Assembly (NCBI GenBank): GCA_015521085.1
Contig: WAOW01000002.1
Coordinates: 1-64,000 of the forward strand
Origin: Candidatus Thermodiscus eudorianus
GTDB taxonomy: Archaea; Thermoproteota; Thermoprotei_A; Sulfolobales; Acidilobaceae
DNA: 64,000 bases
Reading direction: 5' to 3'
The stretch's first letter is position 1; every line of letters starts with the position of its first letter. The notes beneath the pieces were generated by a model. It searched no databases. It saw only the letters and a list, made by a program, of their open reading frames with translations, and was not told the origin of the DNA. Shown piece by piece: positions 1-64,000 of the stretch. Position numbers and translations under genes: made by a program.

Positions 1-2
1 CT

Positions 3-761
3 GCTACTGGTGCTAGTGTTGTTGTTACTCAGAAGGGTATTGATGAGGTTGCTCAGCACTTCCTCGCTAAGAAGGGTATTATGGCTGTGAGGAGGGTGAA
101 GAGGAGCGACATAGAAAAAATAGCCAAGGCAACAGGAGCAAAAATAGTAACGAATATCGACGATATTACACCCGAAGACCTGGGTTATGCGGAGCTAGTA
201 GAAGAAAAAAGAGTAGGAGAAGACAAAATGATATTCATAGAAGGAGCAAAGAACCCAAAAAGCGTAACAATACTCATAAGGGCTGGATTCGAGAGACTCG
301 TCGAAGAAGCTGACAGAGCTTTGCATGACGCTCTGAGTGCTGTAGCAGATGCAGTAATGGACGGAAAGATCGTCGCTGGCGGGGGAGCAGTAGAGGCAGA
401 GATCTCAAAACGGCTGAGAGAGTACGCAAAGACCGTAGCCGGGAAGAAGACACTAGCAATAGAGGCTTTCATAAGAGCCCTAGAGGCGCTACCACAGACT
501 CTAGCCTACAACGCTGGCCTCGACACAATAGAGATACTAATGAAGCTGAGGAGCGCCCACGAAAAAGGACAGAAGTGGGCAGGCCTAGACGTCGAAACAG
601 GGGAAATAGTTGACATGATGGAGAAGGGCGTCATTGAGCCCCTAAGAGTTAAGGCAAACGCCATCAAGGCTGGAACAGAAGTGGCTACAATGATACTCAG
701 GATCGACGACGTGATAGCAGCCAGGAAAACCAAGGAGGAAGAGAAGGGCGGCAAGAAGTAG
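3..761 (+). CDS. thermosome subunit (group II chaperonin), C-terminal part
   Basis: This is the C-terminal part of an archaeal group II chaperonin subunit, which builds the ATP-driven double-ring folding chamber of the cytosol. The frame is open from base 3, and the visible part contains the family pattern [12 protein letters not shown] followed by [21 protein letters not shown], the equatorial-domain GGGAVEAE stretch, and the charged tail KEEEKGGKK. An ATG at 81 is internal, not a start. The first 35 codons prefer T-ending codons (GTT, GCT, ACT, ATT), whereas downstream codons switch to A-ending ones (GTA, GCA, ACA, ATA); see findings. The N-terminus, and which paralogue this is, lie outside the window. 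Confidence 0.95.
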
Positions 762-802
762 AAATAACACGATCGCTGGAGAAGAACACAACACTTAATT
801 TC

Positions 803-815
803 TTAATATATTTAT
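803..815 (+). promoter_or_regulatory. TATA-type promoter of the AK6/Fap7-like gene
   Basis: The AT-rich box TTAATATATTTAT lies about 25-30 nt before the ATG at 839. This is the archaeal spacing for a transcript that begins at or next to the start codon. It supports the view that the gene was meant to start near 839 and not further downstream. Confidence 0.5.
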
Positions 816-838
816 CTACGTTCACCTTTTTCGCTATA

Positions 839-1479
839 ATGGGTGTCTAGTCACGCGCCCAATAATACTGCTCTCAGGAACGCCTGGGACGGGAAAAAGC
901 TCGATAGCACCCTTACTAGGCGAGGCCTTCAATTGTATTCACGTCGACTCTTCCAGGTTCCTTCGAGACTTAGGTCTAGCCGAGAGAGATCCTACTGGGA
1001 GAGAAACCAACATTGTACAACCGAGTAGAATAGGACAAGCTGTAAGGGAACTTGTTAGAAGCGGCGAATGCATAATACTTGAAACAACATATCCGTCCCT
1101 GTGGCTTGAAAACGGGTTAGACGAGTATACAGCCATTATCGTGCTACTCAGAGTACACCCCCTTGAACTATGTAAGAGGCTGGAAAATGCTAGGAACTGG
1201 CCTCCAGATAAGATAATAGAGAACTGCTTGGCAGAGGCTTTCAACGAGGTAGCTAACGAACTGCTCGACTATGAGCACTCGGTTATAGAAGTGGATACCA
1301 CGGGTAAAGGTGCACGGCAGGTGGTGGAAGAGATCACAGAGGATCTCATCGAGTGGAGGACCGGGATAAACGTGGACTGGCTAGAGATGGATCCGTCCCT
1401 CATAGACTACATCTCGAAATGGATTGAAAGGCTTGACTTTGACAAGTACAGGTTCGGGTATGGAGGGCGCCTGGACTAG
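839..1479 (+). CDS. adenylate kinase 6 / Fap7-like nucleotide kinase (start disrupted)
   Basis: P-loop kinase of the AK6/Fap7 type, which in archaea and eukaryotes links (d)NMP kinase activity to small-subunit ribosome maturation. The reading frame running to the TAG at 1477 contains the Walker A motif SGTPGTGKSS near its beginning, an ETTYPS strand region, and a C-terminal IEWRTGINVDWLEMD. That frame is open from 799 but holds no ATG, GTG or TTG before the P-loop; the first is a GTG at 1141 that would remove the nucleotide site. The well-placed ATG at 839 is in another frame and stops after three codons. A -1 shift there would give M-G-V-L-V-T-R-P-I-I-L-L-S-G-T-P-G. Either a 1-nt sequence error, recoding, a non-canonical start (ATA 862 or CTG 868) or a recent mutation. 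The last 99 bp overlap the convergent HerA-like gene. Confidence 0.7.
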
Positions 1480-2961
1480 TGCCTCGCCCCTGACGAGTTT
1501 ATCCAGTAAATGAACTTTATCGTCGCCGAGACCCATGGCCGCCTGGATTGTCTGCTTGTCCCTCTGGGATCTAAGAGCGTGCACTATCTTGGTATTCGTG
1601 TTGAGAAATACTCTATCAGGGACCATGCTTGGAGCCTGTGTCGCGTAGATTACGTGGAGCCCGAATTTCCTGGCCTCAGAGAGGAGTTCCTCGAAGAGAC
1701 TAGAGTCGCCATTAAATAGATTATGGGCTTCATCGACCGCGACTAGCACATCTATCCTCTTCTCCCTTATATAGAGGTAGAGATACGAGAGTAGGGATAG
1801 CGCGTAGACCCTCCTAGCCCTAGGACTTTTAATGGAAGAGACATCGACGACAATATAGTTATCCTCTAAGATTAAGTCCCCCTGCAAAGCATTCTCTATA
1901 TCCGTTAGAATAGCGAGCCTCCTCCTCAGCCCCCTCTTAACCTCTCTATCCCATCCCGACTCCTCGGGCCACGAATCTATCCTAGATAGCAACTCTAGTG
2001 CGCTAGACACCGGCGAATCCAGTATCCTACCTAGTAGATAAGCCTGGGGATCTGATAAGCCGAGACTCGACGCTAGAATGTCCACCAGCATTCTTCTTCC
2101 TTCACGAGTGAATGTCATCTTAACTAGTGGAACGGGAAAATCGCCCCTATCAGCTCTAGCAACCCTATGCCTGCTTCCGAGTGAGTGCTCTCCCGTCCAG
2201 TCTACCACTATACTCTTCCAGCCAAACTTAGCTGCTTGATCGGTTATGATCCGGAGAGTGGTCGACTTACCGCTACCCGTCGAGCCATATATACCGATGT
2301 GACCCTCCAAGTCTTCCATAGTCAAGTAGACGGGTTCCGGTAAAGGAGTCTCTATTGTCTCGCCTAGATAGATTCTCTTCTCTCCATCTCTCCGGGAGGA
2401 TTCTCTTATATCCGTGAGATAGTGAATGTATAAACCACTATCTGAGGAGTTATCTGCCACGAATAAGTCGAGTATCGGTCTGGCGTCCATTTCTCCTCTA
2501 AATTCGAGTCTAGCTCCTTTGACTAGGGCTGCTATTATGGTCTCAAATATCTCTACCTCGCGATCGAGCAACTCTTTCCTCCCGCAGAGCAGTAGGCGCG
2601 TCGACCCATCATTGTTTTTATCAAAAAGCGATAGCAGAATATAGCCTGAATATCCGCGTTTAGCACGTTCCTTAATAACCTCTACTATGTTACTAGCCGT
2701 CTCGGGCTCTCTAGCTTTAACGGCATACGACCTACATACTTCGAGGGAGTCTGAGAATGTCCTCTTAACCAGAAGTTTTCTATTTTTAATTAATAACAAT
2801 ATAAATATGAATATGAATAAATATATTGATATGAATGGGTCTTTGTACTCGTATACGGCTAGGGAAAAGCCTGCCGTCTTCAACAGTAAGACTAGCCCCA
2901 CGAGGCCCGGTATGATTCTAATCCATCTAGGAATATCTGCAGGATCCATCAATCCCCACAT
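1381..2961 (-). CDS. membrane-anchored HerA/FtsK-type ATPase (DUF87)
   Basis: A 526-residue protein with two N-terminal hydrophobic segments (about residues 14-36 and 43-59), then a soluble ATPase of the HerA/DUF87 type. Walker A GSTGSGKST is at 226-234 and Walker B VAVDEAH at 407-413. The stretch YATQAPSMVPDR and the C-terminal GEALVQAP also match this superfamily. HerA enzymes are ring DNA translocases that work with the NurA nuclease in end resection; no nurA is next to this gene, and the membrane anchor is more like the DUF87 proteins of unknown role. An alternative start is the Met at residue 5. Its 3' end overlaps the kinase gene coming from the left by 99 bp. Confidence 0.8.
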   Translation of the reverse strand: MWGLMDPADIPRWIRIIPGLVGLVLLLKTAGFSLAVYEYKDPFISIYLFIFIFILLLIKNRKLLVKRTFSDSLEVCRSYAVKAREPETASNIVEVIKERAKRGYSGYILLSLFDKNNDGSTRLLLCGRKELLDREVEIFETIIAALVKGARLEFRGEMDARPILDLFVADNSSDSGLYIHYLTDIRESSRRDGEKRIYLGETIETPLPEPVYLTMEDLEGHIGIYGSTGSGKSTTLRIITDQAAKFGWKSIVVDWTGEHSLGSRHRVARADRGDFPVPLVKMTFTREGRRMLVDILASSLGLSDPQAYLLGRILDSPVSSALELLSRIDSWPEESGWDREVKRGLRRRLAILTDIENALQGDLILEDNYIVVDVSSIKSPRARRVYALSLLSYLYLYIREKRIDVLVAVDEAHNLFNGDSSLFEELLSEARKFGLHVIYATQAPSMVPDRVFLNTNTKIVHALRSQRDKQTIQAAMGLGDDKVHLLDKLVRGEALVQAPSIPEPVLVKVKPFNPFRDVVYEGRIHL

Positions 2962-3041
2962 AGGAAAATTCTAGGTTATACTAGGGGTGGGGGAGGAGCC
3001 CGGTACTAATACATATAGCATGAGTTTACAATTACTCCCCT

Positions 3042-3389
3042 TCACTTAATCCTCCTAATGCACAGGTAGTACTTCGTCTCCGGTTCTAGGCCCAGGCTAG
3101 GTTTAAACTTAAAGAGTATACCCCAGACGGAGAACAACGTGAAGTCATCTTCAAGCTTTGACGTGACATATCCCTGTCCACAGAAAATGAACTTATCTAG
3201 ACTAGAGGGCTTCGACGTGTAAAACTCGAATACGATCTTGTCTCCCTCCGAAACTGTAATAGTATCCCCTATCAAGTCGAATTCCACATGGGCCCTACGA
3301 CTCCCAGCCTTGGCGATCCTCTGTCCTCTCAGTTTGCCTGGCTCGATCCCCTCGACGGTCACGGTCAGCTTCTTAGCCGGTGAACCCAT
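3042..3389 (-). CDS. rpoG: DNA-directed RNA polymerase subunit G (Rpo8)
   Basis: I read this as the crenarchaeal RNA polymerase subunit G, the homologue of eukaryotic Rpb8, a small OB-like subunit. The support is the length (115 residues from the ATG at 3389), the core KLRGQRIA, the FDLIGDTITV strand, the diagnostic FCGQGYVTSKL near the middle (compare FCGHGYIV in Sulfolobus) and the C-terminal YYLCIRRIK. A longer frame reaches 3458 but would run into the divergent Sm gene, so the ATG at 3389 is preferred. Recognition is from memory of a divergent family, so a profile search is needed to settle it. Confidence 0.7.
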   Translation of the reverse strand: MGSPAKKLTVTVEGIEPGKLRGQRIAKAGSRRAHVEFDLIGDTITVSEGDKIVFEFYTSKPSSLDKFIFCGQGYVTSKLEDDFTLFSVWGILFKFKPSLGLEPETKYYLCIRRIK

Positions 3390-3451
3390 CACACGACACC
3401 CGCCTAACTCTATTAAACCCAGCCCTTTACGTTGTCGTGTTGGGGGTAAAA

Positions 3452-3898
3452 ATGGCACTTGTAGGGGAGGCCTCCAGAAGGTTTGTGGCGCGTCTAAACG
3501 CCCTCCTGGGAAAGAGCGTTATAGTCCATACCATGAAGGGTAACACGTATAAGGGTACTCTCTATGGCTTCGATCAATCCTCTCTAAGTATTGTGTTAAC
3601 TAACGCGGAAGACGCCAAGGGTAATAAACATCCAATAATCCTTATAGCCGGGCACAACTTGGCTGAGATCAGAGTCGAGGAGACCGCCATATTTGATGCC
3701 AGGGAGTTCGCTGACTTCCTAGTACGCTATGGGGGAATAGCACTGCATCAGGTGAGGGTTTACGAAGACTTGAACATAGTCGAGGTTTCGAGGAGTGTGA
3801 AGGTGTCGAAAGATGGTGTTGAGGGTAGCGGTCCCCTAGCCCAAAAGATCTACACTCTCTACAGGGAGTACCTAAGGAAGAAGGGAGTCGGGGAATGA
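3452..3898 (+). CDS. Sm-like archaeal protein with C-terminal extension (SmAP)
   Basis: RNA-binding Sm/Lsm protein. The Sm1 motif (LLGKSVIVHTMKGNTYKGTLYGFDQ) and Sm2-type segment (IILIAGHNLAEIRVEE) fill roughly the first 75 residues; a further 70 residues form a C-terminal domain as in the larger crenarchaeal SmAP3 type. Such proteins form heptameric rings on U-rich RNA. The ATG at 3452 is chosen because GGGGGT sits just before it, although the frame is open to 3380. The stop overlaps the start of tgtA (ATGA), so the two are translationally coupled, which ties this protein to tRNA/RNA metabolism. Confidence 0.85.
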   Translation: MALVGEASRRFVARLNALLGKSVIVHTMKGNTYKGTLYGFDQSSLSIVLTNAEDAKGNKHPIILIAGHNLAEIRVEETAIFDAREFADFLVRYGGIALHQVRVYEDLNIVEVSRSVKVSKDGVEGSGPLAQKIYTLYREYLRKKGVGE

Positions 3899-5406
3899 AC
3901 AGGGTCCCCGGCGTTTTCGAGATAAAGGAAACGGACCTTCATGGGCGCATTGGGAAGCTACATACTAAGAGTGGAGTTATTGAAACTCCTGCATTCTTGC
4001 CTGTTATAGATGTATATAGGCAGGAGATTGCCCCCAGCAAAGTAAAAGAGATCGGCTTCAATCAAGTGATAACAAATGCTTACTTGACCTTCAAGAGGTT
4101 CGGCGAGGAGGCGGTCAAAAAAAGTATACATGGTGTGATTGGCTTCGACGGAGTGGTTATGACCGACTCCGGAGCATATCAGATGCTTGAGTATGGCGAT
4201 GTAGACGTCGACCAGGAAACCATAATAAAGTACCAAGTAGACATATCAACGGATATAGGTGTGATCCTGGACGTCCCAACCGGCAAGACAGACTATGATA
4301 GTGCTAAGCAGAGCGTTGAGAAAACAATACAGAGGGCGAGAGAAGCGGTTGAACTGATAAAGGATACCGAGCAAGTGTGGGTCTTACCAGTCCAAGGGGC
4401 TGGTTATAGTGATCTAATAGAGGAGAGTTCTAAGCACGCAAGGGAACTATCTATACACTATGGCATGCTGGGGATAGGAGGGCTAACCGAGCATATGGAG
4501 AGCTATGACTACCTAACAGTCATCAAAACAATCTACTCGGCTAAGAGACTACTCCCCGGAGGCAAGCCTGTTCATTTATTCGGGGCTGGGCACCCCCTGG
4601 TCATAGCTCTGGCTGCTGCACTCGGTGTCGACACATTCGATAGCGCTAGCTACATCCTCTACGCTAGAGACGATAGGTACATAACGGAGTATGGTGTAGA
4701 GAAGCTGGACCGCCTAGAATACTTCCCATGCAATTGCCCCGTCTGCACCAGATACTCCCCAAGAGAATTGATGGAAATGGACAAGAGGGAGAGGACCCGG
4801 CTATTGGCTATACACAACTTGCATGTGATCCGGAAGACGATAGAACGAGTAAAACAGGCTATAAAAGAGGGTAGGCTGTGGGAGTACCTCGAAGAACTCT
4901 CAAGAAGACACCCCTCTGCTTACGAGGCCCTTAGAGCACTTAAGGACAAGACAGATCTGCTGGAGCCTGGGACACCCTATGTCAAGGGAATAGTAAGGGG
5001 GCTACGACTGTACAATGAGGAGTCAACATGGAGGCCTAAAATCAGAGCCTATAGGAGAAAGATCGAAGCTTACCTGCAGGGTAGGAAGGCGCCTGTGATA
5101 GTCTTGAAGCCTTATCCTCCCAAGCCGGAGGATTGCCCAAGGCCGTCCGGCATCGATAGGGGGGTTCTAGTCCTGTACTACACCCCGTATCTTGGCCTAG
5201 TCCCGGAGGAGCTGTGCGGGGTGTATCCCACAATTCATTTCAATTATCCCGAGAGAACGCTGCCTCTTGAGGTTGTTGATGACATGATAAACTACATTAT
5301 AAAAATTATTAAAAAATATTATAACGATTCTAAAATCGTGGTTGAGGATGGCGTGGGCTGGAGATCCGAAGCATCCCGCCGTATAAGAAGAGCTATTATT
5401 CTATAG
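3895..5406 (+). CDS. tgtA: archaeosine tRNA-guanine(15) transglycosylase
   Basis: Exchanges guanine-15 in the tRNA D-loop for preQ0, the first step of archaeosine formation. The 503-residue protein has the nucleophile motif TDSGAYQ at 90-96, the substrate loop GIGGLTEH at 193-200 and zinc ligands CNCPVC at 279-284 followed by a downstream His (HNLHV). The length corresponds to the catalytic domain plus the C1/C2-like extension but lacks a C-terminal PUA domain, which full-length euryarchaeal enzymes (about 580 residues) carry. A PUA-type protein is encoded nearby on the other strand (6166-6630) and may supply it. Start ATG overlaps the Sm gene stop by 4 nt. Confidence 0.95.
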   Translation: MNRVPGVFEIKETDLHGRIGKLHTKSGVIETPAFLPVIDVYRQEIAPSKVKEIGFNQVITNAYLTFKRFGEEAVKKSIHGVIGFDGVVMTDSGAYQMLEYGDVDVDQETIIKYQVDISTDIGVILDVPTGKTDYDSAKQSVEKTIQRAREAVELIKDTEQVWVLPVQGAGYSDLIEESSKHARELSIHYGMLGIGGLTEHMESYDYLTVIKTIYSAKRLLPGGKPVHLFGAGHPLVIALAAALGVDTFDSASYILYARDDRYITEYGVEKLDRLEYFPCNCPVCTRYSPRELMEMDKRERTRLLAIHNLHVIRKTIERVKQAIKEGRLWEYLEELSRRHPSAYEALRALKDKTDLLEPGTPYVKGIVRGLRLYNEESTWRPKIRAYRRKIEAYLQGRKAPVIVLKPYPPKPEDCPRPSGIDRGVLVLYYTPYLGLVPEELCGVYPTIHFNYPERTLPLEVVDDMINYIIKIIKKYYNDSKIVVEDGVGWRSEASRRIRRAIIL

Positions 5407-5419
5407 CGCTATTGTTTAG

Positions 5420-6169
5420 CTACATGTAGATCCCAGGCCTCTCTTTGTCCTCGCCTCTCCGGGACTCCTCCTCTATCATCCGCATTAACTGCTCCACAAG
5501 TTCTCTTTGTTTCACGCCCATGTCCTCAAGACTCTTTACATCGACATCTCTTCCTAAGAATTTCTTGGCCACTAGCTTGACGCCGAAGGCGGCCGCAGTC
5601 CAATCTGCTTCCTCGGCGGTGGTATAGGGCAGTACTATAGTCGCTGGTACTTGGAAATAGTCTAGGTGCATATAGAGGAGGGCTAGGGGACCCATAACTC
5701 CTAACCCCGTCTCCATAGACGGCGCTTCTAGCTCTGGTCCGCGATAGAACTTGTTGGCTATGTATCTATAGCCGTGCTCTTCTCCCTCGGGTCTATACTC
5801 GACTCTCAATCCACCGACCAAGACCGCTACTCTAGGCTTGAACCTGCTAACCCACTCGCTCAACCCCCAGATGTACTCGTCGGTATGCTCTCTCTCTGGT
5901 AACGCTCTATTGACCACTATCACGGTCCTCGGATCCTCAACTAGGTAGATATCGTAGGGATACCCCGGCCCGTCGTCTTCGATGAGGACTACGGGGGGCA
6001 TAGACTCAGTAAGTATGTACCCGATCTTCTTCCCACCCATCAATAAAGCAAGATACTTCGAGACAAGATAGCCTACCATACCAAATCCGCGGAAACCGGT
6101 TACGAATACGGCGCCCTCTAACTCTCTCCTATCCACATCAACTACTACTTCTACGGACACTCCTCTCAC
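5420..6169 (-). CDS. PAC2 family protein (proteasome assembly chaperone-like)
   Basis: 249-residue PAC2/DUF75 family protein: FVTGFRGFGMVGYLVSKYL near residue 20, VILIEDDGPGYPYDIY-type segment, VLVGGLRVEYRPEG in the middle and TGLGVMGPLALLYM. Homologues in eukaryotes help proteasome assembly; archaeal members are of unproven role. Its start codon overlaps the stop of the upstream PUA gene by 4 nt, and the proteasome ATPase PAN lies directly upstream of that on the same strand, so a PAN-PUA-PAC2 operon is likely and fits a proteasome link. Confidence 0.85.
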   Translation of the reverse strand: MRGVSVEVVVDVDRRELEGAVFVTGFRGFGMVGYLVSKYLALLMGGKKIGYILTESMPPVVLIEDDGPGYPYDIYLVEDPRTVIVVNRALPEREHTDEYIWGLSEWVSRFKPRVAVLVGGLRVEYRPEGEEHGYRYIANKFYRGPELEAPSMETGLGVMGPLALLYMHLDYFQVPATIVLPYTTAEEADWTAAAFGVKLVAKKFLGRDVDVKSLEDMGVKQRELVEQLMRMIEEESRRGEDKERPGIYM

Positions 6170-6630
6170 ACCCTAGATCTAACCCTGGCAACCTCGCCGT
6201 ATACAAGGCCTTCCATCATATTAACAGGCACTCTGAGCCTGCCGACCCCAATAAGAGAATCCTCCTTATCGACAATCACCACCTCGTCCCCCGGTCTCAG
6301 GCCCGGATCGATGCCAACGATATCCCTGGCTAGAATACTCCCCCTAATTTCCCTATCCCCCCTGACCACTAACCGGAAGCGGGGCGGGACAGTTGACGAG
6401 ACTATCCTCTCAGCGGCGGGTATCGATACGGAGAAAAGGCCATCGTTAGGTCTTAGGGTCAGATAGACTCGCCCCTCTAGTATAACGTATCGCACCCTAC
6501 CTCTTCTAATATCAACGGAGAACTCCTCGCCTTCAGGGAAGAGAGAGAACGCCACATTCCAGTCCCATTGGAATGCTGCTATAGCCCTGAGGACCTCTAT
6601 CTCATCTCGTGAGGCTTTCCTCCTCAACAC
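6166..6630 (-). CDS. PUA domain protein (arcTGT C-terminal-like)
   Basis: 154 residues. The C-terminal half (about 75-154) has the PUA fold signature: strand-rich, with ILARDIVGIDPGLRPGDEVVIVDKEDSLIGVGRL. The N-terminal half resembles the C2 region that precedes PUA in archaeosine transglycosylase. It may act as the separate RNA-binding part of the split tgtA encoded opposite. Start is GTG at 6630 (TTG at 6627 is an alternative). ATGA-type overlap with the PAC2 gene downstream. Confidence 0.75.
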   Translation of the reverse strand: MLRRKASRDEIEVLRAIAAFQWDWNVAFSLFPEGEEFSVDIRRGRVRYVILEGRVYLTLRPNDGLFSVSIPAAERIVSSTVPPRFRLVVRGDREIRGSILARDIVGIDPGLRPGDEVVIVDKEDSLIGVGRLRVPVNMMEGLVYGEVARVRSRV

Positions 6631-6661
6631 CAGTACCCACGGGAGGGGATGGGGGGAGGGG

Positions 6662-7834
6662 CTAATAGTGTTGAGTTATTGAAACCCCAGAATTGTTCGA
6701 ACCCATTCTCTCCCTCACCTTGTCTATTGCCTTGAGTAGGTCCTCCATGGTAATCCTCTTTCTCCCACTCCTAATAGCGTAGTAGCCTGCTTCGGTTACG
6801 ACCGCTTTTATATCTGCCCCGCTAAAGCCCTCTGTCAGGCTAGCAAGTAGTTCGAGGTCTACGTTCCTGGCAAGCTTAACCTTCCTCATGTGTACCTTAA
6901 ATATCTCCAGCCTGGCCTGCTTACCGGGTAGTGGTACCTCGATTATCCTATCGAACCGGCCCGGCCTTAGTAAAGCCGGATCGAGTAGGTCTAATCTGTT
7001 CGTTGCAGCTATCACCTTAACGTTGGACAGGGGTTCGAAGCCGTCTAGCTCCGCTAGCAGTTGGAGAAGCGTCCTCTGGACCTCCCTGTCCCCGCTGGTG
7101 CCTAGATCTGCTCTTCTAGACCCTATAGCGTCTATCTCGTCTATGAATATGATGGCCGGGCTATTGTCGCGGGCGTATCTAAACACCTCGCGGACCAGCC
7201 TAGCCCCCTCGCCTATAAACTTGTTCACGAACTCGCTCGCCACAACTCTAATGAACCTAGCGTTAGAGGCCCTAGCGACTGCCTTGGCGAGCAGGGTCTT
7301 ACCGGTGCCCGGGGGACCATATAGGAGAACGCCCTTAGGGGGCTCTATCCCGACCTCCTTGAACAATTCGGGTTTAACCAGGGGTAGGACTACGACCTCC
7401 TGGAGCTCCCTTATCTGGTCGCCGAGACCTCCTACATCCTTGAAGGTGACGTTAGGCCTCTCGATAACTTCCATAGCCTTGACCATGGGGTCTACACTGT
7501 TCGGTAGGACTCTCACTATCGTCGAGCCCCTGTTGTTTAGCGCGACCCTCATTCCAGGCCTCAGGGTTCTCGGCTCTATACCGTTGGAGACTTTGACTAT
7601 AAGGTTCGGGCCCGTAGTGCTTTTGACCACGACGGAGTCATCGTCTAGAACTTCTATGACGGTGGCCTCTATATGGGGCGGACTCATCAGCTTTTCAATC
7701 TCTCTCCTATACCTCTCAAGATCTTGCTCTAGGCTCATCTTTATCTGGATCAAGTGCTTGACTCTCTCGCGCAGGAATCGCACCTCCTCCTCTACGTCGT
7801 CGAAGTGCCTCCTACCACTAGCACTTAGCGACAA
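6662..7834 (-). CDS. pan: proteasome-activating nucleotidase PAN
   Basis: Hexameric AAA+ unfoldase that feeds substrates to the 20S proteasome. Residues 10-50 are a coiled coil, 52-112 an OB-type domain, then the ATPase with Walker A GPPGTGKT at 173-180, Walker [10 protein letters not shown] at 228-236, and the arginine-finger region LRPGRFDR. The length of 390 is normal. The C-terminus reads ...GVSITQHY: Tyr is the last residue, so the canonical HbYX gate-opening motif (hydrophobic-Tyr-X) is not present. Start is a TTG preceded by GGTGGA; a TATA-like box is 40 nt upstream. Confidence 0.95.
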
Positions 7835-7871
7835 GCCCCATCTCCACCATGTTATACCGTTGGTCCATGAA

Positions 7872-7880
7872 CCTTTATAA
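7872..7880 (-). promoter_or_regulatory. TATA box of pan
   Basis: On the minus strand the sequence reads TTATAAAGG about 38 nt before the TTG start of pan, in the 144-170 bp divergent gap shared with the MBF1 gene. Spacing would put transcription start near 7850, leaving a short leader with the GGTGGA Shine-Dalgarno. Confidence 0.4.
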
Positions 7881-8002
7881 CGTGAGGAACTAGCTCGCCG
7901 TCCCGTATATATCCGGAAGATACCATAGTATTCCGTAGTAATACGCGAACTGTATTAAGTCCGGATAGATAACCTAGTTTGACCCTGGGGAGGCGCTGGT
8001 CA

Positions 8003-8518
8003 GTGGCTCGGACAGGAGAGGTACTGTACTGCGAGATGTGTGGATCCAGGATCGCTGGTAGGCCCTACCGAGCAGTCGTCGACGGCGTGGAAATGGTCCT
8101 GTGTGCGAGCTGCTATATGAAGCTGGCCAAGAGCGGGAGAGCAGTTCTCCTAAGAGAGCCCTCTAAGAACCCTACCAGGAAGAGGCCAGCGCCTGTCAAG
8201 AGAGTATCCAGCAAAAGGGTTCCCCTAGACCAGTTCGACATAGTAGAAGACTATTATGACAGAATAAGGAGGGCCAGGGAAGCGAAGGGTTGGACCATGG
8301 CGGTGCTAGCTCAAAAGCTAAGGATAAGCGAGGCGATGCTCCGAAAGATAGAATCCGGTAAAATGAAGCCCTCGATAAACCTGGCCAGGAAAATAGAGAA
8401 TCTCTTGAAGATAAAAATACTGGAACCCACAGAAGTCAGCGAAGAAGAGGACTACAAACAGGAGCCGGGGACCCTCACTCTAGGTGATGTAGTTATTGTC
8501 AGGAAAGACGAAGACTAG
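8003..8518 (+). CDS. MBF1-like transcription factor (zinc ribbon + XRE helix-turn-helix)
   Basis: Archaeal multiprotein-bridging-factor-1 family (TIGR00270 type). An N-terminal zinc ribbon with CEMC and CASC pairs is followed by a basic linker and an XRE/Cro-type HTH (AKGWTMAVLAQKLRISEAMLRKIESGKMKPS). Eukaryotic MBF1 bridges activators and TBP; the archaeal protein has been linked to transcription or translation. GTG at 8003 is preferred because GGGGAGG lies 10 nt before it; the frame extends to a TTG at 7979. A TATATAT-containing element is at about 7905-7914. The end overlaps hflX by 23 nt, starting the long + strand gene run. Confidence 0.9.
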   Translation: MARTGEVLYCEMCGSRIAGRPYRAVVDGVEMVLCASCYMKLAKSGRAVLLREPSKNPTRKRPAPVKRVSSKRVPLDQFDIVEDYYDRIRRAREAKGWTMAVLAQKLRISEAMLRKIESGKMKPSINLARKIENLLKIKILEPTEVSEEEDYKQEPGTLTLGDVVIVRKDED

Positions 8519-9623
8519 CTCTATAGAGGAGGCCATACTCCTAATTCCAAGGAAAGATATCGCCTACCTGGAAGAAGCGTTATCTCTTGCACAAACAGCT
8601 GGCTATAGAGTCAAGAGCATAGTAAAACTAAGGAACCCGAGGAGGCTGGGAAGAGGCCTCATAGAAAAAATAGCCATAGAGGCCGAGGAGAATGGGATCG
8701 ACACGATAATTATCTATGCAGAACCCCCTCCGACGACTATATACCAGCTGCAAAAGGCTACACGGAAGAGAGTAGTCGATAGAGTGTCACTTATACTGGA
8801 GATCTTCTGGAGACACGCAGGATCCCGTGAAGCGCAACTGCAGATAGAGGCAGCCCGAATAAAACATCAGCTCCCTCTCCTCCGGGAATACGTCAGGAGG
8901 GCGAGGATGGGAGAGGACCCCGGCTTCCTAGGTCCCGGCGAGTACGCCATCGACAAGTACAGGTATAGTCTAGAGAGGAAACTAGCCAGGATAAGGCGGC
9001 AGCTCGACGAGATAAGGAAAAGGAGAGTCGACTATTTTGAGAGGAGACGACGGCTTGGCATGGCCCACGCCTCCCTAGTGGGGTATGCCAGTGCCGGGAA
9101 AACCACTCTCTTCAACGCCTTGACCGGCGAGACTAAGCCCACGGGAGAGGAGTATTTCACCACACTACACCCTAAGCACAAAGCCATTGTCGCCGAGGGA
9201 GTTAAGATTGTCTTCGTAGACACAGTTGGTTTTATTAGGAAGGTCCCCCATGAGATAATAGAAGCCTTCAAGTCTACGCTCGAAGAAGTCGCCTACTCTG
9301 ATGTAATAGTCTTTGTAGTCGATGTGGCGGAAACCGATAGGGATATCATCGACAAGGTTGAGGCGGGCCTTGACACCCTAGCCAACATAGGAGCAGCTGG
9401 CTTAGACGGCCGTCTGATAGTAGCTGCCAACAAAGTGGACTTGCTCAAGGACTACGAGCGTGTACACAAGATAAAGCTAGTCGAAGACGCGATAAACGAA
9501 TACGTTCCACACACGCCTGTAGTACCCGTGTCGGCTAGGACGAGAGAAGGTTTGAGAGACCTGCTCAAGAGGGTGGCACTGATTGCAGGAAAGACTGTCA
9601 GGGCCCTGGGACCCCTATCGTAG
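8496..9623 (+). CDS. hflX: GTPase HflX
   Basis: Ribosome-associated TRAFAC GTPase, thought to split stalled 70S ribosomes under stress. The N-terminal HflX domain (residues 10-140) with the [15 protein letters not shown] patch, a coiled coil (150-185), then the G domain: G1 GYASAGKTT (196-204), G3 DTVGF, G4 NKVD, G5 VSAR. Length 375 fits the archaeal form. Start TTG inside the MBF1 gene, overlap 23 nt; the 3' end overlaps the aTrm56 gene by 41 nt. Confidence 0.95.
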
Positions 9624-10158
9624 AGTCTACGTACTACGCCTTGGGCATAGGCCTGCTAGAGATAAGCGGGTAACCACCCATGTAGCACTCGTTGCCAGGG
9701 CTTTCGGTGCCAATGGGTTCGTCCTAGAGGGAGTGTGCGATGAAGGCATAGAGCGTGGCTTAGAGAGAGTATCCCGGTGCTGGGGTGGCAGTGTCCACTA
9801 CGAGTGTGGAGTGAATGGGAAGAGCTATGCGAAAAGATGGAAGGATAAGGGGGGAGAGATAATACACCTCACGATGTATGGGATTCCCCTAGACGACGTG
9901 ATAGACTCTATACGGGTTAGCGCGAAGCCCAAGCTAATTATAGTGGGCGCTGAAAAGGTTGAGAGATACTACTATGATATAGCAGACTATAACGTAGCTA
10001 TAGGCAACCAGCCTCACAGCGAGGTTGCTGCTCTAGCCGTCTTCTTGGATAGGCTATATAGGGGCCGGGAGCTATATAATGTATTCACCGGGGCGCGAGC
10101 CCAGATAATACCTAGCGATAAGGGGAAAACGGTGACTGGAGGTGTCAAATGCGGATAG
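9583..10158 (+). CDS. tRNA (cytidine-56 2'-O)-methyltransferase aTrm56
   Basis: SPOUT-class methyltransferase specific to archaea that methylates the ribose of C56 in the tRNA T-loop. Characteristic stretches are [20 protein letters not shown] near the N-terminus and [18 protein letters not shown] in the C-terminal knot. The only in-frame start before this core is the TTG at 9583, giving a 41-nt overlap with hflX. The 3' end overlaps tfe by 17 nt. Length (191) is as expected. Confidence 0.9.
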
Positions 10159-10711
10159 TAAAGCCAAGACAGAGGCATTATATAGGTTCATAAAAAAGCT
10201 AGCGAGGAAGTCGAACCTCAACCCAGAGAACACCGTCAAGATATTCACAACGCTACTATCTTCAACCGATGGGAAGGGGTTGAGTGACGAGGAGCTATCT
10301 GAACACACAGGGTTAAGACAGGGAGAGATAAGGAATATCCTCCGGCTGTTCTACTCCCTACGCATGGTAGCCTATAGGAGGGGCAGGCATCCAGCGACTG
10401 GCGCTACACGGTATTACTGGTATATCGATTTCTCCGGGATAAACATGAGCCTATACTGGAGGAAGATACAGGTCCTGGAGAGGCTGAGGCAGAGGCTAGA
10501 GTACGAGGAGAACAACACGTTCTTCAGATGCCCTAGGGATGGAGCACGCTACACCTTTGAAGAGGCCTTCGAGTACGAATTCACGTGTCCCCGGTGCAAC
10601 TCGATCCTGGTAGAAGAGGATAACACTAAGATCAAGGAGTTGCTCCGCAGGGTCATCGCCAGGCTCGAGGAGGAGATAAAACGGGATGAGGAACTACTAC
10701 GAGCTCCTTGA
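10142..10711 (+). CDS. tfe: transcription factor E (TFE alpha)
   Basis: General transcription factor that stabilises the open promoter complex with TBP, TFB and RNA polymerase. The N-terminal extended winged helix covers residues 10-95 ([20 protein letters not shown]) and a zinc-ribbon region lies at 128-155. The ribbon reads CPRD ... CPRC, so one of the four usual cysteines (position 133) is Asp. A helical tail follows. GTG start within the aTrm56 gene; the stop codon region is overlapped 26 nt by the methyltransferase gene. Confidence 0.93.
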
Positions 10712-11660
10712 CCTCTTCTCAGGCGCCGGGGGATTCGCTAGAGGGTTCGAGGAGGCCGGTTATAGGCCGGTTGTGGGTGTAGATAACTTCCCTCCGGCTG
10801 CGAAGACTTACAAGCTGAACTTTCCGGGGGCATACTTTATAGCGGATGACATCAAGGAAGTCAATGCCGCCCTCATAAGGGATTACACCGGTTATGGTAG
10901 AGGAGATGTCAGTGTTATCATAGCTAGCCCTCCATGCGAGCCATTCACCGGAGCCAATCCGAGGAGGCAAAGGAATCCCCTGGATAGACTCTATAGGGAT
11001 CCCGCAGGCCAGCTATTCCTGCATGCCATCCGGATAATTGGAGAAGTGAGACCAGCTATATTCGTCATAGAAAACGTCGCCGGGATACTGGAGCATCCAA
11101 TACAAGCCGCTATACGCAGAGAACTGGCTACACGCGGCTACCGAAGCGTTTACTTCAACGTGCTGAAGGCCGAAGACTATGGGACCCCCAGCCATAGAGT
11201 CAGGGTCTTTGTGTCAAATATCAGGATCGAGCCGAAGAAGAGGAGGGCCCCGAGTGTCGAGGAGGCCCTGAGGGGTCTACCACCACCAGGGGCTCCGTAT
11301 CCCTTCAACCACGAGGCTCCACTCAGGATCTCGAAGAGATACTCTAAGAGGCTAGCTAGACTCAGATGGGGCGAGTCCCTCATCAAGTATACTGGCGCCG
11401 GTGGGAGGAAGCTCCCTAACTACATTAGGCTTGACCCCCGGGGAGTAGCGCCTACAGTGATGGGGAGCTCCCGCTTCATACACCCCTATGAGGATAGACT
11501 CCTGACCGTGAGAGAGCAGGCCAGGCTAATGGGGTTCCCAGACTACCACATCTTTACTGGAAGCCGCGACGCCCAATATGACATGGTCGGGGAGGCAGTA
11601 CCCCCTCCCCTGGCGAAGGCCATAGCAGAGGCTATAACCCGGGAGCTCGACAGGAGGTAG
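10686..11660 (+). CDS. DNA (cytosine-5)-methyltransferase, orphan
   Basis: 324-residue m5C DNA methyltransferase with all core motifs: [14 protein letters not shown] (9-21), IV SPPCEPF with catalytic Cys84, VI ENV (129-131), VIII SHRVRVF (169-175), IX-like APTVMGSS, X YDMVGEAVPPPLA (from 298). The variable target-recognition region is short, about 70 residues. No restriction endonuclease or specificity gene is adjacent. The start lies inside tfe (26 nt overlap), so the gene is translationally coupled to a general transcription factor and is unlikely to be part of a mobile restriction system. Target sequence is unknown. Confidence 0.93.
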   Translation: MRNYYELLDLFSGAGGFARGFEEAGYRPVVGVDNFPPAAKTYKLNFPGAYFIADDIKEVNAALIRDYTGYGRGDVSVIIASPPCEPFTGANPRRQRNPLDRLYRDPAGQLFLHAIRIIGEVRPAIFVIENVAGILEHPIQAAIRRELATRGYRSVYFNVLKAEDYGTPSHRVRVFVSNIRIEPKKRRAPSVEEALRGLPPPGAPYPFNHEAPLRISKRYSKRLARLRWGESLIKYTGAGGRKLPNYIRLDPRGVAPTVMGSSRFIHPYEDRLLTVREQARLMGFPDYHIFTGSRDAQYDMVGEAVPPPLAKAIAEAITRELDRR

Positions 11661-12127
11661 TGAGGGGCTATACCGTGGAGGTAATACCGGTCATCCACAA
11701 CGTCAGCAGTGTACAACGCGTAGTTGACATGGCTAGGCTGGTGTATAGCCTAGGCTATGACACCCTCATAGTTACCAAGGCTTACGGGGGAGCCGCCCAG
11801 TCGGGAATCCCGGAAGCCATGAGGATCGCCTTACGCGAGAATAAGAGGCTCATAGTGCTTCCAGAGCTCTCTGACGCCGTCGAGTTGCTCAAACCAGACC
11901 AAATCTTCATTGTCACCAAGGATTACTCTGAGGAGCACCTAGACCCGGCGAAGCCCCCGCGTCTAGAGGGAAGGATACTCATAGCCTTCTCAGGCTCGGA
12001 CCCCGACTTCTCGATACAAGAAGCCCGCCTAGGGAGGCCCATCTACTTGAAGGGAATCGAGGGGGGTAGACTAGGCCCCCTCGCCGAGGCAGGCATAATA
12101 CTCTACGCCCTCAAAGGGAGGGATTAG
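11660..12127 (+). CDS. COG4080 family protein (SPOUT/RecB-labelled, function unknown)
   Basis: 155 residues. The pattern of alternating strands and helices (LVYSLGYDTLIVTKAYGGAAQSGIPEA, RLIVLPELSDAVELL, RILIAFSGSDPDFS) matches the archaeal COG4080 family, which databases label either SpoU-like methylase or RecB-family nuclease; no catalytic residues of either can be pointed out with certainty. The GTG start overlaps the last base of the methyltransferase stop codon and is preceded by AGGAGGT. A GTG at 11675 is an alternative. Confidence 0.65.
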   Translation: MRGYTVEVIPVIHNVSSVQRVVDMARLVYSLGYDTLIVTKAYGGAAQSGIPEAMRIALRENKRLIVLPELSDAVELLKPDQIFIVTKDYSEEHLDPAKPPRLEGRILIAFSGSDPDFSIQEARLGRPIYLKGIEGGRLGPLAEAGIILYALKGRD

Positions 12128-12132
12128 GTGTA

Positions 12133-13320
12133 TTGGCTGGAAGCGCTAGTGTAAAGGAATATATCAAGGAGGCTAAATACTATTCCAGCATCGCCGTCGA
12201 CCTGGCGCTCTACAGCCTAGCAAGCGGGAACAAGATAGCCGCAATGGAGGTCCTACAGATAGAGGACAGGATCGACCAGGTGGTCAGAGACCTGGCTGCT
12301 AAGGCCAGCCTAGCCGTGAGGAGCCCAGAGCAAACAGGCTTAGCAGTAGCTATAACCGAGATAGCGAGGGCCTTCGACAGGATAACAGACGCCGCGGGAG
12401 ATCTGGCAGGCCTCGTCATAAGAGACTACCCCATACACGAGTACGTGAAGGGAGTGGTTAACTGCTGCGGGGAGGTGATAAGCCTCATCCAATCCTCGAA
12501 TACCGTGTCGAAACTAGAGGGTAATGTTGACATACTACTAGTGAGGAGGGGCGACAGCTACATACTAGCACCCGAAAAAGAGGAGATCCAGGAGGGAGAC
12601 CTGGTAGTAGTCCGTGGGACCCCGGAGGAGGTGGCACAAGTAGCTAGGCAGTTGCAGAAACCCCCTGAGAGGTCCCCCCTGGGGGGAACGGAGCTCGTCA
12701 CGGCCGCTCTAGCAGGGGACGAGCTAGCTAGTAACCTCTTGAAGCTGAAGAACCTCGGTAAACTCATGCTAGAGATGTCATTCCACGCATTGATCTACGT
12801 AGATAAAAGCCTGGCAAACCTCATACTCGACCTGGAAACCGGGATAGATACTCTATACCTGAAGGTCCTGGAAGACAGCTACGTGACGGTGATACCACTG
12901 AGATCGAGGGAGAGCGTCAGCCTAAGCATATTCGCAAACGCCATGGAGACGCTGGCCGATGCAGCGGTCTTCATAGCCAGGATAGTCCTGTCCCCCGAGT
13001 ACTATGAATACTCGGAGTTCCTGGGCGAAGCCGTTGAGGAAGCGGAGGAGGGATACGCAAGGCTACAGGTGACCGGTAAACTGGACGGCACGCCCTTGAA
13101 CGCCCTAGGGCTATCGGACTGGGGCGTAGAGATACTAGCCGTGAGGAGAGGCAACAAGTGGATAGTCCCAGTGCCCTCCAACTACACGCTGAAAAAGGGG
13201 GACATAGTCCTCGTGAAATACTTCAAGGAGCCAGGCGAGGATGCCAGGGACGAAGAAGAGATCCTAAAGCTATTGAGCGAGGCGGGCTTCAGGGAACTCG
13301 AAGAGGCAGAAGGAGATTAG
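12133..13320 (+). CDS. PhoU-RCK tandem protein (potassium-channel-type regulator)
   Basis: 395 residues made of two similar halves. Each has a PhoU-like helical domain (about 5-110 and 200-300) and a RCK_C/TrkA-C domain (about 115-175 and 315-385); the paired phrases ILLVRRGDSYILAPEKEEIQEGDLVVV and ILAVRRGNKWIVPVPSNYTLKKGDIVLV show the duplication. Such cytosolic proteins bind ions or nucleotides and regulate cation transport. No channel gene is next to it. TTG start 5 nt after the previous stop, so it belongs to the same transcription unit. Confidence 0.85.
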   Translation: MAGSASVKEYIKEAKYYSSIAVDLALYSLASGNKIAAMEVLQIEDRIDQVVRDLAAKASLAVRSPEQTGLAVAITEIARAFDRITDAAGDLAGLVIRDYPIHEYVKGVVNCCGEVISLIQSSNTVSKLEGNVDILLVRRGDSYILAPEKEEIQEGDLVVVRGTPEEVAQVARQLQKPPERSPLGGTELVTAALAGDELASNLLKLKNLGKLMLEMSFHALIYVDKSLANLILDLETGIDTLYLKVLEDSYVTVIPLRSRESVSLSIFANAMETLADAAVFIARIVLSPEYYEYSEFLGEAVEEAEEGYARLQVTGKLDGTPLNALGLSDWGVEILAVRRGNKWIVPVPSNYTLKKGDIVLVKYFKEPGEDARDEEEILKLLSEAGFRELEEAEGD

Positions 13321-13380
13321 CCGGGCGAATGCAACCCTATCTATTGTGGCGGCTTAGGGGGTCCCTCAGGGTGTAACGGC

Positions 13381-14616
13381 TTGCCACGGATACCGCCTGA
13401 ATTATGCGCAAGGTGCAAGGGCTATAAGAGACTATGCGGGCTCCCTAAATGCCCAATCCTAGAAGCCTTCAGAGCCCAGGTATCGGCCGCCGCTAAAACC
13501 AAGGGGACCCTCGTTGAGGGGGCCACCCCGCCCGGTATACTCGTGGGGGAAGCCGGCTACCCCAACGTAAGGGTCTATTTTCTAGTACCGCCACGGGTCT
13601 ACGGTGAGGAAGCCCGCTACCATGAAGCCCCCGCCGAGTGGGCCGATAGGAGGGAGCCCCTAGCCCGGATAATATCCCTCCGGGGCGAGCTCCTCTCAGC
13701 CAGCATAACCCTCCCCGTGAGGGACCCCTACAGGCTCTACGAGACAGAGATAGGCCTGGCGGCCATATCATCGGAGCCCGTAGACTCGGAGGTCAAGCTG
13801 GCCAAGCCCCCGATACCCCGCCTCTCCTTCGACGGAATAAGCAAGCCAAGGGGACCCTCAGCGCCAGCCGAGAAGATTAAGATCTCAGGGGACCCTAGGC
13901 TACCGCGGCCCGTGGAGAAAGCCATATGGGATGACGCGCCTGCTACAACCGCGATCAGCGAGCTCTACACTAGAGGCGTTGACATATACGAGATACAGAG
14001 GCTCATGGCGGCTGGCTTCCTGGGGAGGCTAAAGCAGAGGAGGATAGTCCCCACAAGATGGGCCATCACAGCCGTGGACGAGGCCCTATCAAGGACCCTG
14101 AGGGGACTGCTAAGCGACAAGCCGGAGATAGACTCGATAGAAGTCTACAGGGGGGAATACCTGGGCAACAGGTTCATCATAATACTCCAGCCGGGGCCCG
14201 GGACCTTCGAGTGGATCGAGGCATGGCAGCCCCAGACCCTATGGACCAGGAACGCGAGGGACCCCGTTATAGTCCGCGTCGAGGAGGACCCCCTGGGCCG
14301 GAGGAACCTTGAAGACGGTGGTTTCTCGGCTGCAAAGATAGCTGTGCTGGAGTATCTGGCGAGAAGGGGTAGGAGGGCCGACGTGGTGATACTAAGGGAA
14401 GTAACCCCCTCATACTATGCTCCCGTGGGCAACTGGCACATAAGGGAGACAGTGAGAAGGGCTATGGCCCAAGGACCCGTGCTAGTAGCCAGCGATATCG
14501 CTGAGGCTGCTAGCTACGCCTCGAAACACCTAGACAACTACACCCAGATGGCTTCGCGCAGCCTTACCCTGCCCGGCGGGAGGCATAGGAGGACTCGTAT
14601 AACCGATTACCTCTAG
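13381..14616 (+). CDS. nreA: DNA repair protein NreA
   Basis: Archaeal NreA family (COG1602), linked genetically to repair of interstrand and alkylation damage. The N-terminal cysteine cluster CARCKGYKRLCGLPKC is at residues 8-23; the central conserved blocks (GEAGYPNVRVY, EAPAEWADR, IWDDAPATTAISELYTRG, RIVPTRWAITAVDE) follow. Family members end in a PCNA-binding PIP box; here the tail is RTRITDYL, a weak form lacking the leading Gln and double aromatic. TTG start. It ends the long co-oriented gene run. Confidence 0.92.
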   Translation: MPRIPPELCARCKGYKRLCGLPKCPILEAFRAQVSAAAKTKGTLVEGATPPGILVGEAGYPNVRVYFLVPPRVYGEEARYHEAPAEWADRREPLARIISLRGELLSASITLPVRDPYRLYETEIGLAAISSEPVDSEVKLAKPPIPRLSFDGISKPRGPSAPAEKIKISGDPRLPRPVEKAIWDDAPATTAISELYTRGVDIYEIQRLMAAGFLGRLKQRRIVPTRWAITAVDEALSRTLRGLLSDKPEIDSIEVYRGEYLGNRFIIILQPGPGTFEWIEAWQPQTLWTRNARDPVIVRVEEDPLGRRNLEDGGFSAAKIAVLEYLARRGRRADVVILREVTPSYYAPVGNWHIRETVRRAMAQGPVLVASDIAEAASYASKHLDNYTQMASRSLTLPGGRHRRTRITDYL

Positions 14617-14643
14617 GAGCCCCGGGCTATCAATATTACTCCT

Positions 14644-15060
14644 GTGAGCTCTAGTTTAATGCGGCGGGGCGGGTTGTCAAGGAACTTCATAGCTAATATC
14701 GTGTACTTGCTCCTCCTAGCGGCGTCGCTCTTCGGGGCCTACATAGCCTCCCAGATAGACGCTCCTTATGGTGTCTGGGCTGGCTTAGAGTCCATGCTAT
14801 ATAGCCTGGGAGGCGGGCTAGTGCTGTACTCCCTTGTCCCCCTCCTGGTGGGAGGTAAGAGGATGATTAGATCCTCCCTCCTTTTTGCAGTTGTGGGCCT
14901 TGCTATAGTAGCCCTCGACTATCGCTTGTACGTCACAATCTATCAGGGCTATTATACTACTCCAACCCCCTTCTATAGGTATATTGTCATGGCACCGTTC
15001 ACATTCATCTTAATGGCCCTTTTCGGGGTCCTTTGGGTTTGGACAGTACTAACGTCTTGA
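14644..15060 (+). CDS. small membrane protein, four transmembrane segments
   Basis: Unrecognised. About 138 residues from GTG (133 from the ATG at 14659) with four hydrophobic stretches (roughly 15-37, 45-68, 76-95, 112-135) and short polar links. No motif. It follows nreA by 27 bp and may be co-transcribed. The 224 bp after it to the next gene hold AGGGWCCC at 15163 but no other feature I can name. Confidence 0.6.
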   Translation: MSSSLMRRGGLSRNFIANIVYLLLLAASLFGAYIASQIDAPYGVWAGLESMLYSLGGGLVLYSLVPLLVGGKRMIRSSLLFAVVGLAIVALDYRLYVTIYQGYYTTPTPFYRYIVMAPFTFILMALFGVLWVWTVLTS

Positions 15061-15284
15061 ACCCTGCTATTGCCCTAGAGGAGGACGCGTATATCTCGCC
15101 CTTCTAGAAGTTAGTAAACATACTATACGGGTTGGGTCTGGGTATTATTGTCTCCCACCCTGGGGTCCCTCGGGTAATATCACCGGTCAATATGCAAACA
15201 ACTAGATTACATGCTCACCATAGTATGTGGCCGAAGATTCTTGACACGCCATAATACGACTGGTGTATAGTAGTATGTATGTTG

Positions 15285-16028
15285 CTAGTGGTCTCCAGTA
15301 CAGGATTTGAGAGTCTCCTTCATGTTCTTTGTCAGCCCGATCCTCACACCAAGCCTTGGATCCGTGTAGATATAGATAATGCCCTTGCTCTGCAGCCTCC
15401 TAGCTATGCGTAGGAGCCAGTGGTAGTCTGCTTCCATTACGTCCGCTAAGTTGTCCAGGTAGATGTAGGTGCTCCCCCACTTTGTATAGTGTGAGAGTAG
15501 GCTTGAGAGGACTTCTAGCTCCTCCTCGTCTAGGTCATCCTTATACACCTCTAGTATGCATTTAGCCCTCTGCACCCTCTCTTGTAGTTCATTGTGGCCT
15601 TTACCTATTCGAGGTGCAATAAACGACAAGGAACCACTCCCCCCTCCCCTCTTGCCCTCCTTTTCTTTGTGGTTTATTGTATCCTTAACAGGATAAGTGG
15701 ACAAGATACGTCTAGCAATGCTAGCCATCTTGTCAACGTCCTCTGCAGTCTCCCTCTCCAGCACCTTCTCCGCGTACTCCTCCCCCTGGGGGGTCAGGCT
15801 CCAGTAGCCGTTGACGTACTCCACGAACCCCCTAGCCTTCCAGTACGAGAGGTAGCTTGAGATGTACTTCGCCTCATACCCCAGGACAGCCGCCATCTCA
15901 CTGCTCCTCATGGGCCTAGAGAGTAGTAGGACCATTATCGCGTCGACAAGCCGGCTCCGAGGCCCTCCTCGGCCCTTCTCCCTGGCTTGTTCTAGGATAC
16001 GTCTCACTGTGTCTGTGACATCCTCCAC
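15285..16028 (-). CDS. double winged-helix protein, WhiP-like
   Basis: 247 residues with two winged-helix domains: N-terminal (about 25-80: RSRLVDAIMVLLLSRPMRSSEMAAVLGYEAKYISSYLSYWKARGFVEY-type, continuous) and C-terminal (about 190-240: NLADVMEADYHWLLRIARRLQSKGIIYIY), joined by a Gly/Lys-rich linker. This resembles WhiP, the crenarchaeal Cdt1-like winged-helix initiator protein that binds replication origins and is encoded next to oriC3 in Sulfolobus. No ORB-type repeats or strongly AT-rich element are visible around the gene, so an origin here is not supported. It could also be an ordinary DNA-binding regulator. Confidence 0.55.
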   Translation of the reverse strand: MEDVTDTVRRILEQAREKGRGGPRSRLVDAIMVLLLSRPMRSSEMAAVLGYEAKYISSYLSYWKARGFVEYVNGYWSLTPQGEEYAEKVLERETAEDVDKMASIARRILSTYPVKDTINHKEKEGKRGGGSGSLSFIAPRIGKGHNELQERVQRAKCILEVYKDDLDEEELEVLSSLLSHYTKWGSTYIYLDNLADVMEADYHWLLRIARRLQSKGIIYIYTDPRLGVRIGLTKNMKETLKSCTGDH

Positions 16029-16088
16029 TAAACCGCACCCGGAGGAGTCTCTTGGCCCGGGAATATACTAGGGAGGGACCCCCAGGTA

Positions 16089-16709
16089 TCACCTACAGTA
16101 CTCTGCGGAGATGAGCCTCAGCACTCCCGTGAAGGCCTTCGCTACGCACTCTCGGGGGACCACAACTACGACTCCACGCGCCACCCCGGGGTCTAGGCCG
16201 CGCAGCTCCCCGGCTTCCTCCTCGGGCAGCCCCGGGTACTGAGGGACCCCGTTGTCCACGCCGCCTACAATACATAGCCTACAGTTCTCGGCGACCAGGT
16301 AGTCCCTAACCCTATACACACCCACGAGGTCCCTCACAGGCTCGAGGACTGGTGTCACGATGACTATAGCCTCGCCCAGGGGCGTTGTCCTGACCCTGTA
16401 GAGGCGGACAGCCTCCTCTACTTGTCTATAGAGGCTTCGGCCCTTCTCGGTTGCGGTGTGTCCCCTCCCTTTTCCGGCCTTGGCGGCGAGGCCTAGGGCC
16501 TCTAGCCTCTGTAGTAGCGTCTTGACGGGGGCCTCGCCTAGCCCTAGGAGCCTCTGTAGACGGGGCCTGCCCAGGGGGTCCTCCTCGGATAAGAGTTTCA
16601 GGGCGGTGTAGACGTGGTAAGGGGTGTAGCCTACGCTTCCTCCCCTACTGCTCTCCGCCGCCCTTAACACGGCCTCTACCGCCTGGCAGGCCTCTCGCCG
16701 GCTCGACAC
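16089..16709 (-). CDS. DUF4443-type winged-helix regulator
   Basis: 206 residues: an N-terminal winged helix (YHVYTALKLLSEEDPLGRPRLQRLLGLGEAPVKTLLQRLEALGL) with TATEKGR wing, then an alpha/beta domain with CRLCIVGGVDNGV and GVVVVVPRECVAKA. This is the layout of archaeal DUF4443 regulators; ligand and targets are unknown. The start may be GTG at 16709 or a later GTG; the upstream gene overlaps by about 65 nt. Confidence 0.6.
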   Translation of the reverse strand: MSSRREACQAVEAVLRAAESSRGGSVGYTPYHVYTALKLLSEEDPLGRPRLQRLLGLGEAPVKTLLQRLEALGLAAKAGKGRGHTATEKGRSLYRQVEEAVRLYRVRTTPLGEAIVIVTPVLEPVRDLVGVYRVRDYLVAENCRLCIVGGVDNGVPQYPGLPEEEAGELRGLDPGVARGVVVVVPRECVAKAFTGVLRLISAEYCR

Positions 16710-16971
16710 TCCATGCTCCCTCGTCGGGTAGGATCCCCTGGTCGATCATGAATACTGCTAGGTCTTGGGGGGTTATGTCGTTATCCCCGAGGATCACGTT
16801 CTCTATACTCTTCCAGTCCCTCCTGGCCTTTCTACCGAAGTCGTCCCAGAGCCAGTCTATTACCTCGTCGAGATCCACCCCACTCCTCTTAAGCTGCTGC
16901 ATAAGGGCCTCCTTGACCGCCCGCTCCTTAATCCTCACCCTGTAAGGTAACCCGTTCCCCAACCAGTACAC
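16645..16971 (-). CDS. hypothetical protein, helical
   Basis: Unrecognised 108-residue protein. Helix-rich, with [22 protein letters not shown] and [31 protein letters not shown]; the last 20 residues are a Gly/Arg-rich tail coded in the overlap with the DUF4443 gene. GTG start. Its overlap with the regulator suggests co-translation. Confidence 0.55.
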
Positions 16972-17045
16972 CGAGCGCTCAAGGGGGAGCGGCTAGAGGC
17001 TATAACCTTGCCAGGGACCCGGGTATCCCTGGAGGTGGCGCGCTC

Positions 17046-17990
17046 GTGACCCTGTACAAGTTGAAGAGAAGGCACCTGGTCTGCCTCGACTCGTACACGC
17101 CTGACGAGCTTAGAGCGTTGATCGATATGGGGCTGGAGTTCAAGAGGCGCTACTATTCTGGGGAGAGACTAGTACCGGTGTTAAAGGGCAAGAGCATCGC
17201 CATGATATTCGAGAAGCCCAGTACAAGGACTAGGGTCAGCTTCGAGGTCGCGGCCTGGCAGTTGGGGGCCCAGGCCCTCTACCTGGGCTGGAGGGACCTC
17301 CAGCTCGGCCGGGGGGAGACCATCGCCGACACGGCCAGGGTGCTGTCGAGGTATGTGGACGGGATAGTGGCTAGGGTTAAGGAGCATGAGAAGGTCGAGG
17401 AGCTAGCCAGGCACTCAAGGGTCCCGGTAATAAATGGACTAAGCGATCTAAGCCATCCAGTCCAGGCGCTAGGGGACTACATGACTATCCTCGAAGTGCT
17501 GGGCCGGCTTCATGGAGTGAAGCTCGCCTTCGTGGGTGACGGAAGTGATAACGTGCTTCACAGCCTCCTGATAGCGGGGGCGAAGCTGGGAGTCGACATC
17601 ACAGTAGCCACCCCCAGGGAGCTGAGGCCCAACGAGTCGATCCTCAGGAGAGCCCTTGAAGCGGCCCGAGAGTCAGGGTCTACGATAGAGATAGTAGAGG
17701 ATCCATACACGGCGGTGGAAGGCGCCGATATAGTATATACTGATGTGTGGGTGAGCATGGGCCAGGAGGAACTGAGGGAAGCCAAGATCCGTCTACTGAG
17801 GCCGTACCAGGTCAATTCAAAGCTCATGGAGGCCGCGGGTGGAAGGGCTTTCTTCATGCACTGTCTACCAGCCCATAGGGGCGAGGAGGTTACCGATGAA
17901 GTGATTGATGGCGAGCGTAGCTTGGTGTGGGATCAGGCCGAGAATAGGCTACATATACAGAAGGCTATACTGGCCGCACTCATAGCCTAG
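17046..17990 (+). CDS. argF: ornithine carbamoyltransferase
   Basis: Transfers the carbamoyl group from carbamoyl phosphate to ornithine to give citrulline. The carbamoyl-phosphate loop STRTR is at 59-63, the HPVQ-type segment [11 protein letters not shown] follows near 140, and the ornithine-site motif HCLPAHRG starts at 272. Length 314 is normal. GTG start after a clean GGAGGTG. Carbamate kinase is encoded about 7 kb away on the other strand, which could supply or use carbamoyl phosphate; the direction (synthesis or catabolism) cannot be told from the sequence. Confidence 0.95.
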
Positions 17991-18007
17991 ACATTGAACC
18001 CTAATAA

Positions 18008-18328
18008 TTAAACCATAGCCAACCCGATCTCCGGCAGGCCGGTCCTGGCGAGCCCGTACTCCTCGCGTATCTCATCGAACACGGCGTCTATTATATCCGC
18101 TAGCAGAGGGACCCCACCCGATGAAACCTCCCTCCCCTCGACTATGACCGTGGGCAGGCCCATATCCCTGGCCTCCTCTATGGAAACAGGGACCTTGACC
18201 ACGTCCACCTCGACAGGTATCCCATACTCTACGGCTAGGAACAGCTGGGCCTTCCTAGCTATCTCCTCGGCCAGCCTACTCTCATCATTCAGGCCGGAGT
18301 ACACGGTTATAGTGATCGAGTCTCCCAT
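18008..18328 (-). CDS. small thioredoxin-fold-like protein
   Basis: 106 residues. The order strand ITITVYSG, helix, strand VEVDVVKVPVS, then GLPTVIVEGREVSSGGVPLLADIIDA with a cis-Pro-like LPT resembles a thioredoxin/glutaredoxin fold, but no CxxC is present; the usual active-site position reads Gly-Leu-Asn-Asp. Function unknown. Convergent with argF. Confidence 0.6.
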   Translation of the reverse strand: MGDSITITVYSGLNDESRLAEEIARKAQLFLAVEYGIPVEVDVVKVPVSIEEARDMGLPTVIVEGREVSSGGVPLLADIIDAVFDEIREEYGLARTGLPEIGLAMV

Positions 18329-18411
18329 AGCCTCGACCCACCCGTAGGTGTTTTTACACTGCTATAGTGATATGCCGGTGCGGATGGTAGTCTCCCAGTA
18401 GTACCCACGCC

Positions 18412-19092
18412 CTATTCCCCGAAGGACCCTATAACCCTCTCGATCTCAACAGTGGGTACCCCGCCGGGTCTCATGACAACAGGCTTCCCAGTAGATAGAT
18501 CCACGACCGTGCTCGGCACCCCGAGCTCTACCCGCCCACCATCGATGTACAAATCCACCCTATCCCCTAGCTGCCGGACAGCCTCCTCCACCCTTACCGG
18601 GGGAGGCCAGCCACTCCTATTGGCGCTAGTACCCACGAGGAGCCCGCCCACACTCCTAGCTATCTCCCTGACCAGGGGACACCGGGGCAGTCTGACCCCG
18701 AGGGACCCCCACCTGGCTAGGTGGCCTGGTAGATCCCCGCGACTCTTCTCGACTATCGTCAGGGGGCCTGGCCAGAACTTGATCGCTAGCCTCCAGAATA
18801 GGGGGCCTGGCTTGACTAATAGGAGTGCGTGGTGGGACTCGCCCAGGAGTATCGGCAGGGGCTTAGAGGGGTCCCTCTCCTTTACCCGATAGACCCTCTC
18901 GAAGGCTTGCTCGTCTAGGGGGTCTGCTAGGAGCCCGTATAGAGTGTCTGTCGGCGCCACTACCAGCCCGCCGGACTCAATGACCTCGACGGCGGCATCT
19001 ATCACTTCTTGGTCCAGGCTCCTGCACCCGGCCTTGACCATCCTCACGCTGGCCACCGCTACACATAGTCTTCCACCGGCTTGGATAAACAA
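18412..19092 (-). CDS. threonylcarbamoyl-AMP synthase (Sua5/YrdC)
   Basis: Makes threonylcarbamoyl-AMP for the t6A37 modification of ANN-decoding tRNAs, acting with KEOPS. The YrdC fold is shown by GGLVVAPTDTLYGLLADPL (41-59) and the nucleotide motif KERDPSKPLPILL (from 71), with GTSANRSGWPP later and VMRPGGVP near the end. The protein is the short form without the Sua5 C-terminal domain. The N-terminus probably starts inside the listed frame, for example at Met18; the first residues do not look conserved. Confidence 0.9.
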   Translation of the reverse strand: MFIQAGGRLCVAVASVRMVKAGCRSLDQEVIDAAVEVIESGGLVVAPTDTLYGLLADPLDEQAFERVYRVKERDPSKPLPILLGESHHALLLVKPGPLFWRLAIKFWPGPLTIVEKSRGDLPGHLARWGSLGVRLPRCPLVREIARSVGGLLVGTSANRSGWPPPVRVEEAVRQLGDRVDLYIDGGRVELGVPSTVVDLSTGKPVVMRPGGVPTVEIERVIGSFGE

Positions 19093-19173
19093 TAGACTAT
19101 AACCTCTGCCGGGTGCCTTCTCTGAAGTATAATAAGGCTAGGCCTCGAACCCTCTACGGTTGGGGTCAGCAAG

Positions 19174-20298
19174 GTGCAACGAGGCAGGATAGACGAGTCG
19201 AAGCTAGTGATCTCGCGGAGGAGGCTTGCCCAGCTGTTAAAGGAGGTTAAGAAATGGAGCGCCCCAGCCACGGTTTTGCTGAGCCTATACATACCGCCGG
19301 GGAGGCCTATAAGCGATGTGTTGAACCTGTTAAGCCAGGAACTCTCGGTTGCCGACAACATAAAGTTGAAAAAGACTAGGAACGCGGTGAAGAGGGCTCT
19401 ATCGGCGGCCATCGATAGGCTAAAGATGATACCCAAGGTGCCTCCGAACGGCCTCGTTCTATTCTGCGGAGAGGACATGGATACCGGCGACTTTGCCTGC
19501 TACGTCTTCAGCCCCCCGGAGAAGATAAACGTCTTCTACTATAGGACTGATAAGAGGTTCATAACAGAGTTCCTAGAGGAGATGGTTGAGGACCGGGACG
19601 TTATAGGCATATTGATCGTTGAGAGGGACCAGGCCACTATAGGCGTGCTACGGGGCTCCAGGCTGGAGGTGCTTGAAGAGCTGACGGACTACATCCCGGG
19701 TAAACACAAAATGGGCGGTCAGAGCCAGAGGAGGTTCGACAGGATAATAGAGCAGATGGTGGAAGACTTCTTCAAGCGCCTAGCCGAGCACGCCGCTAGG
19801 CATCTCCTACCATACCATGAGAAGGGCAACTTGAAGGGGATAATCGTCGCCGGGCCCGGCTATGCTAAAATGGACTTCGTCAAGGGCAAATACCTGGACT
19901 ATAGGCTCCAACAGCTCGTCTCGAAGGATCTGGTTGATGTAGCTTATCAGGGCGATCAGGGCCTAAAGGAAGTCGTATTAAAGGCAGAGAACGTGGTCCA
20001 GACGCAGCTCTACCGCGATGCTGTGGAAGCCTTGGAGGAGTTCAAAGGCCACCTGGCCCGTGGGACTGGAATGGTTGTCTATGGCGATAGCGAGGTCAAG
20101 GCTGCACTGGAGATGGGGGCCGTCAAGACACTACTCATACACGAGGATAGGGAGGACCTGGAGGACTGGAAGGATGTTGCTGAGAGGCTGAGTGGGGCGA
20201 AGGTTGTCGTGATACCCTCTGGCCTCCCAGAGGCCGAGTGGTTTAAGAACACCTTTAACGGCCTCGCGGGTATACTGAGGTTCAAGATAGCCAGGTAG
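19174..20298 (+). CDS. prf1: peptide chain release factor aRF1
   Basis: Reads all three stop codons and triggers peptide release. The catalytic GGQ is at 181-183 within KHKMGGQSQRRFDR. The stop-codon loop has NIKL at 62-65 in place of NIKS. The C-terminal domain (from about 275) with VKTLLIHED and LAGILRFKI is typical. Length 374 is normal. GTG start after the divergent sua5 promoter region. Confidence 0.93.
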   Translation: MQRGRIDESKLVISRRRLAQLLKEVKKWSAPATVLLSLYIPPGRPISDVLNLLSQELSVADNIKLKKTRNAVKRALSAAIDRLKMIPKVPPNGLVLFCGEDMDTGDFACYVFSPPEKINVFYYRTDKRFITEFLEEMVEDRDVIGILIVERDQATIGVLRGSRLEVLEELTDYIPGKHKMGGQSQRRFDRIIEQMVEDFFKRLAEHAARHLLPYHEKGNLKGIIVAGPGYAKMDFVKGKYLDYRLQQLVSKDLVDVAYQGDQGLKEVVLKAENVVQTQLYRDAVEALEEFKGHLARGTGMVVYGDSEVKAALEMGAVKTLLIHEDREDLEDWKDVAERLSGAKVVVIPSGLPEAEWFKNTFNGLAGILRFKIAR

Positions 20299-20299
20299 C

Positions 20300-20833
20300 C
20301 TAGTCTTTGGCTAGCGCGTGTCGAAGCCTCTCGATCCCACCTATAGATAGTATATATTCGGCCGTGCTCCGGGTTACCGCGTTCATCCAGCGGGGGTCGC
20401 CTAGCGACATGAGCTCTCTTATCCGCTCGCCTCTCCATTCATCCCTGTTATAGACCGGCGGCTTGATTACCCCAATGCCAGCGTCCTCGAAGATCTTTCC
20501 TATGACCGGGTTCCGCGTGAGTATCGCGTCTACCCTGGGCACATATGATAGTACATAGTAGACTGATCCGATGCTGGTTTCCAGGGTTCTTATAGTTGCT
20601 GTGATGAACCTCTCCAAGCCTAGATCCTCGTCCATGAGGCTCAGCCTTATCATTTCTATCCTCTCACCGGCCGTGAAGGGGTTCCTGGGGGTATAGTTCT
20701 CGGAGGCCATACCGACTAGATAGACTATCTCCTCGAACCCGTTTTCCAGAGCCCACCGCGTTATAGCCAGGTGGCCCTTGTGGAACGGCTGGAATCTGCC
20801 GAAGATCAATGCCCTCTTAGGCTTTCTCCTCAT
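20300..20833 (-). CDS. nadM: nicotinamide-nucleotide adenylyltransferase
   Basis: Joins ATP and NMN to form NAD. Archaeal NadM features: FGRFQPFHKGH at 11-21 (nucleotidyltransferase HxGH), NPFTAGERIEMIRLSL, PPVYNRDEWRGERIREL and the ISxT-like C-terminal STAEYILSIGG region. Length 177 fits. It converges on aRF1 with a single base between stops. Confidence 0.92.
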   Translation of the reverse strand: MRRKPKRALIFGRFQPFHKGHLAITRWALENGFEEIVYLVGMASENYTPRNPFTAGERIEMIRLSLMDEDLGLERFITATIRTLETSIGSVYYVLSYVPRVDAILTRNPVIGKIFEDAGIGVIKPPVYNRDEWRGERIRELMSLGDPRWMNAVTRSTAEYILSIGGIERLRHALAKD

Positions 20834-20924
20834 GGATCCTACCCCACGGACCTAGTCTACGCTCGGGGATAGAAAGCTTGATAGGCATTAGTTTGCCCTA
20901 CAAGAGTATCCCGGTGCCTAGGCT

Positions 20925-21290
20925 ATGCCGGAGGAACTCGGAAGGCCTGGAGAGGATATTACCCGCAACCTAACGGTTATCTACCAGGACGACGATATAG
21001 TCGTTTATACTGCCCCCAACGAGGACGAGTTAAAAGATATCCTGCTAGACCTGTTGAGGAAACACCAGAGGATGAATATCAGAGAGTTGCACGGCCATCT
21101 CTCGGGGCTAGCCAGCGAGGATAAGATTCGCATGGCGCTGAACGACTTATTGAAGGATAACAAAGTTGTTGTTGACAGAAACGGGTACTTCTATCCAGCG
21201 GAGCTCGCCGAGGAGCTAGAGGAGGAGTACTATACAGAGTATGACTGGGATCTTGAGTACCCCAGTGAATATGACGCTGGAGAATTCTAG
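20925..21290 (+). CDS. hypothetical protein, winged-helix-like with acidic tail
   Basis: 121 residues. The middle (about 38-90) looks like a small winged helix: LRKHQRMNIRELHGHLSGLASEDKIRMALNDLLKDNKVVVDRNGYFY. The last 25 residues are very acidic and aromatic (EELEEEYYTEYDWDLEY). This recalls small crenarchaeal transcription or RNA polymerase-associated proteins, but no family is recognised. A perfect hairpin follows the stop. Confidence 0.6.
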   Translation: MPEELGRPGEDITRNLTVIYQDDDIVVYTAPNEDELKDILLDLLRKHQRMNIRELHGHLSGLASEDKIRMALNDLLKDNKVVVDRNGYFYPAELAEELEEEYYTEYDWDLEYPSEYDAGEF

Positions 21291-21302
21291 GGAAAGTTTA
21301 TT

Positions 21303-21325
21303 AATAATAACTAACTGTTATTATT
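21303..21325. terminator. AT-rich hairpin between convergent genes
   Basis: A perfect 9-bp inverted repeat, AATAATAAC and GTTATTATT with a TAACT loop, lies exactly between two convergent stop codons. It would give U-rich tracts in both transcripts, so a bidirectional terminator is likely. Confidence 0.55.
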
Positions 21326-21327
21326 TA

Positions 21328-21642
21328 CTATATCGGCCCTACTAGATATGCTTGGTTCACCACGTCCTGGAAGTCCCTCGGCAGGACCTTCTTCCTACTG
21401 GTATAGTACTCGTACATCTTCTCAAGGAACTTAGTGAATACCGGGCAACCATCAAACCTACCGTCTCTATCACACCTGCCAGGCTTTCCTTCAACAGTAA
21501 TCATTAGCAGGCACTGCCCCGTCTTCTTATCGAAGTAAGGACACAGCTTGTGATACTTCTTAGCACTCTTAACCATATTATTAATCCACTTCTCCTTAAG
21601 CGATTCAGGCTTCTTCTCCTCTCCATGCTCAACCTCGGCCAC
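21328..21642 (-). CDS. hypothetical small Cys protein
   Basis: 104 residues with four cysteines, spaced CPYFDKKTGQC then CDRDGRFDGC, plausible zinc or Fe-S ligands, and a basic N-terminal helix. The RDFQDVVNQAYLVGPI tail is distinctive. Probably a conserved crenarchaeal protein; function unknown. Confidence 0.6.
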   Translation of the reverse strand: MAEVEHGEEKKPESLKEKWINNMVKSAKKYHKLCPYFDKKTGQCLLMITVEGKPGRCDRDGRFDGCPVFTKFLEKMYEYYTSRKKVLPRDFQDVVNQAYLVGPI

Positions 21643-21705
21643 TCCTACTTACACCTCCGTCGCAATAGTGGCCTACCCGAGGACATTATTTTTTATCCCA
21701 AACCC

Positions 21706-22344
21706 CTAGGAGGGCGCCATCCAGAGCAGTAGCGATAATACAAACATCACAATCCACCCATTCATGTCAGCCCGGAAAATCTTGCTTCCATCCAGAGGCG
21801 GTATAGGTAGCAGGTTGAAGAACGCGATCCACCCATTTATCATCGCTACAATCGACATGTAATGACTCCAATAACCCTTTACTAGGAGCGACGCGCCGAG
21901 AGCCAATAGACCCAATACTATGTTTGTAGCCGGCCCCGCCTCCACGCTCCTAACCCACCCCCGTGGATTGTAGACATAATAGGCGGTAACACCCACGTAG
22001 CCCGGGGCCAGGATAACGATCCCCGGTATAAACCCCGTCAGAAACGTCAAGAGGACTCCATAGGGCGTAGCATAGAACTCCGCGTACAATCCATGCCTCC
22101 TGGCAACGGTCCTATGCGCTATTTCATGGCCTATGAAACCTACAAGCACGCCTATAAAGTAGGGACTGGTGTAAAACGACGGCTTTAAAATATTCCATAT
22201 TTTCCCTACGGCGACGATCATTGAAACTAGCGCGAGAATCCACGACACAGGCTCCCCTATAGGCCTCGATCCACGCATTCCATGCTTCCTCCAGATCCAA
22301 TCGGATAGCCCGTTAACCTCCCTTAATACCGGTTCCGCAGCCAT
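21706..22344 (-). CDS. site-2-protease-type M50 membrane metalloprotease
   Basis: Intramembrane zinc protease of the S2P family. HEIAH is at 73-77 in a transmembrane helix, and the third ligand Asp185 is in LLPIPPLDGSKI. Five to six hydrophobic segments span 212 residues; no PDZ domain. Bacterial and eukaryotic relatives release membrane-bound regulators; the substrate here is unknown. Confidence 0.88.
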   Translation of the reverse strand: MAAEPVLREVNGLSDWIWRKHGMRGSRPIGEPVSWILALVSMIVAVGKIWNILKPSFYTSPYFIGVLVGFIGHEIAHRTVARRHGLYAEFYATPYGVLLTFLTGFIPGIVILAPGYVGVTAYYVYNPRGWVRSVEAGPATNIVLGLLALGASLLVKGYWSHYMSIVAMINGWIAFFNLLPIPPLDGSKIFRADMNGWIVMFVLSLLLWMAPS

Positions 22345-22370
22345 AGACTGAGGAGGAGGGTCCCCCGGGT

Positions 22371-22721
22371 ATGAGTGAAATAGACTTTGAGCTGGCCCTC
22401 GAAATAATAGCTGAAGACCTCAGGAGGCTTGAGAGGGCAGCGAAGGCCCTCGAAGAAAACGGGAACATGCAAGCCGCCTATGATGCTAGGTCGTGGAAGA
22501 TAGCCATGGGTAGGCTCTACGTGGACCTCAGGAATCTTGCCGACTCTATAGAGGGGGAAAGGTTCATAGAGGCCTCTGAGGGGGCATGCACGCTACTACA
22601 CAGGATATACACGCTACTCAACGCTGCAGGCGAGGAGAGATACATGTTCGTGACCGGCCCCAGCAAGAGGATCCTCACGGCGTTATTAACCCTCGCCTCC
22701 AAGTACTGCAACAAGGGATGA
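22371..22721 (+). CDS. hypothetical helical protein
   Basis: 116 residues, almost all alpha-helical and charged (LALEIIAEDLRRLERAAKALEENG; LYVDLRNLADSIEGERFIEA), with two Cys (70s and C-terminal). Not recognised. Divergent from the M50 protease gene with 26 bp between starts. Confidence 0.55.
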   Translation: MSEIDFELALEIIAEDLRRLERAAKALEENGNMQAAYDARSWKIAMGRLYVDLRNLADSIEGERFIEASEGACTLLHRIYTLLNAAGEERYMFVTGPSKRILTALLTLASKYCNKG

Positions 22722-22858
22722 GCGGGCTTCTCGGCCTCTTCCGATCGGTGAGGGAGCTTTAGGCCGGCGACCCGCTATACTCGGACTCGTTTAAACTCTA
22801 GGTATGAGATATATGTCCTCAACGGTGACTATATAATTATAGAGGAGGTGATGGTCAA

Positions 22859-23341
22859 ATGGCACTGGAGAACCACGTCGAAGTCGAATTTCCCCGCGTG
22901 CCCATAAAGCCTGTTGGAGCTAAAGAGGTAAGAGAGCTGGAAATAGCTCTCATCATAGGGACTATACTCAGGCCCGACGTATTCAAGGAATTCCTTGAGC
23001 CCAAAGAGTTCACCACCTGGGTCGACAGCCTAGCTGTAGCGGCGGGTGCACTAGCTAGGGAGAAAGCCGGCTATACCATATCCAGGATCGCCGAGGAACT
23101 CGGCAGGTCCGAGGCCACGATCAGGAACCATCTACAGGGCAAGACGAAGGCAGGCCAGTTAGTCCGTGAAACTTACGACATGCTAAAGACCGGTAAACTC
23201 AGGATAATAGTCCCCATTGCTCCGGCGGAAGCCAGGAAGCTGGAAGAGCGGGTCAGGGAGTTAGAGGAAGAGAATAAGAAGCTCAAGGACAAGCTAGAGA
23301 AGGCTAAACGTACTCTGCAAGAGCTACTGGCCGAGCTCTAG
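22859..23341 (+). CDS. HTH regulator with C-terminal coiled coil (TIGR03879-like)
   Basis: 160 residues. A helix-turn-helix at about 75-100 (GYTISRIAEELGRSEATIRNHLQGK) is followed by a leucine-zipper-like coiled coil from 120 to the end (LEERVRELEEENKKLKDKLEKAK). The N-terminal VEFPRVPIKPVGAKEVRELEIALIIG matches small crenarchaeal regulatory proteins (TIGR03879 type). The start is secure: GGAGGTGAT lies 3-11 nt before the ATG. Likely a dimeric DNA-binding protein. Confidence 0.7.
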   Translation: MALENHVEVEFPRVPIKPVGAKEVRELEIALIIGTILRPDVFKEFLEPKEFTTWVDSLAVAAGALAREKAGYTISRIAEELGRSEATIRNHLQGKTKAGQLVRETYDMLKTGKLRIIVPIAPAEARKLEERVRELEEENKKLKDKLEKAKRTLQELLAEL

Positions 23342-23389
23342 CGTTCCCCACTATATACCCCCTCCACCGGACTCCACTACTGGAGGCGG

Positions 23390-23668
23390 GTGTATAGACG
23401 ATTGTCTCATAGCCTAGACGAGTTCACGGCGGCTAAGGCTAAGAAGGGACCAGTGATCTACAAGCCAATCCATATACTCTACACGAGGCCTAGGTCCGAG
23501 TGCAATTTCTTCAAATATACCGAGGAGTCAGGCGGCTACATAGCCTGGTGCATGGTCCTAAACAGGCCGTTAACTAAAGACGAGGCGATAAAGTGCGAGA
23601 AGTACTGGAAAACTTGCCCCTATAGGAGGATCGGCCTTCAGATGGAGGAAGATAGCATGGAGGGCTAG
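23390..23668 (+). CDS. hypothetical small Cys-containing protein
   Basis: 92 residues from a GTG start, with four cysteines (SECNF, AWCMV, IKCEK, KTCPYRR) spaced as possible metal ligands and the pattern WKTCPYRR near the end. Unrecognised. The stop overlaps the convergent gene by 4 bp. Confidence 0.55.
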   Translation: MYRRLSHSLDEFTAAKAKKGPVIYKPIHILYTRPRSECNFFKYTEESGGYIAWCMVLNRPLTKDEAIKCEKYWKTCPYRRIGLQMEEDSMEG

Positions 23669-24018
23669 GCTCTAACACGCCTGATTGAAACACCCAGCTC
23701 TCCTGCCCTAGCCCTAACCTGGTCCGAGAGCTTTGGACCAGCCCCGTAGAGGACTAGTATGGGCTTGTATCCCTCCTCCTTTGCCTTACCTGCTAGCCCC
23801 TCGACTATATCCACGGGGACAGGCCCGCTCTTATAGTAGACCTTCACCGCCAGTTTATCCCCCTTCTTGACAGCCGTGAAGTTATACGGTGCAGCTTCGT
23901 CAACCGTCACTACATCGACTCTATAGCCAGCTTCCCTGTACCTTCCTGCGACCTTACCCACAACACCGTACTTCTGGGCGAGTTTCTTCGCCTCGAAGGC
24001 CTCTCTCGCAGTGGTCAA
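23665..24018 (-). CDS. small Mrr/RecB-like restriction-endonuclease-fold protein
   Basis: 117 residues. The order helix, GYRVDVVTVDEAAPYNFTAVKKGDKLAVKVYYKSGPVPVDIVEGLAGKAKEEGYKPILVLYG (described as blocks, with D...xVK) resembles the core of restriction-endonuclease-like folds, where an Asp and a (D/E)xK pair bind metal. Here the expected second acid is replaced (AVKVYY), so catalysis is doubtful. Function unknown. Confidence 0.55.
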   Translation of the reverse strand: MTTAREAFEAKKLAQKYGVVGKVAGRYREAGYRVDVVTVDEAAPYNFTAVKKGDKLAVKVYYKSGPVPVDIVEGLAGKAKEEGYKPILVLYGAGPKLSDQVRARAGELGVSIRRVRA

Positions 24019-24059
24019 CGCGTATACACCCTGGTTGCATAAGGATGTGCCGTGCTTTT

Positions 24060-25004
24060 TTATGGCTTGCCGGGTTCTACATGGGTTCCACTATCTCCAC
24101 GGTAGACACTGTATGCCTCCTCTAGGCTACCTATCGAAGCTGTCCTCCCAGTCTTCCTAACGTACTCTATGACGGCTTCGACCTTGGGCCCCATGCTCCC
24201 TGGAGGGAAATAGCCTTCACGGTGGTAGGCTTCTAGTTCGTCAACACTCACCTTTCCAAGCCATATCTCGCCTGGCCCGCCATAGTTTAATGCCACACCC
24301 TTAACATCGGTCAATATAATGAACCGGTCAGCCTTTATGGTCTGAGCCAGGAGGCTACTGGCTAGGTCTTTATCAATAACGGCTTCCACAGGCTCTAGAT
24401 CCTCGGTAACCGGTATTCCCCCGCCACCGACAGCTATCACAATGTACCCTTCTTTGACTAGGCCCTCTACCACCTTAGACTCTAGTATCTTGATCGGCCT
24501 CGGACTAGGCACTACTCTCCGGTATAACCCACGGGGGTCCCTCTTGAACACCCAACCATGCCGCCTGGCCAGCTCCTCCGCCTCTTCCCGAGTATAGTAT
24601 GAGCCTATGAACTTCGATGGGTCACGGAAGGCTGGATCCCTACTCGACACTACAACCCTGGTAACAACCGTGGCGGTCTTAACACTTATCCCTAGCCTAG
24701 CGGCTTCTCGCTCCAAGGCATGAGCTATCAGGTATCCAATCCAGCCTTGGGTCATGGCGACTGCTAGATCCAGGCTCTGCCTGGGCTTGTCCCTTGGCAA
24801 AGCCTCAAAAGCCTCAAGTAGGTATCCTACCTGGGGCCCATTGCCGTGTGTAATCACTAGTCTTACTCCGTCAGCGGCAATCCTGAGGAGCTGTCTTACG
24901 GCGCTCCGCACGGTTCGCCATTGCTCCTCCGGAGAACCCTTCATCCCTTTCTTTATAATGGCATTGCCTCCGAGGGCTATGACTAGGGTCTCCAAGCTCT
25001 TCAC
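24060..25004 (-). CDS. arcC: carbamate kinase
   Basis: Interconverts carbamoyl phosphate plus ADP and carbamate plus ATP. Amino-acid-kinase fold with IALGGNAI at 9-16, HGNGPQVGY near 54, VIAVGGGGIPV near 195 and DKDLASSLLA near 216. Length 314 is normal. Start overlaps the stop of the upstream COG2403 gene by 4 nt (ATGA), so the two are coupled. Confidence 0.93.
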   Translation of the reverse strand: MKSLETLVIALGGNAIIKKGMKGSPEEQWRTVRSAVRQLLRIAADGVRLVITHGNGPQVGYLLEAFEALPRDKPRQSLDLAVAMTQGWIGYLIAHALEREAARLGISVKTATVVTRVVVSSRDPAFRDPSKFIGSYYTREEAEELARRHGWVFKRDPRGLYRRVVPSPRPIKILESKVVEGLVKEGYIVIAVGGGGIPVTEDLEPVEAVIDKDLASSLLAQTIKADRFIILTDVKGVALNYGGPGEIWLGKVSVDELEAYHREGYFPPGSMGPKVEAVIEYVRKTGRTASIGSLEEAYSVYRGDSGTHVEPGKP

Positions 25005-26356
25005 CGCTCTATACCGTACTTCAGCTTCATCTTGGCTCTGGCGAGGAACTTCTCTACGAGTTCTTCCAGGGTGGGTCCCTCAATTATCTTCACGTCATAG
25101 TATACCTGTACTATTGGCTTGTCCACCTTCACTATTCTATCCAATCTTATTGGGGTCCCGGCAACCACTACATCGGCAGGAGTGTTCTTTATGGTCTCTT
25201 CGAGGTCCCTTATCTGGCTTGGCGTGTAGCCGGTGCTTGGAAGAACGGGCCCCATATGGGGGTACTCCTTGTAGATCTCGGCGATGACCCCCTTGGCATA
25301 TGGTCTGGGGTCTATTATCTCGCGTGCACCGAACTTTTTAGCCGCCACGTAGCCAGCGCCATAGGGCGAGCCTCCGTGGGTTACGGTGGGAGAGTCCTCA
25401 ACTACCACAACTCTCTTGTCTCTTATTAGGCTGGGGTCGTCTACTTTGACCTCACTCACCGCAACGGAGATCTCTGCGCTTGGATTAATTCTCTTAACAT
25501 TCATCTTTATCTCTTCTACGGCCTCCCTACTCGATTGATCGGCCTTGTTTATTATGACAGCGTCTGCCATCCTAACGTTTACTTCGCCAGGGAAGCTCTT
25601 AACTTCGTGGCCTGGCCTCATAGCGTCGGCGACCGTTATCATGTAATCGGGCTTGTAGAAGGGCCAGTCGTTGTTGCCCCCGTCCCAGAGTATTATGTCG
25701 GCTTCCCTTTCGGCTTGTTTAAGGATCTCGCCATAGTCTACTCCAGCGTAAACTACGACTCCCATGTTTATGTAATGCTCGTATTCTTCCCGCTCCTCTA
25801 CGGTCACGTTATACTTGTCCAAGTCCTCCATGGACTCGAACCTCTGGACGGCCATCTTAGCTAGATCCCCGTAAGCCATTGGATGCCTGACGGGCACTAC
25901 CCGGAAGCCCCTCGCTCTCAGGAGCCCAACTATTCTCCTCGATACACTGCTCTTCCCAGCGCCCGTTCTAACAGCGGTAACTGCTATAACGGGCTTCGCC
26001 GAAGCCAGCATAGTGTCTCTAGGGCCTAGGATCATAAAGGATGCCCCCGTCCCCAGGGCCGCGGATAGCTTATGTCCCACGTCATCGTAAAGGAGGTCGC
26101 TGTAAGCGAGCACTACCATATCGACTCCGAACGACTTGACCACGTCACCCAAATCCTCCTCTGGGACTATAGGGATCCCAGAAGGATACAGGCTACCGGC
26201 AAGCTCTGGAGGATAACGACGCCCCTCTATACCCGGTATCTGAGCCGCGGTAAACGCTACAACCCTATACTTAGGGTTGTCCCTGAAGAAGACGTTGAAA
26301 TTGTGGAAGTCCCTTCCGCCTGCTCCCATAATTACAACTCTAACAGGCCTCTCCAT
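25001..26356 (-). CDS. cyclic 2,3-diphosphoglycerate synthetase-like protein (COG2403)
   Basis: About 450 residues. An N-terminal Rossmann-like part (VVIMGAGGRDFHNFNVFF) is followed by a P-loop domain with AVRTGAGKSSVSRR (132-145), LWDGGNNDWPF and VIINKADQ. This is COG2403, named after cDPG synthetase of methanogens, but most crenarchaeal members are uncharacterised and their fixed coupling to carbamate kinase argues for a role in carbamoyl phosphate or nucleotide chemistry. ATG at 26356 is preferred (GGTGG just upstream); the frame extends to 26368. Confidence 0.85.
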   Translation of the reverse strand: MERPVRVVIMGAGGRDFHNFNVFFRDNPKYRVVAFTAAQIPGIEGRRYPPELAGSLYPSGIPIVPEEDLGDVVKSFGVDMVVLAYSDLLYDDVGHKLSAALGTGASFMILGPRDTMLASAKPVIAVTAVRTGAGKSSVSRRIVGLLRARGFRVVPVRHPMAYGDLAKMAVQRFESMEDLDKYNVTVEEREEYEHYINMGVVVYAGVDYGEILKQAEREADIILWDGGNNDWPFYKPDYMITVADAMRPGHEVKSFPGEVNVRMADAVIINKADQSSREAVEEIKMNVKRINPSAEISVAVSEVKVDDPSLIRDKRVVVVEDSPTVTHGGSPYGAGYVAAKKFGAREIIDPRPYAKGVIAEIYKEYPHMGPVLPSTGYTPSQIRDLEETIKNTPADVVVAGTPIRLDRIVKVDKPIVQVYYDVKIIEGPTLEELVEKFLARAKMKLKYGIER

Positions 26357-26494
26357 AACAACCACCAATACTCATCGTCGCAGTACGTGGAATAAGAGGC
26401 TTGGTTATAATGATCCCACCAGTATATGGAGAGCGAACCGCATATTTTTGCCGTTACTCCTTCAGTCTCCACAGGTCGATTGGGTGCGTGACAT

Positions 26495-28924
26495 TTGGCT
26501 AAGGGTAAGGGAGGTAAGGAGCGTTCCCCTAAGAAGCATAAAGGCGAGATAGGGGGCATCACTACCCGCCTAGCGCTACTCGCCTCAAAATATTCAACCC
26601 CGATAACGTTGGCCGTACTCATACTCCTGCTGGCGCTAGGCACTTACGTCAGGATCTTGCCAGCGCTCAAATACGGGTTAGAACTAGACGCCAACGACCC
26701 GTGGATCGCCTACTGGGAGGCGGAGTACTTCCACAAGCATGGACTCTTCAGCTTCTCAGGGCTCTCGCACGTGAAGGAGTTCTGGTGGCCCGTTGGGAGG
26801 GACATCCTCCACTCGGACTCGCTAGGGGTAGCCTGGCTAGCAGCAGCCACCTATGGGCTGGGGGCCAAGCTCGGATTATCCCTCAAGGAATGGATAGCGC
26901 TTTTCCCAGTGTTCGCGGGTAGCCTAGCTATACTAATGTTGTTCCTGCTAGTCTACACTATCACTAGGTCGAAGCTGGCTGGCTTGGTCTCCGCAGCATT
27001 CTTCGCCTTGTCTCCAGGAGCCATTACCAGGACGACTGTCGGATTCGTCGAGAAGACTGGTATAGCTGTCCCGGCCCTGGCACTATTCTATATCTTCCTC
27101 ACCCTATCGCTTAGACATAGGAAGTCGACTAGAGGACTCTTGTATTCGGTACTAGCGGGGCTCTCGGGAAGCTTGGTAGGCTTCCTGTGGGGAGGCTATC
27201 ACCTCGTGACTATATCAATCGCGTTAGCTATGTTGATAGACCCCCTCTTCGGAAAACCTGAGATAGACAGACTTAAGATGTATGCAGTGCTCACTATCTC
27301 CTACGTAATATCCGCCTCGGCCATCCCAAGCATAGGATTACAATATTTCGTGGGCAGGCTAGGGTCCCTCGACATAGTAATGCTCGTCATATACGCCCTC
27401 GAAGTATACGTGGATAAGATTCCCCTCATAAACAAGATACTGGAAGACGGAATCACACCGAGATTCCAAGCCTGGCTAATCCTAGTACTCCTAACGGCCG
27501 GGTTCATAGCAGTTTATACTGGCCTCATACCAATGAGCCTCAGATTCCAGGCAGCCCTAGGCATAAGGAATATCAGCCCCCTCGTCGAGAGCGTCCAAGA
27601 GCACCAGCCAGCGCCTCTCTCTAGGCTATTCAGGGAATACGGCCTAGCTTTGCTCTTCGTCCTAGCCGGAGTCATCGTGTTTACAGCCAGGTTCTTGAAG
27701 GGAAGATACGAGCTCCACGAAGCGATTCCGAGCGCTGTACTGTATTTCATGGCTCTCCTACTCTTCTATGCCAACAAGCAACTAGCGTACTTTACCCAGA
27801 TGGCGTCGCTCTATGTGACGATAGCTGCCGGCCTGGCCGTTGCAGAGTTTACGAGCGGCGCGGTATGGGTTCACAGGCCAGGCAAGGCCGGCAGTAGACA
27901 TGAGCTGGGCGATCCATTGAAGGTACTAGCAGGAATATTTATAGTGCTCATAGTCGGTATGGGGGTGGCGTACTATGGCGACCAAGCGTACAACTCCAAC
28001 AGCTACAGAGCCCCGCAAATACTCACGTCAGGCCTATCGCCGTTAACCATCCTAACACCTGAGGGCGAGAGGAAGGTAGTAGTCCCGTTGAACGACGCGT
28101 GGTTGAACGCCCTCCAATGGATAAAGAACAATACTAGAAAGGATGCCCTAGTCATCAGCTGGTGGGACTACGGTTACTGGATAACAGTCAATACTGGGAG
28201 GAGAACTGTAGCAGACGGCTCTACCTTTAACGAGACGCAGATCCGGGCTCTGGCAAGGCTCCTGACAGGCGACGAGGGAGAGGCAAACTATCTCTTAAGA
28301 AGCGTATTCAAGGCCGAGCCCAATAACACCTACATAGTCTTCTACGAGGTCTTCGAGGGAGTAGTCGACTTAAAGAACAACATGACAATACTCTATCCCA
28401 AGCCCGAAGCGATACAGAGACCCCAGCAGGGCCTGCCAGGAGTAGTAATACACGGTTTAGCAGACTTCCCCAAGTCCATACAAATGCTCCGAATATCCTA
28501 CAGGATCCCCCCATTCTCAAAGTCCATACTACACACGGCATACACTACAGTCTACGTCGACAGGAGGGGTAGCGAGTGGATCGAGTTCCCAGGCTTCGTA
28601 GGCCAGCCCCAGGAGAACGCCACCAGAGTCAAGAACGCTCTAATATATAAGATGGCCATAGACGGCATATCATCACTGCCCAAGACTGCGATCACGGATT
28701 CATCATGCGAGGCCGTGATTAACAGGACCAGAGCCTCCCTAATGGCGGTAGCTGCGGCTTCCTCGCCGATGGGAGGCTACGAGGTCCAGTATATACTCCC
28801 TGGGAAGCCTTTCAACTCGTTCAAACCAGTCGCGACAAGCATATCCTGTCCGATAGTGAACCAACAGACAGACAGGTACACGCTACTAGCGGTGGTAGTG
28901 TTCATATACCAGTGGACCGGTTAA
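26495..28924 (+). CDS. aglB: dolichyl-phosphooligosaccharide-protein glycosyltransferase AglB (STT3)
   Basis: Transfers lipid-linked glycan to Asn in N-glycosylation sequons on the outer face of the membrane. 809 residues: about 13 hydrophobic segments in the first 480, with the DxD-type LDANDPWIAYWEAEYFHKHG loop near 65 and catalytic acids in TVGFVEKTG near 185, then the extracellular domain with the hallmark WWDYG at 556-560. The TTG start is preceded by GGTGCGTGA. The C-terminal domain is shorter than in many archaeal AglB proteins. Confidence 0.95.
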   Translation: MAKGKGGKERSPKKHKGEIGGITTRLALLASKYSTPITLAVLILLLALGTYVRILPALKYGLELDANDPWIAYWEAEYFHKHGLFSFSGLSHVKEFWWPVGRDILHSDSLGVAWLAAATYGLGAKLGLSLKEWIALFPVFAGSLAILMLFLLVYTITRSKLAGLVSAAFFALSPGAITRTTVGFVEKTGIAVPALALFYIFLTLSLRHRKSTRGLLYSVLAGLSGSLVGFLWGGYHLVTISIALAMLIDPLFGKPEIDRLKMYAVLTISYVISASAIPSIGLQYFVGRLGSLDIVMLVIYALEVYVDKIPLINKILEDGITPRFQAWLILVLLTAGFIAVYTGLIPMSLRFQAALGIRNISPLVESVQEHQPAPLSRLFREYGLALLFVLAGVIVFTARFLKGRYELHEAIPSAVLYFMALLLFYANKQLAYFTQMASLYVTIAAGLAVAEFTSGAVWVHRPGKAGSRHELGDPLKVLAGIFIVLIVGMGVAYYGDQAYNSNSYRAPQILTSGLSPLTILTPEGERKVVVPLNDAWLNALQWIKNNTRKDALVISWWDYGYWITVNTGRRTVADGSTFNETQIRALARLLTGDEGEANYLLRSVFKAEPNNTYIVFYEVFEGVVDLKNNMTILYPKPEAIQRPQQGLPGVVIHGLADFPKSIQMLRISYRIPPFSKSILHTAYTTVYVDRRGSEWIEFPGFVGQPQENATRVKNALIYKMAIDGISSLPKTAITDSSCEAVINRTRASLMAVAAASSPMGGYEVQYILPGKPFNSFKPVATSISCPIVNQQTDRYTLLAVVVFIYQWTG

Positions 28925-28990
28925 TAGGCTTCCTACACCAAATATTACATCGCCTGGGGATCGGATAACCGTTACGAGAGGCTTAGGGAA

Positions 28991-29482
28991 ATGGCCAAAG
29001 GCTCCAGGAAGAGAAACATTATGAAGACCATGATGGAAGCACTGGCATTAGTACGTAGAGCGCAAATCGAGGTACGCAGGGCTAAAGCCAGGGCAAAGAC
29101 TATGTCCAAGTTACTCTCAGAGGCCGAGTACCGGGAACTGGCAACCTCTCTCGAAACCCTCGATATAGTCTTAGAGAAGATTGCCCTGAGACTCCAAACT
29201 ATGCTGGTCGCTGGGGTGATCAATAGAGAACTCCTAGAAGCCCCGCGGGAGATATTGAGAAAGGCTATGTCTATATCCTCTATGATACCGCCGAACATAG
29301 GAGAGACGCTGGCAGAGATATCAGACGCTATCGATATGCTCATCTCCTCCGCTCCAACGATGCCTGAGGAGGCGCCATCTTTGATCGAGATGAGTGAGTC
29401 ATCGCCGTCGGATTACGCTGAGAGTGTCTTACGTGAAGCCAGAGAGGAAGCCAGGAGGAGGCTTGAGGGATTGAGTGAATAA
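28991..29482 (+). CDS. ESCRT-III/CdvB-family protein, short form
   Basis: 163 residues. A basic N-terminal helix (RRAQIEVRRAKARAKTMSKLL), long amphipathic helices and the later RLQTMLVAGVINRELLEAPREILRKAMSISSMIPPNIGETLAEISDAIDMLIS block (given as helices 3-5) agree with the Snf7/ESCRT-III fold used in crenarchaeal cell division and vesicle budding. The acidic linker and a final basic helix follow. It is shorter than CdvB and lacks its wH domain, so it is closer to the CdvB1-B3 paralogues. cdvA and cdvC are not in the window. Confidence 0.65.
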   Translation: MAKGSRKRNIMKTMMEALALVRRAQIEVRRAKARAKTMSKLLSEAEYRELATSLETLDIVLEKIALRLQTMLVAGVINRELLEAPREILRKAMSISSMIPPNIGETLAEISDAIDMLISSAPTMPEEAPSLIEMSESSPSDYAESVLREAREEARRRLEGLSE

Positions 29483-29621
29483 ATCCCTAGAAGCGACATG
29501 ATTCTCCCTGCGGGCCCATGAGGAGTCCTAGCCAGGCTTAGCTGGCGTGCTGAGTGGACCACAATCCGAGGCCCAAATTATAACCCTCTCCCGGCCCTGG
29601 GTCGTTCTGGGTAGAGGAGTT

Positions 29622-31016
29622 GTGGGTTGGAGCATACTAGACCTCTTGAGGAACAATCCAGAAAAGCTAAAGCACTATGTAAGGATTAGGTTGATGGACG
29701 AAGCGCTAGTCGACAAGGCTCTGAACCTAGACGCTAGATGGCGGAGCCTTCTTACAGAGGTTAACGAGCTACGCCATAAACACAATGTGATTAGCAGGTC
29801 AATCGGTAAAACAAGAGATCCTAGCGAGAAGAGGAAGCTAATTGAGGAGGCTAAGGCTCTACTGTCAGAGTTAAGAGAGAAGGAAGAGGAGCTCAAGAGA
29901 ATTGAAGCTGAGAGGGAGAGAGTTCTCCTAATGCTTCCTAATGTAGTAGAAGACGATGTACCGGTGGGAGACGAGACAGCGACTGTCCCAGTGGAGTTCT
30001 GGGGTAGACCTCGGGTGTGGAGGGGGCATCTAAAAGAGTTCATGGAGGAGACTAGGGGCTTTAACGTGGAGTATGATGTAATCGACTGGAAGCCGATAGG
30101 CCACGCGGACATGCTGGAGAACGTGCTAAGACTAGGTGATACTCTAAGAGCCGCGAAGGTGGCTGGTTCACGGTTCTATTATCTCTTCGAGGACCTGGTG
30201 TGGCTTGACTTGGCTCTGCTCCAGTACGCGCTCGACGTATTAACCAGGAAGGGCTACACTGTCGTCCTCCCTCCATATATGCTGCGCCACGAGGTCATGA
30301 CAAGGGTTATCGATATTGATACCTTTAAGGACGCTATCTACAAGCTAGAGAACGATGACCTGTACTTGATTTCAACCGCTGAGCATCCCCTGGCATCACT
30401 CTATTACAAAGAGGAGCTCTACGATGACGAGCTGCCCTTGAAGCTGGTCGGGATAAGCCCATGCTTCAGGAGAGAGGCTGGTGCTGGTAACAGGGACTTG
30501 AAGGGCATATTCCGTGTACACCAGTTCCATAAAGTAGAGCAGTTCATATTCTCTCGGCCGGAGGATAGCAGGAAGCTCCACGAGGAGCTTATAGAGAACT
30601 CCAAGGAGATCTTTCGAGGGCTGGAGATCCCCTTCCGTGTAGTCAATATTGCTTCAGGCGACCTGGGGGCTTGTGCCGTGAAGAAGTACGATCTTGAGGC
30701 GTGGATGCCAGCGCAGGGTAGGTACAGGGAGATGGTCAGCGCGAGCAACTGCACAGACTGGCAAGCCTACAGGCTAGGGATAAGGCTCATTAGGAGGAAG
30801 GGGATGGAAAGGGACTATGTGCACACACTAAACGCGACAGGCATAGCTAGCACTAGAGCTATAACAGCGATACTAGAGAACTTCCAGGAAGAGGACGGCA
30901 CCGTCAAGATACCCAAGGTGTTAAAGAGGTATCTGGAGCCCTTCAAGAAAGCCCCCAAGGACTATATACTGCCTAGGAGGGAACCACCTATACCATCACA
31001 TAGATCCGGGGTCTAA
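29622..31016 (+). CDS. serS: seryl-tRNA synthetase
   Basis: Class II aminoacyl-tRNA synthetase charging tRNA-Ser. The N-terminal coiled-coil tRNA-binding arm (about residues 25-110) is followed by the catalytic core with motif 2 [26 protein letters not shown] and motif 3 [23 protein letters not shown] at 29622 with GAGG just upstream fits family N-termini ([14 protein letters not shown]); the open frame runs back to 29547. It is the common, not the rare methanogen-type, SerRS. Confidence 0.93.
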
Positions 31017-31336
31017 CGTCCTAGTATCCTCTTAAGCGCCTTTCCAAATCCACCCATATCCTCGCTACCGCCCATACGACTCATGGCTATAGCCCGGGCC
31101 TTATCCTCGCTCATAAACGCGTACTTCTTAGCTATGGATACGAGGACCCGTAGCTCTTCGTCTGTAGCATAACTTATCGGCGTGTCTCTTTCTCCGTTCT
31201 CCATCCAAACCCTAATCAGCCTGTCGTAGATCGGTTCAACCTTGGGATCACTATAGAAGGCAGCCTTCCTCCAGGCGACGTCGTTGTCTTCTATCAGTTC
31301 GACAAGCTCCTTTATCAAACGCTCTCTCTCGGTCAA
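31013..31336 (-). CDS. hypothetical helical protein
   Basis: 107 residues, helical and charged, with [32 protein letters not shown] and a Gly/Met loop [17 protein letters not shown] near the C-terminus. Not recognised; probably conserved in related crenarchaea. Convergent overlap of 4 bp with serS. Confidence 0.6.
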
Positions 31337-31381
31337 TCCAGAGGCACCACTAGGTGCTTAGGCTCTAATAGGCCTAATTAG

Positions 31382-31816
31382 TTAGTATCCTTGGGAGGAG
31401 AGATCGGCCTGGAGCCGCCTCTTCCACTCCTCCACGACGTCGTATCCAAACACGGCTTTGAGCAGCTCTCGTCCCTCAGGCGTTACATAGTCGGGGCTCC
31501 AAGGCGGGTCGAATACGATCTCGACCTCTACGTCCTCGGCCTCCGGGACCATTTCACGTATCGCATCTTCTGCATACGCCGCTATCTGTCCCGAGACCGG
31601 GCAGCCAATCGCTGTTAGGGTCATGGCTATCCTGATATAGTACTTGCCCGGCTTGGTCTCTTCCACGTGGATCTCGTAGACAAGGCCTAGATCGTAGACG
31701 TTTACCGGGATCTCCGGGTCATATACATCCTTGAGCGCTTTTATCACCTTCTCGACTATTTCCTTGGGCCCCGTGACGACTGGGGATTTCCGCTGTCCGC
31801 TGCTCAAAGTGTACAC
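31382..31816 (-). CDS. MIP18/DUF59-family iron-sulfur assembly protein (SufT/PaaD-like)
   Basis: 144 residues. The DUF59 domain has LKDVYDPEIPVNVYDLGLVYEI near 28-50, the conserved Cys in MTLTAIGCPVSGQIAAYAEDA, and FDPPWSPDYVTPEGRELL. Relatives help mature Fe-S proteins. Its operon partners are not obvious; it stands between two small unknown genes. Confidence 0.9.
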   Translation of the reverse strand: MYTLSSGQRKSPVVTGPKEIVEKVIKALKDVYDPEIPVNVYDLGLVYEIHVEETKPGKYYIRIAMTLTAIGCPVSGQIAAYAEDAIREMVPEAEDVEVEIVFDPPWSPDYVTPEGRELLKAVFGYDVVEEWKRRLQADLSSQGY

Positions 31817-31855
31817 CAGGGTATCGGATCCCGTCTAGACTATTTAAGGAGGAGT

Positions 31856-32089
31856 TTATGTGCTACGGCCCCTGGAGAGTTTAAGTGTCAATATTAAGGA
31901 AATATATGGTGATAATAATAGTATGGTGAGCCCGCCTAGAAACAAGGGTTTATAATTCACGAACCCTCCAAGCAGGCTCGTAAGAGAGCCTACACTAGCT
32001 ACCACGAGCGTCAACTTAATCTTTAGCGATACAATCGATCTCGCCTGTTTCACCGCCCAGTTCCCTCGACTTCGATACAACATACTCAA
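31856..32089 (-). CDS. small two-helix membrane protein
   Basis: The frame encodes a basic N-terminus and two hydrophobic helices (about 28-48 and 52-70). The first part overlaps the 3' end of the cinA gene by 74 nt, so the true start may be the GTG at codon 14 or later. Hydrophobic pattern and lack of a competing frame beyond cinA support a real gene; function unknown. Confidence 0.45.
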   Translation of the reverse strand: MSMLYRSRGNWAVKQARSIVSLKIKLTLVVASVGSLTSLLGGFVNYKPLFLGGLTILLLSPYISLILTLKLSRGRST

Positions 32090-32843
32090 GGACTCTCAGA
32101 GCTTTAGCCCGAGCGTCATCGAGGGTTTCAGCAGAGGCTAATGCCCGTATCTCAAGTAGGGGTGATCCCGTTTCATGGCCTTTGGGATGGCTCTTGAGAT
32201 AGACGCCGGGCTCCATCTTAGCCGCCCTCTTAATCCAGGGGGCTAGGCTAGACTCTGGAACGCCTCTTACCGTAAATCCACAGTCGACCGCACGACGGTG
32301 AGGAGCTATCCTCTTCAAGAGGGGGGATACGTAGTTATCGAACATAGTCTTCATCTCGGCCGGAACGCCGGGGAGGCTCACGACAATGGTATCGTTTACC
32401 TCCAGGTACGAGCCTGGAGCGGCTCCTACCGGGTTCGGAATAGCCTCAGCGCCTTCTGGAAGATAGGCCATCTTGACTCTGTCCTCTGTTAGCGTGTAGC
32501 CCGCCTTCTCGTAGAACTGCCTCACCATATCGAGCGCCCTCTCGTTGAGGACGAGCCTCCTCCCAGCGGCCCTAGCTACCCCCTCTAGGGTTCTATCATC
32601 GTATGTCGGGCCTAACCCGCCCGTTGTAACAACGATTCTAGCCCTAGCTATAGCCCTGCCAACTTCTTCCTCTATATCATCCAAGTCGTCGGGAACGGTT
32701 ATTATGCGCTCGACCGAGAAACCCATGAAGGTCAATTTCTCGGCCAACCACGAGGCATTTGTATTAACTACTCTTCCTATAAGTATCTCGTTCCCCACGG
32801 TAACTATCCACGCAACAGGCTTCTCGTCTCCCACAGGTTCCAC
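32016..32843 (-). CDS. CinA/MoaB-type molybdopterin-binding domain protein
   Basis: 275 residues of the CinA N-terminal family (COG1058): VTVGNEILIGRVVNTNASWLAEKL at 9-32, VTTGGLGPTYDDRTLEGVA near 70-90 and VSLPGVPAEMKTMF near 155. It lacks the C-terminal nicotinamide-nucleotide amidase domain of full CinA. Archaeal single-domain members are thought to have ADP-ribose or NAD-related pyrophosphatase activity, not proven here. Confidence 0.9.
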   Translation of the reverse strand: MEPVGDEKPVAWIVTVGNEILIGRVVNTNASWLAEKLTFMGFSVERIITVPDDLDDIEEEVGRAIARARIVVTTGGLGPTYDDRTLEGVARAAGRRLVLNERALDMVRQFYEKAGYTLTEDRVKMAYLPEGAEAIPNPVGAAPGSYLEVNDTIVVSLPGVPAEMKTMFDNYVSPLLKRIAPHRRAVDCGFTVRGVPESSLAPWIKRAAKMEPGVYLKSHPKGHETGSPLLEIRALASAETLDDARAKALRVLEYVVSKSRELGGETGEIDCIAKD

Positions 32844-32975
32844 CCTAGTTTAACGTTGGCCTCTTGCGGTGACTATAGTCCCCGCTATCATCCCGGAGGG
32901 CCCTCTTCGGCCCTGTCCGCGGGTCGGCGCGCACTTGTAAATGTGCCTTGCAAGCTTTATCTCGGTTCTGCCAGC

Positions 32976-34259
32976 CTAGTGAATGAGGTCTAGTATGGTC
33001 TCTACACTCCCTTCTATAGCGTAATGTACCTTCGTGTAGCCAGTCCTGAACTCGATCACATCATGTCTAACTCTAGCAGGATCCTCTTTCTTGATCAAGA
33101 CTCTGGCCATCAGGCTGGCGATGGTCCTCATCTCATCCTTGCCCATGCCGAATCTAGTCATCTCCTGGACTCCCAGCCTAAGGCCGCTGGGGTCTTTGAC
33201 GGCCTCTGGGGGATCCCATGGCAGGAGGTTCTTGTTCACGATTATATTGGCCTCCTCAAGTAGGATCGCTGCTTTAGCCCCACGGCCTAGATCCCTGACA
33301 TCGATGAGAACCTGGTGGCTCCTGGTGTAGCCCTTGTCCTCCCCTACTACCTTAAATCCAAGTGCGGCTAGCTCCTCTGCTAGTGCTCTCGCATTGTTCA
33401 CAACCCTTCTAGCATATTCCTCTCCGTAGATAGACATTTCGACCGCTGTCACAGCGGTAGCCGGTATCCTGTGCAGGTGGTGGTTGCTCACGAACCAGGG
33501 GAAGATTGTTTTGGAGACATTCTTGTACAGGTCTTTTTCGGTGAATGCAATTAACCCGCCCTGGGGGCCCGGGAAGGTCTTGTGTGTTGAGGCTGTCATC
33601 ACGTCGGCTCCGTGGCTGAGTGGGTTCCTCCATACGCCACCGAATATGAGTCCGAACACGTGGGCTGCGTCATATACGAGTTTCGCCCCGACACTGTGTG
33701 CGGCGTTGGCTAGCTCCTTAACAGGGTGGGGGAACAGGTAGACGCTCCCCCCAAGCACTACGAATTTGGGCTCTTCTTTCTCTATGACTTTTATAGCTCC
33801 GTCGACGTCGACGTTCATATTCTCCTCGTCATAAGGCAGGTCTACCTGCTTTATACCCAGGGCTCCAACCGTGCCGAACTTCGTATGGCTCACATGGGCT
33901 CCCGCCTGTACCGGCGCTATAGCTGCCCTGTCGCCAGGCTCTGCTAGCACCCTGAATACGGCCGCGTTGGCGAGGGTCCCGCTAGTGGGTCTAAGCTCGA
34001 CGCCTACAGCTCCGATTTTACTGGCTATGAAGTCTGCCGTCGCCACCTCCAACTCGTCAATGTATCTGGCTCCCTGGTAGTACCTCTTGAAGGGTTTCCC
34101 CTCGGCGTATCTATGCATGAAATCTGAAGTGTATGTTTTCAATGCTAGGGGGCTCATAACGTTCTCGCTAGCGATCAAATTGATTGATTCAAGGAGCCTC
34201 CACTTGTTCTGTAGGTTTGTCCTTGAGAGAACCAGATCCAGTAGCTCTCTGGGGTCCAC
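32976..34259 (-). CDS. glyA: serine hydroxymethyltransferase
   Basis: PLP enzyme interconverting serine and glycine with a pterin C1 carrier. The Schiff-base lysine lies in [12 protein letters not shown], the PLP-binding Asp in [10 protein letters not shown], and the N-terminal [16 protein letters not shown] and [13 protein letters not shown] are typical. GTG at 34259 has GGTG seven bases upstream; the frame extends to a TTG at 34280, which would match a leaderless transcript from the TATA box at 34298-34308. Confidence 0.95.
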
Positions 34260-34297
34260 AAGGGAGCACCGTGCTAACAATTATGAGCCTCAACGGG

Positions 34298-34308
34298 CTT
34301 TATATTAG
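34298..34308 (-). promoter_or_regulatory. TATA box of glyA
   Basis: The minus strand reads CTAATATAAAG, placing transcription start at about 34278, within two bases of the TTG at 34280 and 20 nt before the GTG at 34259. Confidence 0.5.
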
Positions 34309-34320
34309 AAGGTGGAGTGT

Positions 34321-35145
34321 ATGCCGCTTTTCCCAATCGACACCAGCGATCGTAAGCCTGTCGGCCTGACGCGCGAGACCGTATCCGCCATAGGCATAGG
34401 TACGTGGGCTATAAGGAACCCGTCAAAGATGGTCGAAGCACTTGTATACGCGTTCACCCACGGAATAGACAACGTCGACACCGCCGAGATGTATGGTAGT
34501 GGCAGCGCCGAGAGAGTCGTAGGGGAAGCACTTAAACGGGTCGGTAGGGATAACGTGTTCATAACTACAAAGCTGTTACCATATAGGTTTAGATCCGAGG
34601 ACCTGGCGGTAAAGGCAGCAAAGGCCAGCCTAGATAGACTCGGTGTAAACTATGTCGACCTGATTCTAATACACTGGCCCGACGATCTAGCTAGTATTGG
34701 GGAACAGGTCAGGAGCTTGGAGGCTTTAGCCGAGAGGGGGCTTACCAGGTATATCGGAGTAAGCAACTTTGACGCGAGGCTGCTGGAAGAGGCCCTTCAA
34801 CACACAAGGAAATACGATATAGTAGTGGACCAGGTCCACTATAGTGTGCTCCATCGACACCCAGAGGTAGAACTTCTACCCTTAACTATCAAGAAGGGTG
34901 TACTCGTCCAAGCCTATACTCCTATAGAACGTGGAAGGGTAGCCGGTGTCGACTTGCTAGTTAAAATCGCCGAGAAGTATGGCAAGAGCCCCGTCCAGGT
35001 AGCCCTGAACTATCTAATATCGAGGCCGATGGTCATGGCAATCCCTAAGACTGAGCGTGTCGAGAGGGTTAAGGAGTTTATCGGGGCTATGGGTTGGAGG
35101 CTGGCTGCGAGTGATCTAGAGAATATAGAGAGATCCTTATATTAA
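34321..35145 (+). CDS. aldo/keto reductase
   Basis: 275 residues, a NAD(P)H-dependent (beta/alpha)8-barrel reductase. Active-site Asp/Tyr/Lys are in DNVDTAEMYGSGSAE and FITTKLLPY; catalytic His in LILIHWPDD; the nucleotide end in ALNYLISRPMVMAIPKTERVERVKE. Substrate cannot be predicted. ATG at 34321 is preferred because GGTGGA precedes it; a GTG at 34312 is in frame. Confidence 0.92.
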   Translation: MPLFPIDTSDRKPVGLTRETVSAIGIGTWAIRNPSKMVEALVYAFTHGIDNVDTAEMYGSGSAERVVGEALKRVGRDNVFITTKLLPYRFRSEDLAVKAAKASLDRLGVNYVDLILIHWPDDLASIGEQVRSLEALAERGLTRYIGVSNFDARLLEEALQHTRKYDIVVDQVHYSVLHRHPEVELLPLTIKKGVLVQAYTPIERGRVAGVDLLVKIAEKYGKSPVQVALNYLISRPMVMAIPKTERVERVKEFIGAMGWRLAASDLENIERSLY

Positions 35146-35251
35146 TTAATTTATTATTAAGATAACTAGTTTAATTTGGAGGTTTATATGGTGATACCTT
35201 GGTATACAGCGGGTGGCCTCTTATTTATGGTTCCCCACGTAATACATCCGG

Positions 35252-35659
35252 TTGGGGGTCCCAGTGGTACAACCTTCCCACCAGGAGAGACGGCTACCCA
35301 AGATCAAAGTGAGGCTCACAAGCACCTCAACCCTAGACCTAACCCTCGTGGCTTGGAGAGTCGCCGAGAGGTTATGGAAGAAGTATGGGATCGAAATAGA
35401 TGTAGAGGATGAACCATACTACCTCGTAGATCCTCTCATGGGCGTGGGACACAGTACGGGTGGGATGCGTATAGTAGTAGAAGACGCCAATGGCGTGCCT
35501 CTGGCTTACGAGCTTAGCCTAACAGACTATGACGACCCGGTAGAGGGGCTAGAGCATATAGTACTGGGTATACTAACCCAGGGGGTCCCGGTTATAGGCG
35601 AGGACAGTATCGAGGTACTAGTTGAGAAGGACCACCTAGCGGGCCTAGCCATAGCCTAG
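35252..35659 (+). CDS. hypothetical protein with uncertain start
   Basis: The C-terminal 115 residues (from KIKVRLTSTSTLDLTLVAWRVAERLW through VDPLMGVGHSTGGMRIVVEDANG to EVLVEKDHLAGLAIA) look like a real soluble protein of unknown family. Start choices in frame are TTG 35252, GTG 35264 and GTG 35309; none has a good ribosome site. A strong GGAGGT plus ATG at 35188 opens a different frame, leading into a G5 run at 35254-35258 where deletion of one G would join the two; see findings. Confidence 0.6.
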   Translation: MGVPVVQPSHQERRLPKIKVRLTSTSTLDLTLVAWRVAERLWKKYGIEIDVEDEPYYLVDPLMGVGHSTGGMRIVVEDANGVPLAYELSLTDYDDPVEGLEHIVLGILTQGVPVIGEDSIEVLVEKDHLAGLAIA

Positions 35660-35853
35660 GACCACCTGCTACTGACCTCGCGCCTAGCCGAGAGCCAATT
35701 AGCAGCGTGAGCCAATATATGGGAGAAGAGGTCTCCTGGCGTATAGAAGAGGCTATCACAGAAGGGACACTTGTAAAGGCCATTAACCTTGACTACCCGG
35801 ATTATTGAGCCCTTATAGCTTACCGCAACCTCCTCTCTATCCTCTGGACGCAT
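35656..35853 (-). CDS. single C2H2 zinc-finger protein
   Basis: 65 residues with one classical C2H2 finger: YKCPFCDSLFYTPGDLFSHI places Cys29, Cys32, His45 and His49 (C-x2-C-x12-H-x3-H). Such tiny C2H2 proteins occur in crenarchaea and are frequent in their viruses, where some are DNA-binding regulators. Convergent 4-bp overlap with the previous gene. Confidence 0.75.
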   Translation of the reverse strand: MRPEDREEVAVSYKGSIIRVVKVNGLYKCPFCDSLFYTPGDLFSHILAHAANWLSARREVSSRWS

Positions 35854-35898
35854 TAGAGGACCCTCGGTAAATCCAGATGCACCACATGCGGCGAAGCG

Positions 35899-35910
35899 AT
35901 TTTAAATAAT
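35899..35910 (+). promoter_or_regulatory. TATA box for a leaderless transcript
   Basis: ATTTTAAATAAT is centred about 22 nt before an ATG at 35927, the usual arrangement for leaderless crenarchaeal messages. Confidence 0.5.
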
Positions 35911-35926
35911 TCCCCCGGGCGCGTCG

Positions 35927-36031
35927 ATGCCTAGAATATTATCTGGGTTGTCTAGCTTAATTAACTCCAGGAGGACAGGAATTCCCTGGAGGAGGCTATC
36001 GGGCTCCAAGGCCTTGGGGATGACGGATTGA
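35927..36031 (+). CDS. possible 34-residue leaderless upstream ORF
   Basis: The ATG stands at the predicted transcription start of the promoter at 35899. The frame encodes MPRILSGLSSLINSSRRTGI and 14 more residues (basic, Ser-rich) and ends with TGA overlapping the TTG start of the following gene (TTGA). Could be a small protein or a regulatory leader peptide; no family recognised. Confidence 0.35.
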   Translation: MPRILSGLSSLINSRRTGIPWRRLSGSKALGMTD

Positions 36032-37245
36032 ACGTAGATCCGCTGGACGAGCTGAGAAGGCTTGGCTTTAAAGTCGAGTGTAGACCGGAACTCCTATCCA
36101 ATGGAGCTAGGGATATCGTAGAGACGGGTCCCTGCCTATTTGAGGGACCCCTAGGCCCTATAAAGGTGAAGGGACTCCTAGTAATCACTGAGAAGCCAGA
36201 TCCTGTCCTCCTGAAGGAAATAGCGCGGATACGGATATCAGAATCACGGCCCCTGGCAATAATAGTATCAAAGGATAACCCTGGAAAAGATGTTGAGGCG
36301 CTAGCCAGCACCCTAGGAATACTCGTCAGCACGCTCGAAGCCAAGCTGAAGACTCACAAGCCCTCAAAGGAATACACAGTCATACCCCAGCTAGATGATA
36401 GCGCTGCCAGGAGGATATTCGAAGGTAAGGTCAAGGGAAGCCTCCTTGGCCTCCTAGGAGGAGTTCTAGCCCCGAAGAAGGTAAGATTCATGGGGCTCAG
36501 GCTAGTCTACTTCCCCTTAAGGTGCTACGACCTCCTTATCCATAAACTCGATGAAGAGGCCGAGGCGCTAGAGAGCAGGAGATCCACCTTGTGCTTCGAG
36601 ACCGCTACCGGCACATTAGTGGAGGCAAGGGACGGCGTGATTCGCCTGAGGGAGGAACTGGTTAGGCTAGGCGAGCTGGAGGATGAGGCGGTGAGGGTCA
36701 TAGAGATAGTGTCGTCGATCGGCAAGGCCAGTTTAAGCGAGATAGCAGAGCACCTAGGCGACATAGAGAGGGCTAGGGTGACCACAGACGTCCTAGTAGA
36801 GCTGGGCCTCCTAGAGCCTGACTATGAGGGCCTGTTCCGCGTCACTGCACTACACCTAGAGGATTATGGGGACCCCATCGCCTACTACTCGGAGAGGAAA
36901 CTACTCATCGAGGGGAAGCCAGCTAAATGCACTCGCCGCTTTGAGCCTGGATTCGAGCTCTCAAAGCTTGACCGGATAGTCAAGGCTTTTGGCCTAGTTG
37001 AGGCCGTCAGCACGGTCTACTATCCCCTCTATATAGGCGTGTTCAGAAAGTTCAAGAACGAGAGATACGTTGATGTAACCACGATAATCGACGCTGTAGT
37101 GGGAGAGAGGCTAGAGGACCTGGAAGAGGCCATAGCCGACAGTAACATGATATACCAGCTCGACATGATAGTCGAGGAGGTAACAGGCGAGGCTAGAACC
37201 AGAGAGCCCTGCCCCAAGGCAGAGACGCCAGCCGGCGACTCCTAA
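36028..37245 (+). CDS. hypothetical protein with nuclease-like N-terminus, winged helix and repeated YxPL motif
   Basis: 405 residues, not recognised. Residues about 1-110 show an alpha/beta pattern (GPIKVKGLLVITEK, RPLAIIVSK, LGILVS) as in restriction-endonuclease-like folds, without a clear catalytic set. Around 235-270 is a winged helix (SSIGKASLSEIAEHLGDIE). Two segments, LVYFPLRCYDLLIHKL (about 160) and TVYYPLYIGVFRKF (about 330), each followed by a strand region with VxA-type ends, look like a repeated module seen in archaeal HerA- and zinc-ribbon-associated proteins. TTG start coupled to the small upstream ORF. Confidence 0.7.
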   Translation: MNVDPLDELRRLGFKVECRPELLSNGARDIVETGPCLFEGPLGPIKVKGLLVITEKPDPVLLKEIARIRISESRPLAIIVSKDNPGKDVEALASTLGILVSTLEAKLKTHKPSKEYTVIPQLDDSAARRIFEGKVKGSLLGLLGGVLAPKKVRFMGLRLVYFPLRCYDLLIHKLDEEAEALESRRSTLCFETATGTLVEARDGVIRLREELVRLGELEDEAVRVIEIVSSIGKASLSEIAEHLGDIERARVTTDVLVELGLLEPDYEGLFRVTALHLEDYGDPIAYYSERKLLIEGKPAKCTRRFEPGFELSKLDRIVKAFGLVEAVSTVYYPLYIGVFRKFKNERYVDVTTIIDAVVGERLEDLEEAIADSNMIYQLDMIVEEVTGEARTREPCPKAETPAGDS

Positions 37246-37576
37246 GAGAATTATAGAAGACTCCATAGTGCTCAGGGCTCAGAACCGGCTCGACCAGTTC
37301 ACAGCCCAACCCTTGGGCTCCCAGTCGGGCTAAGGGTTCCTCATCGCCCAGAGTCTCTAGAGAAGCTCCAAGGCTTAAGTATCCGGGTGCCGTGTGAGAG
37401 GGGCATGTACCCCGCCTTACCGTTCCGCCGCCATCTTCATCCCCCAGGGGATAGGGGTCTCGGCGGACGTGAGACCGGCGGGGCCACTAAATACACTGTA
37501 TAGTGTGGGGGCTCATACCTTTTACCCCGGTGCACGCTAATTACCGTCCTCATAAAAGTCTAGGAGCCCGGGGGAC
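37246..37576. other. gene-free stretch rich in inverted repeats, candidate structured RNA
   Basis: No convincing protein frame. First block: GACTC (37259) pairs with GAGTC (37351) around two stems, GGGCT/AGCCC (37275/37303, with inner GAAC/GTTC) and AACCCTT/AAGGGTT (37308/37332), giving a possible three-way junction of about 97 nt. Second block: GGGGcatgtaCCCC (37400-37413), CCGCCG/CGGCGG (37425/37461) and ACACT/AGTGT (37493/37502). A CTTAAGTAT element at 37374 could serve as promoter of the second block. No SRP, RNase P, 5S or tRNA signature was found. Confidence 0.4.
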
Positions 37577-38203
37577 TTGGATTTGCCTGAATCACCCGCT
37601 GACGATGCGATTAGAGCTATGACCGAGATCGCCAGGTTTATAGAGGAAGCAGCCAAGGAAATCGACAAGGCCCAGGTAGATAGCCTAGTTGATCTGCTGA
37701 TAGACGTCTACAGTAGACGGCCTCATAAGGTCCTTGTGATGGGCGCTGGGAGGAGCGGGCTGGTTGGGAGAGCGTTCGCCATGCGCCTACTCCACCTTGG
37801 CTTCAACGCCTATGTGCTGGGGGACACCATAGTACCGAGTATCAGTGAAGGAGACGTAGTGATAGCAATATCGGGCAGCGGTAAGACGAAGCTCATAGTG
37901 ACTGCCGCTGAGGCGGCCAAGCAGGTGGGCGCCGTGGTAGTGGCTATAACCACCTATCCCGATAGCCCTCTGGGCAGGCTAGCCGATGTGGTCGTTAGGG
38001 TGCCTGGGAGGACGAAGCATAGCAAGCTAGACGACTACTTCGCTAGGCAGATCCTCGGAATCCACGAGCCCCTGGCCCCCCTGGGCACTCTATTCGAGGA
38101 CACGACGCTAGTCTTCCTAGACGGCGTGATATACGCACTTATGAAGAGGCTAAAAGTCTCCGAGGAGGAAATGAGGAATAGACATGCGAACATCGAGCTC
38201 TAG
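37577..38203 (+). CDS. hxlB: SIS-domain 6-phospho-3-hexuloisomerase
   Basis: 208 residues. SIS isomerase domain with [18 protein letters not shown] near 53-70, [22 protein letters not shown] near 98-120 and the family end [25 protein letters not shown] converts hexulose-6-phosphate and fructose-6-phosphate; in archaea without an oxidative pentose pathway the reverse route makes ribulose-5-phosphate. Its partner HPS is not in the window. TTG start. Confidence 0.88.
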
Positions 38204-39140
38204 AGGAGAAACCACTAGAGGGAGGGGCATACTAGCCCCATTCGACCCATGGAATAGCCCCCTCTGCACATGCCCATTCAAGCTATCGTTGAACCCCTAC
38301 ACCGGGTGCTCCTTCAAATGCCTATACTGCTACGCGACAGCCTACATAGGCCAACGCGACAGCACGCCTAAGAAGGACTTTCTGAGGAGGCTGAAACGGG
38401 AACTAGCCCGCTGGGACCCGAAGCTGCCGATCAACATGGGCACGAGCAGCGACCCCTATCCGCCAGAGGAGGCTGGCTACGGGCTGACGAGGACTGCCCT
38501 CGAACTACTAGTTGGCCTGGGTAGGAGAGTTCTCATAACCACCAAGGGCGTCCTCTACGCGCAGAGAGACCTAGACCTCATATCCAAGGGGAACGTCGCA
38601 GTCACCCCCACCATAACCCTGCTCGACCCTGGGCTCTCGCTGATTATTGAGCCTGGGGCTCCGCCTGCGGAGAAGAGGATAGACGCTGTCAGGAGGGCTG
38701 TAGGGGCGGGGGTCCCTGTTGGCGTGAGGATCGACCCCGTGATACCCTATGTAAACGATGACCCAGCTATGCTGGAAGACCTAGTCGAGAGGGTCGCCGA
38801 GGCGGGCGCCGTCTTCATAGTAACGTCGACCTATAAGGCTAGGCCCGATAACATGGCTAGGATGCGGGCTGCCCTAGGTAGCCTAGGAGAGCGCATATAC
38901 AGGCTCTATCGGTCCAGGGGGGTTAGAGTGGGTGGATACACTTACCTGCCCGAGGAGGATAGGAAGAGGCTTCTAGAGCCCGTTGTAAAGGCGGCTAGGA
39001 GACTGGGCCTCCAGTACGCGCACTGCCGCGAGGGCTTCAGGGGGAGAGAATGGTTCAACGCGCCGAGCTGCGATGGGACGCATTTGATCCCGGAAAGGGT
39101 GGAGCCCCGTGCAGTACGCCTCGATGGCTGGCTACATTGA
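38184..39140 (+). CDS. radical SAM protein, SPL-like (COG1533)
   Basis: 318 residues. The radical SAM cluster motif is CSFKCLYCY with Cys42, 46 and 49, followed by [11 protein letters not shown] and a TIM-barrel pattern ([26 protein letters not shown]). It matches the COG1533 group named after spore photoproduct lyase, whose archaeal members have no proven substrate. The start overlaps hxlB by 20 nt; the end overlaps the first nucleotidyltransferase gene by 32 nt, so it is coupled to that pair. Confidence 0.85.
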
Positions 39141-39960
39141 CGGGGTAATTGTCGAGGCTAACGTAGCGGGCATGCCAGCCTTTTATCTCGTCAAGGGATA
39201 CGCTCACCCAGAACACCACCTGGTAGTGCAACCCTATAGGTATCCGGACTGCAGGCGTAACCCCCCGGCCCACATTTACTATAACAGGTGCCTCGGAGTA
39301 GAGACTACCATGGTCCCCAGGGTGAGGATCCTAAGGACCATACGGCCGGAGGCAGCGGTGAAGGTGCTCCCAGAGAGGGTTAAGCCGCGGATCCAGGAGT
39401 TGATCGAGGTATTGGGCTTGGAGTGGTATGGCGTGACGGGCTCCTATGCGCTCAACTGCGAGGGTCCCTCAAGCGATGTAGACGTGTTGGGCCTCTACAG
39501 GCCTGGCTTGCTGGGCGCCCTATGGGACCTGGCTAGGGACGGGTTGATCCGGCAGTGCAAGCGCCGCGACGTGTTGGCTAAGAGGAGCAGAGGCCCGGGG
39601 GGCCTGGCTCTAGAGGCTTCCAGGATAGAAGAGAGCCTAGTTGACTCATGCTACAGAGGCCAGCCCTACACGCTCAGGCTGGTTACTAGCATCTGGGAGG
39701 AACCCTGTGATCGGGCCCTAATACCGTACGGCTATGTGGAGCTTGCTGGGTGGATGAAGCCCCTCGGAGAGCCCATAACGGTCCCGACGCGCTACCGGAT
39801 AGATACAGGGTCGGCGACGGTTATCGTTGAAACGTGGCGGACCAGGTATCAGGAGATAAAAGAGGGCCGCTACAGGGTTAAAGGGTTGCTGAGGCTCGAC
39901 GTGGCTAGTGGCGATCTAATCCTATGGCCCGATATGGGTGGGTGGATTGCTGAAGCCTAG
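39109..39960 (+). CDS. nucleotidyltransferase-fold protein, tandem copy 1
   Basis: 283 residues. The Pol-beta-type nucleotidyltransferase motif is TGSYALNCEGPSSDVDVLG: Gly111-Ser112 and Asp123/Asp125. An N-terminal domain (about 10-45) is strand-rich (GVIVEANVAG, HHLVVQPYRYPD), and the C-terminal domain ends in ASGDLILWPD. The next gene has the same order of domains, so the two are ancient duplicates. No helical HEPN partner of an MNT toxin system is present. Predicted cytosolic enzyme, acceptor unknown. Confidence 0.75.
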   Translation: MQYASMAGYIDGVIVEANVAGMPAFYLVKGYAHPEHHLVVQPYRYPDCRRNPPAHIYYNRCLGVETTMVPRVRILRTIRPEAAVKVLPERVKPRIQELIEVLGLEWYGVTGSYALNCEGPSSDVDVLGLYRPGLLGALWDLARDGLIRQCKRRDVLAKRSRGPGGLALEASRIEESLVDSCYRGQPYTLRLVTSIWEEPCDRALIPYGYVELAGWMKPLGEPITVPTRYRIDTGSATVIVETWRTRYQEIKEGRYRVKGLLRLDVASGDLILWPDMGGWIAEA

Positions 39961-40855
39961 CCCCCACTCCTCCCTTATAGTGACTAGAGACGGCTTAGTA
40001 GGCCAGGTAGTGGGGGTCCCTACCCCTCCAGGCTATCTGGCCATAATCCCCAAGTACGTCGAGTGCAAGGGTCCCTCCCCCTGGAGCTACAAGGATAGGA
40101 TGCTCTGCAGGATAATCCCCTCTTATGGCCCCGAGGGCCTGGCTAGGGTTATGGAGGCCCTGCCCGGTAGGTGGAGGAGGGACCCTCTCTACGGGACCCT
40201 CATGCCTTATGTCGCCGATGACGAGGTGCTATTATTTATCCATCCTAGAGATGCCCTGGCCAGGCTCATCGCCTCGACCCCTGTTGAGTCTGCCGGCGTG
40301 GTGGAGGCTGTATATGAGATCGTAGAGGAGTCAGGCGTCTCCGCCGGGGAACTCGGGTTAACGGGTAGCCACGCTCTGGGCGCGCCCCATAGCGGTTCCG
40401 ACATAGACCTGGTAGTCTACGGCGTCGAGGGCGTTGTAAAGGTCTACGATTACTTTAGGGGGATTAGGAGGGGTCCCTCAAGGGAGGTCCTGGAGGGCCT
40501 TGAGGTACATCCCACCCTGGATATCTCCTGGAGGAGGAGTCGGGTAGGGGGGTTTAGAGTCACTTGGGTCGGCGCGCCAATATACTGGCATTGCCCCCCG
40601 CTTTCACACTACTACAGAGTTGAGGGTCCCTCGCACCGCTACAGTATTAGGGCGTGCGTGGAGCCCGGCCAGACGAGAGCTCTACTCTACCCGCCCTGCG
40701 TCGAGGCGGGAGACTACTGGATAGTGTCCTACGAGTATAATCTTGGAGGATTATTCTATGAGGGAGGGTGCTTTGAGTTGAGGACCATGGGCACTGGAGA
40801 TGGGGTATTGTATCTGGGGATTAGAGAGTACCCGGGCCTGGTTAGAAGGCTCTAG
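39938..40855 (+). CDS. nucleotidyltransferase-fold protein, tandem copy 2
   Basis: 305 residues. LTGSHALGAPHSGSDIDLVV gives Gly143-Ser144 with Asp155/Asp157. The N-terminal domain (SLIVTRDGLVGQVVGVP, YLAIIPKYVECKG) parallels copy 1, and the end TGDGVLYLG parallels ASGDLILW. Overlaps copy 1 by 23 nt. This gene is unusually rich in AGGGWCCC sites (five). Its C-terminus overlaps the convergent His-rich gene by 14 bp. Confidence 0.75.
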   Translation: MGGLLKPSPHSSLIVTRDGLVGQVVGVPTPPGYLAIIPKYVECKGPSPWSYKDRMLCRIIPSYGPEGLARVMEALPGRWRRDPLYGTLMPYVADDEVLLFIHPRDALARLIASTPVESAGVVEAVYEIVEESGVSAGELGLTGSHALGAPHSGSDIDLVVYGVEGVVKVYDYFRGIRRGPSREVLEGLEVHPTLDISWRRSRVGGFRVTWVGAPIYWHCPPLSHYYRVEGPSHRYSIRACVEPGQTRALLYPPCVEAGDYWIVSYEYNLGGLFYEGGCFELRTMGTGDGVLYLGIREYPGLVRRL

Positions 40856-41210
40856 CCTCCTCGCTGGGGGCCACTCCTAGCGCCTCTAGGGCTTCTAATA
40901 GCCTGGCCCTTCTCTCTTCTTGGTTCTCGGCGGCGAGACATGCCTCTATGACCTTGGCCAGGACCCTGTAGAGCGTCGCTATCTCGTTTGCCTGGTGCTT
41001 TACCTTGGAGTCTAGCACCTTTACTGTTGCGTTCGTTGAGTCTAGGAGTAGCTCTATCACGGTCAGGAGCTCGTCGATATCGCCGTGGTGATGATGGTGA
41101 TGCTCGTGTTCATGTCCGTGCCTCTCTGAGACTTCCTCTACTACCTTCTCTATGTCCTCCTTCTTCTTCGGCAACGTCATCCTCTTCTTCCGCTTCCTCT
41201 GCTCGGCCAA
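40842..41210 (-). CDS. histidine-rich protein with coiled coil
   Basis: 122 residues. A basic N-terminus (RKRKKRMTLPKKK), then HGHEHEHHHHHHGD at 31-44, a likely Ni/Zn/Co-binding stretch, followed by helices (IDELLTVIELLLDSTNATVKVLDSKVK) that could dimerise. Not recognised. Could be a metal store, a chaperone or a nucleoid-associated protein. Confidence 0.65.
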   Translation of the reverse strand: MAEQRKRKKRMTLPKKKEDIEKVVEEVSERHGHEHEHHHHHHGDIDELLTVIELLLDSTNATVKVLDSKVKHQANEIATLYRVLAKVIEACLAAENQEERRARLLEALEALGVAPSEEARAF

Positions 41211-41331
41211 TCCCCATCAATCCCCTGAACGCGTCCTTTACCTCATACGCTGGTTTTAGAGGGGTATTAACCATTATTTTATACGCACCGCCCTTACACC
41301 GACAGGATAGATAGAAGAGGGCGACTCTGGG

Positions 41332-41586
41332 ATGGGGGATGAGAAGCTACTGAACCCGCGGATAATAGAGTTAGAGGGTAAAGCCCAGATAGGCATGGTG
41401 GAACACGTCGAACTTGTGGACTGCGAGAAACCCAGTGGCTGGAAGAAGCTCAGGGCGAAGCTCATAGACGGTTCTATCGAGGAGACAGGCTGTATGGAGC
41501 CCGATGCCGCTAAGAGAAACTACATGGTCTTCGTACTATACGCTAGGAAATGGGGCAAGGTGGTTAATACAGGCGAGCCAGAGTAG
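41332..41586 (+). CDS. hypothetical small protein
   Basis: 84 residues with strands IELEGKAQIGMVEHVELVDC and KLRAKLIDGSIEETGCMEPD, two Cys, and an aromatic VFVLYARKWGKVV near the end. Unrecognised, but codon use matches real genes and it has its own intergenic space. Confidence 0.5.
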   Translation: MGDEKLLNPRIIELEGKAQIGMVEHVELVDCEKPSGWKKLRAKLIDGSIEETGCMEPDAAKRNYMVFVLYARKWGKVVNTGEPE

Positions 41587-41670
41587 AGGTCCGTATCACG
41601 GCGTGCCGATGATGAATGGTATTACCGCTTAGCCTGGTACGGGGCGGTGAAGAGCAGGCCAGCCTGAGGC

Positions 41671-42171
41671 TCACGATCCTCGATCCTCCTCTCCACAGAT
41701 CTTATTGGCCTCCTCGATCTTCTTGAGATAGGTCTCTGCACTCTCCTTGATCCTACGCAGGCTTTCGACGATGGAGGCGGGGACACAGTCCGCGAGGGTC
41801 CCCTTCAGCTTAGCTTCGAGTACTCGCCTGGCCTCCGTGGCTATGGCGTAGACGTTGTTCATTATCTCGTAGAAGAGGTTCAACTCCTGTAGCAGATACT
41901 CCATCCCCTTCCTGGTGAGCTTGTAGACCTTCCGGGCCCTCCCCTTCTCTACAACCAGTTCCTCCTCGACGAGTCCCTCCTTGCTGAGATCGTGGAGCAC
42001 GGGGTATATGCTCCCCGGGCTAGGCTTTATCGCGCCCGCGGTCACCTCCTGGATCTTCTTGGATAGGTCGTAGCCGTGGCTGGGGGCTATGGCTAGGATT
42101 GCTAGTATGAGGAAGCGTATGCGGTATTTGAAGGGGTCCCTCCTCTCCTGGTCATTCACTAGTCTGCACAC
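41671..42171 (-). CDS. PadR-family transcriptional regulator
   Basis: 166 residues. PadR winged helix: LAIAPSHGYDLSKKIQEVTAGAIKPSPGSIYPVLHDLSKEGLVEEE, then KVYKLTRKGMEYL and a C-terminal dimerisation helix. PadR proteins often repress neighbouring efflux genes. Its start lies within the end of the upstream MMPL transporter (20 nt overlap), so it probably autoregulates that operon. Confidence 0.9.
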   Translation of the reverse strand: MCRLVNDQERRDPFKYRIRFLILAILAIAPSHGYDLSKKIQEVTAGAIKPSPGSIYPVLHDLSKEGLVEEELVVEKGRARKVYKLTRKGMEYLLQELNLFYEIMNNVYAIATEARRVLEAKLKGTLADCVPASIVESLRRIKESAETYLKKIEEANKICGEEDRGS

Positions 42172-45100
42172 CCCTAGGGTGTTTCGGCCACCACGACGCC
42201 CTACCTAGGAGGGCTATTAGCGGCGGTGTTAATATTAGGCTCGCATTGACGCCTGCTAGCAGTACCCCGAATATGAGTGCTGTGCCCATCATACTGAGGC
42301 CTGGACTGGAGGCTAGCGCCAGGCCCACATAGGCTCCAGCCATTATCGCCGCTAGCCCTAGCACTGTCGGCGTGCCTAGCGCTATAGAGTCGGCTACTCC
42401 CTCTCGCGAGCAGTCTCTTGTACACTCCTCCCTAGCCCTGGCTATGTAGAAGCTGTTATAGTCCATCCCAACCCCCAGTATCGCCGTGAACACGATTACG
42501 GGCAGATACCACATCACCTCCTCCCCGAGTAGGTCCTGGAATAGGAGGATCGTGAGCGCGCTTCCAGCGTATGCAGCTATAACCACCGCCAGTATCGCTG
42601 ATAGCGCTGTTACAACGCCGCCATAGGCTGCTAGGAATGTGAGGAACATCAGCGTGAGCGCTACCGGGTACACTCTGTGGTAGAACCTGTCGTTTATTAG
42701 GTTCTGCAGGTCCAGGTTAACTGCAGCCATACCACCTACCAGGCTCTCGGGGTCTATTGTGTGGGCTTTCTCTCTCAGGGTCTTCGCGCACTCCACTCCC
42801 TCCTTACTCATAGGGTAGACGCTCATGACGACCTTAACCACCCTGTCCTGGTATGCGTCTTCTACCTCGGCTTTGGCGACGCATGACAGGTCCTTGACGC
42901 CGGCTCGTATCTCGCCCGCTTTCTCCTTGCTTGACGCGACGATGTAGACCGGATATAGTACTCCGGCGTCGTAGTTGGTGTTTATATAGTCGAGGGCTCT
43001 CCGGGCCTCAGAGTCTCTGGGCAGGTTTATCGCGAAGTCATAGCCGCCGGTGAAGCCAGTCATGACGACGCCGGCGAATACCGCCAGTATCACAGCGATA
43101 GACAGTGGCGCTAGGGGCTTTGACGCTATGAACTTTCCAACACCCTTGAACCGGGGTTCCCTGTTGGCCGAGGCGACTGGGTGTCTCGGCCACCAGAACC
43201 ATCTAGTCTCTCCAACGTATGCTAGTAGTGCCGGGATGAAGGTTATGCTGGCTATCATCACCGAGAATATGGTTAGTGGCACGTTCGACCCTATGCTCGA
43301 TATGAAGGGGAAGTCCCATGCCAGCATCATGCTGCCGAACCCTATCATAGCCGTCGTGGCCCCTGCCAGCACGGGCCTGAGGGATTTCCTGTAGGCCTCG
43401 ACCGCGGCCTCCCTGCTGTTTAGGCCTTGCGCGGCGGCTTCACGGAACCTCCTAGCCACATAGGCGGCGTAGTCTATGCCTAGGCCCAGGCCGGTCGTGA
43501 ACATTATCGTCCTGCTATGGGTGGTTACATCCACTACGCCGTACTTGCCGAGTAGGTAGGCTAGGGCTAGGCTGAGTACTAGCCCGAAGCCGATCCCTAT
43601 GAAGGGTAGGAATACTGCTGCTATGCTCTCCATGATCAAGCCCAGTATGATTATGACGAACACCATGCTTAGCTTATCGCTCTTCTCTATGTCCCGCTGG
43701 GCGGCCTCTCGTATCTCGTAGGACATGTACTCGTTACCGTCTAGCAGCACCTTTACATTGTTGTACCCGGCGTCCTTTAGCCCCTCCAGTACACGCGTCT
43801 TAATGTGCTCTGCTGTAGAGGCTTTTTCGGCCAGGCTGTCCCCCTCGATGTTTACTCCTATGAGGAACCCGTTGCCTCCTCTCTCAACCAACACGCCCTC
43901 GATCTTATCCATCACGTCATCGAATGCCTTGGCGACGGTTTTGTTGACTAGGTCCTCTAGTGCATCGTCATAGCTAAGCCTGCCCTCTACGATCATGACT
44001 GCATAGCTGGCTAGGATCTCGGCTTCATTCCTGGTAATGTTATGGCCTTGACGGGCCGCGATCTCCGCCAGTATTTCGGGCGCCTCCTTGAGGATCGTCT
44101 CGTTATCGGCTCCGAGGAGGTTTCTCTCCCAGAGCGGGTCGACGAATGAAGCGATCCTGGGCCCAGCCTTTCTGGATAGGAGGAGCTTCGTAGCAACGTA
44201 TGAGGCCTCGTCTAGGGACTTTGTTTTAACTAGTGTTTCTACTTTGTCGTTAGAGAGCTCGATTTGCGCCGATTCCAGGGTTAATATGGCGGCAACTCCG
44301 TACTTTTGGGGTCTCTCTAGGACTCCGGAGGCGTTTGGATCGTACTCTAAGAGTGCGTTTACTAGGAGGGTTTTGAATGGCTCTGGGATCTCTATACCCT
44401 TGCTCCTCGCATATTCGATGACGGTTTCAACCGCGTAGCTAGCTGCCTTCTCCCTGGTGAAGGCTCCCTCTACGACATCGCCTGCTATTTTCTCTGCTAT
44501 AGCTTTATTGACTCCCCGACTCTCTAGGAACCCAGTCAGTATAGAGGGTATGGTTTTGTTGGTCACGGTACAGTTTGACTTTACTATCGAGTTCACCGTG
44601 TAGTTAGCTAGCTCCACGGCCTGCGGGGGTAACTGGCTTAATATGGAGGCTCCTATCTGCTTGCCTAGAAGGGGCTTGAGGGATTCCATAGTCTGGCTCA
44701 GCAGGGCTAGTAGTTGCAACTGCCCTGTTGCCGTGTCTGGCGCGCCTAGAATAATGCTTCTATGGTCTTGCATCCCCGCGACGGTAGCCTTCCATATAGC
44801 GGCGGTCGCATTATATAATGCCTGGGCTTCTCTCGGTGTCCCTGCAGACTGTAGTCCCTGCCACGCCAGCTCCGCCGCTAGGTCTGCCGCCAGCGTGTTG
44901 TTGAAGTTTGAGGGACCCCCGTTTGCCAGGGTTGCATTGTAGACCGCGTAGATTATGCCGGGGTTTAGGGGACCTGCCTGTGTTATGTTGCTGGCCTTGA
45001 CTACAATGGATACGTCGGCCTCGTCGATCGGGGGATTCGTGTAGGCGTCTGTTAGCTTTTCCAGGAGGGCTTCGGATCGGATTACATCGTAGTAGGTCTT

Positions 45101-45700
45101 CATTACTACGGGGAGGAATACGTTGCACGACAAGTTCAGGGACCCGGATATCCTCTCTACTAGGGGGAGTCCGGCTTGCAGGCCTGTCCCGGCGTTCCAG
45201 TAGCCCTGGTACGCCCTATCGGAGGCCTCTAGCAGGCCTGCAGTCTGGTTTATCCCGGCCCTCAGCTTGCTGTAGGTCTGTGAGGTAGCTAGTAGCCCCT
45301 CGACTGCTTGGACCGACATGTTTAGCCCTTTATCGAGGCCCTTAGCCGACTGGGCCTCTATGTTCTCGACTATGTCTATCCACGATGAGAAGCTAGCGTT
45401 ACTGTACTCCTCTTTCAGGCCGTTGTACCATGGTTTCAGCTTGTGGTAGCTGTCCACGTTAACTGGAACCCCTGAGACTACTAGCATGAAGCCCGGAGCG
45501 GCCGCGGTTTTGTTTCCAACTCTGAGCTTCGCCATCTCATTCTCTGCCTTTATGCTCTCCGAGGTGGGTGGTAGGAACTCCTCCTCGCTGGTCTTTACTA
45601 TATCGTTTATAGAGGCTGCCAGCGGGCCTGCTATGATTACCACGATCAGCCATACCGCTATTATGGTCCACGGCCTCTTCCTTATGACGCCCTCCAACAC
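42152..45700 (-). CDS. MMPL/RND-superfamily membrane transporter
   Basis: 1182 residues: one N-terminal helix, a long extracytoplasmic domain of about 600 residues with helical repeats, then six helices (SSD-like, GLGLGIDYAAYVARRFREA), a second outer loop and six more helices (ILGVGMDYNSFYIARAREE). The GxxxDY pairs in TM4 and TM10 are the proton-relay positions. Likely exports lipids or hydrophobic compounds. Forms an operon with the PadR regulator. Confidence 0.9.
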   Translation of the reverse strand: MLEGVIRKRPWTIIAVWLIVVIIAGPLAASINDIVKTSEEEFLPPTSESIKAENEMAKLRVGNKTAAAPGFMLVVSGVPVNVDSYHKLKPWYNGLKEEYSNASFSSWIDIVENIEAQSAKGLDKGLNMSVQAVEGLLATSQTYSKLRAGINQTAGLLEASDRAYQGYWNAGTGLQAGLPLVERISGSLNLSCNVFLPVVMKTYYDVIRSEALLEKLTDAYTNPPIDEADVSIVVKASNITQAGPLNPGIIYAVYNATLANGGPSNFNNTLAADLAAELAWQGLQSAGTPREAQALYNATAAIWKATVAGMQDHRSIILGAPDTATGQLQLLALLSQTMESLKPLLGKQIGASILSQLPPQAVELANYTVNSIVKSNCTVTNKTIPSILTGFLESRGVNKAIAEKIAGDVVEGAFTREKAASYAVETVIEYARSKGIEIPEPFKTLLVNALLEYDPNASGVLERPQKYGVAAILTLESAQIELSNDKVETLVKTKSLDEASYVATKLLLSRKAGPRIASFVDPLWERNLLGADNETILKEAPEILAEIAARQGHNITRNEAEILASYAVMIVEGRLSYDDALEDLVNKTVAKAFDDVMDKIEGVLVERGGNGFLIGVNIEGDSLAEKASTAEHIKTRVLEGLKDAGYNNVKVLLDGNEYMSYEIREAAQRDIEKSDKLSMVFVIIILGLIMESIAAVFLPFIGIGFGLVLSLALAYLLGKYGVVDVTTHSRTIMFTTGLGLGIDYAAYVARRFREAAAQGLNSREAAVEAYRKSLRPVLAGATTAMIGFGSMMLAWDFPFISSIGSNVPLTIFSVMIASITFIPALLAYVGETRWFWWPRHPVASANREPRFKGVGKFIASKPLAPLSIAVILAVFAGVVMTGFTGGYDFAINLPRDSEARRALDYINTNYDAGVLYPVYIVASSKEKAGEIRAGVKDLSCVAKAEVEDAYQDRVVKVVMSVYPMSKEGVECAKTLREKAHTIDPESLVGGMAAVNLDLQNLINDRFYHRVYPVALTLMFLTFLAAYGGVVTALSAILAVVIAAYAGSALTILLFQDLLGEEVMWYLPVIVFTAILGVGMDYNSFYIARAREECTRDCSREGVADSIALGTPTVLGLAAIMAGAYVGLALASSPGLSMMGTALIFGVLLAGVNASLILTPPLIALLGRASWWPKHPRGVQTSE

Positions 45701-45778
45701 ATATCAACACCCGAGCTATGTCAGACACCGATCTATTATTTATAGTTGCCTATTTACACCCGGGGGCATGTTCCATAG

Positions 45779-46303
45779 ATGGTGCCGGCCGTGGAAAGGG
45801 TATGGTTGCTGTTCCTGGACCTCGACGGCACGCTCTGGGATCACAAGGACATATCCTCTCTCACCCCACCTTTCAAGAGGATAAATGATGAAGTGATAGT
45901 TGATAGTAGGGGGGTTGAGGTTAACCTCTACGGGGATATGGTCAAGCTGTTGAAGTGGGCCAAGGAGAGAGGGGCTATAGTATCGTCGCTGAGCTGGAAC
46001 GATCCCCGCAAGGCGCTGGAAGCCCTAAAGGCCTTCAACCTACTAGGTCTATTCGACTACCATGCCATAGAGGTGCATCCGAACAAGGGGGAATACGCCA
46101 GCAGGGTCGTTGACACGGTAGAGTCTAGGCTTGGAGTGAAGCTTAGGGGGTGTCAGATAGTCTATATAGACGATAGAGACATACACTTGGACAATGTTAA
46201 GAGGCACTTGGGCGAGATAATCTTTCTAAGAGCGTGGGTTGACTTCAAAGACTACAACGAGGCTAGGAGGATTATAGAGGAGAGGCTATGCCTAGACACC
46301 TAG
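45779..46303 (+). CDS. HAD phosphatase, magnesium-dependent phosphatase-1 type
   Basis: 174 residues. HAD motif I FLDLDGTLWDH near 12-22, motif II SLSWNDP near 63 (SSLSW as in MDP-1), and motif III/IV VYIDDRDIH near 130. The MDP-1 family dephosphorylates protein tyrosine or sugar phosphates such as fructosamine-6-phosphate. Divergent from the MMPL operon with 78 bp between them. Confidence 0.88.
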   Translation: MVPAVERVWLLFLDLDGTLWDHKDISSLTPPFKRINDEVIVDSRGVEVNLYGDMVKLLKWAKERGAIVSSLSWNDPRKALEALKAFNLLGLFDYHAIEVHPNKGEYASRVVDTVESRLGVKLRGCQIVYIDDRDIHLDNVKRHLGEIIFLRAWVDFKDYNEARRIIEERLCLDT

Positions 46304-46368
46304 GGCATGATCCCGGAAACCTTTATTCCCTGCTCTCCTACACGAGTTGAACCACGGGGGCGAACCAC

Positions 46369-47796
46369 TTGTCCTTACCCAAGTCGGCTAGGGATCCAAA
46401 ACTAGTCCTAGACATGCTATCCAGGATGGCGGTCCGCGATCTAGACCCCTGGTCCGGGAGAATGTTTGGCCACGTCTATGACACGGGGCTTAAGGAGCTG
46501 AGAGAGGCTGCAAGGAAAGCTTTCGAGATGTTCCAGGACAAGACTATGCTCGACTTCACAGTCTATCCAAGCGTCTTGGACCTGGAGAGACAGGTAGTCC
46601 GGATGAGTGCCTCGCTCGTCAATGGCGGCGACGAGGTTGTAGGCGCATTCACCTACGGAGGGACCGAGAGCATAATGCTAGCCGTCAAGGCCGCCAGGGA
46701 CTACTTCAAGAGTAGAGCAGGCGGTGGGACCCCGACCATGATCCTCCCGGTCACGGGTCACCCCGCCTTTGTTAAAGCTGCAGAGTATCTGGGTCTCCGG
46801 GTTGTCAGGGCGCCTGTGGACGGCGAATCGTATAGGGTCGACGTAGAGGCCGTTAAGGAGATGGTGTCCAGGGATACGGCCATAATAGTGGCGTCAGCGC
46901 CCAACTATCCGATGGGCGTGATCGACGATATAGAAGCGTTGAGCGACCTGGCTATGGACAAGGGAGTCTGGCTACACGTCGATGCCTGCATAGGCGGCTT
47001 CCTACTGCCATTCCTCAGGGATGCCGGCGATAACGTGCCGCCCTTCGGCTTCGAGCTCCCGGGAGTGGCGTCGCTCTCAATGGACCTCCACAAGTACGGT
47101 TATGCACCTCGCGGCGCCTCGGTCGTGCTCTATAGGGGCGAGGACCGTAGGCTGAGGCACATCTTTGTAAATGCCAGCTGGCCCGGGTATCCGATAGTGA
47201 ACATGGCAGTCCTATCAACAAGGTCAGCTGGCCCCCTGGCGGCGTCATGGCTTGTATTGAATTCCCTAGGGTATGAGGGCTACCTCGACCTCGCTAGGAA
47301 GGTGCTCGCGGCCCGGGAGGCCATTAGACGCGGTGTGACCAGCCTTGGGTTCAGCGTGTTGGGCGATCCTCATAGCGGCATCCTAGCGTTCTCCACGGGA
47401 GAGATATCTCCTACTAGGCTGGCAGTAGCCATGGCCCGTAGGAAATGGTACATACAGGTGCAGCCAGGCTCCAGGCCTCTAGGCCTGCCTAGGAGCATAC
47501 ACCTAACCATAAGCCCCGTCCATCACGGCATTGTGGACGAGTTCCTCAGAGACCTCGCCAGCGCTAAGGAGGAGGCTCTAGGCCTCGATATGCCCTCAGA
47601 CGAGGAACTCGATCAGCTGGCCGCTATTATAGAGTCCTCTAAGCCCGAAGAGGTCCTCGCCATGCTAGGGCTCGGCGAAGGAGGAGGCAGCCTCGATGAG
47701 AGCGTGTTGTCTCTAGTCGACGAGCTAATCTACAGGCTCAACCCAGGCACTGTCGAGGCATTGCTTAGGCTCGCCGTGAGCAGGCTGTTCAGGTAG
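46369..47796 (+). CDS. PLP-dependent group II decarboxylase / S1P-lyase-like
   Basis: 475 residues. PLP lysine is K242 in DLHKYGYAPRG, the ring-binding Asp is D205 in HVDACIGGF and the phosphate-site phrase YGGTESIMLAVKAARD is at 96-111. The GGTESI and HKYG motifs fit the sphingosine-1-phosphate lyase/MfnA-type branch. Substrate may be tyrosine, aspartate or glutamate; in archaea such enzymes make beta-alanine or tyramine. TTG start. Convergent 8-bp overlap with the kinase gene. Confidence 0.85.
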   Translation: MSLPKSARDPKLVLDMLSRMAVRDLDPWSGRMFGHVYDTGLKELREAARKAFEMFQDKTMLDFTVYPSVLDLERQVVRMSASLVNGGDEVVGAFTYGGTESIMLAVKAARDYFKSRAGGGTPTMILPVTGHPAFVKAAEYLGLRVVRAPVDGESYRVDVEAVKEMVSRDTAIIVASAPNYPMGVIDDIEALSDLAMDKGVWLHVDACIGGFLLPFLRDAGDNVPPFGFELPGVASLSMDLHKYGYAPRGASVVLYRGEDRRLRHIFVNASWPGYPIVNMAVLSTRSAGPLAASWLVLNSLGYEGYLDLARKVLAAREAIRRGVTSLGFSVLGDPHSGILAFSTGEISPTRLAVAMARRKWYIQVQPGSRPLGLPRSIHLTISPVHHGIVDEFLRDLASAKEEALGLDMPSDEELDQLAAIIESSKPEEVLAMLGLGEGGGSLDESVLSLVDELIYRLNPGTVEALLRLAVSRLFR

Positions 47797-49336
47797 CCTG
47801 GTGCCTGTTTATCTCCCTGAACAACTTTTTGTTCCTTGAATAAAGCTCTCTATAGTGCTTGAACAACTCGTCATAGACCTTTGAATATTCCCCACTCGGT
47901 CTATAAACTCTATCATACTCGAATCGGGAAACCGCTTCCCTCACAGAGTCGTAGATGCCTATGCTGACCGCGGCCAGTGCAGCCGCTCCCCTCAGCCCAG
48001 CATCTTGAGGGTCCCTTAGCCTCTTCACAGGCCTCTTTAGGGCGCTGGCTAGGGACAAGCACCACTCGTCGAAGAGGGTCCCTCCTCCTATCGCGGCCAG
48101 GTACTCCTGGGGGCCAACTAGCTTCTCAAAGTACCCGTAGGCCCACTTCATGTTTAAGACAACGCCATCCACTATAGCCCTTATAACATCCTCTCTCCCC
48201 GTTTCAAGAGATATATTGAAGAGGATTCCCCTGAGGCTGGGCTCATCGACGGGAGAGCGCTCGCCGTAGAGCCACGGCGCAAACATTACTCCAGCCCCGC
48301 CAGGCTTCACCTCGCCTAGCGCCTCTTCAACTAGGTCGTACCTGCCCTCGACGCCGGAGATCTTCATGAACCACTCCAGGGCTCCCGCGGCCACTTCCTG
48401 CTCCGCCACCACGAAGTAGTATTGTGGGATGGCGCTCAGTATAGACCCGATATAGTGGGATATGTCCAGCAGTCTCCTAGAGCTGTGGGCGGCGATCCAG
48501 TCGCTAGTCCCAATGTAGACGTGAGCCTCACCCTCCCCTACGGCGCCTGAGCCGACGCCCGCCGCCGTCATATCACCTGCACCCACGACCACTGGGATCC
48601 CGGGATCCAGGCCTAGATCCCTAGCCGCATCACCCTTCAACCGCCCAGCTATCGCAGTACTATCCAGTATCTCGGGGAGCTTCTCGCCCGGGATACCGTA
48701 CTCTCTGAGCAGGCCGGGATGCCATCTGGCAACCCTATCCCTCGTATCAGCCAGCCACGTCAGGCTGGCCTCGTCGTGGCTTGTAACGTACCTTCCAGTA
48801 GCCCTGGCGATCAAGTAGCCCTTAATGTCGAGGAACTTGTAGGCCCGCTCGAAGACCTCACCCTCATTATCCCTTATCCAGTGGAGCTTGGAGATGGGAT
48901 CCTTACCCGTCTTCCCGGGAGCCCCTCCGGTTATCCTCAAGAGCCTCAGGAGCTTGAACAGGTTATACCCCTGTACCCGGGGGAACCCCCTCCACAGCTC
49001 CCTGGGATAGCCGGCACCCCTCTCGTCAAGCCATATAATAGCCTTCCTAAGAGGCCGGCCCCTGGAATCCACCGGCACGACCCCAGCCATGTGGGCAGTA
49101 TAGACTAGGGCGGCAGGCTTCAAACCCGAGCTATCAACAAGCTCCCTAGACAGCTCTGCTATATCACTCCACAAAACCTCCACATCTTGCTCAGCCCACC
49201 CACGACGCGGATACTCGATGACGGACGGCTTCGACGCCCGAGCCACAACCCTAAACCCGTCAACCTCTACCAGCGCCACCTTCAAGCTAGTAGTACCCAC
49301 ATCAACCGCGAGGACGGTCTTTAGGCCCCTCGGCAA
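47789..49336 (-). CDS. FGGY-family carbohydrate kinase (xylulokinase-like)
   Basis: 515 residues. The N-terminal phosphate-1 motif AVDVGTTSLKVALVE is followed by IIWLDERGA, catalytic GAGDMTAAGVGSGAVGEG and the C-terminal IGGGTLFDEWCLSLASALKRPV. This is the FGGY kinase fold, closest in layout to xylulokinase, but sugar specificity cannot be read off. TTG start. Confidence 0.9.
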   Translation of the reverse strand: MPRGLKTVLAVDVGTTSLKVALVEVDGFRVVARASKPSVIEYPRRGWAEQDVEVLWSDIAELSRELVDSSGLKPAALVYTAHMAGVVPVDSRGRPLRKAIIWLDERGAGYPRELWRGFPRVQGYNLFKLLRLLRITGGAPGKTGKDPISKLHWIRDNEGEVFERAYKFLDIKGYLIARATGRYVTSHDEASLTWLADTRDRVARWHPGLLREYGIPGEKLPEILDSTAIAGRLKGDAARDLGLDPGIPVVVGAGDMTAAGVGSGAVGEGEAHVYIGTSDWIAAHSSRRLLDISHYIGSILSAIPQYYFVVAEQEVAAGALEWFMKISGVEGRYDLVEEALGEVKPGGAGVMFAPWLYGERSPVDEPSLRGILFNISLETGREDVIRAIVDGVVLNMKWAYGYFEKLVGPQEYLAAIGGGTLFDEWCLSLASALKRPVKRLRDPQDAGLRGAAALAAVSIGIYDSVREAVSRFEYDRVYRPSGEYSKVYDELFKHYRELYSRNKKLFREINRHQAT

Positions 49337-49487
49337 CCCAGCTGACCTCTATACTAACCTGGATAATGATGATAGTTATAGCGGTTATCTCTATCCCACA
49401 TTAACAGGGTTCCAGCCGGTCTATAACTACCTAAACATTATCTCATCTTCTCATCTAGGATGTGCCTGGGGAGGCACTAGCAGGCTC

Positions 49488-49943
49488 TTACCAGATAACG
49501 GTCGCTCCCAGCTTCCGAGCAACATAAGATAAGTCTGTGTCCCCTGTTACAATCGGCGCGCCGCTACTTACAGCTATGGCTATCGTCGTAGCGTCCGCTA
49601 CCGATAGTTTCCTTCGCTTAAGACTGGGATCCTTTGACGCTCTCAATAGTTTATCTCCTATGAGTTTTACATTCGACGCCTTCAATGCAATGTTCAAGTC
49701 TAGGACTGTAATTGTGAAGTACCTGTTTATGAATTCCAGCAGTTCCTCTTCATCTCTGAAGGGCAACCTGCCTCTCTTCCAGTGATAGGCCAGCTCATAT
49801 ACGATTAAGTAGTGAAGCATGCCCTTGATAGTGCCTTTCCTCACTTTTTCTAGAACCTCGGTCACTCCGCTGGGCGCTTGCCCGGTTAGGTCTGCTATTA
49901 TAGCATACGTATCCACTACGACCTTCCTAATCTCTTCAGCCAA
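49488..49943 (-). CDS. PIN-domain toxin (VapC-like)
   Basis: 151 residues. PIN acids: Asp in VVVDTYAIIADL near the N-terminus, Glu in YELAYHW, Asp in LSVADATTIAIA and Asp in IVTGDTDLSYVA. Predicted Mg-dependent ribonuclease. It overlaps its AbrB-type antitoxin gene by 28 nt and is transcribed after it. Confidence 0.9.
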   Translation of the reverse strand: MAEEIRKVVVDTYAIIADLTGQAPSGVTEVLEKVRKGTIKGMLHYLIVYELAYHWKRGRLPFRDEEELLEFINRYFTITVLDLNIALKASNVKLIGDKLLRASKDPSLKRRKLSVADATTIAIAVSSGAPIVTGDTDLSYVARKLGATVIW

Positions 49944-50176
49944 AACTCCTCAGCCTCGTCAAGCTCCCTCTCAGCCTCGTCAATATCTACCCTCAGCTTC
50001 CTGCCCCGCTCTCTCAATTCGCTCCATAAGTCTCTAGTTTTCAAAATGATCGTGTCACCCTCCACTCTTAAGTCGAGGATCATGCCCTCGCTTATTCCAA
50101 GCTTCTCTCGTATCTTCTTCGGTATAACTATAACGCCACGCTTACCAACGCGAATCATGGCTCGGAGCTTAGCCAC
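49916..50176 (-). CDS. AbrB/SpoVT-type antitoxin (VapB-like)
   Basis: 86 residues. The swapped-hairpin DNA-binding domain is RVGKRGVIVIPKKIREKLGISEGMILDLRVEGDTIIL, then a charged helical tail that would block the PIN toxin. It is upstream of and overlapping the toxin gene, the normal order for an autoregulated toxin-antitoxin operon. The 190 bp before it show no other gene. Confidence 0.9.
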   Translation of the reverse strand: MAKLRAMIRVGKRGVIVIPKKIREKLGISEGMILDLRVEGDTIILKTRDLWSELRERGRKLRVDIDEAERELDEAEEFWLKRLGRS

Positions 50177-50368
50177 TTGGAATACACCCTGTTATCTTCT
50201 GAGGGAAACCATTGTCAGTCAGACTTAATTTATCTTCAGTAGCAATGATCAAAGTAGATCTTATGGCGTTGAAACTCCTGGCGTTCAACGATGATCTTTC
50301 GGAGGATACCATACCCATAGTTATCCCCAGCATCGCTATATCGGAACTAAATCTATGATGTAGGCATC

Positions 50369-51067
50369 TCATACTCTCCCTTGGCTGGCTACGGGAGGGC
50401 TATTTAATAGACGAAACACTAGTGACCCGATATTCATCGCGGAATGACTGACAACGACCGGGATTAGCGAGGCCGTCATCACTCTTAAATAGCCCAGTAA
50501 AATGCCTACTAGGAACACCTCTACCAGGAGGAGTTTTCTCCTATTCAGCGGTCCTATGTGGACAATCGCGAACAACAGGGCAGGTAGCAGAATAGTAACG
50601 GAGAGAGGCTCGTGGGATTCCATTAAGTAACCCTCAGCCAGGCCTCTAAACAAGGTCTCCTCGCCTAGCGGAGCAAGAAGCACTAGTGAGAGCAAAGCCA
50701 GTGCTTTATCCTCCTCAAGCGCCTCACTCGATATCGGAGCTACCTCGTCTCCCTGAACTAGACGGGCGCTCACATAGTTTACTAGAACAGATATAACTAG
50801 GAAAACACTGAAAGAATATAAACCAATAACTAGGACTCCCCTGTCAACATAGTACGAAACCACGCCTTCTATGCCTGCTAGATAAGCTGCAATGAGTGAT
50901 AGGACTAGAAACATCACCTGAGTAAATGTCCCAGCTACAAGCTTCTCTCTAGGACCCTGCGAGAGCCTAGTCCCAAGGGCTGCTCCAATTACTGCTGAGG
51001 GAAAGAATACTACAAGCCATAGAATGACGTCATAAACGATCTTCACTACCAGGCTAAGTGCCACCAC
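50369..51067 (-). CDS. CPBP-family intramembrane metalloprotease
   Basis: 232 residues with about seven hydrophobic segments. ABI/CAAX protease motifs: GEETLFRG near 133, then FAIVHIGP and the final VVSHSAMN histidine. Function in archaea unknown; bacterial relatives often protect against bacteriocins. It lies in the accessory region. Confidence 0.85.
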   Translation of the reverse strand: MVALSLVVKIVYDVILWLVVFFPSAVIGAALGTRLSQGPREKLVAGTFTQVMFLVLSLIAAYLAGIEGVVSYYVDRGVLVIGLYSFSVFLVISVLVNYVSARLVQGDEVAPISSEALEEDKALALLSLVLLAPLGEETLFRGLAEGYLMESHEPLSVTILLPALLFAIVHIGPLNRRKLLLVEVFLVGILLGYLRVMTASLIPVVVSHSAMNIGSLVFRLLNSPPVASQGRV

Positions 51068-51213
51068 GAACCCGCCTCGTCCTTCGCCGAGTCGCTTAGA
51101 TTAAGCGCTGGGGACTCGGAGAAAAGATAGCTAGGAAGTTTGCTATACAAACAACGTCATTGACCTAAAAAGCCTTGTAGGAGGCTAGCCCTATAGGCTG
51201 AGGGGTTTCCCGG

Positions 51214-51810
51214 GTGTCCTCGATAAAGGATTTCGAAGAAGCCTTGAAGATTGTAGAGAAGCACTTGGATTTCGCCCGGCTCGTCTATCGAAGCCTACCC
51301 TTCGTGTTCTGGGCAGGCGTCATACCACTACTGTATATCGTCACGTCCTTCGTGCCGGGCGTGGGGAAGCAGACGGCGCTAGGCCTGGGCATAGGTGCTG
51401 GTCTAGCTCTTTGGTTTCTCCTAGAGGAGAGTACTGCGTATAGGGTTCTTGAGAGGCTTGATGCTGTTCTAGGTAGAGAGGTTAGGAGCCCGACGCTCTA
51501 TACGGTATCGCAGATGGCATCATGGATTATTGGAGCGGTTATAGCCTACGCCTCTCTGAGGCTAGGGCTCCCGGAGCCTGCCTGGCCCCTAGTATTCTTC
51601 GGCACAGGCATGGGCTTGCTCATGGCCGTGGATAAGGTCTTTAGAGGCGGATATGATAAGGAAATGGCTGTAGCGTGCGTTCTACCCCTACTATCCGTCT
51701 TCATAATGAGTAGGTCACCGTTGCCAGGAGAAGACTTCGCGGTAATGATCGCATCCTCCAGCCTCGCTCTCACCGGACTCCTATACCTAAGGAGGGCATT
51801 TAGGGGTTGA
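51214..51810 (+). CDS. membrane protein
   Basis: 198 residues with five or six hydrophobic segments beginning near 28 and ending near 190. Not recognised. Start GTG. The stop overlaps the TTG start of the regulator that follows (TTGA), so the two form an operon, a pattern common for regulator plus small membrane protein pairs in crenarchaea. Confidence 0.65.
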   Translation: MSSIKDFEEALKIVEKHLDFARLVYRSLPFVFWAGVIPLLYIVTSFVPGVGKQTALGLGIGAGLALWFLLEESTAYRVLERLDAVLGREVRSPTLYTVSQMASWIIGAVIAYASLRLGLPEPAWPLVFFGTGMGLLMAVDKVFRGGYDKEMAVACVLPLLSVFIMSRSPLPGEDFAVMIASSSLALTGLLYLRRAFRG

Positions 51811-52124
51811 AGGAATGCAGAGAACCCAGCGACCTAGGCGAAATAACTAAGAGCCCTCTGGGAAACCCAGTGCGACTAGCCATAGCCCTCTACCTCCTAC
51901 CAAGACAAGCCGCATACTTCTCCACAATAGCAAAAGCACTAGGGCTCTCCCCGGGGAACCTGCGGCACCACCTAAACGTGATGCTGCAACACGATCTTAT
52001 AGAGGAGAAGTACGTTATAGAAGAGCGGCCGAGAAAGCTCATAATCCTTACTATGAAAGGGGCAAGGGAGCTAAACAAGGTACTCGTTGCCTTCAACAAG
52101 CTGTTCTCAAGTGGTCAAGGTTGA
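51807..52124 (+). CDS. winged-helix transcriptional regulator
   Basis: 105 residues. ArsR/MarR-like winged helix: NPVRLAIALYLLPRQAAYFSTIAKALGLSPGNLRHHLNVMLQHDLIEE, then a wing with ERPRKLIILTMKGARELNK. Coupled to the membrane-protein gene. Confidence 0.82.
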   Translation: MKECREPSDLGEITKSPLGNPVRLAIALYLLPRQAAYFSTIAKALGLSPGNLRHHLNVMLQHDLIEEKYVIEERPRKLIILTMKGARELNKVLVAFNKLFSSGQG

Positions 52125-52194
52125 CAGAGCAGAGCGGCAGGGAATGCAAGGTCAATGGACGAAGCTCTTGGAGGCCAGTACAAGTAGTCTTTCA

Positions 52195-52320
52195 ACTAAG
52201 CTTGAGCCATAATTGTATTCGGGCCAGAGAAGATTTTCAGCGTATACTCTGTGTCCCCTGTTATTTTCCCCGACCGCACTAGACTTGCAACTGAAGAACT
52301 AAGTGTTACGGTAACAAAAT
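52195..52320 (-). pseudogene. remnant of a PIN toxin C-terminus
   Basis: On the minus strand this reads DFVTVTLSSSVASLVRSGKI followed by TGDTEYTLKIFSG and stops after IMAQA. The TGDTEY and upstream acid-plus-helix pattern match the C-terminal part of PIN domains such as the intact toxin at 49488. No start or N-terminal half is visible. Decayed fragment; the match is short, so moderate doubt. Confidence 0.35.
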
Positions 52321-52502
52321 CACGCTCTAACAGTAGGAGGCATGGGGCGGCTAGTATTGGCGGGCGTCTGTGAGTTCTTGGGGCTTAACTCGCTTTCCCC
52401 AAGACTTGACGGGTCACGTTTAATGAGCTATAGGTACATAATTATAACTAGTATGTAGTTAGTTATGTAGTATTTGTATTACGGCGGCTATCGTTGAGTG
52501 TA

Positions 52503-52758
52503 GTGGTTAGCTTTAGGATCCCTAGGAGGCTTAAGAAGAGGATGGAGAAGGCTCAAGCACATTAACTGGAGCGAGGTGGTGAGGAGGGCTATAGAGCAGG
52601 TGGTGATAGTGGAGGAGGCCAGGCTCCGTGGGAAGGATAGGGCTAGGATAGCCTGGGCCTCGCTCAAGATTGACGAGCTGAGACGTAGAGTAGAGGAATG
52701 GAGTAGCGTGGAGGAGCTCAGGAGATGGAGGGAGATTACTCGGCGACAACAGTTATGA
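52503..52758 (+). pseudogene. vapB antitoxin gene, frameshifted
   Basis: GTG at 52503 opens VVSFRIPRRLKKRMEK, an RHH-type VapB beginning, then the frame stops at TAA. One base less at about 52548-52551 would continue into LKHINWSEVVRRAIEQVV and a helical tail RVEEWSSVEELRRWRE, the usual VapB C-terminus. Thus an otherwise recognisable antitoxin broken by a single inserted G. Confidence 0.7.
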
Positions 52759-52914
52759 TAGTGATGAGGAAGGGCCTAACCATCCACGACGCCTCCCTAC
52801 GTAGTCCTAGCTCTTAGCAAACAAGCAATCCTCTACACGGCAGACGAAAGACTACTCAAGAAAATCACAGACCTAGGTATAAGGAAACACACCCGCGAAT
52901 ACAAACTACTATAA
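52729..52914 (+). pseudogene. vapC toxin gene, N-terminal deletion and frameshift
   Basis: Follows the broken vapB. It preserves only the C-terminal PIN part: GLTIHDAS, then after removing one C near 52798, YVVLALSKQAILYTADERLL and KKITDLGIRKHTREYKLL before TAA. The DASYVVLA and TADERL phrases are classic PIN. The N-terminal half with the first acids is missing. Confidence 0.7.
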
Positions 52915-53071
52915 CAAGTATCTCTAAGTTTGAAGTGTTGAAGTATCAAACCTGTCTATACCGACTTATCTATAGAGATACTATTACATTTTATATTTAT
53001 AATAAATTATCATAATTAAAACATTTAATATTACCATTGTCTTAGCTTTCTATAGCATTCTCTGTGGAAAA
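52915..53071. other. AT-rich gene-free stretch with inverted repeat
   Basis: Holds a perfect 9-bp inverted repeat, GTATCTCTA (52918-52926) and TAGAGATAC (52973-52981), directly after the vapC remnant, then about 60 bp of A/T-rich DNA up to the tRNA-derived repeat. No gene seen. Confidence 0.4.
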
Positions 53072-53120
53072 TGGCGGGCCCGCCGGGATTTGAACCCGGG
53101 ACCTCCGGCTCCGCAGGCCG
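53072..53120 (-). repeat. partial tRNA-Arg copy, distal attachment-type repeat
   Basis: 49 bp identical to the 3' part of the tRNA-Arg gene at 54037 (from the anticodon loop through the T-arm, acceptor strand and encoded CCA), in the same orientation. The match ends inside the anticodon stem, after which the sequences differ completely. This is the arrangement left by an element that integrated into the tRNA 3' end. Confidence 0.85.
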
Positions 53121-53277
53121 AGGCAATAAATACTTAGGTTGCACTAGTTCATGAGGAAATGCAACATATACTTCAGCATGATAATTCGCCTTGAATCCTA
53201 AGTCCGAATAAGAATGCAACATCACAGGAGTAAAGGCTTAGAGCCTCTAATTACAACGAATATGGTGGGGGTCTGGG

Positions 53278-53475
53278 TTGTCTAAGGTAGTTCGTGTTAG
53301 GTATGAGAAGGGTGTGCTTAAGCCGCTGGAGCCTCTTGACTTGGAGGAGGGTGAAGAGGCTTTTATCACGATAAAGCGTGATATTAGAAGAGTACTAAAG
53401 AAGTATCGTGGTGCTCTCGGGAGATCCTCGATCAAGGAGTTGTTAGAGCTTGAGGAGGAGGCTCATTGGCAGTAG
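53278..53475 (+). CDS. DUF104/AF2212-type antitoxin (VapB)
   Basis: 65 residues. KVVRVRYEKGVLKPLEPLDLEEGEEAFITIK is the DUF104 (UPF0165) beta-hairpin signature of small PIN-associated antitoxins; the C-terminal helix ends EEEAHWQ. TTG start with GGTGG upstream. It overlaps the toxin gene by 10 nt and lies inside the tRNA-flanked cassette. Confidence 0.88.
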   Translation: MSKVVRVRYEKGVLKPLEPLDLEEGEEAFITIKRDIRRVLKKYRGALGRSSIKELLELEEEAHWQ

Positions 53476-53924
53476 ATCGAGCCTATATCGATACAAGCCT
53501 CATACTAGCAATACTCCTTGAAACAGAGAAGAGCAACATGGCTCAGCAGGTTCTAGAGGCTTACAGTGAATACGAATTCATAATTTCTGGTACAGCGGTT
53601 AACGAAGCCCTCTACGTTGCCACCTACGAGTACTATAGGCAGAAAGGAGAAATTAAAGGAAGATACAGCTTGAGGAAATTAATCACAAAGAAGGGTTATC
53701 CAAAAGAGGTTCTAGACACGATAAACTCTTTCTTGAAAGATCTAGATATAAAAATAATAAACGACTACTTTGAATACAACGAGTATCTCAGAATATTACG
53801 AGAATACAAACTCCTACCAAACGATGCACAAATAGCACTAACCTGCAGACACAATGCTATCAGAACCATCCTTACATTCGACGAGGACTTCAAAAGAGTA
53901 CCATGGCTGAAAGTAATCCCCTAA
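53466..53924 (+). CDS. PIN-domain toxin (VapC)
   Basis: 152 residues. PIN motifs AYIDTSLILAILLETEK at the N-terminus, Glu in VNEALYVATYE, LLPNDAQIALTCRHN and LTFDEDFKRVPW. Predicted ribonuclease neutralised by the DUF104 protein encoded just before it. More A/T-rich and Lys/Asn-rich than the surrounding core genes, in keeping with transfer. Confidence 0.9.
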   Translation: MAVDRAYIDTSLILAILLETEKSNMAQQVLEAYSEYEFIISGTAVNEALYVATYEYYRQKGEIKGRYSLRKLITKKGYPKEVLDTINSFLKDLDIKIINDYFEYNEYLRILREYKLLPNDAQIALTCRHNAIRTILTFDEDFKRVPWLKVIP

Positions 53925-54036
53925 ACTAGTGACGACGACGTGATTGATTATCAGACCTGCAAGGTCCTTAGCGCAGCTTCACAGCCCGGTCATTGATACA
54001 CTATGCCCGGGCTTAGTGAAGATTTAGGTGTGTTTG

Positions 54037-54085
54037 TGGCGGGCCCGCCGGGATTTGAACCCGGGACCTCCGGCTCCGCAGGCCG
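54037..54085 (-). repeat. proximal attachment-type repeat within tRNA-Arg
   Basis: This is the copy of the 49-bp perfect direct repeat that belongs to the functional tRNA gene. The pair encloses 916 bp holding only the DUF104/PIN toxin-antitoxin genes. Confidence 0.85.
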
Positions 54086-54114
54086 GCGCTCTCTCCTGGC
54101 TGAGCTACGGGCCC
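54037..54114 (-). tRNA. tRNA-Arg(GCG)
   Basis: Full cloverleaf on the minus strand: acceptor GGGCCCG/CGGGCCC, D-arm GCTC...GAGC, anticodon stem CCGGC/GCCGG with loop CTGCGGA (anticodon GCG, reading CGC), T-arm CCGGG-TTCAAAT-CCCGG, discriminator G, CCA encoded at 54037-54039. No intron. The 3' 49 bp recur at 53072-53120. Confidence 0.95.
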
Positions 54115-54264
54115 TCTCTCATGTCCGTTATTTCGACCGTGTAATGCGGGGATTTAAGGGATGCCGGTTGCAGTATGTGCTCTCACGGTGGAGTTGTCTC
54201 AGCGAACTGCCTGGAGACCGGTTTTGTAGGGATGTTTGTGTTGGGGTCCTGCTTTGTGGTGGGG

Positions 54265-55548
54265 CTAGATCTCCTCTCCCTTGGCTAGTTTCTCGACGAG
54301 TTCCTTTGCATAGTCGTATCGTACTTTGCCGTCTCGGATCATTTTCCCGGCTACTTTATCGATAAGGTCTCCCATCGCGCCGGCCATTACGGCTAGGTTT
54401 TTGGCGTGGAGCTTCATGTGTCCTCTCTGGATGCCTTCGGTGACTAGGGCTCGGAGTGCTGCTAGGTTCTGGGCTAGGCCGACTGCGGCCATTACCTCGG
54501 CTAGGCCTCTGGCTGTATTAACGCCCATTATCTTGAGAGCTAGCTGGGCTATGGGGTGTACCTTGACAGCCCCGCCGACTATGCCTACTTGTAGGGGCAT
54601 TTCGAGGCTGCCCACCAGGTCTCCCTCCTCGTCGATCTCCCAGTGGCTTAGGGGCTTGTAGACGCCAGTCCTTGCGGCGTAGGCGTGCGCCCCAGCCTCG
54701 ATAGCCCTGTGGTCCTGTGCGGTGGCTAGGGCTACCGCTATGACGCCGTTCATTACGCCCTTGTTGTGGGTTGCAGCCCTATAGGGGTCGGCCTCCGCGA
54801 GTATGCTGGCCCACTCTATCCTCTCAGCCACATCCCTGCCTCCAACATTCTCAGGGCTGGTCTTCGCCCATGCCCTGGCAAGCCTGTAGACGGCGTTGTT
54901 AGTTATGATCCTCATCATGACCCTGCCCTTCGTGATCCTTTCTAGGAGTGGGGCTATCGCCTCGACCATGGTGTTCACAGCGTTGGCCCCCATAGCGTCT
55001 AACACGTCAACTACTAGGTGGGCTATTAACGCGGGACCTCTAGGCGTGTCTACTATCCTAACTTCTAGGTCCCTGGCTCCTCCTCCGAGCTTTACTAGCA
55101 CGGGGTCCTGTTGGTTTGCATGGTCCAGTATCTCCTCCTTGTGCTCGATTATCTTGAGGGCCTTGTAGTGGGGGCTGGCGACGTCTACTATGTGGACCTG
55201 GCCTATCATGAACTGCTTGTCCGCGACAGCCCTTATCCCATCGTTATCCCTGAGCATCTTGGCGGCATTACTGGCGGCCGCAACCACACTTGACTCCTCT
55301 ATGACCATTGGTACGAGCACGTCCCTCCCATTGATCTTGAAGTTCGTGGCTATTGCGAAAGGATAGGTCATCCCGCCAATCACGTTCTCGATCATCGCAT
55401 CAGCTATCTTCGGATCCAGGTTCCCAAACCTGCGTAGGAGCTCCTTCTCCTCAGCAGTCATCCCGGTGAGGTTGGCTACGGTTTCAAGCCTGTCCTCTAT
55501 ACTCTTCTTATAGAATCCGGGCAGCCTAGATGTGAATCCCTCAGGCAT
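54265..55548 (-). CDS. mvaA: hydroxymethylglutaryl-CoA reductase, class II (degradative) type
   Basis: About 427 residues. Class II features: ENVIGGMTYPFAIATNFKING near 60, DAMGANAVNTMVE near 195, KGVMNGVIAVALATAQDHRAIEAGAHAYAARTG near 275-300, and QRGHMKLHAKNLA with the catalytic His late in the chain. The enzyme makes (or oxidises) mevalonate; archaeal lipid synthesis needs it. Most Crenarchaeota carry class I, so a class II form suggests replacement or transfer. ATG at 55548 preferred (GGTG upstream); the frame extends to GTG 55569. Confidence 0.9.
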   Translation of the reverse strand: MPEGFTSRLPGFYKKSIEDRLETVANLTGMTAEEKELLRRFGNLDPKIADAMIENVIGGMTYPFAIATNFKINGRDVLVPMVIEESSVVAAASNAAKMLRDNDGIRAVADKQFMIGQVHIVDVASPHYKALKIIEHKEEILDHANQQDPVLVKLGGGARDLEVRIVDTPRGPALIAHLVVDVLDAMGANAVNTMVEAIAPLLERITKGRVMMRIITNNAVYRLARAWAKTSPENVGGRDVAERIEWASILAEADPYRAATHNKGVMNGVIAVALATAQDHRAIEAGAHAYAARTGVYKPLSHWEIDEEGDLVGSLEMPLQVGIVGGAVKVHPIAQLALKIMGVNTARGLAEVMAAVGLAQNLAALRALVTEGIQRGHMKLHAKNLAVMAGAMGDLIDKVAGKMIRDGKVRYDYAKELVEKLAKGEEI

Positions 55549-55646
55549 AATAGTACACCGTATAGTCACTCGACAGGCTCCGATATAAATCGCTCACGAA
55601 ATCATATAAAATAACTAAAAGTAATAAAATTTTTAATAATAGAAGG

Positions 55647-56525
55647 TCAGAGCATCCTTACCCCTTCACGGCCAAGAACCAACACCTCCACAGAGCCCTC
55701 ACGGTACGGATACGAGTTCGCATAAGTCACTCCCTCCACCCTCTGTATCCACGACTTGCTTCGCCGGTGCAAATGACCGTAAACCACGGTTTCCACACCA
55801 TACTCCCGCACAGGGCCCTCCAGTCGGATAGACCCTGCATAGGCTAGGTCGAAATCCCTCTCATCACCATAAGATGCCACGAGTTCCCTCCTGGGAACGT
55901 GATGGTACACAATTATCTTCCTAGAACCTGCTGGAACAGCCTCCAACTGAGCCTTCACCCTATTAACATTGATCTCAACATACTCTTCATTGCTCATAGG
56001 CAACTTGACGTAAAGACAGTCCCTCCTCCACCATTCCGGGCAGAGCCACAACTGCCCCCTCTCGCATAGCTCTAGTTGGCGCAGGCTAACTCCAAAGGGG
56101 TTGCAGTTCTCGAAGTCCACTCTACTATAACCCTGAGGTGCAAGCGTATAATCATACCAGCCGGTAGCCCCCACTATATACACGTCGTTTATTTCGAGCG
56201 GCTCTTCACCCAGGCCAAGAACCTTAACTCCATGCTCCTCTAGGAAGCTGGCGAGCTGCTCAACCTGCCTTATACTATCAACTCCCTTACTCCTGGCCCT
56301 CCTGGAGAGGTAGTGCTCGTGATTACCCATGACGACTGCGACTCTCTTAAACCCGATTTTATTTATAAGCCTGAGAAACTTCCTCACCAGGTTATAGTGG
56401 GGTATGTCTAGGAAGTCTCCCGCAAGTAACAGTAAATCGGGCCTGACACTCGATGCCTTCACTAGCACGTCGAGAGCCCGGGGATTCGGATAGTGGAGAT
56501 CCCCTACTACTGCAACGAGCACCAT
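55647..56525 (-). CDS. metallophosphoesterase
   Basis: About 292 residues. Calcineurin-like motifs: VVGDLHYP (D-x-H) at the N-terminus, LLAGDFLD, MGNHEHYL (GNHE), YHHVPRREL and VYGHLHRRS (GHxH). Dimetal phosphoesterase; substrate unknown. ATG at 56525 gives the normal short N-terminus before the first motif; the frame runs to 56552. Confidence 0.9.
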   Translation of the reverse strand: MVLVAVVGDLHYPNPRALDVLVKASSVRPDLLLLAGDFLDIPHYNLVRKFLRLINKIGFKRVAVVMGNHEHYLSRRARSKGVDSIRQVEQLASFLEEHGVKVLGLGEEPLEINDVYIVGATGWYDYTLAPQGYSRVDFENCNPFGVSLRQLELCERGQLWLCPEWWRRDCLYVKLPMSNEEYVEINVNRVKAQLEAVPAGSRKIIVYHHVPRRELVASYGDERDFDLAYAGSIRLEGPVREYGVETVVYGHLHRRSKSWIQRVEGVTYANSYPYREGSVEVLVLGREGVRML

Positions 56526-56616
56526 GCCCAGGGCATACCCTTTGTATAGCAAAGTCCACCGCTATTATATTACAAGGTGCGATACCCTTATCAGATAGGG
56601 TCCTGGGCTGGTACTT

Positions 56617-57423
56617 ATGGAACAGGCGGGTGGCTGGATTAGCGAGTTCTTCATAAGTAGAGGATGGCTCTTCGGGCATGTACTACGGGCGCGTAGGGAG
56701 CATGGCGTGGAGGAGGCCCGCCTCATTGCCAGGCTCCTAGAAGAACACGGGGTCCCTCGGGGTTCCCGCGTGATAGACTTGGGGTGTGGTAGTGGAAGGA
56801 TAAGCGTCCCCTTGGCCAGAGAAGGCTATAGGGTGACATGCCTTGACATATCCCCCAAGTACGTCGAGGAGGCGTTAGAATACGCCAGGACTATGGGAGT
56901 GGAGGACCGCGTCGATGGGATAGTTGGTGATGCCTGGAGGGTCGACGAGCTGGTTAAGGGAAGCTATGACGCGGCTCTCATAGTCTGGACTACGCTCTTA
57001 GGATATAGGGAGTCGCCGGAGGCCGACGTCGAGCTACTATCGAGGATACGTAGGATAACGAGTCCAGAGGGCAAACTCTTCATACTAAGGCAAACGGACA
57101 GAGACCTAATAGTAGCTAGGAACGCCCATTGCGGAACGGATGTAATCGCAGGAGACCTCGGGGACCTGCTAGTCATGGAGAGGCCTCGCTTCGACCCCGT
57201 AACCTCCATCCTGGAGAACACCTGGGCGTACTACAGGAAGAGAGGCGACGAACTCGAATTCCTGGGCAAATCAAGCTTCCGGATGAGAATATACAGTATA
57301 TCGGAGCTAGTAGACATGGCCTCCAGAGCCGGCTGGAGGCTCGAAGCCCTCTATGGAAACCTCAATCGAGACCCATTCATTCCCGGTCGTACTAGCGTTA
57401 ACGCGGTCTTCAAGACGTCTTAA
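56617..57423 (+). CDS. class I SAM-dependent methyltransferase
   Basis: 268 residues. SAM-binding motif I VIDLGCGSGRISVPLA with the Gly loop at 54-60, motif II acid in CLDISPKYVEEA, and motif post-I GIVGDAWRVDEL. The C-terminal half (ENTWAYYRKRGDELEFLGKSSFRMRIYS) resembles small-molecule methyltransferases. Acceptor unknown. Divergent from the metallophosphoesterase gene. Confidence 0.88.
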   Translation: MEQAGGWISEFFISRGWLFGHVLRARREHGVEEARLIARLLEEHGVPRGSRVIDLGCGSGRISVPLAREGYRVTCLDISPKYVEEALEYARTMGVEDRVDGIVGDAWRVDELVKGSYDAALIVWTTLLGYRESPEADVELLSRIRRITSPEGKLFILRQTDRDLIVARNAHCGTDVIAGDLGDLLVMERPRFDPVTSILENTWAYYRKRGDELEFLGKSSFRMRIYSISELVDMASRAGWRLEALYGNLNRDPFIPGRTSVNAVFKTS

Positions 57424-57505
57424 TCAACCTGTAATACTGGTTGGATAGGCCGGGTTTAAACCAGGTTATTGCTCTGTAATTGCTATATCGTACAGTAGCC
57501 TTGGA

Positions 57506-58189
57506 TTATGCTTCAACAATTCTCCCATCGCGTATTCTAACGATCCTGTCGGCCTTCGAGGCGAGTGCTAGATCGTGTGTTGCATAGACTACTGTTTTCC
57601 CTAGTCTATTGGCTTCCACAAGTAGCTCTATGACCCTTGTCTTATTCTTTGTGTCGAGGTTAGCGGTCGGCTCGTCAGCTAGGATGATTGGCGGGTCGGC
57701 GGCCAGGGCTCTGGCTATTGCAACCCTCTGCTGCTCTCCCCCGCTTAGCTGCGAGGGGTACTTGTCTCTCTTATCGAGCATTCCGACCAGGTCTAGGAGC
57801 CTCTCAGCCCTCTCAACCCTCTCATTCTTATTCCAGAGCCCTGCCAGTTCCATAGGCAGCATGACATTTTCGATAACTGTGAGAGAGGGGACGAGGTGGT
57901 AGAACTGGAATACTATACCGATATTCCTCCTTCTCCACTTCGCTCTACCCGATTCACCCATGTCGGAGAGGCTTGCCCCGTTGACTATGACCCTCCCACG
58001 GCTTGGCAGTTCAATCCCGCCGGAGAGGTAAATCATTGTAGTCTTACCGCTCCCACTGGGGCCTAGTACTGCTACTAGCTCGCCCTCGCCTATCTCCAGG
58101 GTTACATCCTGGAGTGCAGTGTACTCTGCTCCCCCAGGAGTCCTATAGACTTTCCATACGTTCTCAAACTCGATTATACCCATAACCAA
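57506..58189 (-). CDS. ABC transporter ATP-binding protein (MacB/LolD type)
   Basis: 227 residues. Walker A GPSGSGKT at 43-50, Q-loop VFQFYHLVPSLTVIENVMLP (LolD/MacB style), signature LSGGEQQR, Walker B ILADEPTANLD. It follows its permease gene by 10 bp, with GGAGGTG serving its start (TTG 58189 or ATG 58183). Drives a FtsX-fold exporter that works by mechanotransmission, not channelling. Confidence 0.93.
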   Translation of the reverse strand: MVMGIIEFENVWKVYRTPGGAEYTALQDVTLEIGEGELVAVLGPSGSGKTTMIYLSGGIELPSRGRVIVNGASLSDMGESGRAKWRRRNIGIVFQFYHLVPSLTVIENVMLPMELAGLWNKNERVERAERLLDLVGMLDKRDKYPSQLSGGEQQRVAIARALAADPPIILADEPTANLDTKNKTRVIELLVEANRLGKTVVYATHDLALASKADRIVRIRDGRIVEA

Positions 58190-58199
58190 AACACACCTC

Positions 58200-60467
58200 C
58201 TACAACTCTATCCTCAAGAGCCTCCCTGTGGACTGCCTTCTCAGGTATAGTAGTCCAATGAGAAATGTGGCTAGAAGGGAGGGGATCAGGATCCAAGAAG
58301 CGCTAGCCACGTCGCCAAGGGCGGGCCTAGGCCTAACATAGCCTAGAGCGTCTATCATTAACCGGAGCATAGAGGATGATATGATGAGGCCTGAAAGGTA
58401 GGATAGAGGGGCCGCTATTACAGCGGTGAATGCGACGAGCGCGATCTCTGATAAGACTATCTGCGTGTTAGTGAACCCTATAGCCCTTAATACGCCAATC
58501 TCCCTTAACCTGCCTGCTAGGTCAACTACTAGAAGCACTGACAGTCCAGTTATGCCTACTAGGAGAGTTGCACCATTGATGATCGAGAGGAAGATCTTCA
58601 TGAAGTCAAGAGTGTTGTCGATGGCCTTGATAGACTTGTCCTTAGTGTACGGGCCGGAAGCGGGGATTCCATCTTCAATAAGCGAGTCTACAACACGCGA
58701 GCCCACGCTCTTAGCGTTGCCCTCAACGTCTACATAGAGATATAGGTATGGCGTATTAGCTACCGCCAGATAGTCTCCCTTATTAACATACATCACCATG
58801 CCGTTATTGTTATGATCTAAAGCCACGCCTACCACGGTAAACGTATAGGTACCATTCAATCCCTCAACTACAAGATCGTCGCCAACACCTACCCCCAGCA
58901 CCTCAGCAACAGTCTCGCTAACGACCGCCTCCCCCCGTTCCATGGGCCAGTGGCCATACGATAGTTTGGGGCCAAGGCTCCAGTTCCCATAGACGCAGCT
59001 TTCAAACGCTAGATCTCGCTCCCCTGCTCTAACAGCCCTCCACTTGAACCCCCATACCTCGGCCTGGCGAACCCCACTCATTTTCAAGGCCATGTTCACA
59101 ATCGAGTCCAGAGGCTCATCTCCAGCCGCGAATACGATTCGCGCATCATAACCATAGTTTATGATCTCGTCCTTAACAACGCTTAAACCCCGAGTGCTCA
59201 TAGGAATTGAGGCGGTTGACCCCCAGGTCACGGCGAGGAATAGTATAAGAAACGCGGCTAGCCATGGCCTGGAAGCGGCCCGTCTAATCGAGTACACGAG
59301 CGTAAGCCGGCCCTTCATCCACTGCAGCCCAGCCCTTCCGGTAAGGCCTGTGAAGCGTAGCGCCCTACCTCCCGGTAGCTTATAGGCTATAAGGGGAGGT
59401 ATGAGGCTGGCCGTTATGATTAGGCCGAGGCCTATGAATGCCGTTTCACCTAATACGCTCCAGCTGACCCGGAAGGGGTAGATTCGCATGAGTAGTTCCA
59501 TGACCTCGGAGCCGTGCGCTTGATGGGCCCCCATCTCTACTAGCTTCTTTGAGACAGGGATTGACGCTATCAAACCTAGTGCAACGCCTATAACGCCTCT
59601 CAGTATATTGTGGCCCGCGTAATATAGTACGGCTCCCTTGTAGTCTACCCCAACAGCCTTCAGAACCCCGATCTCGCGTATATTCCTCTCTATGAGGCTA
59701 GCCTCGCTACCGGCAACTAACAGGCTAGCGGCTATCAGGGCTATTGAGATGAATACTGCGATGCCGTTTGCCATGCTCTTCATAGGCCTGGCCGCTGGAT
59801 TATCCTTCTCGGTCTGGATCGTGATGTCCTGGATGCTCCCGCCGTGGGCCTCGATGATACTGCGTATTTTCGCGGCGAGATCTCCCGTATCTGCCTCTGG
59901 CGCGACGACAAGTAGAAAGTCTACGGGTTTCCTTCCAGTCATTTCCAAGAATTGTTTTTCAGTTATTATAGTCACGTCGGCACCGCCCATAAAGACCGAT
60001 ATACCCTTGGCCATTCCGGTAACGGTTATGTCACCGAGCCCCTGAACCATTAGATGCTCGCCAGGCATTACGAGAGGCTTGTTCCCAGTCGTGTAGACTA
60101 TGAAGCCCCTCCTGCCTTGTTCTAGCCTATAGCTAGCAGGAGCGTCTCCATCCGGGTTATGGAGTAGGACGACGCTGATTGGAGTCCCGTTAAAGTATCC
60201 AGGCGCATTCACTGCTTCCAGGAGCTTGACCCTCTCAACGCTTTCCAACCCGGAGATATCGGCTACAACGTTACCAGGTATATCTCCAGCGACGACTACC
60301 GAGCCTAGCTCATAGACCCAGGCTTTCCCGGCAAGATCTATGCTATAGGAGGCTGCTAGTTTTATCGAGGAGATCCCTAGGATGGCGGTTGCTATGACTA
60401 GTACTATTGCTATCGTTTCTAGTTTTCTCTTACTGAGTGTGCGCGTCGCCGTCTTAGCTATAAGCAT
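58200..60467 (-). CDS. FtsX/MacB-type ABC transporter permease
   Basis: 755 residues. An N-terminal helix, a large outer domain (about 50-220), three helices (IREIGVLKAVGVDYKGAVLYY), another helix and outer domain (about 400-590), then three helices (LREIGVLRAIGFTNTQIVLSE). The repeated REIGVLxAxG phrase is the FtsX coupling element. Duplicated FtsX unit as in full-length export permeases; cargo likely lipids or lipoproteins. Confidence 0.9.
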   Translation of the reverse strand: MLIAKTATRTLSKRKLETIAIVLVIATAILGISSIKLAASYSIDLAGKAWVYELGSVVVAGDIPGNVVADISGLESVERVKLLEAVNAPGYFNGTPISVVLLHNPDGDAPASYRLEQGRRGFIVYTTGNKPLVMPGEHLMVQGLGDITVTGMAKGISVFMGGADVTIITEKQFLEMTGRKPVDFLLVVAPEADTGDLAAKIRSIIEAHGGSIQDITIQTEKDNPAARPMKSMANGIAVFISIALIAASLLVAGSEASLIERNIREIGVLKAVGVDYKGAVLYYAGHNILRGVIGVALGLIASIPVSKKLVEMGAHQAHGSEVMELLMRIYPFRVSWSVLGETAFIGLGLIITASLIPPLIAYKLPGGRALRFTGLTGRAGLQWMKGRLTLVYSIRRAASRPWLAAFLILFLAVTWGSTASIPMSTRGLSVVKDEIINYGYDARIVFAAGDEPLDSIVNMALKMSGVRQAEVWGFKWRAVRAGERDLAFESCVYGNWSLGPKLSYGHWPMERGEAVVSETVAEVLGVGVGDDLVVEGLNGTYTFTVVGVALDHNNNGMVMYVNKGDYLAVANTPYLYLYVDVEGNAKSVGSRVVDSLIEDGIPASGPYTKDKSIKAIDNTLDFMKIFLSIINGATLLVGITGLSVLLVVDLAGRLREIGVLRAIGFTNTQIVLSEIALVAFTAVIAAPLSYLSGLIISSSMLRLMIDALGYVRPRPALGDVASASWILIPSLLATFLIGLLYLRRQSTGRLLRIEL

Positions 60468-60662
60468 GTATGGCTACCTCTCGTTTCTCGATCTAGCTAA
60501 ATGCTATGTCTAACTCCAATGTATTTATTTCTATCCATTAAATGTATACAAGGGTTCTATGGGTCTCCAAGCGTATCGTAATCGTGGTATATATTCTGCT
60601 ATAAACACTAGATTTGCTAGCGTCTGCTCGGTAGGGTTCGAGGCCCCCGGGGGTTGGGGATT

Positions 60663-61271
60663 ATGACTGATCGCGGTGGCATAGTAGGGACGATCGCAAG
60701 CATTGTAGCGGGATTCTTGATAATGTATGTTCTAGTAGTTGTGTACGGGCACGGTGTAGAGGTGGCTTTCTCTCCCCCCACTATTTATATCATGGCTACT
60801 CTGGTCGTCACCGGTCTATTCGCACTGTGGGGGTACTGGAGCTATGCCTCTGTAGCTAGGTGGCATATGAGGAGGCTCTCTCCCATAGCGCTTGCGCTTG
60901 GGGCAATAGCCGTCGTGGTAGGTGGCTTTATAGATCCGTTGGTTGGAGGCGCTCTTATTGTTATAGCTTACCTGGTCGAGTTGGCTGTGGGGCTCAAGCT
61001 CTACCATGATTTTAAGAGGGAGAGCCGTATTGGAGCTGGACTCTTTTTGGCTGGGGTCGCGGTGTTCATGTTGTTCCTGCCATTCGCAGTATTATTTAGG
61101 GGCGCGGCGCTGGTCTCCTTGGTAGGCGATGTGGTAAAAGTCATAGGATTGTTTATTATATTAATTAATATGATTAAAAAGGAGGGAGGGTCCCCCTTAA
61201 CACCTACAGAAACCCATGCTATTACACGGCACATTAATCCTAATATTATCCCTTACAAGCAATACCTATAA
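60663..61271 (+). CDS. integral membrane protein, DUF973-like
   Basis: About 202 residues with five or six hydrophobic segments and a short charged loop LYHDFKRESRIGAGL between two of them, a pattern seen in archaeal DUF973 proteins; the family assignment is tentative. ATG at 60663 or TTG at 60654. The C-terminal tail is polar. Starts 16 bp before thiolase, so it may be co-transcribed with it. Confidence 0.6.
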   Translation: MTDRGGIVGTIASIVAGFLIMYVLVVVYGHGVEVAFSPPTIYIMATLVVTGLFALWGYWSYASVARWHMRRLSPIALALGAIAVVVGGFIDPLVGGALIVIAYLVELAVGLKLYHDFKRESRIGAGLFLAGVAVFMLFLPFAVLFRGAALVSLVGDVVKVIGLFIILINMIKKEGGSPLTPTETHAITRHINPNIIPYKQYL

Positions 61272-61287
61272 CACGGTGTTATACTAG

Positions 61288-62502
61288 TTGGCTAACGAAG
61301 GGGCTAAAGCACATAGGTTGTCCAAGGAAGTCTACATAGTAGACGGGGTCCGGACCCCCATAGGGAAATTCGGGAAGAGCCTGCGGGACATACCGGCCGT
61401 AGAGCTGGCTTCATTCACCATAAAGAAACTCATCGAGAGGACTAGCATAGACCCCAATCAGATAGACCATGTGATATTCGGCCACGTAATCCGAGCTGGC
61501 ACAGGCATGAATACAGCGAGGCAGGCCGCGATAAAGGCCGGCATACCATACCCAATCGACGCTACAACAGTCGACATGGTCTGTGCCAGCGGTATGAAGG
61601 CCATTATAGATGCAGCACAGTTCATAGAATCGGGGGCCTTCGATATAGTACTGGCTGGCGGCATGGAGTCGATGAGCAATGCACCCTTCACTATAACAAG
61701 TAAGATCAGGTGGGGTGTGAAACTCGTCTACAAGGGATTCCTCCCGGTAAGGGATTCGATGGTCCACGAGGGACTCTATGACCCAATATTCGACATGATC
61801 ATGGGGGAGGAAGCCGACGACACGGCTAGGGAGCATGGGGCAACAAAGGAGGAGCTGGATTGGATAGGATTCGAGAGCCATAGAAGAGCCGCAGAGGCGT
61901 GGGACAAAGGCTATATGAAGAGGTTCGTAGAGCCTTTCGAGTACAAGGGCAGGGTTCTGCTCGAAATGGATGAGGGGATAAGAAGAGACACAAGCCTAGA
62001 AAAGGTGAAGAGGCTACCACCAGCCTTTTCGGAGAACGGCTTCCACACGGCAGCGACTAGCAGCCAGCTAAGCGATGGAGCGGCAAGCCTGCTAATCGCG
62101 GGTCGTGACAAGGTGAAGGAGCTCGGCCTAAAGCCTATCGCCAAGATAGTTGGATGGGGCGTGGGAGCCGTTGATCCCAGGCGATTCCCCTATGCGCCCG
62201 TGGTTGTCGTGAGGGAACTCCTTAAGGAGCTGAGATGGGGTGTAGGAGATGTTGATTACTGGGAGAATAACGAGGCCTTTGCGGTTAACAGCTTCCTACT
62301 CCATAAACACCTGGGTGTCCCCTACGAGAAGATGAACGTTCATGGCGGTGCTATAGCGTTAGGGCATCCCCTCGGAATGAGCGGCGCCAGGATAACCCTT
62401 GAACTGGCTAACGTGCTTTCTCTCCATAATGGTAGGAGGGGTATAGCCAGCATCTGCCACGGGCTCGGGGGAGCGGCTGCTCTAGCAATCGAGTTATTAT
62501 AA
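61288..62502 (+). CDS. acetyl-CoA C-acetyltransferase (thiolase)
   Basis: 404 residues. Nucleophile Cys99 in VDMVCASGMKAI, NNEAFAVNS, GGAIALGHPLGMSGAR with the catalytic His, and CHGLGGAAAL with the second Cys. Bacterial/eukaryotic type-II-like biosynthetic or degradative thiolase, longer and distinct from the archaeal DUF35-associated thiolase of the mevalonate pathway. Could supply acetoacetyl-CoA or take part in fatty-acid-like oxidation. TTG start. Confidence 0.92.
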   Translation: MANEGAKAHRLSKEVYIVDGVRTPIGKFGKSLRDIPAVELASFTIKKLIERTSIDPNQIDHVIFGHVIRAGTGMNTARQAAIKAGIPYPIDATTVDMVCASGMKAIIDAAQFIESGAFDIVLAGGMESMSNAPFTITSKIRWGVKLVYKGFLPVRDSMVHEGLYDPIFDMIMGEEADDTAREHGATKEELDWIGFESHRRAAEAWDKGYMKRFVEPFEYKGRVLLEMDEGIRRDTSLEKVKRLPPAFSENGFHTAATSSQLSDGAASLLIAGRDKVKELGLKPIAKIVGWGVGAVDPRRFPYAPVVVVRELLKELRWGVGDVDYWENNEAFAVNSFLLHKHLGVPYEKMNVHGGAIALGHPLGMSGARITLELANVLSLHNGRRGIASICHGLGGAAALAIELL

Positions 62503-62505
62503 AAA

Positions 62506-62940
62506 TTATATTTTTAATAATATTTTTGTCGGGATTCCATTCTCGTATACAACATCAAGCACCAATCCAACATCCCCCAATCCTTCTAACGCCTTAACCT
62601 CGCTTAGAACACTTTCCAGGGCCGCAATCATAGCCTTCAGCCGGCTAACCGTATATTCCAGCACTTCAAGCTCTTGGCTAGGTGTCGGGTTCACGAGGAG
62701 CTTGGCCCCCGCTAGTCCAGCCTCAAACATACTAGGACTATGGCTTACTTGTGGCGATGCGAGGAGGCTACTGAGTTTATCCAGGATATCCGCTTTTTCA
62801 CGGAGGGAGTCAATTCTACCCTCAAGTTCCTTTAAACGACTCCTTGCACCGGCTATTCTAGCCTCTAGATCATCGATGAACTCTGAGGGCTTAGTATATG
62901 ACTTAAACTCGATGGCAACATTGTCACTCGGCACATCCAA
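62506..62940 (-). CDS. coiled-coil hypothetical protein
   Basis: 144 residues. Two long heptad-rich helices (about 20-60: IDDLEARIAGARSRLKELEGRIDSLREKADIL; 88-118: ELEVLEYTVSRLKAMIAALESVL) separated by a Pro/Ser linker, ending in a beta hairpin. Unrecognised; a scaffold or spacer protein is possible. Ends 3 bp from thiolase in a T/A-rich convergent stretch. Confidence 0.6.
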   Translation of the reverse strand: MDVPSDNVAIEFKSYTKPSEFIDDLEARIAGARSRLKELEGRIDSLREKADILDKLSSLLASPQVSHSPSMFEAGLAGAKLLVNPTPSQELEVLEYTVSRLKAMIAALESVLSEVKALEGLGDVGLVLDVVYENGIPTKILLKI

Positions 62941-63045
62941 TCACCATTTGCCGTGTAAGAGCGCTTCTAGCAGTAGTGTCTGTTCGATCGGGGTTATTAG
63001 GGAGTCAAACCCCGGATACCTCAACTGGCTAAGGGGAGCGTCTAG

Positions 63046-63393
63046 TTGGAGAGGGACCCGGTTGCCATTGCCCTGCGGATGGCTGAGTCGTTCGAGTCCG
63101 AGTTAAAAGCATTCATATACGATAACCGGTTGATAGACTCTAGGATCGTCCAGAGATTAATAGCCCTGTCGGGCTACGATAGCTATGTGAAGCGCTTTGC
63201 CAAAGACCATATTATAGTGTTCTACTTGGACCCAGCTGTCGTCAGGAAGAAGTGCCTCTATGAGGAGTGTAGCGAGGCTGGAAGCGACGGCGCGAGAGAG
63301 TGCCTAGAACGCTGTATTATGGAGTCTCTAGGCGAGATTTCCAGAGGATTAGCTTCATCCATAAGGGAACTAGCCGGGAGCATCGAGACCTAA
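63046..63393 (+). CDS. hypothetical small protein with Cys cluster
   Basis: 115 residues, helical, with KKCLYEECSEAGSDGARECLERC near 68-90 (four Cys) which may bind metal or form disulfides. TTG start. A GGGGTT/AACCCC hairpin (62990-63013) lies upstream. Not recognised. Confidence 0.55.
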   Translation: MERDPVAIALRMAESFESELKAFIYDNRLIDSRIVQRLIALSGYDSYVKRFAKDHIIVFYLDPAVVRKKCLYEECSEAGSDGARECLERCIMESLGEISRGLASSIRELAGSIET

Positions 63394-63397
63394 TAAA

Positions 63398-63640
63398 TCA
63401 AGCATTATTAAGAATTTTATTGCATAGGTTTTTCAATGCTTTCATAGAAGCACACTCTTCCCTCTCAGCTAACGCGCCATTTACAGCTTCACAGCCACCA
63501 CCTTCTATGAACTCAACAACCGCCATAACCGCCTCTCTAATAAAGGCACTCCTCGTTAGGCCTGTCGACGATAACAGGCTATCTATCTTGGATAGGTCTC
63601 GTTGACTGACCTTAGCGGTAATAGTCTTGTTCCTCGACAC
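63398..63640 (-). CDS. ribbon-helix-helix (CopG-type) regulator
   Basis: 80 residues from the GTG at 63640. RHH domain: NKTITAKVSQRDLSKIDSLLSSTGLTRSAFIREAVMAVVEF, then a Cys-containing tail (GGGCEAV, EECASM, NLCNKI). The frame is open to 63724 but the conserved part begins at 63640. Likely DNA-binding dimer; could also be an orphan antitoxin. Confidence 0.78.
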   Translation of the reverse strand: MSRNKTITAKVSQRDLSKIDSLLSSTGLTRSAFIREAVMAVVEFIEGGGCEAVNGALAEREECASMKALKNLCNKILNNA

Positions 63641-63793
63641 TCCATCAATGTAAGCTAGAGGAGAACCGTAATCTCTCCTATCACCCGCCCCAGTCACCCC
63701 CAAGTCACACCCCCGCAGGATCATCGTCTATATAGCTGGTACCGGGGCACCGCACGGAATATAAGCTCTATAAGCACTTATCGAACGCTTCCC

Positions 63794-63803
63794 TCTTATA
63801 TAC
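63794..63803 (+). promoter_or_regulatory. TATA box of zpr1
   Basis: TCTTATATAC is centred about 22 nt before the ATG at 63820, predicting a leaderless transcript. Confidence 0.5.
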
Positions 63804-63819
63804 AACCCCGGGGGTTGCT

Positions 63820-64000
63820 ATGGCTGGCGATAAGCCTAACGGAGACCTAGCAAAGATATTCGACAGCGTCAAAGAGCCGATACTCCTATACGAGGGCACG
63901 GTAACGTGTCCTGTATGCGGTAAGCGCACCCTCAAGCTACGGGAGTACCTATACGAGGTACCATACTTCGGCCGGATAATAATATCCACCGGCAAATGCT
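63820..64000 (+). CDS. zpr1: ZPR1-type zinc finger protein, N-terminal part
   Basis: 60 codons are visible before the window ends. The first zinc-finger half CPVCGKRTLKLREYLYEVPY, followed by FGRIIISTGKC, is diagnostic of ZPR1 proteins, which in eukaryotes bind eEF1A as a folding helper. Start ATG fits the promoter at 63794. The rest lies outside the window. Confidence 0.88.
   Translation, partial: MAGDKPNGDLAKIFDSVKEPILLYEGTVTCPVCGKRTLKLREYLYEVPYFGRIIISTGKC

Follow-up and report, generated by a model that had tools for sequence, protein, structure and literature searches.

A 965-bp unit (53072..54036, measured start to start, no strand assigned) in the window, by which we mean the whole 64,000-nucleotide stretch of DNA analysed here, is likely a non-autonomous integrative cassette that carries one vapBC pair together with the complete attP of archaeal tRNA-Arg elements and is mobilised in trans, its movement being inferred and not shown. 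Sequence comparison shows the architecture of the unit, the family to which it belongs, the tandem arrays that the family forms, the turnover of cassettes at the tRNA end, and the arms that cassettes have in common with integrase-encoding elements. The archaeal genome from which the window derives comprises 1.52 Mb in 10 contigs and is 95% complete.

The tRNA-Arg cassette in the window

The unit abuts an intact tRNA-Arg(GCG) gene with an encoded CCA (54037..54114, minus strand, called by ARAGORN), which we read as the target gene (attB/attL), and begins with a 49-nt copy of that gene's 3' end, from the CCA to the anticodon stem (53072..53120, minus strand), which we read as the distal attachment site. 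The two copies (53072-53120 and 54037-54085) are identical at 49 of 49 nt, and no other direct repeat as long as 20 nt occurs between positions 50,000 and 58,000. With the tRNA 3' end repeated at both borders, the unit meets the border test for a tRNA-targeted integrative element. Only two genes, for an AF2212-like antitoxin and a PIN toxin, lie in the 916 bp that separate the copies: vapB (65 aa, 53278..53475, plus strand; Pfam PF01954, E = 7.6e-23) and vapC, a PIN-domain RNase (152 aa, 53466..53924, plus strand; PF01850, E = 4.2e-15). An antitoxin gene adjoining a PIN toxin gene satisfies the criterion for a type II toxin-antitoxin system, with activity inferred from the domains. Gene and Pfam domain content of the same 916 bp revealed no integrase, and the further criterion for a tRNA-targeted integrative element, possession of its own integrase, is unmet by the window cassette.

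The original prediction, made before any of these comparisons, had described a perfect 49-bp repeat enclosing 916 bp with only a DUF104-VapB gene (DUF104 being AF2212-like, PF01954) and a PIN-VapC gene, and no integrase between the repeats. Both claims held, with the correction that the 49-bp identity is not the full extent of the unit's conserved features: it also has a conserved arm of ~120 nt at 53121-53236 and a weaker arm at 53995-54036. The former, the anticodon-side arm or leader (53121..53236, plus strand, type 1), is conserved in 30 aligned units and is represented by our profile R1. It contains a TATA-like AATAAATA (53125-53132, plus strand) and three short sites—an inverted GTTGCA (site 1, 53138-53143) and two copies of TGCAAC (site 2, 53160-53165; site 3, 53215-53220)—all read directly from the sequence. 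The latter, the CCA-side arm (53995..54036, no strand assigned), is a weak and partial match, scoring 12.3 bits against positions 1-27 of the 41 in the arm profile.

Closely similar units were found elsewhere. Window positions 53072-53923 are 83% identical at the nucleotide level to L281:3854-4706, a unit that adjoins tRNA-Arg(GCG) in another genus; nucleotide identity reaches 85% between the window cassette and a unit in L141, and 84% between its vapBC part and one in L132. The window's own genome holds at least two further arrays (C4:136.7-138.8 kb and C6:1-5.3 kb). At the head of the former lies a full-length tRNA-Arg(CCG)-like sequence (C4:138728-138811, equivalent to L110:5729-5812) with an abnormal T-loop, left uncalled by ARAGORN, which could possibly be an inactivated tRNA or a modified attachment site. 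We also observed an apparent degraded PIN-toxin remnant, perhaps of an older cassette, just beyond the distal repeat of the window unit (52740-52913), and, a few kb off (49488-50176), a second, unrelated toxin-antitoxin pair with a MazE/AbrB-type antitoxin and a PIN toxin, at which no tRNA fragment was noticed.

Distribution, arrays and payloads of the cassette family

Searching 60 relatives with the unit returned several copies per genome of its opening ~288 nt, which span the tRNA end, the noncoding leader and the start of vapB; these copies are often spaced ~1 kb and terminate at a tRNA-Arg gene. Mapping these recurrences revealed, across these archaea of hot springs and vents, tandem arrays in which a tRNA-Arg gene is followed by repeats of payload, leader and tRNA-end fragment, and which end at tRNA-Arg genes of the GCG, CCG or TCG isoacceptor. 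Unit order is conserved: the tRNA-Arg 3' end, a TATA box with three 8-nt sites (one inverted, two direct), a toxin-antitoxin pair, and a CCA-side motif of ~41 nt. Among 33 type-1 units the median length is 1,031 bp. Aeropyrum pernix carries about six units across ~11 kb at tRNA-Arg(CCG). Profile R1 represents the leader alone and includes no tRNA part except at its edge; within the family it matched 21 of 48 genomes, spanning 10 of 14 genera, and within the order 28 of 214 genomes. Cassette counts per genome are minima, as genomes were examined as stretches.

The anticodon-side arm follows one layout throughout, with the tRNA fragment, a TATA-like box, an inverted short site, a direct copy ~22 nt on and another direct copy ~43-55 nt further, and this layout is filled by three site classes: GTTGCA/TGCAAC (type 1, as in the window), GTCCCA/TGGGAC (type 2) and TTTCC/GGAAAC (type 3). 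Across the fetched stretches, 98 matches to the tRNA-end profile lay outside called tRNA genes, a few of them being intron-split tRNA genes of other kinds, and 65 of the 98 had the arm motif (48 type 1, 11 type 2 and 6 type 3). The arm motif search tolerated one mismatch per site, and a few of these calls may be wrong. At the opposite flank, the ~41-nt CCA-side motif was present at 30 junctions; it was recognisable in 17 of 33 type-1 units and in none of 7 type-2 units (types 1 and 3 vs. type 2, Fisher p = 0.03), and its profile found no match (0/11) at tRNA-Arg genes without an adjacent mapped cassette. In several displaced tRNA-end fragments (L131, L137, L111, L110) we observed that the T-loop is often altered while T-stem complementarity is kept (GGGATTCATGGATCCGGG, GGGATTAGGGACCC, GCGAGTTTGAACCCGCG).

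Most payloads are type II toxin-antitoxin genes of diverse families, with PIN, AF2212, UPF0175 plus DUF3368, DUF433 plus DUF5615, DUF2283 plus DUF4258, and PemK all represented. Among 139 ORFs in and around the arrays we counted PIN (29), AF2212 (24), UPF0175 (7), DUF3368 (6), PIN_2 (6), DUF433 (3), DUF5615 (3), and one each of DUF2283, DUF4258 and PemK; since the 139 include flanking genes, the toxin-antitoxin share inside units exceeds this raw count. A few units hold other content, such as a Csx1-CARF protein; its gene, a type III CRISPR ancillary, was observed at a cassette position in one array (L131:4169-5773, genome G017). No integrase was found within the cassettes examined. Leader type and payload are associated, AF2212 occurring in 32 of 47 type-1 units and 0 of 13 type-2 units. 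Given this link to antitoxin family, the leader may in part control expression of the toxin-antitoxin genes, doubling as a promoter or operator. Type-1 leaders also stand upstream of DUF2283/DUF4258 and PIN_2 payloads.

Looking for the leader in phage, plasmid and viral collections, we obtained no match with one pattern, and plasmid and phage searches matched the tRNA part only. A shorter leader pattern gave nine unconfirmed matches in IMG/VR viral contigs.

Occupancy of the tRNA end was compared between relatives. At the window's own locus, no empty site for the same tRNA was found in a close relative, the flanks of the same-genus tRNA-Arg(GCG) gene failing to align. Among 60 relatives, the neighbouring HMG-CoA reductase gene turned up in only 21, and in those named relatives that were examined it is unlinked to the tRNA. 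As these flanks do not align, we used two complete Aeropyrum genomes for the comparison, which we take to be A. pernix K1 (G016) and A. camini SY1 (G024). At tRNA-Arg(TCG), 5.68 kb of upstream sequence is 96% identical between the two, with identity ending 5 nt beyond the tRNA 3' end. Beyond that point the cassettes differ, with sites at 6847, 7777, 8748 and 9851 in the former vs. 7687, 8642 and 10357 in the latter, before the common flank returns farther out. At tRNA-Arg(GCG), both genomes have in common one type-2 UPF0175/DUF3368 cassette (88%). Occupancy that changes from one relative to another right at the tRNA 3' end, as expected of a tRNA-targeted element, is thus seen at Aeropyrum tRNA-Arg(TCG), and the result applies to that locus rather than to the window's own.

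Integrase loci and the two cassette arms

Relatives of the window's genome encode an integrase family of 431-446 aa with an N-terminal HTH and a PF16795 domain, matched by solved SSV1-type catalytic domains (3uxu, 4dks, 3vcf) and present, when fragments and more distant homologues are counted, in 52 of the 214 genomes examined from the order. At most loci examined, 57-180 nt separate the gene from a tRNA gene on its 5' side, frequently tRNA-Arg and in the same orientation. The original prediction had proposed a search for a tyrosine integrase matching this tRNA; one of the matching type was found in relatives and not in the window's genome (95% complete), and the HTH-PF16795 integrase is likewise absent from the two complete Aeropyrum genomes. 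The only PF00589 protein in the window's genome is XerA-like and lies among housekeeping genes.

Two other groups of candidates were set aside. An SSV-type PF16795 integrase in the window's genome (C6:266164) was rejected as the cassette integrase, its tRNA-like start not being tRNA-Arg. Integrases of ~450 aa with weak PF00589 matches, located 3' of tRNA-Val, -Thr and -Gly genes, were treated as a different group; we observed these in L209, L210, L211, L212 and L213, one of them in the genome taken as A. pernix.

The spacers between tRNA and integrase gene carry the cassette site classes as an inverted repeat. The type-1 repeat GTTGCAY..ATGCAACAT occurs in L265 and L313, with a degenerate form in L312 and a variant in L327, and its internal CATG is also common to cassettes and integrase spacers; the type-2 repeat TGTCCCA..TGGGACA occurs in L158, L264, L266, L268 and L329, and inverted repeats of other classes occur elsewhere. 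Of 20 real spacers, 8 fitted one of two regular expressions, compared with 53 of 400,000 shuffled spacers, a contrast that we offer as description and not as a blind test because the patterns were written after some spacers had been read. A CCA-side profile built from cassettes, with integrase loci left out, matched the type-1 spacers of L313 (36.0 bits, E = 6e-12) and L312 (28.1 bits, E = 2e-9), compared with 8.1 bits for the best of 10,000 shuffled spacers. Collectively, the matches in leader-site class and CCA-side arm indicate that, for type 1 at least, cassettes have both arms in common with integrase-encoding elements, and the criterion of carrying the recombination sites of an integrase encoded elsewhere, here at HTH-PF16795 loci, is met. 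No equally strong CCA-arm match to an integrase locus was found for type-2 or type-3 cassettes. In a search for the CCA-side arm of type-2 integrases, the best match in site flanks, at a type-3 cassette, reached 15.9 bits and was not convincing.

Cassette-type ends were also found on larger integrase elements. In G128, an integrase gene beside tRNA-Arg(CCG) has the spacer repeat GTTTCAG..CTGAAAC, and at a tRNA-end fragment 17 kb downstream GTTTCAG-CTGAAACAT-CTGAAACG follows in cassette layout; no vapBC match was found in this distal-end stretch. In G038, a fragment lies 52 kb from a tRNA-Arg(GCG)-integrase pair and has a type-1-like repeat of the integrase spacer class. That these two ends bound one 52-kb element is inferred from position and orientation only. 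A different arrangement was observed at L312:1-2787 (G063:C65), where a broken type-1 integrase beside tRNA-Arg(CCG) is followed by a serine-recombinase-like ORF and then an inverted type-1 cassette end; the tRNA end and its flank are also repeated there in inverted orientation.

Proposed mechanism, rival explanations and known systems

In the mechanism that we propose, the attP would consist of a core (the tRNA 3' half), the anticodon-side arm with three sites just downstream of the TATA box, and the ~41-nt CCA-side arm. A tyrosine recombinase of ~440 aa, with an HTH and a C-terminal PF16795 domain, would be supplied by larger elements in related archaea and would bind the arm sites through its HTH and the tRNA core through its catalytic part. 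A circular cassette would be inserted at the 3' end of tRNA-Arg, and as the tRNA gene would be rebuilt at each insertion, cassettes would stack, with older ones pushed outward; toxin-antitoxin addiction would select against their loss. The action of this integrase on cassettes, the circular intermediates and the addiction are all inferred, as we have no data on excision, circles, recombination or transfer. Action in trans is plausible given that SSV2 and TKV4, elements with a split integrase gene, are documented to be excised by a complete integrase in trans (PMC8371274).

The original prediction had offered two readings, a large element shrunk to its stabilising module or cassettes moving with an integrase supplied in trans, and our evidence favours the second because of the stereotyped size, the mostly toxin-antitoxin payload, the tandem stacking at several tRNA-Arg genes, the turnover at the tRNA 3' end, and the retention of both attP arms. 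The decay reading, in which larger tRNA-Arg elements were each reduced to a toxin-antitoxin module by the route that produces CIMEs, draws support from the full-size integrase elements that occupy tRNA-Arg genes in relatives and from att-bracketed remnants documented for bacterial ICEs (PMC5704250). However, independent losses would leave varied sizes and gene remnants, whereas type-1 and type-3 units cluster near 1 kb, units hold mostly toxin-antitoxin pairs, and near-identical units occur in different genera and arrays, so we regard decay as unlikely. We give similarly little credence to the possibility that the leader is only a toxin-antitoxin promoter or operator and that cassettes enter arrays by homologous recombination between tRNA-end repeats, without direct integrase action. 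The TATA box and inverted repeat are placed as an autoregulatory operator would be, and leader type correlates with antitoxin family. Against this, the three-site arm stands at the distal end of the G128 integrase element without vapBC, the same inverted repeat lies upstream of integrase genes, type-1 leaders precede DUF2283/DUF4258 and PIN_2 payloads as well, and the CCA-side arm on the opposite flank is also common with integrase loci.

Movement by host XerA, as XerCD moves dif modules, appears very improbable. The XerA-like protein is the sole PF00589 recombinase in the window's genome, is present where the dedicated integrase is absent, and has a parallel in the Xer-mobilised toxin-antitoxin modules of Acinetobacter (PMC13141974); yet the cassette core is a tRNA end and not a dif site, and the arm sites match HTH-integrase loci. 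Simple partial tRNA duplication with unrelated content between the copies, which had been named as an outcome that would refute the original prediction, can be all but dismissed. Any single perfect 49-bp repeat could arise in this way, but dozens of instances, spread over three tRNA-Arg isoacceptors, have conserved arms and a kind of payload in common, and this recurrence in relatives, together with the at least two other arrays of the window's own genome, excludes chance. The other named refuter, that no relative would have an empty site, also fails: tRNA-Arg genes without a cassette exist, and one same-genus genome (L151) has such a tRNA-Arg(GCG) gene, as judged over the 2 kb that its short contig extends downstream.

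The trans-mobilised cassettes that we favour resemble several known systems in part. SSV1 and pSSVi, among other archaeal tyrosine-integrase elements, have the same target and extent, the 49-nt core being 94% identical over 48 nt to the annotated SSV1 integration site, and SSV1-type integrases and the HTH integrase have the PF16795 domain in common. In SSV, however, the attP lies inside the integrase gene (the suicidal type; PMC8371274), whereas the integrase gene in the present loci stands whole next to the tRNA and encodes an HTH, and the cassettes encode no integrase; the suicidal SSV-type criterion is unmet, as ORFs of 431-446 aa stand intact 3' of the tRNA in most loci. Acinetobacter dif modules, like the cassettes, are small, often hold one toxin-antitoxin pair between recombination sites (pdif sites in their case), and rely on a recombinase encoded elsewhere (PMC13141974), but they use Xer dif sites on plasmids, in contrast to the tRNA-Arg 3' half core, three-site arms, chromosomal tandem arrays and PF16795 integrase link of the cassettes. 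CIMEs (cis-mobilizable elements) are likewise att-bracketed and integrase-less, with tandem accretion at the 3' end of a tRNA or other gene (PMC5704250), but are decayed ICEs or IMEs and not uniform ~1-kb units with a dedicated payload and conserved arms. Sulfolobales VapBC loci also comprise many vapBC pairs in variable regions, though reported with degenerate IS copies flanking them and not tRNA ends (PMC3718332).

Integron arrays consist of one-operon cassettes, the toxin-antitoxin cassettes of chromosomal integrons included, each with a recombination site and stacked at a fixed entry point. The tRNA-Arg arrays are similar in having one-operon cassettes at a fixed entry point, but have no IntI, attI or attC, have their own promoter-like leader and a tRNA entry point, and usually have no integrase in the genome. 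The integron criterion (IntI, attI and folded attC) is unmet, nearby recombinases being of the PF16795 type and the site a tRNA end; attC folding was not assessed. A bolder reading would nonetheless see an archaeal integron-like system, with tRNA-Arg genes as fixed entry points, HTH-PF16795 integrases as shared recombinases, and selfish, self-stabilising toxin-antitoxin cassettes with matching arm-site classes (TGCAACAT, TGGGACA, TGGAAACA) and without replication or transfer genes of their own. We entertain it only tentatively, holding it somewhat less probable than not.

No description of tRNA-Arg toxin-antitoxin cassette arrays was found in the open-access literature that we searched, most subscription literature lying outside the search. 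If the cassette interpretation is true, such units would be a source of thermostable, sequence-matched integrase/attP pairs, and the conserved noncoding leader would gain a likely role, inferred here, as attachment-site arms read by the integrase HTH. Because the whole element is one pair plus an attP, it would also allow the selfish-addiction view of toxin-antitoxin genes to be tested directly. It would, moreover, partly explain the accumulation of many chromosomal toxin-antitoxin loci in hyperthermophilic archaea, with the pairs being the cargo of minimal cassettes that have a dedicated entry site.
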